Shown here in pieces: positions 1 to 20,821 of a DNA stretch of 20,821 nt. The notes beneath the pieces were generated by a model. The model was not told the origin of the DNA, ran no database searches, and was given only the letters and a program-made list of their open reading frames with translations. Within the stretch, counting starts at the first letter, position 1, and every line of letters starts with the position of its first letter. Source of the DNA: a virus; IMG/VR virus record IMGVR_UViG_3300045778_000051, positions 1 through 20,821 of that record; one strand, written 5' to 3'. A program made the translations under genes and the position numbers.

Positions 1-1
1 T

Positions 2-232
2 TACCAGATTGATTCTGTTTTGGGAACGCATATTATTCGAGAGGTAGGACCGTCTTTTATTGCGCATGGGAAACCGTCAGGAGAAAAAGTAAACTGGGGG
101 CAAGACGCAAGTAGGATTGTAGAGAATGGGATGCACTTATATACTGTAGATGAGGTTGAAAGACAGGCATGGTTCACTGATGAAGAACGAGAGCGTTATG
201 AAAACGGGGATAGGTGGAAAGATGAGCGATAA
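2..232 (+). CDS. C-terminal part of an unknown protein, cut by the window edge
   Basis: The reading frame is open from the first complete codon of the window, so the visible 76 or so residues are the C-terminal end of a longer protein; a TTG at 20 would be an internal codon. The visible part is hydrophilic and ends in a run rich in Glu, Arg and Asp (around residues 50-76), with no recognisable motif. It overlaps the next gene by 11 bases, the tight packing seen throughout the window. I do not recognise the family. Confidence 0.6.
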   Translation, partial: YQIDSVLGTHIIREVGPSFIAHGKPSGEKVNWGQDASRIVENGMHLYTVDEVERQAWFTDEERERYENGDRWKDER

Positions 233-1166
233 GAAAAGTGTTCTCGAAGAAGTAATGAAGGATATGGAAGATGGCAAAGAAATAAAGATTCCATCAACCA
301 GTATAAAGGACTTTGTGGAAAGGAAATACGGGATGAGCGACAAGAGATACATTGTGCCGGAAGGGATGTTGAAGGCGGTTTCATCGGCGTACGGGGAGTT
401 AAAATACAGCCAGTCATTTGTTCTGACGGAAAAGATTCGTCTTGTGCTATGTGAAGCGGCTATGCGCTGGCTGTCGGAGAACCGGACTCTTCCCGACGAG
501 AAGGTTGTGCGAGAATTGTTGGAGGATTCTCTTCAGTATTGGTTTGTAGGCGATACTGCGCTAAAGAAAGAGGCGGCGTTGTCTATTCACACCCGGCTGA
601 ACGATTTATGGAGCGAGTGGCAGCGTCGGATGTTCCTCGCGCCGGAACCGGAGACTATTTGTATCCTAAAAAAGGGAGGAGAAGTCACGGTAAACATTAA
701 TACTAGGATGATTATCTGTCCTGCTCATCCAGACGGTCATAAATTAGATGTTGAACTAAAGAAATGCAAAGATAGTGGAGGATTTATGATAGGAGATTTT
801 ACTAAACTAAAGGATAGACATGGTTCATGCCCATCGTGTGCCCAAGGACAGAGTTTAGAGCGTGGCGAGGGAACACATTTAGAAGGAACGGTGGAGCATC
901 CAGAGGATCGGTGGACAAAACATGAGGTAGCGGAAGCGATTCGGAGAAACTATCACTATACCGATACGGGAGACGGAGAAATCTTCATTACAAAGATTCT
1001 CGCCGACCTCGACCCGCCGTCAAAGCCGGAAGTACCGGATGAGATCAAAGACTTGCTCTCATCATCCGACCATATTATAGGTATTCCTCTTTTGAGTGGA
1101 TTAACAGAACACGGAAAGGTCGTCATACTCGAAGCCTACCGGCGCGGCAAGGAATCAGGCAAGTAA
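222..1166 (+). CDS. Unknown phage protein with a Cys/His pair motif
   Basis: A 314-residue protein of unknown function. I chose the ATG at 222 because it overlaps the end of the preceding gene and has GGTGGAAAG just upstream. An upstream in-frame ATG at 150 has no SD site and would add 24 residues. The first 140 residues are charged and probably helical. A central segment contains CPAH and, about 35 residues later, CPSC, which could bind one zinc ion; the C-terminal third is helical and acidic. It ends in a TAATG overlap with the next gene, so translation is probably coupled. A nucleic-acid-binding accessory protein is possible but not shown. Confidence 0.75.
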   Translation: MSDKKSVLEEVMKDMEDGKEIKIPSTSIKDFVERKYGMSDKRYIVPEGMLKAVSSAYGELKYSQSFVLTEKIRLVLCEAAMRWLSENRTLPDEKVVRELLEDSLQYWFVGDTALKKEAALSIHTRLNDLWSEWQRRMFLAPEPETICILKKGGEVTVNINTRMIICPAHPDGHKLDVELKKCKDSGGFMIGDFTKLKDRHGSCPSCAQGQSLERGEGTHLEGTVEHPEDRWTKHEVAEAIRRNYHYTDTGDGEIFITKILADLDPPSKPEVPDEIKDLLSSSDHIIGIPLLSGLTEHGKVVILEAYRRGKESGK

Positions 1167-1375
1167 TGGAAGACCAGTGCGGAGAGTACGCGGCAAGTTT
1201 CATCCCTCGTTGGGGATCGTACTTTTCGTGTGTGTTACAAAAAGGACACGATGGGGAGCATAGGGCTGGTGGAGAGTGTGTTAAGCACGGAAAGTATGTT
1301 ATGGAGCATACGGGGAAAGTTCCGAAGTGTCCACATTGGCCTGATTGCGCGAAAATAGGCGCAGAAAAACCTTGA
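1166..1375 (+). CDS. Small Cys/His-rich protein, possible zinc binder
   Basis: A 69-residue protein whose ATG overlaps the preceding stop (TAATG). It has five Cys and several His residues: C5, C22, then KGHDGEH, C37-x-x-H40, and a C-terminal CPHWPDC. Such spacing suggests a metal-bound mini-domain of the kind common in phage accessory genes. No catalytic residues can be assigned. It is the last gene of the leftmost cluster; a 55-base gap without a convincing promoter separates it from the helicase gene. Confidence 0.65.
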   Translation: MEDQCGEYAASFIPRWGSYFSCVLQKGHDGEHRAGGECVKHGKYVMEHTGKVPKCPHWPDCAKIGAEKP

Positions 1376-1430
1376 CTTTATCCTGCGCTTGTGAGAAAGT
1401 AGTTAAGTGAAACATTGTATGGGAGAGTAC

Positions 1431-2834
1431 ATGGATAACTCACAGTATGAAAAATTTCTGGAAAGAAAAAGGTACACCCCTATAGTTTCAGGGTTGACCG
1501 ATATTCCAGAGTTAAATACTAATATGTTTCCTCACCAGAGAGATGTTACTTCATGGTCGTTGCGTCTTGGTAGGTCTGCTGCATTTCTAGGAACCGGATT
1601 AGGAAAATCTCTAATTGAAATTGAATGGTCAAGGATAATTTCATCTCATACTGGGATGCCTGTTATAGTATTAGCCCCACTGTCTGTGTGTTTTCAGATG
1701 GTAAGAGAGTCTGAAAAGTTCGGAATTGAAAACGTAAAGTATTGTCATAATTCAGAAGAATCAAAGGATGTTTCTATAGTCGTAACTAACTACGAGAGAT
1801 TAGATCACTTTGATCCTGCCGATTACAGTGGAGTGGTTCTCGATGAGTCGAGCATCCTTAAATCTTTTGATGGTTCTACAAGAAATCAACTTATAGAATC
1901 GTTTAAGAACACACCGTATAAATTATGTGCGACTGCCACTCCATCTCCTAATGACTACATGGAGTTGGGAAATCATGCAGAATTTTTGGGGGTGATGACT
2001 GCCAATGAAATGCTTTCCATGTTCTTTACGCATAATGGAGGAGAAACTCAAAAGTGGAGGTTGAAAGGTCACGCTCGTAACGACTTTTGGAAATGGGTAT
2101 GTTCGTGGGCTGTAAATATGCGTACTCCGGGAGATTGTGGATACGATGATGGTCCGTTCATACTTCCACCTTTGGTTTATCACGAACATATTGTTAAAGT
2201 AAATAAGCCGAGCGAAGGAATGTTGTTTGCGATGCCAGCAGAAACATTAAGTGAACGTCTTTCTGCACGTAGGTCAACGGTAGATGATCGAGTTGGAAAG
2301 GCTATAGAAATTGTAAACAATGAACCTGAAGAAATATGGCTAATATGGACAAACTTAAACAGAGAAAGCGACACTATAACCAAAGCATTAGACGGTGCGG
2401 TAGAAGTAACAGGTTCAGATATACCAGACTATAAAGCACAGTGCGCATTGGAGTTTTCTGATGGGTGGATTAAAAGGCTCGTTAGTAAAAGTTCAATTTT
2501 CGGTTTTGGGAGCAATTTTCAATCATGCTCACATATGATTCACATTGGGGTCACGGATAGTTTTGAGAGTTTCTTTCAGTCTGTAAGGCGTTGTTGGAGA
2601 TTCGGACAAACGAAACCCGTACACGTCCACATCATCGCTGCATCGACAGAGGGGAATGTACTTGAGAATTTGAAGAGGAAAGAAAAAGAAGCTAATCAAA
2701 TGGCTGATGAAATGGTAGCAAACATGCAAGACTTGACTAGGTTAAACTTAACAGGAACAGTTCGTGAAGTAACTCCTTACGAACCTAAACATGAAATGGA
2801 TATACCAGATTGGTTAGTAGGGGGATCGAAGTGA
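1431..2834 (+). CDS. SNF2/superfamily 2 helicase-like ATPase
   Basis: A 467-residue protein with the two RecA-like lobes of SNF2-type ATPases. Visible motifs are a Q-motif-like FPHQ (33-36), Walker A GTGLGKS (54-60), motif Ia APLSV, motif II LDES (137-140, a DExH variant), motif III TATPSPND (168-175), motif V around GFGSNFQ (358-364) and motif VI QSVRRCWRFGQ (383-393). No nuclease or methyltransferase domain is fused. I prefer the ATG at 1431, preceded by GGGAGAG; an in-frame GTG at 1407 lacks an SD. It overlaps the following methyltransferase gene by GTGA, so the two are probably translated together and may work on the same DNA. Known family role: ATP-driven translocation on double-stranded DNA. 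The exact role in this phage is unknown. Confidence 0.9.
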   Translation: MDNSQYEKFLERKRYTPIVSGLTDIPELNTNMFPHQRDVTSWSLRLGRSAAFLGTGLGKSLIEIEWSRIISSHTGMPVIVLAPLSVCFQMVRESEKFGIENVKYCHNSEESKDVSIVVTNYERLDHFDPADYSGVVLDESSILKSFDGSTRNQLIESFKNTPYKLCATATPSPNDYMELGNHAEFLGVMTANEMLSMFFTHNGGETQKWRLKGHARNDFWKWVCSWAVNMRTPGDCGYDDGPFILPPLVYHEHIVKVNKPSEGMLFAMPAETLSERLSARRSTVDDRVGKAIEIVNNEPEEIWLIWTNLNRESDTITKALDGAVEVTGSDIPDYKAQCALEFSDGWIKRLVSKSSIFGFGSNFQSCSHMIHIGVTDSFESFFQSVRRCWRFGQTKPVHVHIIAASTEGNVLENLKRKEKEANQMADEMVANMQDLTRLNLTGTVREVTPYEPKHEMDIPDWLVGGSK

Positions 2835-3793
2835 TTACTTCAAAAGTTCTAAATCAAAAATCAGGAACAGATTGGGTTTCTTACAATGCCGACTGCGTAG
2901 AGATTGCCAAGTCTTTACCGACAGAATCAATTGATCTAACCGTTACATCTTGCCCATATTCAAATCTATATTGCTATTCTGGAAGCGAACGCGATATGGG
3001 GAATAGCAGAAATGATGAAGAGTTTCAAACTCATTTTAGGTTGTTGATTGATGAATTATTTAGGGTTACGAAGAAAGGTAGAATTGTAGCTATTGATTGC
3101 ATGAATATCCCTGCAATGAAAAGCCGAGATGGATATATTGGACTAAAAGATTTCAGGGGAGATATAATCCGTCAGTTCATTGACGCTGGTTTTATATTCC
3201 ACAGCGAACATTGCGCATGGAAAGATCCATTGCTGGAAGCAACTCGCACTAAAGCCATAGGATTGATGCACAAACAACTTTGCAAGGATTCTTCTAAAGT
3301 TAGGGCAGGAATTCCTCAATACATTCTTGCATTTAGAAAACCTGGAGAAAATACAGAACCAATTGCTCATGAAAAAGGTTTAGAATGGTTCTTTGGTGAA
3401 AATCCTCCTAAAAATGGAGTATTATCTCACGAGAGGTGGAGAAGATACGCATCACCTGTTTGGATGGATATTGACTTTACCCGCACATTAAACGGAAGAG
3501 AAGCAAGGGAGAATCAAGACGAAAGACATATCTGTCCTATGGCGTTAGACTTAATAGAAAGGTGTGTTCATCTATGGTCTAACCCTAAAGACACAGTATA
3601 CGATCCATTCGCAGGCATATGTTCTACTGGATATGTAGCAATACGGAACGGCAGGAGATTCGTTGGTAGTGAACTAAAAACATCATACTGGGAGCAGTCG
3701 TGCAAGAACCTAGAACGTGCAACTAGTATAAATTACGGATTGTTTTCTAGTGAAGAAAGTGACGATGATCATAGTGATGAAATAGAAGAGTAA
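2831..3793 (+). CDS. Beta-class DNA methyltransferase paired with the helicase
   Basis: A 320-residue N4-cytosine/N6-adenine type methyltransferase in the beta-class order, with the catalytic motif IV before the AdoMet-binding motif I. The GTG start overlaps the helicase stop and has GGGG about six bases upstream; an in-frame TTG at 2810 is weaker. Motif IV reads S40-C41-P42-Y43 where this class usually has SPPY or DPPY, and motif I reads DPFAGIC (258-264) where FxGxG is usual. Cys therefore replaces a canonical residue at two active-site positions. The C-terminus is an acidic tail (about 305-320). By analogy with phage helicase-methyltransferase pairs it may protect or modify phage DNA. Whether it is catalytically active, and on which base, cannot be read from sequence. 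Confidence 0.88.
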   Translation: MITSKVLNQKSGTDWVSYNADCVEIAKSLPTESIDLTVTSCPYSNLYCYSGSERDMGNSRNDEEFQTHFRLLIDELFRVTKKGRIVAIDCMNIPAMKSRDGYIGLKDFRGDIIRQFIDAGFIFHSEHCAWKDPLLEATRTKAIGLMHKQLCKDSSKVRAGIPQYILAFRKPGENTEPIAHEKGLEWFFGENPPKNGVLSHERWRRYASPVWMDIDFTRTLNGREARENQDERHICPMALDLIERCVHLWSNPKDTVYDPFAGICSTGYVAIRNGRRFVGSELKTSYWEQSCKNLERATSINYGLFSSEESDDDHSDEIEE

Positions 3794-3820
3794 TAATCTT
3801 CATTCTAATAAGGACAATTT

Positions 3821-4054
3821 ATGAGGCGATGGATCGAAAACGAGGATGACGATATAGTGGAGACTACTGCAAAGTGGTCTCCAGAGGCAAAGTGTTCCTG
3901 TCATAACAACGGAGAGCCTTACGACTTGCAAGGGATCAAGGTAACGTCTCTTGACCCAAACTGCCGAGTCCATAAGAAGACTCTCAGCACCTATCCTATC
4001 GCTGCGAGTGTGGAGCGGATAGTGAGTAATTGGAACGGGAGAGAGAAAATATGA
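3821..4054 (+). CDS. Small protein with CxCH and CxxH motifs
   Basis: A 77-residue protein with an acidic N-terminus, a CSCH motif near residue 25 and DPNCRVHK near residue 47. The four Cys/His ligands could hold one zinc. AAGGAC lies eight bases before the ATG. It is the first gene of a run of overlapping small genes and shares an ATGA overlap with the next. No function recognised. Confidence 0.7.
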   Translation: MRRWIENEDDDIVETTAKWSPEAKCSCHNNGEPYDLQGIKVTSLDPNCRVHKKTLSTYPIAASVERIVSNWNGREKI

Positions 4055-4257
4055 AGAAAGACAAACTGGTAGGAGTCTTCACTATATGCCGAGAATGCGC
4101 AGAACATAACGGAGCAGTGTGGCCGACAGGACACGTAGCAACTTTCTGGACAGGTGGATGTGATGTTTGCCTAACAGAAAAAGGAGTATGCGACGTAAGT
4201 GACTGGAATTGGCCTAATGGTAAGCCATCAGAGTTCAGTTTGATGCGTAGGGATTAA
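4051..4257 (+). CDS. Small zinc-ribbon-like protein
   Basis: A 68-residue protein with CRECAEH near the N-terminus and CDVC followed by a further Cys in the middle, consistent with a CxxC...CxxC zinc ribbon. The start at 4051 is supported by the ATGA overlap with the previous stop and by GGGAGAG just upstream; an in-frame ATG at 4030 lies deep inside the previous gene. Its stop is followed one base later by the next ATG. Function unknown. Confidence 0.7.
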   Translation: MKKDKLVGVFTICRECAEHNGAVWPTGHVATFWTGGCDVCLTEKGVCDVSDWNWPNGKPSEFSLMRRD

Positions 4258-4258
4258 G

Positions 4259-4510
4259 ATGGCTGCTATCTGCTCAGAGTGTCATAGGTTCCGGTTAGAC
4301 GGCAGGAATATGTGCAAGTGCGGGGAGATCAAGCATATATATACGATGATTAGCTTAAATCTTCGTTGTACATGGTGCTTTAAGTTGTTTACGTGGAAGG
4401 TACGAGAGTTGAATAGGATGCCGGATGGTATCCGTAGGTGCTGCACAAACTCATGTGCTGCAAAGTTAAGGCACTGGGAAGAGGAGAGGAAAAATGAGCG
4501 AACTTCATGA
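4259..4510 (+). CDS. Small protein with two zinc-ribbon half-sites
   Basis: An 83-residue basic protein. An N-terminal CSEC...CKCG set (residues 5-21) and a second set, CTWC...CC...SC (about 37-66), suggest two small zinc-bound knuckles. The C-terminus is a charged helix. It overlaps the next gene by 17 bases. The family is not recognised; nucleic-acid binding is a reasonable inference from the zinc knuckles and basic charge. Confidence 0.68.
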   Translation: MAAICSECHRFRLDGRNMCKCGEIKHIYTMISLNLRCTWCFKLFTWKVRELNRMPDGIRRCCTNSCAAKLRHWEEERKNERTS

Positions 4511-4892
4511 ATGGTGCAAGGAACATCGGATTGTAGTATCACCGCAAGTTAAACGTGCGGCTGATTTTCTTGAGAGCAAAGGATACGAGTTTCTGTTAGA
4601 CTTTGGGTACGAGAATGCGGAGCAGAAGGCAAAGGAACTGTTCAACTTTAACGCAGTTGAACCTAGTCGTAAGACGTTGAACGGTATGGTACTGCGGATC
4701 ATGCGCGGTAAGGGTTGGATGACTCCTTGGGCGATACAAGCTAGTCTTAAAGTAGCAACAGCAGTCTACGTTTGCGATTCGTCCGTGAAGAGCAGGATTC
4801 GTGATCTTCGACTTCCAGAGTATGGGTGTCATTTGGTTGATAAGCGCAGGATTGTAGACTCTACGGCCTATGAGTACAAACTTATTAGGTGA
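4494..4892 (+). CDS. Winged-helix-like phage protein
   Basis: A 132-residue protein preceded by GAGGAGAGGAAAA, a strong SD site. Residues about 63-132 have the pattern of a winged-helix DNA-binding fold: a helix ending in MRGKGWMTPW, a second helix with a conserved-looking VKSRIRDLR, then a strand-turn-strand wing rich in basic residues. Phage replication or regulatory accessory genes often have this arrangement. I infer DNA binding; no partner or target can be named. Confidence 0.75.
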   Translation: MSELHEWCKEHRIVVSPQVKRAADFLESKGYEFLLDFGYENAEQKAKELFNFNAVEPSRKTLNGMVLRIMRGKGWMTPWAIQASLKVATAVYVCDSSVKSRIRDLRLPEYGCHLVDKRRIVDSTAYEYKLIR

Positions 4893-4906
4893 TGGGATAG
4901 GATCAA

Positions 4907-5518
4907 ATGACGGACGAAAAAGTAGTAATGTACAACAGCGACGAATCAGCGACTCGCGTTGATATGCCGGGTTGGAAGTCACGTCTAGGACACTTCTATC
5001 CCGGAGATAACCCTAGCAGTGAGCATGGGGCGCGGTGGTCTGGCTGTACGCACCAGAAGTGTGTGTGCGGAGCGATAATGCGGCAAGGAGAAACACGCTG
5101 CCGTTCTTGCCAAGCAAAGATAGACAGCGAAAAGTATTATGCTTTGCCTATCGCGGATTGGGACGGTGTAACTCCAACGTGCGATGACGATCATGACAAG
5201 TATTTTTGGGATAAAGGTCAACTATTAGACGCGATGTTTTGGGAGTTGGAAGATGCTACGAAGCGAGGCGAGGAGCCGGAGATGCACGTGGTCATCTGCG
5301 ATCCTCAGTATCTTCACACTCTTGACGGAAGCGAGTGGTCTGACGATCTTGCGGATGATGGAGAACTGTCAGATGATGTAGGAGCGGCAATAGACGCGCT
5401 TAACGTCGTCATTAAGGCGCAAGGACCGTCGTGCTGGTATTCTGGCAAGCAGAGGATTGACATGGAGCCATTGTGGACGCAGTTGAAATCGGAACTCGCA
5501 AAGGAAAAGAAAATATGA
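4907..5518 (+). CDS. Conserved-type phage hypothetical with a zinc ribbon
   Basis: A 203-residue acidic protein. Residues 47-68 carry C47, C52-V-C54-G and C65-R-S-C68, a zinc-ribbon arrangement. The remainder contains a hydrophobic stretch around ELEDATKRGEEPEMHVVICDPQY and an acidic loop, then ALNVVIKAQGPSCWYSGKQR. Proteins of this general layout appear in many tailed-phage genomes as hypotheticals, from memory and not checked. The SD is modest (AGGA). The stop overlaps the next gene by ATGA. No enzymatic residues are evident. Confidence 0.75.
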   Translation: MTDEKVVMYNSDESATRVDMPGWKSRLGHFYPGDNPSSEHGARWSGCTHQKCVCGAIMRQGETRCRSCQAKIDSEKYYALPIADWDGVTPTCDDDHDKYFWDKGQLLDAMFWELEDATKRGEEPEMHVVICDPQYLHTLDGSEWSDDLADDGELSDDVGAAIDALNVVIKAQGPSCWYSGKQRIDMEPLWTQLKSELAKEKKI

Positions 5519-5913
5519 CTGAAATAGAAGAAAAGGAACTCCAACAAGCTAAAGAGTATCTATCTTATTGGCAACGGGAGTTACGTCTTGACCACTGGGA
5601 CATCGAGTTTCGATTTTCACAAAGAGATGAGTTAGGAGATTCGGCAGGTAGATGCGCGACACGTCGCTACAACGGGGCGATCATTGTACTTCTATCGAAT
5701 AACGGAATGATACCGGAGTATGATCGTCTCTTCCGAAACGATATGGAAGTTCGGATGGTGCATGAATTACTCCACATTAAAGAATCGTTGTGGAGGGATA
5801 ACCCAAAACTTAACGTGATGGATGATGATGAGTGGATTCGTCGGTCACATGAAGAGTGTTTGGATGCGGTAGCAGAGGCTTTAGTTCGCGCTAGGAGAGG
5901 AATCACTAGATGA
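5515..5913 (+). CDS. Putative zincin-like metallopeptidase-fold protein (HELLH)
   Basis: A 132-residue protein with HExxH at residues 83-87 (HELLH) inside a predicted helix, followed by acidic residues at HEE (112-114) that could supply the third zinc ligand, as in compact gluzincin or SprT-like folds. Upstream, WDIEFRF and GRCATRRYNGAIIVLLS look like the beta strands that precede the active-site helix in such folds. The start at 5515 is chosen for the ATGA overlap and AAAGGAAAAG upstream; an in-frame start at 5473 lies inside the previous gene. The substrate is unknown, and activity is an inference from one motif plus context. Confidence 0.72.
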   Translation: MTEIEEKELQQAKEYLSYWQRELRLDHWDIEFRFSQRDELGDSAGRCATRRYNGAIIVLLSNNGMIPEYDRLFRNDMEVRMVHELLHIKESLWRDNPKLNVMDDDEWIRRSHEECLDAVAEALVRARRGITR

Positions 5914-6125
5914 CAGATTTTTATATCGAAAGAGAGGAAGATAGATCGTTTGCAGTGAGAAGGCCAGGATCGGAAAGAGCCAGCGCGATCCGCGCAACTC
6001 AAGACGAAGCTATTGAGTGGGTGCGTAAAAATAACCGGAATGCGAGGATTTTCATTGATCGCGTCTGCAAAACCCATGTTGGCGGAAGAGACAGGTGGGA
6101 AGAAGTGGTGGATACAGCGAAATAG
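5910..6125 (+). CDS. DUF2188-like small protein
   Basis: A 71-residue protein overlapping the previous stop by ATGA. The core FAVRRPGSERAS, then TQDEAIEWVRK and a final ARIFIDR strand, resembles the compact beta-alpha-beta pattern of DUF2188 proteins (a strand carrying aVrr.gaeras, a T..eAie helix and a closing strand). The function of DUF2188 is not established. It is the last gene before a promoter, so it probably ends the transcription unit that begins upstream, although no terminator hairpin is visible after it. Confidence 0.6.
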   Translation: MTDFYIEREEDRSFAVRRPGSERASAIRATQDEAIEWVRKNNRNARIFIDRVCKTHVGGRDRWEEVVDTAK

Positions 6126-6128
6126 GGC

Positions 6129-6157
6129 TTGACAGACGCGAACAAAGCGCATATAAA
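6129..6157 (+). promoter_or_regulatory. Sigma-70-type promoter upstream of the Xre-like gene
   Basis: TTGACA at 6129-6134, a 17-base spacer, then TATAAA at 6152-6157. The predicted start of transcription near 6164 leaves only about ten bases of leader before the ATG at 6174. The preceding base makes CTTGACA, a context shared with promoters at 15762, 17423 and 20653. Confidence 0.8.
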
Positions 6158-6173
6158 AGATTGAGAGGCAAGC

Positions 6174-6464
6174 ATGGGTCGGAACAAGCGTATAATGGAT
6201 ACAGAAATAAAGGGAGAAATGCAGTCTATCGCGGCTACATGGAAGCAGTTTCGGATAGATAACGGACTGACTCAAAAGCTCTTAGCGGAAGTTACAGAGG
6301 TGAGTCGCAGGACGATTCAGAGCATTGAGGCTGGTTTAATTATCCCTCAACCTGCTACAATTGCGAAGTTTGAGGAATTGCGGAAAAAGTACGAGAAGAA
6401 CGGAAAAGTAAGCCGCAAAAGCCTACGGAAACCCAAGGACGAGCAGGACGATTACGATTTTTAA
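6174..6464 (+). CDS. Xre/Cro-type helix-turn-helix protein
   Basis: A 96-residue protein with a helix-turn-helix of the HTH_3/Xre class at roughly residues 20-75: WKQFRIDNGLTQKLLAE, then VSRRTIQSIEAG, the recognition-helix pattern, followed by a loop and FEELRKKY. A basic tail (KVSRKSLRK) and acidic end follow. It is the first gene downstream of the strongest promoter in this region, the position expected for a phage regulator. Alternative starts at 6195 and 6219 exist; the ATG at 6174 has GAGAGG at a suitable distance. It may autoregulate its own promoter, but no operator repeats are obvious. Confidence 0.82.
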   Translation: MGRNKRIMDTEIKGEMQSIAATWKQFRIDNGLTQKLLAEVTEVSRRTIQSIEAGLIIPQPATIAKFEELRKKYEKNGKVSRKSLRKPKDEQDDYDF

Positions 6465-6505
6465 TGGAATAATCACCCAAACAACAGATTCAAAAGGAGA
6501 TGTTC

Positions 6506-6979
6506 ATGGCAGAAGTAAATGTTGAGGGTCTTTCAGGAACGGAAGTTATCGAGTATGTCCTCAATCAAATTCGTCGTAAACTCAAGTATTCATGCAACCT
6601 GAGAGAAGCTGATAGTTACGGTCAAGGATTTTCAGGAACGGTTACAATAAACCTGAAAATGTACGCGATGGACGTTACGGAAGAGACTTTTACCGTAAAT
6701 ATCCAGCCAAAGGGAGAGATTCCTACATCTACAGAGACGGTAACGGTGACTCCGTTCGATGTGGATGAGAAGCTGGAGATTCCGCAGGAACTCGATCTTG
6801 AGGCTGTACGTGAGCGTAGTAAGATTCCTGAGCCGTTGCCAGAGCCTAGCGAGGCTGGAGAGTCTCGGATGCCTGAGAGGTTGAAGAGGCGCTACACTAG
6901 GAGAACAGGAGTTGCCTCATTGGAGCAGACGGCATCGGGTGGTGGGGCGGTTGATCTGGAGAATGAACCTAGTTTCTAA
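6506..6979 (+). CDS. Unknown acidic protein with Pro/Glu-rich tail
   Basis: A 157-residue protein. The start at 6506 sits seven bases after AAAAGGAG; an ATG at 6500 is too close to that site. The first 70 residues look folded, with a helix VIEYVLNQIRRKLKY and beta strands FSGTVTINLKMYAMDV and FTVNIQP. Residues 75-157 are rich in Pro, Glu, Thr and Arg and are probably disordered. I do not recognise the family. It is cotranscribed with the Xre-like gene upstream and the RyR gene downstream (12-base gap). Confidence 0.7.
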   Translation: MAEVNVEGLSGTEVIEYVLNQIRRKLKYSCNLREADSYGQGFSGTVTINLKMYAMDVTEETFTVNIQPKGEIPTSTETVTVTPFDVDEKLEIPQELDLEAVRERSKIPEPLPEPSEAGESRMPERLKRRYTRRTGVASLEQTASGGGAVDLENEPSF

Positions 6980-6991
6980 CGGGAGAAAATC

Positions 6992-7342
6992 ATGGAGCAT
7001 GAAGTAATTGCAAGGGCGGCAATGGCCGCTCACGAAGCTAATAGAGTGCTTTGTTTGGCACTTGGCGACACATCTCAACCGAAGTGGGAAGATGCTCCAT
7101 CGTGGCAGAAAGACAGTGCGGAATCAGGCGTGCGGATGATTGTATCAAACCCTGAAACAACTCCTGAGCAATCACACGAAGGATGGCTCGCGGAGAAACG
7201 CGCAACTGGATGGAAGTATGGCCCGGTAAAGAATCCTGATACGAAGGAGCATCCTTGCTTCATTCCCTACGATGGATTGCCAGAATGCCAGCGGCTCAAG
7301 GATGAGATGTTTGGTTTGGTAGTAAGGGCAGTGTTAGGATAA
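6992..7342 (+). CDS. RyR-domain protein
   Basis: A 116-residue protein that is essentially one RyR domain, the module named for ryanodine receptors. Signature stretches are AAHEANRVLCLALGD, WQKDSAESGVR, SHEGWL, GWKYGPVKNPDTKEHPC and the ending PYDGLPECQRLKDEMFGLVVRAVLG. GGGAGAAAATC precedes the ATG. Stand-alone RyR domains are known in bacteria and phages and have been proposed to bind small ligands such as nucleotide derivatives, but the function of phage copies is not settled. No catalytic residues or membrane segments are present. Confidence 0.93.
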   Translation: MEHEVIARAAMAAHEANRVLCLALGDTSQPKWEDAPSWQKDSAESGVRMIVSNPETTPEQSHEGWLAEKRATGWKYGPVKNPDTKEHPCFIPYDGLPECQRLKDEMFGLVVRAVLG

Positions 7343-7345
7343 GAA

Positions 7346-7423
7346 TCCTGCGGCTCCTCGAAAGAGGCACCGAAGTTGCGCCCGTACATGGTGCGATGAG
7401 CCGATAAACGGGCAGTCGCAGGA
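7346..7423 (+). ncRNA. Potential pseudoknotted structured RNA element
   Basis: In the 110-base gap between the RyR gene and the next gene, five complementary segments fit one fold. P1 is TCCTGCG (7346-7352) with CGCAGGA (7417-7423). P2 is GCTC (7353-7356) with GAGC (7398-7401), extendable to CGGCTC/GAGCCG by competing with P1. A GAAA-loop hairpin is CTC (7357-7359) with GAG (7364-7366). A second hairpin is GCACC (7367-7371) with GGTGC (7390-7394). The loop of that hairpin, GCCCGT (7380-7385), can pair with ACGGGC (7408-7413), making a pseudoknot. It could be a cis-regulatory leader of the 7453 gene, a self-cleaving ribozyme or a processed RNA. I recognise no conserved family core. This is manual pairing, without energy or covariation support. 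Confidence 0.45.
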
Positions 7424-7452
7424 ATTGAATCACTGAACCACCGGGAGAAAGA

Positions 7453-8286
7453 ATGTCCGAATCGAAACGAGGATCGAACGGCGGGAACGCACGGGCCGAG
7501 AAACTGACGAAAGAGCAGCGTAGCACGATTGCTAAGCAAGCGGCGGCGAAAAGGTGGGGTAAGCAAAAGGAAGAGATTGTTTTAATTGACACAGAGACTC
7601 AAGATGGTATAGATCGAAATAGAGAAGAAATAGGTAGGTCAAATTCAATCATTGATGCCATGAAAGAAAAAGTAAAATCAATATCTGGTTCTACTAGTCC
7701 AATCCCATTTATCTACAAAGAAGAGCCAAAGACACAACCAATTACTACTGTAGATTCTATTCCTTCTTCTCCACAGACGCTACGTGTGACTCCTGCGGAA
7801 AAGGGGAGGAAACGCGCCTCAAAGGAAAACCAAACAGTATCTAAAGTTTACAGACAAGCTCTTTCTACAGCGGAAAAAGAGTACGAAGAAACAGCGGAAA
7901 AACTAGCGTATCATGATGAAATGGCTGCACGTCTAAAAGCTAGAATGCCAAGGCTGATTCAAACCATAAAGGCGCTAGGAGGAACAATTGATCCTCAAGT
8001 AGCGATGCAATCGTATCCGACGCAATCATTTAATACGCCGATGCAAGATTTTACCGATCCGGCTAGGATGAATCAACCGTATCAACCAATACCGGCAATC
8101 GAGCAGAATCCTATTGATCCTGCTTTGTACAGGACAAACTCTAATCCATTACCAGGATTAGTACCTGCTGCTCAAAATGCTCCTATGGTTCCTAATACGT
8201 CAGTAGGGGGAGCGATGGATTTGGATTATTCTCCAGTGGAAGATGAAGGACCAAAACTGGCTAACATGGGTGGAGGGTGGGTGTAA
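7453..8286 (+). CDS. Unknown protein with basic GG-ARA N-terminus and disordered tail
   Basis: A 277-residue protein with GGGAGAAAG before the ATG. The N-terminal GGNARAEKLTKEQRSTIA followed by AAAKRWG is a short basic motif seen at the start of many phage and plasmid proteins, from memory, and may bind nucleic acid. Residues 40-130 are low complexity. A helical, coiled-coil-like region (about 130-185: YRQALSTAEKEYEETAEKLAYHDEMAARLKARM) is followed by a Pro/Asn/Gln-rich disordered tail. Base composition is higher in G+C over the first 100 bases than afterwards. It follows the structured RNA element, which may control it. Function unknown. Confidence 0.72.
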   Translation: MSESKRGSNGGNARAEKLTKEQRSTIAKQAAAKRWGKQKEEIVLIDTETQDGIDRNREEIGRSNSIIDAMKEKVKSISGSTSPIPFIYKEEPKTQPITTVDSIPSSPQTLRVTPAEKGRKRASKENQTVSKVYRQALSTAEKEYEETAEKLAYHDEMAARLKARMPRLIQTIKALGGTIDPQVAMQSYPTQSFNTPMQDFTDPARMNQPYQPIPAIEQNPIDPALYRTNSNPLPGLVPAAQNAPMVPNTSVGGAMDLDYSPVEDEGPKLANMGGGWV

Positions 8287-8438
8287 TGACAGATCAAGAG
8301 AAGAAATTGGAATGTGAGCGTATTTGCGGAGAGTCTGGTAAGCGTGGGATACACAAATCAGCACCAGTGATGTGTCCTGTACTTCTTGATTTGTGGAAGA
8401 ACCCTAATCGTAAAAACGACTATCAAGGGGTAAATTGA
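8286..8438 (+). CDS. Small Cys-containing protein
   Basis: A 50-residue reading frame whose ATG overlaps the preceding stop (TAATG) and whose stop overlaps the next start (TTGA). This perfect chain of overlaps is the main support that it is a gene. Cysteines at residues 10, 14 and 30 (C-E-R-I-C...C-P) could contribute to metal binding. It is otherwise charged and has no recognised domain. Confidence 0.6.
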   Translation: MTDQEKKLECERICGESGKRGIHKSAPVMCPVLLDLWKNPNRKNDYQGVN

Positions 8439-8638
8439 AGACCAAACTGGAAACGATGATCGAACTTGAGGATACCGTGCGTGCCGAGGTTAAGGCGCGT
8501 TATCCCGACATGGACGCTGATTGGGCGGTGAATCGGTACATGGATGCGATGTACAATGCCAGTAGGAAGACAGCGCAGTGCGTAGTTCCGATGATGGCAG
8601 AGGTTATTCGTTCGCAGATGGAACCAAAGGAGGCGTGA
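8435..8638 (+). CDS. Small unknown helical protein, TTG start
   Basis: A 67-residue, mostly helical protein (LEDTVRAEVKARYPDMDADWAVNRYMDAMYNASRK). The TTG at 8435 is preferred because AAGGGG sits four bases upstream and the start overlaps the preceding stop; the first ATG in frame (8456) has no SD. The 3' end carries AAAGGAGG, the SD of the following gene. Function unknown. Confidence 0.62.
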   Translation: MKTKLETMIELEDTVRAEVKARYPDMDADWAVNRYMDAMYNASRKTAQCVVPMMAEVIRSQMEPKEA

Positions 8639-9108
8639 TGATTGAAAGTTTAATAACACCAGAGCAAAGTGCGGCGATACAGCGCATGGAGGATAATAAA
8701 CCTCCACACTGGATATTTGGGAAAATAGCCAAGGAAATTCATCAAGAAGTTCCTGACGGGACAGATAAACCAGCATGGGGGCACGGTTCGTACAAGGTAA
8801 TTGGGAACATAGATGGATATTGCGAGTGGCAATTTGAACAAGGAATAGTCCCGTCCGATATAGACTTAACCAATATTCGTTATGTGATCTTTTGGAGGCA
8901 AGCAGTTCCTAACAAAAAAACAAAAGAAGTAAAAGCGTTTGCTTCATGGACGGGCGGAGGTGCGCAGAGTGTAGTTCCGGGACAAACGATAACGGTAGAT
9001 GATGGAAAATATATCACCATTGGAACTAGCAATGAAGAGATTGAGAGATTAGCGAAGGACGCTTTAATCAATCTTCAAAAAATGGTCAAGAAATACTATA
9101 AGGAGTAG
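8638..9108 (+). CDS. Unknown phage protein, 156 residues
   Basis: The start at 8638 overlaps the previous stop (TGATG) and is preceded by AAAGGAGG, one of the best SD sites in the window; an in-frame start at 8578 lies inside the previous gene. The protein has an N-terminal amphipathic region, aromatic-rich strands around GYCEWQFEQ and YVIFWRQAV, a glycine-rich SWTGGGAQS, and a basic C-terminal helix (ALINLQKMVKKYYKE). No known domain is recognised. Confidence 0.72.
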   Translation: MIESLITPEQSAAIQRMEDNKPPHWIFGKIAKEIHQEVPDGTDKPAWGHGSYKVIGNIDGYCEWQFEQGIVPSDIDLTNIRYVIFWRQAVPNKKTKEVKAFASWTGGGAQSVVPGQTITVDDGKYITIGTSNEEIERLAKDALINLQKMVKKYYKE

Positions 9109-9110
9109 AC

Positions 9111-9563
9111 ATGTACGAAGAACGTCTTGCATTTGCGTTTGAACGAATAGCTACAGCGTTGGAGAGTTTCAATGAAGAATTTCGACAAGCAGGAACTCGA
9201 TACTGGCCTCGACCAGGACAACAAAAAGAAGCCGTCCTCAGTCGCGTCCCAACCGAAGAAGATAAAATCCGAGAGCGGCAAGGATCAGGAGACAACACCC
9301 CCATTGACGAATGGCTCACCGACATTGGAGACCCAGAAGGTGACGCCGGAATTGTCGGAGAGCGAAGCCGACAATGGATCATCGACCATCCGCCAGAAAA
9401 AGCCAAAGTCGTTGATGCCAGTCCCAAAGCTGTCAGCGTTGGAGAGCAGGACACTTCAAGCGTTGAAGAGGTTGAAGGTAAAGCCGGAGGCGTTGCAGTC
9501 GTTACCGCAGATAACCCCAATGTTGAAAAAAAGTCTCAAAGGCGGACTAAGAACCGCTCTTGA
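9111..9563 (+). CDS. Overlapping gene: small helical protein with acidic disordered tail
   Basis: A 150-residue reading frame with AAGGAG before its ATG, two bases after the previous stop. Residues 1-25 form an amphipathic helix of a type often seen in phage proteins (EERLAFAFERIATALESFNEEF); the rest is acidic, Pro-rich and probably disordered. From 9172 to its stop it is overlapped out of frame, on the same strand, by the next gene, so almost 400 bases may encode two proteins. The strong SD and helix support expression of at least the N-terminus. No function recognised. Confidence 0.6.
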   Translation: MYEERLAFAFERIATALESFNEEFRQAGTRYWPRPGQQKEAVLSRVPTEEDKIRERQGSGDNTPIDEWLTDIGDPEGDAGIVGERSRQWIIDHPPEKAKVVDASPKAVSVGEQDTSSVEEVEGKAGGVAVVTADNPNVEKKSQRRTKNRS

Positions 9564-10062
9564 GGCTATGCGTTTTGCAACGAACGATGAAGTGGTAGCG
9601 GATTTTCTGAAGGTTTACGATAAGATTCCTGTTGGCGATAGGGACAGATTGCCGTGGGAAGCTATAATGATAAAAGCCAAAGTGAATCCGATATACTTAC
9701 TTGGGGCTATCCAGATGGCGGTGCAGACCTACAGTTGGAATAAGAGTAGATTCCTAGCGGTATCGAGTCATCCTGAGATCACAAAGAATAGAATCAAGTT
9801 CGCAAAGATGGCTGGAGGCGTAAAGGATAGAGAGGCGTTGGATATAGTCAACGGATTTTTGCAATCGCCGAAAGGACCAACATTTATTGGCAAGCAGGTT
9901 GCAGTATTTGGAGGTAACGGTGGTGGTCAGAATAACAATGGTGGCGGTAATGTAGTGGACGCGGAAGTAGATGGGGATGATGGGTTTGAGAATCTGTTTC
10001 CTAGTCCGAATGAGATACAAGACAAACTTGTTCCGATTAGACAAAGATTGTTGGAGGGGTGA
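9172..10062 (+). CDS. Terminase-small-subunit-like DNA packaging protein (tentative)
   Basis: A 296-residue protein starting inside the preceding gene in a different frame, with GGAGAG five bases before its ATG. Residues 1-130 (the overlap) are Lys/Ser/Pro/Glu-rich and probably disordered. From about 130 there is a folded helical domain: LRTALEAMRFATNDEVVADFLKVYDK, a helix-turn-helix-like LPWEAIMIKAKVNPIYLLGAIQMAV, then IKFAKMAGGVKDREALDIVNGFL and a PKGPTFIGKQ motif. A Gly/Asn-rich linker and acidic tail follow. The helix-turn-helix, the PKGPTFIG-type motif and the position just upstream of the large terminase suggest the small terminase subunit, which recognises phage DNA. The assignment rests on context and weak motif memory. 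Confidence 0.6.
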   Translation: MKNFDKQELDTGLDQDNKKKPSSVASQPKKIKSESGKDQETTPPLTNGSPTLETQKVTPELSESEADNGSSTIRQKKPKSLMPVPKLSALESRTLQALKRLKVKPEALQSLPQITPMLKKSLKGGLRTALEAMRFATNDEVVADFLKVYDKIPVGDRDRLPWEAIMIKAKVNPIYLLGAIQMAVQTYSWNKSRFLAVSSHPEITKNRIKFAKMAGGVKDREALDIVNGFLQSPKGPTFIGKQVAVFGGNGGGQNNNGGGNVVDAEVDGDDGFENLFPSPNEIQDKLVPIRQRLLEG

Positions 10063-10308
10063 TTGATTAGGTTTATTGACCTTGGAAAACAGATAGCCAC
10101 AGACCCGCACGATCCTGAATGGTCGCGGGAATTTGCTTTTTACGATACTTTGGAAGCTCATTTTATTTCTTTTGATAACCGGCAAATCTTTGATTCGGTT
10201 GATGATTTGAAGGACTGTCTGGACGATAACGAGGTCGCATACGGGAGACGGATACTAGGGTTGCTGCCGTCGTGGGTGCCGAAAAGCACTAGGAGTTTGG
10301 TGAGGTAG
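10063..10308 (+). CDS. Small unknown protein upstream of terminase
   Basis: An 81-residue protein starting at a TTG directly after the previous stop, with GGAGGGG three bases upstream. It is acidic in the middle (FDSVDDLKDCLDDNE) and ends in a basic stretch after LGLLPSWVPK. It lies in the same frame as the large terminase, separated by its single TAG and 69 open bases (see findings). No domain recognised. Confidence 0.62.
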   Translation: MIRFIDLGKQIATDPHDPEWSREFAFYDTLEAHFISFDNRQIFDSVDDLKDCLDDNEVAYGRRILGLLPSWVPKSTRSLVR

Positions 10309-10377
10309 ACTATCTATAGCCAGAAGATTATCGAGCAAAATATCTCATTCTATGAATCACAGAATGGTATTGAACTC

Positions 10378-12462
10378 GTGCGTCACACGTTTCCAGAAGT
10401 TCAGGAATTTTCAGAATACGTAAAAAACATAACGAAAATAGGAAGTAACTCTAAGGGTTCATGGATTGAATCTGTTGCTTCTATAACTCAAAAGAGACGG
10501 GAAGAAATACGTCGTTGGATTCTAAACGAGCAGGTTCTCTGTGGTTTAAGCTACCATTACTGGCGTGACAATTATGCTTATGTGACAGACGAGGGTGGAA
10601 ATATAGTAAAGTTCCAAAATCGTAAGTCACAAGACGTATTTGATTCGGTTGTTGCTGATTTAGAGGAACAACAGGCTGGTATTCAGATTATCTGCTTGAA
10701 GGCCAGGCAGGTCGGGATCACGACACTCGTAGCATTGTATTTTAATCATAAAATGCTTTTCGTTCCAAACACTCTTTCTGTAATGGCATCAGTACAAGCA
10801 TCGAAATCAGCCGAAATTGAGATCAAATTCGATACATCTTACGAAAAGTGTCCGTTTTGGCTAGTTCCTAATATATCTTCAAAAAGAAAGTTTAGCAACG
10901 GATCGCGCCTTATGGTTGAGTCTGGTATGCAACCGAAGGGTATCGCGCAAGGACAAACACCGCAGAATATTTTGATCTCGGAGATTGGTATCATCCCTAA
11001 TCCTCATAACGTAATTGAGGAAGGACTGCTTCCTGCTACGCACGCGAATAAGAACTTGTTTATGGTGTTTGAGGGAACTGGTTCAGGAAACGTAGGATGG
11101 TTTCCTGATTTCTGGAAGTCACAAAAATTAAAAATGGCGACAGGAACAGGAAGAATGTGTCCTGTATTTATATCGTGGCCTTTGGCAACAGATATGTATC
11201 CTCAAGCAGACTGGATACGAGCGCATCCTGTACCACCAGGATTCTACGAAAGAAGAATGGATGCTACCAGAGCGCATATTACTAGATGTGAATCTTACAT
11301 CCGTAACACTCCGTATCTGGCAAAGGTGGTAGGTGCAGATTATCGAGTACCTATTGAACAGCAGTATTGGTGGGAGTTAGAGTACGACCAAGCGCGTGAA
11401 AGACACTCTCTACAGCAACACGCGGCACGTTTACCAGCGGATGACTTTGAGGCTCTTACTGGAGTCCATGATAGTGTCTTTGACTTAGAGACAATCATGG
11501 AGTTGGAAGACGATATTTATGAGGTTAGGACAGGAGGAGAAAAGGTTCGCAGGAATCAATACCAAGTCTATGCAATCACAGGACACTCTATTTTAGAGGA
11601 GTTTGAGCCAAGAGAATCAGATATTGATTTTAATAAGGAAGTAATTCATCTAACACACAAAAACAATCGTGATGAGCGTTATGATTGGGAACTTGTACCT
11701 TTGCTTCCGATAGATGAGGAAACGGAAGCAAATACGTTTGATAAACTCCTAGTATATGAGCCTCCGATAAAAGGTGCAACGTATAGCTGCGGAGTAGATA
11801 CAGCGCATGGATTAGGAAACGAGGATGAGGACCGATTCTGTGCGTCTATGACTAGGGTATCTACAGGATCAAGTGTGGATATGCAATGCGCAGAGCTTAC
11901 GGCTAATCGTTTTAGCCCCGCTCAGGCAGTACCATTCCTAGCGGCAATGGCGTCGTGGTACGGACAGATTTCAGGTCATTATAGAGGAGTAAAGTTTTCG
12001 ATTGAGCAGGTGGAAGGACCGGGAGATACTTGTCAGAACCAGTTAAAAATTATGGGTTTCAACTACCACCACACCCCCGGAAGACTTGACGGAAAGAAGG
12101 TAAAGGATGAGAATAAGCATAGGGAAGGTTGGTACTCGAATAGGACAACAGTTCCTATTTTAATGGATAGGTTTGTTGAGGCTGTTAACGGTGGTTGGTA
12201 TGTTCCTATGTCGAAGTGGTTGATAGAGGAGTTAAAAACTCTTGAGCGTAGATCGAATGATGGTGGACGTGACAAGATGATTCACCAACAAAACAAGCAT
12301 GACGATAGGATACGTGCCGCAGCGCAAAGCTATTTGAACTGCCACACATACGATGATTTATCGGCACGGTCACAGAGACGGTACGCACAGCCGAGTAGGA
12401 AGAAGTCAGACCCAAACAAGGGTCGCTGTATGAGTAACGCATTTTCAGTGGGAGAGTGGTAA
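10378..12462 (+). CDS. terL: Terminase large subunit
   Basis: A 694-residue packaging motor and nuclease that would drive DNA into the procapsid and cut concatemers. The ATPase half shows an unusual Walker A KARQVGIT (108-115), Walker B-like ILISE (198-202) and a coupling motif around FEGTGSG (231-237). The nuclease half shows three acidic positions typical of the RNase H-like fold: D474 in GVDTAHG, E543 in SIEQVEG and D642/D643 in HDDRIRA. The start is uncertain: the GTG at 10378 is the only usual start codon upstream of the ATPase but has no good SD, and the frame is open for 69 bases upstream to a TAG. The gene is followed one base after its stop by the next ATG. The portal gene lies 5 kb downstream, not adjacent. 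Confidence 0.92.
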   Translation: MRHTFPEVQEFSEYVKNITKIGSNSKGSWIESVASITQKRREEIRRWILNEQVLCGLSYHYWRDNYAYVTDEGGNIVKFQNRKSQDVFDSVVADLEEQQAGIQIICLKARQVGITTLVALYFNHKMLFVPNTLSVMASVQASKSAEIEIKFDTSYEKCPFWLVPNISSKRKFSNGSRLMVESGMQPKGIAQGQTPQNILISEIGIIPNPHNVIEEGLLPATHANKNLFMVFEGTGSGNVGWFPDFWKSQKLKMATGTGRMCPVFISWPLATDMYPQADWIRAHPVPPGFYERRMDATRAHITRCESYIRNTPYLAKVVGADYRVPIEQQYWWELEYDQARERHSLQQHAARLPADDFEALTGVHDSVFDLETIMELEDDIYEVRTGGEKVRRNQYQVYAITGHSILEEFEPRESDIDFNKEVIHLTHKNNRDERYDWELVPLLPIDEETEANTFDKLLVYEPPIKGATYSCGVDTAHGLGNEDEDRFCASMTRVSTGSSVDMQCAELTANRFSPAQAVPFLAAMASWYGQISGHYRGVKFSIEQVEGPGDTCQNQLKIMGFNYHHTPGRLDGKKVKDENKHREGWYSNRTTVPILMDRFVEAVNGGWYVPMSKWLIEELKTLERRSNDGGRDKMIHQQNKHDDRIRAAAQSYLNCHTYDDLSARSQRRYAQPSRKKSDPNKGRCMSNAFSVGEW

Positions 12463-12463
12463 C

Positions 12464-12700
12464 ATGAGAATAATGTTGACAACAATGAAAACAGAAAAAA
12501 GAGAAGACGTTCTCCAACGGAGTTATCGTGAGCAAGAGAAAGAGGATCGGGCGGAATCTGCTCGTAGGGAAGATATTCAAGACGAGCGTGCGATATGGTC
12601 TAATGTTTTGCAGTCACAGTTAGAACAAGGAAAAAGATTAGACGATGCTACCTTTGATGCAGACGAAGCGTTAAAGTCATATCGTGAAAGGTTTCAATAG
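12464..12700 (+). CDS. Small charged coiled-coil-like protein
   Basis: A 78-residue, highly charged protein (REQEKEDRAESARREDIQDERA) likely to form a single long helix or coiled coil. GGGAGAG lies seven bases before the ATG. In-frame ATGs at 12473 and 12485 are possible alternatives. It follows the terminase by one base and is probably cotranscribed. Function unknown. Confidence 0.65.
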   Translation: MRIMLTTMKTEKREDVLQRSYREQEKEDRAESARREDIQDERAIWSNVLQSQLEQGKRLDDATFDADEALKSYRERFQ

Positions 12701-12712
12701 AGGGAGGGGTAA

Positions 12713-12982
12713 ATGAACCATGAAGTATTGATACTTTGTTTCACTCTTGCGACAATACCTATTCTGTGGCTTAGTATGAGTTGGATTAAATCTCCAATCA
12801 TGGACGATGCCTTCTGGAAACGCCGCGAGGAAGCGCATTTTAAGAGGATCATGGCTGGTCTTCCGTATAGCGTTCATCTGTGGAAGAAATTGTTTGAATC
12901 TGTTCGTGATAACAAGCCGGAACATGAGCAGAATAAGTGCGCACAAGATGTTTACGACTACCTGAGACTCTTGGCACAATAA
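12713..12982 (+). CDS. Small single-pass membrane protein
   Basis: An 89-residue protein with one hydrophobic segment at residues 5-25 (VLILCFTLATIPILWLSM) followed by a soluble charged domain. GGGAGGGG precedes the ATG. There is no lipobox or clear signal-peptidase site, so it is probably a membrane-anchored protein with a cytoplasmic C-terminus. A holin or spanin role cannot be argued, because no endolysin gene is nearby. Function unknown. Confidence 0.68.
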   Translation: MNHEVLILCFTLATIPILWLSMSWIKSPIMDDAFWKRREEAHFKRIMAGLPYSVHLWKKLFESVRDNKPEHEQNKCAQDVYDYLRLLAQ

Positions 12983-12993
12983 CGGGAGGGGAA

Positions 12994-13320
12994 ATGGATA
13001 CAGCTACAGAGCTAGAACAATGGCTCCGCAAAGAAGCGCAAGAGAAGACTAAATACGCTGAATCTCGAAAGAGTGCTGCATTAGCATTCACATCTGAAAC
13101 TTCTGATGCAGATCGAAAAGCGGCTCATCAAATGGCACAGCAAATAATGGGCCGAAAGTTCCCGATGCAGAGCAGGACAGAGGAAGAAAAAAGCAATCGT
13201 ATTCAGATACGGATCGCTGCAAAGCTAGAGCAAGAGGCGGCAATGCTTTTGCGGTTTGCAGATTTTGTAGCGGGGAGGAACAATGGGAATCATCCAGTGG
13301 TGGAACGACAGGAATCGTAG
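12994..13320 (+). CDS. Unknown helical protein, 108 residues
   Basis: The start at 12994 has GGGAGGGG three bases upstream, matching the SD of the preceding gene; an in-frame start at 12937 lies within that gene. The protein is helical and charged throughout, with AELEQ-type heptad-like stretches (LEQWLRKEAQEKTKYAESRKSAALAF and RIAAKLEQEAAMLLRFADFV). Its 3' end overlaps the next gene by 38 bases and carries that gene's SD. No domain recognised. Confidence 0.68.
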   Translation: MDTATELEQWLRKEAQEKTKYAESRKSAALAFTSETSDADRKAAHQMAQQIMGRKFPMQSRTEEEKSNRIQIRIAAKLEQEAAMLLRFADFVAGRNNGNHPVVERQES

Positions 13321-13546
13321 TGACGAGCCTGTAGAGATAGCGGCTAAACCATCTGAGATAGTGCAGGAACAGAGCGATTACGACCGTGTGTATAAGTACG
13401 GTGCTGACGGCGGACACATCGTTGATTTGACGAATAATCCTAGGAAAGAAAACGATGGTTTTGTGCCAGACCGCGAATTGCTAACTCCGTACAATCGGGC
13501 GCATCAAGGGACGCGAGACGGAATTAACTCGTTGATGAGGAGATAG
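13283..13546 (+). CDS. Small unknown protein, 87 residues
   Basis: GGGGAGG precedes the ATG, which lies inside the preceding gene. The protein starts with an aromatic patch (IIQWWNDRNR), is acidic in the middle, and ends with a basic NRAHQGTRDGINSLMRR. No recognised domain. It is part of the overlapping post-terminase gene chain. Confidence 0.64.
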   Translation: MGIIQWWNDRNRSDEPVEIAAKPSEIVQEQSDYDRVYKYGADGGHIVDLTNNPRKENDGFVPDRELLTPYNRAHQGTRDGINSLMRR

Positions 13547-13548
13547 GT

Positions 13549-14037
13549 TTGAATCACCCAGTCGATGAAAGTGGCGGTGGATATGCTTTCTCTCCAGACC
13601 CGATGGATGAGCCTCTATACTATCACGATGAGAAGTCCTTGAAAGAGGCAGAAGAAAGAATCCGTGTAGAGTTTCAAGAGAAAAAAGAGAAAGAGACACA
13701 AAGGAGACAGATGAGCGAAATTAAGATTGATGTACCAGGAACTCCGATATACGAGCGCGTTAAGAACGCAATGGGCGCGGTTACGATCACACGCGAAGAA
13801 GGCGACAGCATCATAGAATACGTCAGAGGTGCGATTCACGATAGCGAAGGATTAAAGGATTGCAAAGTGGATATTGTGGCTCTCACAGATAAACGTATGG
13901 CGGATTATAGTGATTGGATATGGGAGAACCTTGATAGAGCAAGTGTAGGAAAAGAGTTATTGCCACGTCTCGAATGGGATAAACCGGGCAGGAAACTATT
14001 CACATACGGTGATTTATCGAAACGAGGCAAGGCATGA
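13549..14037 (+). CDS. Unknown protein with a second strong internal start
   Basis: A 162-residue frame starting at a TTG with AGGAG six bases upstream, two bases after the previous stop. A second in-frame ATG at 13711 has AAAGGAG four bases upstream and would give a separate 108-residue product. The unique N-terminal 54 residues are low complexity and very rich in Glu, Lys and Arg near their end. The common C-terminal region has a compact domain with IDVPGTPIYERVKNAMGAVTITREEGDSIIEYVRGAI and a later WDKPGRKLFTYG. The family is not recognised. The next gene overlaps the stop by ATGA. Confidence 0.68.
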   Translation: MNHPVDESGGGYAFSPDPMDEPLYYHDEKSLKEAEERIRVEFQEKKEKETQRRQMSEIKIDVPGTPIYERVKNAMGAVTITREEGDSIIEYVRGAIHDSEGLKDCKVDIVALTDKRMADYSDWIWENLDRASVGKELLPRLEWDKPGRKLFTYGDLSKRGKA

Positions 14038-14717
14038 AATCTATAAAACTCACCAAGCGACTCAACGAACACGAGAACTGTCTCATTCTCTGGACACCAT
14101 GGACCACGGTAGTGTGGGATCGTGGTTCTATCCAGTGTAGAGGTACGGACGAATTCGAGTTGGTAATTAAGTATCGTGCTTGGGGGCCGATCTTCTACTT
14201 TGGCAACCGGGATATTGAGAAACTAGGAGAACGGTCCAAGTTCGACAGTTTCCAGTGGACTAGGATTCAACCTCGTTATGCAGAATCAAGAGCGCGTAGG
14301 ATAAGCGATAGGGACTATTTCGAGAATAAAGAGCAACTGGTAAGGCAGAGGAAGAGAAAAAATCCAGCGGATATGACGTATCCAGAGCGTCATGCGGCGA
14401 CGTTGGAAGTCATCAGCAAGATGAAATTCAGTGATAATTTCATGCACCTGATGACGACTCCGTATGGTAAACTTGCATTGGAGCGCGGGGAAGAATGTAA
14501 GGATGATGCGACAGGTGAACTCTTGACAGAAGATATGTACGCAAGGGACAAGGAAAAGAACCTGCGTATAGCACCGAGAACTGGAGGCGGTCTTTTAGGA
14601 TTTAAGAGAGCGGAGAACGGCGAAGGGTACGGAACTATTCGTAGAGTTCCAGCTATAGAAACTATGGAAATAACAAGCGGTCAATCGGAGATACTTCAAC
14701 TGGAGGACGGTCAATGA
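14034..14717 (+). CDS. Unknown phage protein, 227 residues
   Basis: The start overlaps the previous stop by ATGA, with GAGGCAAGG upstream. The N-terminal 75 residues look like beta strands rich in Trp and Phe (CLILWTPWTTVVWDRG, YRAWGPIFYFGNRD); the middle is basic (LVRQRKRKNPADMTYPERHA); the C-terminal part is acidic with Gly-rich GGGLLGFKRAENGEGYG. I do not recognise a domain. Confidence 0.68.
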   Translation: MKSIKLTKRLNEHENCLILWTPWTTVVWDRGSIQCRGTDEFELVIKYRAWGPIFYFGNRDIEKLGERSKFDSFQWTRIQPRYAESRARRISDRDYFENKEQLVRQRKRKNPADMTYPERHAATLEVISKMKFSDNFMHLMTTPYGKLALERGEECKDDATGELLTEDMYARDKEKNLRIAPRTGGGLLGFKRAENGEGYGTIRRVPAIETMEITSGQSEILQLEDGQ

Positions 14718-15520
14718 GTACGGCATCTACAATAATTTCAGATCGCATTTCTATCCTTAAAGCGGAGATGGAAGCTCTCAAGAAAGAGCGCAAGGAACAG
14801 GATCGTGCGTTGAAGGCGTCTAATCGGTGGGTGAATGTCAAGAAGCGTGTACCCGCGCAGGACGCTCAAAAGGTAATTGCTTGGCATGACGGTAGGATGG
14901 AATGTTGCTGGTTTCAAAATGGAAAGTGGTTTGTATACAACGGAACGTATTTCCTAGAGAACAAGGACGTAATCGAAGATGTGAGTCACTGGTGCGGTAT
15001 AGATTGGATGACTTCAAGAGATTATCCTATGCGCGGACCAGGATTCAAAAACGCTATCCTCTATATATGGATGAGGATTTCCAATCGAGCGTCGGATATG
15101 GCGTATGATCTGAGGCCGAAGTCTTGGAGTCGAGGGGCGGCGCAACTGGGTAGGAAACCTGTTTTTTATCGTGACTCTTCTGGAAAAGTAATGAGCGGGA
15201 TGCCTGAGAATTGTCCTGCGCCGAGAGGATACGAGAAAATCGTTTGCAATAATGTTCACGAGGCTGAGAGGTACTCGGAACTTCAGAGGCGTCAGGAGAG
15301 GGTCGATCATAATCGTCAACAGGCCGAGCGTGGTGCGATTGAAAATGAGTTTGCAAGCGAGATCAGATCAGAGATGAGGACGAAATACGCAAACGCTAGG
15401 AATCCAATCAATCGGGAGTTCATGCGAAGGGCATTGGAAAACAACGCGAACAGGAAAGACCCTACCGCGTTTGAGCGGGAATCGTACCTTCACGCGGAAG
15501 CCTTTGAACAAGGACGGTAG
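14714..15520 (+). CDS. DUF551-like domain with charged C-terminal region
   Basis: A 268-residue protein overlapping the previous stop by ATGA, with GGAGG upstream. Residues 1-35 are coiled-coil-like. Residues about 38-95 resemble the DUF551 pattern: WVNVKKRVPAQ, a VIAWHDGRME strand, a W-rich region (FQNGKWFVYNG) and a closing VSHWCGI. The C-terminal third is a long charged region (ERYSELQRRQERVDHNRQQAERG) ending FERESYLHAEAFEQGR. DUF551 is common in phages and has no defined function. The combination with a long basic tail looks like a fusion of a small domain with a helical extension. Confidence 0.68.
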   Translation: MSTASTIISDRISILKAEMEALKKERKEQDRALKASNRWVNVKKRVPAQDAQKVIAWHDGRMECCWFQNGKWFVYNGTYFLENKDVIEDVSHWCGIDWMTSRDYPMRGPGFKNAILYIWMRISNRASDMAYDLRPKSWSRGAAQLGRKPVFYRDSSGKVMSGMPENCPAPRGYEKIVCNNVHEAERYSELQRRQERVDHNRQQAERGAIENEFASEIRSEMRTKYANARNPINREFMRRALENNANRKDPTAFERESYLHAEAFEQGR

Positions 15521-15718
15521 ATGGGAGATGAAATGGATACTGAAGATGTGATGTATGAAATCAAGCAAGTAAGAAACGAAATAGCGAAACTGCGAAAAAA
15601 CATAGACGATCTTTCGTACAAGTTTTATGGACACTCCCATCTAGAAGACGGGGAAGTGCATAGGAACTTCAAAAAGGAAGAGGAGTTTCGCAAGCAGGTA
15701 ATAGAGCTTTTGAGTTGA
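15521..15718 (+). CDS. Small coiled-coil-like protein
   Basis: A 65-residue, heptad-like helical protein (YEIKQVRNEIAKLRKNIDDLSYKF). Two in-frame starts are plausible: ATG 15521 directly after the previous stop with AAGGA six bases upstream, and ATG 15533 with GGGAG five bases upstream. The C-terminus is charged. It is the last gene before the promoter at 15762. Function unknown. Confidence 0.63.
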   Translation: MGDEMDTEDVMYEIKQVRNEIAKLRKNIDDLSYKFYGHSHLEDGEVHRNFKKEEEFRKQVIELLS

Positions 15719-15761
15719 AACGGGATATACAAAAAAACAGTAGACGTTTGACAGATTTTAC

Positions 15762-15789
15762 TTGACAGTGCGCACCAGAGGTGTATACT
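15762..15789 (+). promoter_or_regulatory. Strong sigma-70-type promoter for a leaderless gene
   Basis: TTGACA at 15762-15767, a 16-base spacer and TATACT at 15784-15789 (five of six consensus bases). Six bases separate the -10 box from the ATG at 15796, so transcription probably starts at or next to that A. A second TTGACA at 15748-15753 has no -10 box at proper spacing. Confidence 0.8.
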
Positions 15790-15795
15790 TTTAAT

Positions 15796-15948
15796 ATGCC
15801 ACAGCGATTACAGAAGGTAGTGATCTGGATTTGCAGTAGGTGTGGACACGAATGGAGTAGCGTAAATGGCGACAAGCCACTTCGCTGCGCTGAGTGCAAA
15901 TCACCTTACTGGGACAGACCGCGTAAAACCAAATCCGACACTCGCTAA
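15796..15948 (+). CDS. Small zinc-ribbon protein, probably leaderless
   Basis: A 50-residue reading frame with a clear zinc ribbon: CSRCGHEW at residues 13-20 and CAECKSPYWDRPR at 31-43. The CxxCGHxW...CxxCxSxYWxRPR pattern is common among small bacterial, archaeal and phage zinc-ribbon proteins, so I am confident this is a gene despite its length. There is no SD before the ATG, and the promoter places the likely transcription start at the ATG, implying leaderless translation. A GTG at 15820 is an alternative but its AGAAGG is too close. Nucleic-acid binding or a subunit-bridging role is likely; the exact role is unknown. Confidence 0.85.
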   Translation: MPQRLQKVVIWICSRCGHEWSSVNGDKPLRCAECKSPYWDRPRKTKSDTR

Positions 15949-15971
15949 TTCAAGGCATATTGGAATAACAC

Positions 15972-16622
15972 GTGAAAGCGAAGACGAACAGCAGTGAACA
16001 GCAGATGGTTGTTCAAATCAAGCCTCCAAAGTTTCAAATTGGAGTTTTTCACATCTATGGCGTAGCCCCTCTAGTCATCAACAAGTTCCCACAAAAAGCA
16101 TTGGAAGAGATGGAAGCTCGGCAACGCGCTGGCAGTCAAGCAAAGAAGGGCGCGAAGCGAGAATCCAAGGATTTCGATAGCCTATACGAAGGCGCAAAGC
16201 ATATCAGCCGCGAAGGATGGTGCGGTCTACCTGCGTCTGCTTTTCGCAATGCGATGATCTCGGCTTGCCGCCTTGTAAACTTCAAAATGACACTTGGAAA
16301 GCTAAGTGTTTTTATTGAAGCAGATGGTTTTGACCGCGATGAGGGTACACCTCTTGTTCGTATTGTTGAGGGCGAGCCAAGGCCAGTGAAGATGGCTGTC
16401 CGAAACGCAACAGGCGTATGCGACATTCGTATTCGTCCGATGTGGGATGAATGGAAGGCAGTTCTCCGTATTCGTTTCGACGCTGACATTTTCAGCCTTA
16501 CCGATGTGACGAATCTCCTTATGCGCGTAGGAGAACAGGTAGGACTATGTGAGGGTCGTCCTGATTCCAAGTCTTCTGCTGGTATGGGTTGGGGATTGTT
16601 TAAGATTGAGGAGGCGAAATAA
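15972..16622 (+). CDS. Conserved-looking phage protein of unknown function
   Basis: A 216-residue protein starting at GTG with only a weak GGA-type SD; an in-frame ATG at 16005 is an alternative. Notable stretches are APLVINKFPQKALEEM, EGWCGLPASAFRNAMISACR, VRNATGVCDIRIRPMW and, near the end, GRPDSKSSAGMGWGLFKI. These look strongly constrained. I recall similar sequences as hypothetical proteins in unrelated tailed phages but cannot attach a function. It overlaps the next gene by TAATG, so the two are probably made together. The region may be a compact alpha/beta domain. Confidence 0.8.
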   Translation: MKAKTNSSEQQMVVQIKPPKFQIGVFHIYGVAPLVINKFPQKALEEMEARQRAGSQAKKGAKRESKDFDSLYEGAKHISREGWCGLPASAFRNAMISACRLVNFKMTLGKLSVFIEADGFDRDEGTPLVRIVEGEPRPVKMAVRNATGVCDIRIRPMWDEWKAVLRIRFDADIFSLTDVTNLLMRVGEQVGLCEGRPDSKSSAGMGWGLFKIEEAK

Positions 16623-17056
16623 TGGCAACAGAAGCGATTATTTCAGAACTCCGAACAATCGCTGCGAAGAATGACGGGCTGCTGAAACCAGAAGACGTGG
16701 TGGAATCAGCCCGTCCCATAAATTCTCCGCTGCATACTCGGTTCACATGGGACGATACAGAAGCGGCAAATCAGTATCGTCTACAACAAGCGAGACAATT
16801 GATTCGCACAACAATTCAGTACATCGAAGTGGATGGGAAAGATCAATCATTTCGTGTATTTTGTAGCCTTACTCCAGATCGTGAAAATGATGGTGGAGGG
16901 TACAGAGAAACCGTTGCAGTTCTTTCCAATCGGCAGTACAAGGCACAACTTTTATCAGACGCGCAGGAGGATATGCGTCGTTTTGAGGAAAGATATTCAC
17001 GGTTGAAAGAGTTGTCGTTGGTAATCAAGGAAATTCGTAAAGCTCTGGCTGAGTAA
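16622..17056 (+). CDS. Unknown partner of the preceding gene
   Basis: A 144-residue protein whose ATG overlaps the previous stop (TAATG) with GAGGCGA upstream. Motif-like stretches are LLKPEDVVESARPINSPLHTRFTWDDTEAANQYRLQQARQLIR in the N-terminal half (positions about 20-62), a strand pair ending SLTPDRENDGGGYRE, and a C-terminal coiled-coil-like helix. This layout is familiar from phage genomes, usually next to the type of gene upstream here (from memory, unverified). The GG-periodic noncoding tract begins immediately downstream. Function unknown. Confidence 0.8.
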   Translation: MATEAIISELRTIAAKNDGLLKPEDVVESARPINSPLHTRFTWDDTEAANQYRLQQARQLIRTTIQYIEVDGKDQSFRVFCSLTPDRENDGGGYRETVAVLSNRQYKAQLLSDAQEDMRRFEERYSRLKELSLVIKEIRKALAE

Positions 17057-17063
17057 GCGAGAG

Positions 17064-17341
17064 AGTAGGTTCTGGTGCGGCAGGTATGGTTGGAATGGGC
17101 GGTTGTGTTGAGTATGGCTGTGTTTGGAATCGCAGGTACGGTCAGGCTCGCATTGGAGTGGCGAGGCGGGGAAACGCAGGTAAGGAGTGACGAGGAACGC
17201 AAAGGTTTGTCTAGGACATGAACGGCAGGTCGCGTTAGTTTAGGATGGACAGTTGTGGAACGATGAGGACGGTAGGTTCGGGCACGGTGTAGTAACGCAG
17301 GCGTGGCATGGCGGGGCGTCGAGGGGATAGTTTTGGATGGG
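17064..17341 (+). repeat. G-rich noncoding tract with GG at 5- or 10-base intervals
   Basis: Within the 415-base gap between 17057 and 17471, this 278-base tract holds more than forty GG doublets and not a single CC on the + strand. Spacing is locally exact: GG at 17135, 17140, 17145, 17155, 17160 and 17165; at 17184, 17194, 17204, 17214 and 17224; and at 17300, 17305 and 17310, with phase shifts between runs. The bases between GGs vary, so it is a patterned rather than a tandem repeat. It ends abruptly before a CC and the terminator. It lies in the 3' untranslated part of the 15796-17056 unit. No reading frame of credible composition covers it. Confidence 0.8.
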
Positions 17342-17390
17342 TCCGTCAATGAGTGTAAACGAAAGGTGCTAATGATTTAAGACCAAAGGG

Positions 17391-17421
17391 CGGCGGTCTT
17401 CGGATCGCCGTTTATTTTTTT
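17391..17421 (+). terminator. Rho-independent terminator with UUCG tetraloop
   Basis: CGGCGGTC (17391-17398) pairs with GATCGCCG (17403-17410), one wobble pair, closed by a TTCG loop and followed by TTTATTTTTTT (17411-17421). It ends the unit that contains the zinc ribbon, the two unknown genes and the GG-periodic tract. Confidence 0.92.
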
Positions 17422-17422
17422 C

Positions 17423-17451
17423 TTGACATACGAATGTTTTTCCTTTACGAT
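17423..17451 (+). promoter_or_regulatory. Promoter for the portal gene
   Basis: TTGACA at 17423-17428, a 17-base spacer and TACGAT at 17446-17451. It lies immediately after the terminator, so the portal unit is transcribed independently of what precedes it. The predicted start near 17458 gives a short leader of about 14 bases before the ATG at 17472. Confidence 0.72.
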
Positions 17452-17471
17452 TCGTTTAGCCGTATCTAAGG

Positions 17472-19616
17472 ATGCGACACGTACCGGGAGGAAAGCGATG
17501 CGGTGTGCCTTCTAAACTTGAAACCGTAAGGTGGCAGGTGCCTAACTGGGAGGCATCTGCGAGTGAAAAGATCGGCTGGATTGAAGAGTGTATTTCAGAA
17601 GGTGAGGGTTATCTATCTGGCTCCTCGGCTTATAGGAATCTCAACAGAAATCTGCGTGTGTTTGATGGAGTTTTTAACGATAAAACAAAAAGTACGCTAG
17701 TCACAAATCAGTTAAAATACAACATTCGGAAATTCTGCGAAACCCTTGCGGAAGTACGTGAAATTGCGGGGTTTAGCTCAGACGTACCTGCCTATAAAGC
17801 AATGGCAGAGATGCTTACAAAGGTAAGCAAATGTGTTTATTTAGAGTCAGATTTTCCCTACCAAATCCTAAAAGTTTTGCAGTACGCAACAGTTTGCGGC
17901 ATTGGATATTTATGGCCTAAAGTTCGTCCGACAGAGTACGGATTTGGACCAAGAGAAATGACATTTGATGCGCTAGGGCTATTAGATGTAGTTCCAGTCC
18001 AGATACCTGCTTGGTCAAACGATATTCAAGATTGTTATGCTTGCACGGTTTATGATTATATGCCCATTGCAGAGGCGAGTGCGAAATTTCCTCTATTCCA
18101 AGGCCAACTTCAAACAGTTGGAAGAAATAATTACAAAACTTTAATTCAGGCACAGCGGCAGGATTTTGCTGCTACGTTTCGTTATGGAATGGTTGGGGAT
18201 GTACAGAGCCGGAGTTTTGGAAACCTGTACACAGAGATAAGATACACATTTATTAGAGACATACGGATCAACACTACGGGAAAAGAGATGCAGATGGGTG
18301 ATCCGGGAACGTCCTGGTTCTATAAAGTCCCGTCTATGGGACAGCCTATTTTTGGAGGGATGAGGGATGGAAAACCATACAGTCGTCCAGCGATGCCTGA
18401 AGATTGTAGAATCTACCCTAACCTACGGCTCATCATTACGTCTTCAGGACTGGACAGGCCGATGTATGACGGTACTTCCTTCGATTGGGACTCCAAAATA
18501 CCAGTCATTCAGTATACAGTGGATGATTGGGCATGGGAACCGCTAGGACGGTCATTAGTAGGGGATGTCGCGTCAATTGAGAACACGATTAGGAAGCACG
18601 AAAGGCTGATGGATCAGGTTCTTACGGCAGGAATGAATCCTCCAATGGGGTATGATTTGGATACCAACGGTGGAGCGAAGATTGAGCATTTTGATATTTT
18701 TGAACCTGATGTAAGGCTAGGACTTGCAGGTGGAGAGCCGACAAAGACATTCCAATCGCTGTTACCTGATTCAGTGAGAGTGACACAAATAAATGAAACG
18801 TACCTTAAATACTTGGGTGATAAAGAGTTAGCTCAGCTTGGATTGAATGATGTTGGGAACCTTTCCAACATGAAAATGAATATCGCCAACGACACAGCAG
18901 ATAAAATGCTGGAATCTATCGGTCCTATCGCTAAGGGAATTGCGATGAGGATAGAAAAAGCCAATAAGCGCGTAGGAGAGAGGATGAAAACTCTTATTCC
19001 TCAATGGTTTGACGCTGCAAGGCTTATTGAATATGTAGGACCGGACAGCATAGCGAAGGAAATGTTTGACTACAATCCTGACGATATGGTTCCTAGCCAT
19101 CTGCCAGATGAATTATTAAGTGGTCAATTCCCTACAACGAAGTCGATGTACGACCGTCTGACCAGAGCGAAGTTTTTTGCGAACAAACTTCGTCTTGTCA
19201 CTGTTCCGAATACGCTACTCAGGATCACGGCTATGCAGCGTCAGATGATGATGCTGCAATTAAAGCGCAGCGGAGCGCCTTTAAGTTGGTCTACTGTGAT
19301 GAAAACAATCGACATAGCGAACTGGGGAGATTCACCGGGATCGACTGAAAAGGAAAAATACTTCAACGAGGAAACAGAATTGCAGGTCATGGCGATTATT
19401 GCTAAGGCTAAGGCTTTCATGAAGTTGAAGGAAATGGGGATTGATCCGTCTGTATTGGAAGGTGGAGAACAGGGTGGTAAGGGCGGTAAAGGAGGCGGCA
19501 AAGGACCAGCAGGACAGCACGCGGGGGGACGGCCACCTTCGGGGCAGGCGTCACCAAAATTGGCCTCCAAAGGGGGAGCAGGTGGAACACCCAGGACGGT
19601 CGTAAAAGAATCATAG
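17472..19616 (+). CDS. Portal protein
   Basis: A protein of up to 714 residues. It has a portal-like alpha/beta core and a central stretch typical of portal proteins: PLGRSLVGDVASIENTIRKH followed by DQVLTAGMNPPMGYD. A long helical region after about 430 contains ELAQLGLNDVGNLSNMKMNIANDTADKML. The extreme C-terminus (about 650-714) is a Gly/Lys-rich disordered tail. It would form the ring through which DNA enters the head. The start is ambiguous: ATG 17472 follows CTAAGG with no spacing, and GTG 17505 is 13 bases after GGGAGG; that SD instead fits an out-of-frame ATG at 17498. The family (podovirus-like versus other) is uncertain. Confidence 0.8.
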   Translation: MRHVPGGKRCGVPSKLETVRWQVPNWEASASEKIGWIEECISEGEGYLSGSSAYRNLNRNLRVFDGVFNDKTKSTLVTNQLKYNIRKFCETLAEVREIAGFSSDVPAYKAMAEMLTKVSKCVYLESDFPYQILKVLQYATVCGIGYLWPKVRPTEYGFGPREMTFDALGLLDVVPVQIPAWSNDIQDCYACTVYDYMPIAEASAKFPLFQGQLQTVGRNNYKTLIQAQRQDFAATFRYGMVGDVQSRSFGNLYTEIRYTFIRDIRINTTGKEMQMGDPGTSWFYKVPSMGQPIFGGMRDGKPYSRPAMPEDCRIYPNLRLIITSSGLDRPMYDGTSFDWDSKIPVIQYTVDDWAWEPLGRSLVGDVASIENTIRKHERLMDQVLTAGMNPPMGYDLDTNGGAKIEHFDIFEPDVRLGLAGGEPTKTFQSLLPDSVRVTQINETYLKYLGDKELAQLGLNDVGNLSNMKMNIANDTADKMLESIGPIAKGIAMRIEKANKRVGERMKTLIPQWFDAARLIEYVGPDSIAKEMFDYNPDDMVPSHLPDELLSGQFPTTKSMYDRLTRAKFFANKLRLVTVPNTLLRITAMQRQMMMLQLKRSGAPLSWSTVMKTIDIANWGDSPGSTEKEKYFNEETELQVMAIIAKAKAFMKLKEMGIDPSVLEGGEQGGKGGKGGGKGPAGQHAGGRPPSGQASPKLASKGGAGGTPRTVVKES

Positions 19617-19639
19617 CTTGTGAAAAGGAGATAATAATA

Positions 19640-19879
19640 ATGGGTATCAAAATCAAAATTCAACGTGACGTGCTGAGAACAGAAGCAACAATCGAACTTC
19701 CAGCTCAGGTTGCGGAAGTAGACGAACTGTTGAGAGCGACCAATACTGACGGTAAGCTCATTGTTTTATATAACAAAGGGTATATCCAAGGGATCAACAT
19801 TGAGCAAAATGAAAAAATACCTGAGACTAAAACCAGTCAAATACGGACAATTCTTAAACTTGGAGACAAAGAACTTTAG
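19640..19879 (+). CDS. Small unknown protein after portal
   Basis: A 79-residue protein with AAAAGGAG about ten bases before the ATG. It has a beta-strand-rich N-terminus (IKIKIQRDVLRTEATIELP), then a helix VAEVDELLRAT and a closing strand. It is transcribed with the portal gene and converges on the - strand methyltransferase gene with one base between the two stops, leaving no space for a terminator. Function unknown. Confidence 0.7.
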   Translation: MGIKIKIQRDVLRTEATIELPAQVAEVDELLRATNTDGKLIVLYNKGYIQGINIEQNEKIPETKTSQIRTILKLGDKEL

Positions 19880-19880
19880 T

Positions 19881-20549
19881 CTAACCGAAATCGAATACTT
19901 CTTGGGAAAGACGTTTAGCTGCGAGTTCTGCATAATCTTCGCGGATTTCTATACCGATTGCTTTTCGTCCTAGTTTCTTGGCTGCTACCAGTGTCGTACC
20001 ACTTCCACAAAACGGATCGAGGATTGTTTGCCCCTCTCCGCTTGCGACTGAAACTAGCCGTAGCATAACGGAGAGGGGTTTTACTGTGGGATGTCCCATC
20101 CATCCGTTTTGCTCTGCTGGACAAACAATGTATCTGCTACGTGATTCGTATCCTCCAAAAAGACAACTTGAATCCTCGAAAGAATGGACGATATACTCTG
20201 TGTCGGGAAGGTAGTTCGCGTTGACCAGAGGCGTAGGATTCGGTTTATTCCACGTCAAGAGCATCCATCGCCTTTGAGATGCAAGGGAAAGAATTTCCAA
20301 GAGTTGTTGTTTGGCACAGAATACCATCCAATTCTTGAATGGCGCTAGGATACTCGTATCGAACCCGTCGTCAAGCTCACCATCTATAGAGGATAGGTAT
20401 TCTCGTTTAGCTCCTATTCCCCCCCCAGACGCGACCAGCTTGTACGGTGGGTCTGTCAGTAGCAGGTCGCACTTGGGAAGAGTCGGTAGGACTTCTTTGC
20501 AATCACAGTTCCAGATTGTTATTCCGTTATGAGAATAATACGGTTTCAT
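19881..20549 (-). CDS. DNA methyltransferase (N6-adenine or N4-cytosine type)
   Basis: A 222-residue methyltransferase on the - strand, the only such gene in the window. DPPY at 33-36 is the catalytic motif and DPFCGSGTT at 178-186 the AdoMet-binding motif, in beta-class order; HPTVKP at 153-158 is also typical. It transfers a methyl group from S-adenosylmethionine to an adenine or cytosine amino group. ATG 20549 is preferred because GGGAGA lies five bases upstream; a GTG four codons earlier is not needed. Codons 42-44 contain eight consecutive G, a possible slippage tract. It has its own promoter and converges with the portal-linked gene. DPPY favours adenine but does not prove it. Likely a protective orphan methylase. 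Confidence 0.93.
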   Translation of the reverse strand: MKPYYSHNGITIWNCDCKEVLPTLPKCDLLLTDPPYKLVASGGGIGAKREYLSSIDGELDDGFDTSILAPFKNWMVFCAKQQLLEILSLASQRRWMLLTWNKPNPTPLVNANYLPDTEYIVHSFEDSSCLFGGYESRSRYIVCPAEQNGWMGHPTVKPLSVMLRLVSVASGEGQTILDPFCGSGTTLVAAKKLGRKAIGIEIREDYAELAAKRLSQEVFDFG

Positions 20550-20564
20550 TGTTTCTCCCACTTG

Positions 20565-20593
20565 ATTATATTCCTGCGCTTAAAGGATTTCAA
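20565..20593 (-). promoter_or_regulatory. Promoter for the - strand methyltransferase
   Basis: On the - strand, TTGAAA (20593-20588), a 17-base spacer and a perfect TATAAT (20570-20565). The predicted transcription start falls near 20558, leaving roughly ten bases including GGGAGA before the ATG at 20549. It is divergent from the promoter at 20653. Confidence 0.8.
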
Positions 20594-20652
20594 CTTAAAA
20601 AGTGGCGAAGAAAAGATTTTTGAAGAAAAGTTCGCAGAAACGTAAAAAAGAC

Positions 20653-20681
20653 TTGACAAATGGTCAGATATGCTCTACTTT
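20653..20681 (+). promoter_or_regulatory. Promoter for a short noncoding RNA
   Basis: TTGACA at 20653-20658 in the CTTGACA context, a 17-base spacer and TACTTT at 20676-20681, a weaker -10 box. A TATAAA at 20683 is too far from this -35 but could serve a poorer TGGTCA box at 20661. The region between here and 20565 is AT-rich and carries two divergent promoters. Confidence 0.62.
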
Positions 20682-20687
20682 TTATAA

Positions 20688-20816
20688 AGACGAACAGAAC
20701 AAGACGCTGGAACAAGAGCGTTAAGAACTGAAGTAGTCAAGAAATAGCGCGTGCCCCTTGCCTTGTGGCAAGAACAAGTACCGGCTAGAAGCGAAATCGG
20801 CTTCTGGCCGGTTTTT
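20688..20816 (+). ncRNA. Candidate short noncoding RNA
   Basis: A promoter upstream and a strong terminator at its end bracket a transcript of about 130 bases. It contains no ATG reading frame; a GTG frame from 20751 stays open to the window edge but runs through the terminator and is judged incidental. Visible structure: an ACGCT/AGCGT hairpin (20704-20708 with 20717-20721), a CTTGCC/GGCAAG hairpin with TTGT loop (20757-20762 with 20767-20772), and the terminator stem. Its role is unknown; it may be a regulatory RNA acting on host or phage transcripts, or a leader with attenuation of genes beyond the window. Confidence 0.55.
20781..20816 (+). terminator. Rho-independent terminator at right edge
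   Basis: CCGGCTAGAAGC (20781-20792) pairs with GCTTCTGGCCGG (20800-20811) over twelve base pairs with one G-T wobble, a GAAATCG loop and TTTTT (20812-20816). It acts on + strand transcription; there is no matching tract for the other strand. Confidence 0.88.
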
Positions 20817-20821
20817 CGTGT

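Follow-up and report, generated by a model that had tools for sequence, protein, structure and literature searches.

What is the noncoding DNA in which GG doublets recur at nearly regular distances, between two small genes and the portal gene of the virus IMGVR_UViG_3300045778_000051? The window (the whole stretch of DNA analyzed, positions 1–20,821 of that record) was first annotated with such a tract at 17064–17341, described as having over forty GG doublets, no CC, and a GG spacing apparently under selection without any fixed repeat. By direct count, these 278 bases contain 120 G and 38 C, with 48 GG and 0 CC. At 43% G, the number of GG doublets is unremarkable (48 seen vs. about 51 expected); the absence of CC is unusual (P = 0.0036). 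The runs of GG at exact 5-base steps do exist (17135/17140/17145, 17155/17160/17165, and 17300/17305/17310), as does the run from 17184 to 17224 in exact steps of 10. Compared with 5000 dinucleotide-preserving shuffles of the tract, GG pairs are in excess at lag 5 (15 vs. 7.9, P = 0.008), at lag 10 (20 vs. 7.8, P < 0.0002, with 0 of 5000 shuffles as high), and at lag 24 (16 vs. 7.4, P = 0.0006), and their sum over multiples of 5 is 81 vs. 45.5 (P < 0.0002). Lags of 7, 12, 17, and 21 are rarer than in the shuffles. Shuffled sequence, the comparison proposed with the initial annotation, thus fails to reproduce the pattern. The peak of GG power lies near 4.85–4.9 nt rather than 5 nt because the 5-nt steps are broken by 4-nt steps. 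A search of Rfam with the tract gave no match, and no DNA similarity to it was found in phage records.

The gene at 15972–16622 (+ strand, 216 aa, phrog_4652) is assigned as vipr, coding for a RAMP-family protein, by profile match and predicted fold. A profile of 54 homologs matches the PDB entry 36pp_D, "SUSP1 Vipr protein" (E = 4.3e-5), and, when run on the SUSP1 genome, it also detects Vipr there (ORF 28477–29079, E = 4e-8); as a cross-check, the SUSP1 locus is flanked on both sides by GGYNN runs. The profile is required, and a single-sequence search with the window protein does not reach Vipr. The predicted structure (pLDDT 86.9) has its best match in Csm3/Cas7-type subunits of CRISPR complexes (E 3e-4, probability 1.00, TM about 0.4). 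In the C-terminal stretch GRPDSKxSAGMGWGLF, the G and R/S residues are invariant or nearly so in the 54 homologs; from its position, the stretch would be the glycine-rich loop (G-loop). The adjoining gene (16622–17056, + strand, 144 aa, phrog_15946) is probably vap, for the vipr accessory protein. Among the loci examined, 84 contain a phrog_15946 homolog vs. 88 with vipr. The predicted structure of its product (AF2, pLDDT 91.8) finds no match in the PDB. Neither product has a match in Pfam, and PADLOC gives none for the 15972 protein. Both genes are intact open frames in the window.

VIPR (Viral Interference Programmable Repeat) is a CRISPR-like phage system described in a 2026 preprint from the Doudna laboratory (PMC13142463). 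In SUSP1, it comprises Vipr, a vap gene, and vrRNAs made of GGY/NN pentamers; the NN pairs of the vrRNA recognize DNA, each pair leaving one target base unread, usually the wobble base of a codon, and the RNP that is formed represses DNA targets without a PAM (PMC13142463). VIPR occurs also in a Pseudomonas fulva prophage and has been proposed as a forerunner of CRISPR (PMC13142463). A minimal phage locus of this kind has a vap gene, a place probably taken here by the adjoining phrog_15946 gene. By sequence and predicted fold, the membership of the locus in VIPR is well supported, and we hold, with a probability of about 0.92, that a phage-borne VIPR system has its vrRNA array in this tract and its protein genes in the upstream vipr and the probable vap. 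In the guide RNA, the GG pairs form the constant part, and the letters between them carry the information. Selection on GG spacing with no fixed repeat, as first proposed, is retained; the view of the intervening letters as unpatterned is not, since the information lies there. A G-rich RNA, one of the options offered at the start, is in line with the guide-RNA reading.

Parsed by dynamic programming, 75 non-redundant arrays from phages and prophages reveal the grammar of the tract. Steps are of 5 nt in 5174 cases, of 4 nt in 624, and of 6 nt in 20, and the mixture of 5-nt and 4-nt steps leads therefore to the period of 4.9. The pentamers are GG(C/T/A)NN, with GGY in the majority (about 82% of the units have C or T as their third letter), and most tetramers read GGCA. 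Cassettes are most often 44, 49, 54, or 59 nt long, lengths that follow 5k−1. Within cassettes, the NN letters are near-random (entropy 3.6–3.9 of 4 bits), with 3.2 bits in the last unit preceding the tetramer. VIPR guides are expected to have 9–16 alternating GGY/NN units; the cassettes have mostly 8–12, with 11 in cassette 5 of the window. The cassettes behave as modules: near-identical ones are common to the window and L046, next to others that are unrelated. In several arrays (L142–L150), the cassette ends are less variable, GGCA being preceded by the units AC or AA and followed by GA or AT; this points to short conserved handles.

In the window, periodicity, parse, and the 75 homologous arrays place the array, built of GG(Y)NN pentamers interrupted by 4-nt steps, at 17064–17354 (+ strand), so that it extends slightly beyond the end first given, 17341. 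Cassettes of about 8–12 pentamers are split by the 4-nt GGCA step. The parse gives, all on the + strand, a partial cassette ending in GGCA at the array start (17064–17082), cassette 1 (17083–17134, 52 nt, irregular steps), cassette 2 (17135–17178, 44 nt, NN = AC CA TC TT GT GA GG AA), cassette 3 (17179–17227, 49 nt, NN = AA GT GA AC AA TT TA CA AC), cassette 4 (17228–17299, 72 nt, irregular steps), and cassette 5 (17300–17354, NN = GT AT GG GT GG TA TT TG CC AA GT). Cassettes 1, 3, and 4 are found near-identical in L046. Further along the same strand, a terminator-like hairpin followed by a T run (17388–17413) is where the array transcript likely ends. The sigma-70-like promoter of the portal gene (17423–17451, + strand, a consensus match only) lies 3′ of the array and is separate from it. 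On the minus strand, an open frame of 168 aa (16843–17349) crosses the array in antisense; it arises merely because the complement is CC-rich, and gene-finding programs would be misled by this artefact.

Decoded with the rule of the preprint, cassette 5 gives codon positions 1 and 2 of V-M-G-V-G-Y-(F/L)-W-P-K-V, i.e., of the portal motif VMG[I/V]GYLWPKV. This motif is the best site in 36 of 36 portal homologs, in frame, with 17–19 of 20 letters exact (the frame number in L032 is shifted only because its alignment starts out of frame). With a one-base skip, the best match observed is 21/22 exact; skips of 0, 2, or 3 give 16. After shuffling of the unit order, cassette 5 attains at most 15/20 in portals (300 shuffles) and at most 19/22 in all loci, where 0 of 600 shuffles equal the observed 21/22. 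When G.T and U.G wobbles are allowed, VMG/VTG portals show no true mismatch, except for L029, L030, and L043 (one each). The portal match starts at the first unit after GGCA, which supports the GGCA phase break as a guide boundary. In the viral_contigs collection, the exact pattern of the first ten units had no match; with one Leu wobble allowed and the third base of the Trp codon fixed, three contigs match the whole motif, each in frame in a portal homolog. Judged by sequence only, the NN pairs of cassette 5 match the portal with one target base skipped, and as a guide the cassette would be directed at the portal gene of relatives and not at the phage's own.

The own portal has, as counterpart of the target, VCGIGYLWPKV (17892–17924, + strand), with 19 exact letters, 1 wobble, and 2 true mismatches of 22, both mismatches falling in the second unit of cassette 5. 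In L045, a derivative guide is present (AT GG GT GG TA TT TG GC AG, read by eye), with most NN letters kept and the third letters of GGY changed. The own portal of L045, VFGCGYLWAKV, has four mismatches to the window guide and three (counted by eye) to L045's own guide. L043, L044, and L046 possess vipr and arrays without the portal guide, together with VMG portals. In L033, the portal is VCG and vipr was not found in the 72.9-kb contig; L033 may be an escape variant or may have lost its array. Guide carriers with a changed own portal are the pattern expected if matching the own portal were incompatible with the guide. Because there are two carriers only, and a VCG portal without vipr in L033, this self-sparing is a correlation and not a proof. 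The balance tilts slightly toward a form of VIPR in which tail-less guides, delimited only by the 4-nt phase break, are used against the portal of close relatives, with guide and portal co-evolving. If that is true, a guide-and-escape pair exists within one phage lineage, at a DNA-packaging gene.

Targets for cassettes 1–4 were not found in the loci and collections searched. With cassette 2, 15 contigs match, about the chance estimate, 13 of them in the predicted codon frame; with cassette 3, two related viral contigs match, in the same glycosyltransferase-like gene, for about one expected by chance (the chance figures for collection scans are rough estimates). Cassette 3 matches KVETNFYHT exactly and in frame at L123 1999–2024 and L124 4234–4259, which may be chance. 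The comparison of 431 guides with the local loci gave no general excess of skip-1 matches over other skips; these loci contain few likely targets. A target test in the 5-nt register found nothing, as expected because, if the published rule holds, the true register is 3 nt. No target was found for a guide of UmaThurman, and the scans of the Bradyrhizobium genus and of the Roseococcus family were both at control level. When all guides are compared with the genes for Vipr, Vap, portal, and terminase, the one match that stands out is that of cassette 5 to the portal, with a single weaker match to vap. The L081 guide (1022) AA GA CG AC GC CT CA GA GG fits, in frame, the L062 vap (6711) at NERTALHAD, with 16/18 exact and one wobble; from this match, a VIPR-against-VIPR guide is possible.

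The arrays are linked to homologs of the 15972 gene and not to the portal. The portal promoter, before which the initial annotation placed the tract, does not belong to the feature. Among the portal homologs (L001–L039), the detector was passed only by those near-identical to the window, which also have a 15972-type gene upstream; by eye, L005 shows a short weak tract beside a 15972-like gene. Among the homologs of the 15972 gene (L040–L117), nearly all have a same-strand tract of period 4.9, often far stronger than that of the window; the exceptions are one weak opposite-strand stretch in L076/L080 and four loci without a call. The position of the array varies: it can follow vap, precede vipr, separate the two genes, or flank vap on both sides. 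It is present also in the cultured Mycobacterium phage Donkeykong and Gordonia phages ODay and UmaThurman, as well as in one assembled cyanophage, Cyanophage Cy-LDV1. Among bacteria, homologs occur in named genomes or MAGs such as those of Roseococcus, Bradyrhizobium lablabi, Rhodanobacteraceae, and a member of the Verrucomicrobia (a MAG), and the array is visible in 8 of 10 such loci. The presence of similar G-patterned stretches in other phages, mentioned in the initial annotation, is thus borne out by the 75 parsed arrays; related phages do carry the pattern, and the tracts adjoin homologs of the 15972 and 16622 genes. In Donkeykong, gp48 (L120 4438–4824) almost exactly overlies the vrRNA array (4453–4802) and is therefore probably a spurious protein call; the relatives of gp48 may be spurious calls as well.

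A feature of DNA or RNA other than a guide could be imagined, since GG at 5-nt spacing could give two-tier quadruplexes and the 10-nt spacing resembles one helical turn. However, over hundreds of bases the phase stays at 4.9 rather than 5.25, and the pattern keeps to one strand and goes together with a RAMP gene. The array length, the side of vipr, and the genome module all vary, RNA folding of the tract is ordinary (z = −1.06), and the portal match would be left unexplained. The quadruplex scaffold, the helically phased protein site, the packaging or replication signal, and the NGG decoy suggested at first all lose to the guide-RNA explanation; they are disfavored, with a probability close to nil. 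It is very improbable, too, that the VIPR array is real with a portal match of cassette 5 due to coincidence or to recombination with portal DNA. A single clear target among five cassettes, in an array that adjoins the portal, would fit such an origin; against it stand the order shuffles, the in-frame match, which falls on one conserved motif in every portal, and the all-guide comparison, in which portal motifs matching many unrelated guides equally well were not seen. Copied portal DNA cannot yield the match because it appears only after removal of GGY and with the one-base skip.

The array could also derive from VIPR and be a decaying relic, no longer working in this phage. Both Gs are present in only about 61% of the window units, compared with 70%–98% in most relatives, cassettes 1 and 4 are irregular, and most targets are not found. 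But vipr and vap have kept their frames, three cassettes have near-identical copies in L046, cassette 5 still has a perfect fit, wobbles included, to living portal sequences, and the L045 derivative preserves NN letters more than the third letters of GGY. We regard a relic as unlikely.

For a working VIPR array, the + strand would be transcribed up to the hairpin. Vipr would coat the RNA, each subunit covering roughly one pentamer, gripping its GG(Y) and leaving its two variable bases exposed, and these variable pairs would read DNA as NNx NNx NNx, the skipped base being here the codon wobble base. The GGCA step, which breaks the 5-nt register, probably marks the end of one guide and the start of the next. 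By analogy with the preprint, cassette 5 would repress the portal gene of a competitor and hinder DNA packaging, and the own portal would escape through its changed codons. We infer in this way transcription, processing, RNP assembly, repression, and a benefit in phage competition. For a branch of Vipr far from that of SUSP1, the case supports the 1-nt-skip code of VIPR by sequence evidence alone, and it offers a candidate natural VIPR target, a core virion gene in near relatives. The relation between guide ownership and mismatch in the own gene is a testable correlation. GG every ~4.9 nt with GGCA steps constitutes a simple signature by which further arrays can be found, among others in the Mycobacterium and Gordonia phages that are in culture.

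Leader RNAs bound by TRAP also contain a short motif repeated at about 5-nt spacing; they are not guides and have no decodable letters. The spacing is alike, and no TRAP gene was recognized. The repeats of Tweety gp54 (PMC2884959) were considered too and rejected, being a 12-bp coding repeat and unlike the array. With the Cas7/Csm3 backbone of class 1 CRISPR, the locus shares a predicted RAMP fold, a glycine-rich loop, and guide positions periodically unpaired, but the period is 5 nt and not 6 nt. CRISPR-Cas has direct repeats, contiguous spacers, and several cas genes, whereas the array has no repeat/spacer structure and the window has no other cas genes.

The likeness to VIPR is closer, with a phage-borne RAMP protein, a small second gene, and an adjoining noncoding GGY/NN pentamer RNA, the NN pairs of which appear to match DNA with the codon wobble base skipped, in putative targets of competing phages. 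In contrast with SUSP1, the Vipr of the window is only distantly similar and its vap is unrelated in obvious sequence. The SUSP1 vrRNAs are separate and have conserved leaders and tails. VIPR type II (SUSP1-like) is characterized by separate ~100-nt vrRNAs with a conserved structured 3′ tail; the window cassettes abut through GGCA with no tail between them, and the locus is therefore not filed as type II. The "staggered arrays with overlapping vrRNAs" mentioned in the preprint (fig. S18, PMC13142463) may be the form present in the window. A further apparent difference from the described systems lies in the candidate target, which here is the virion portal gene of close relatives.
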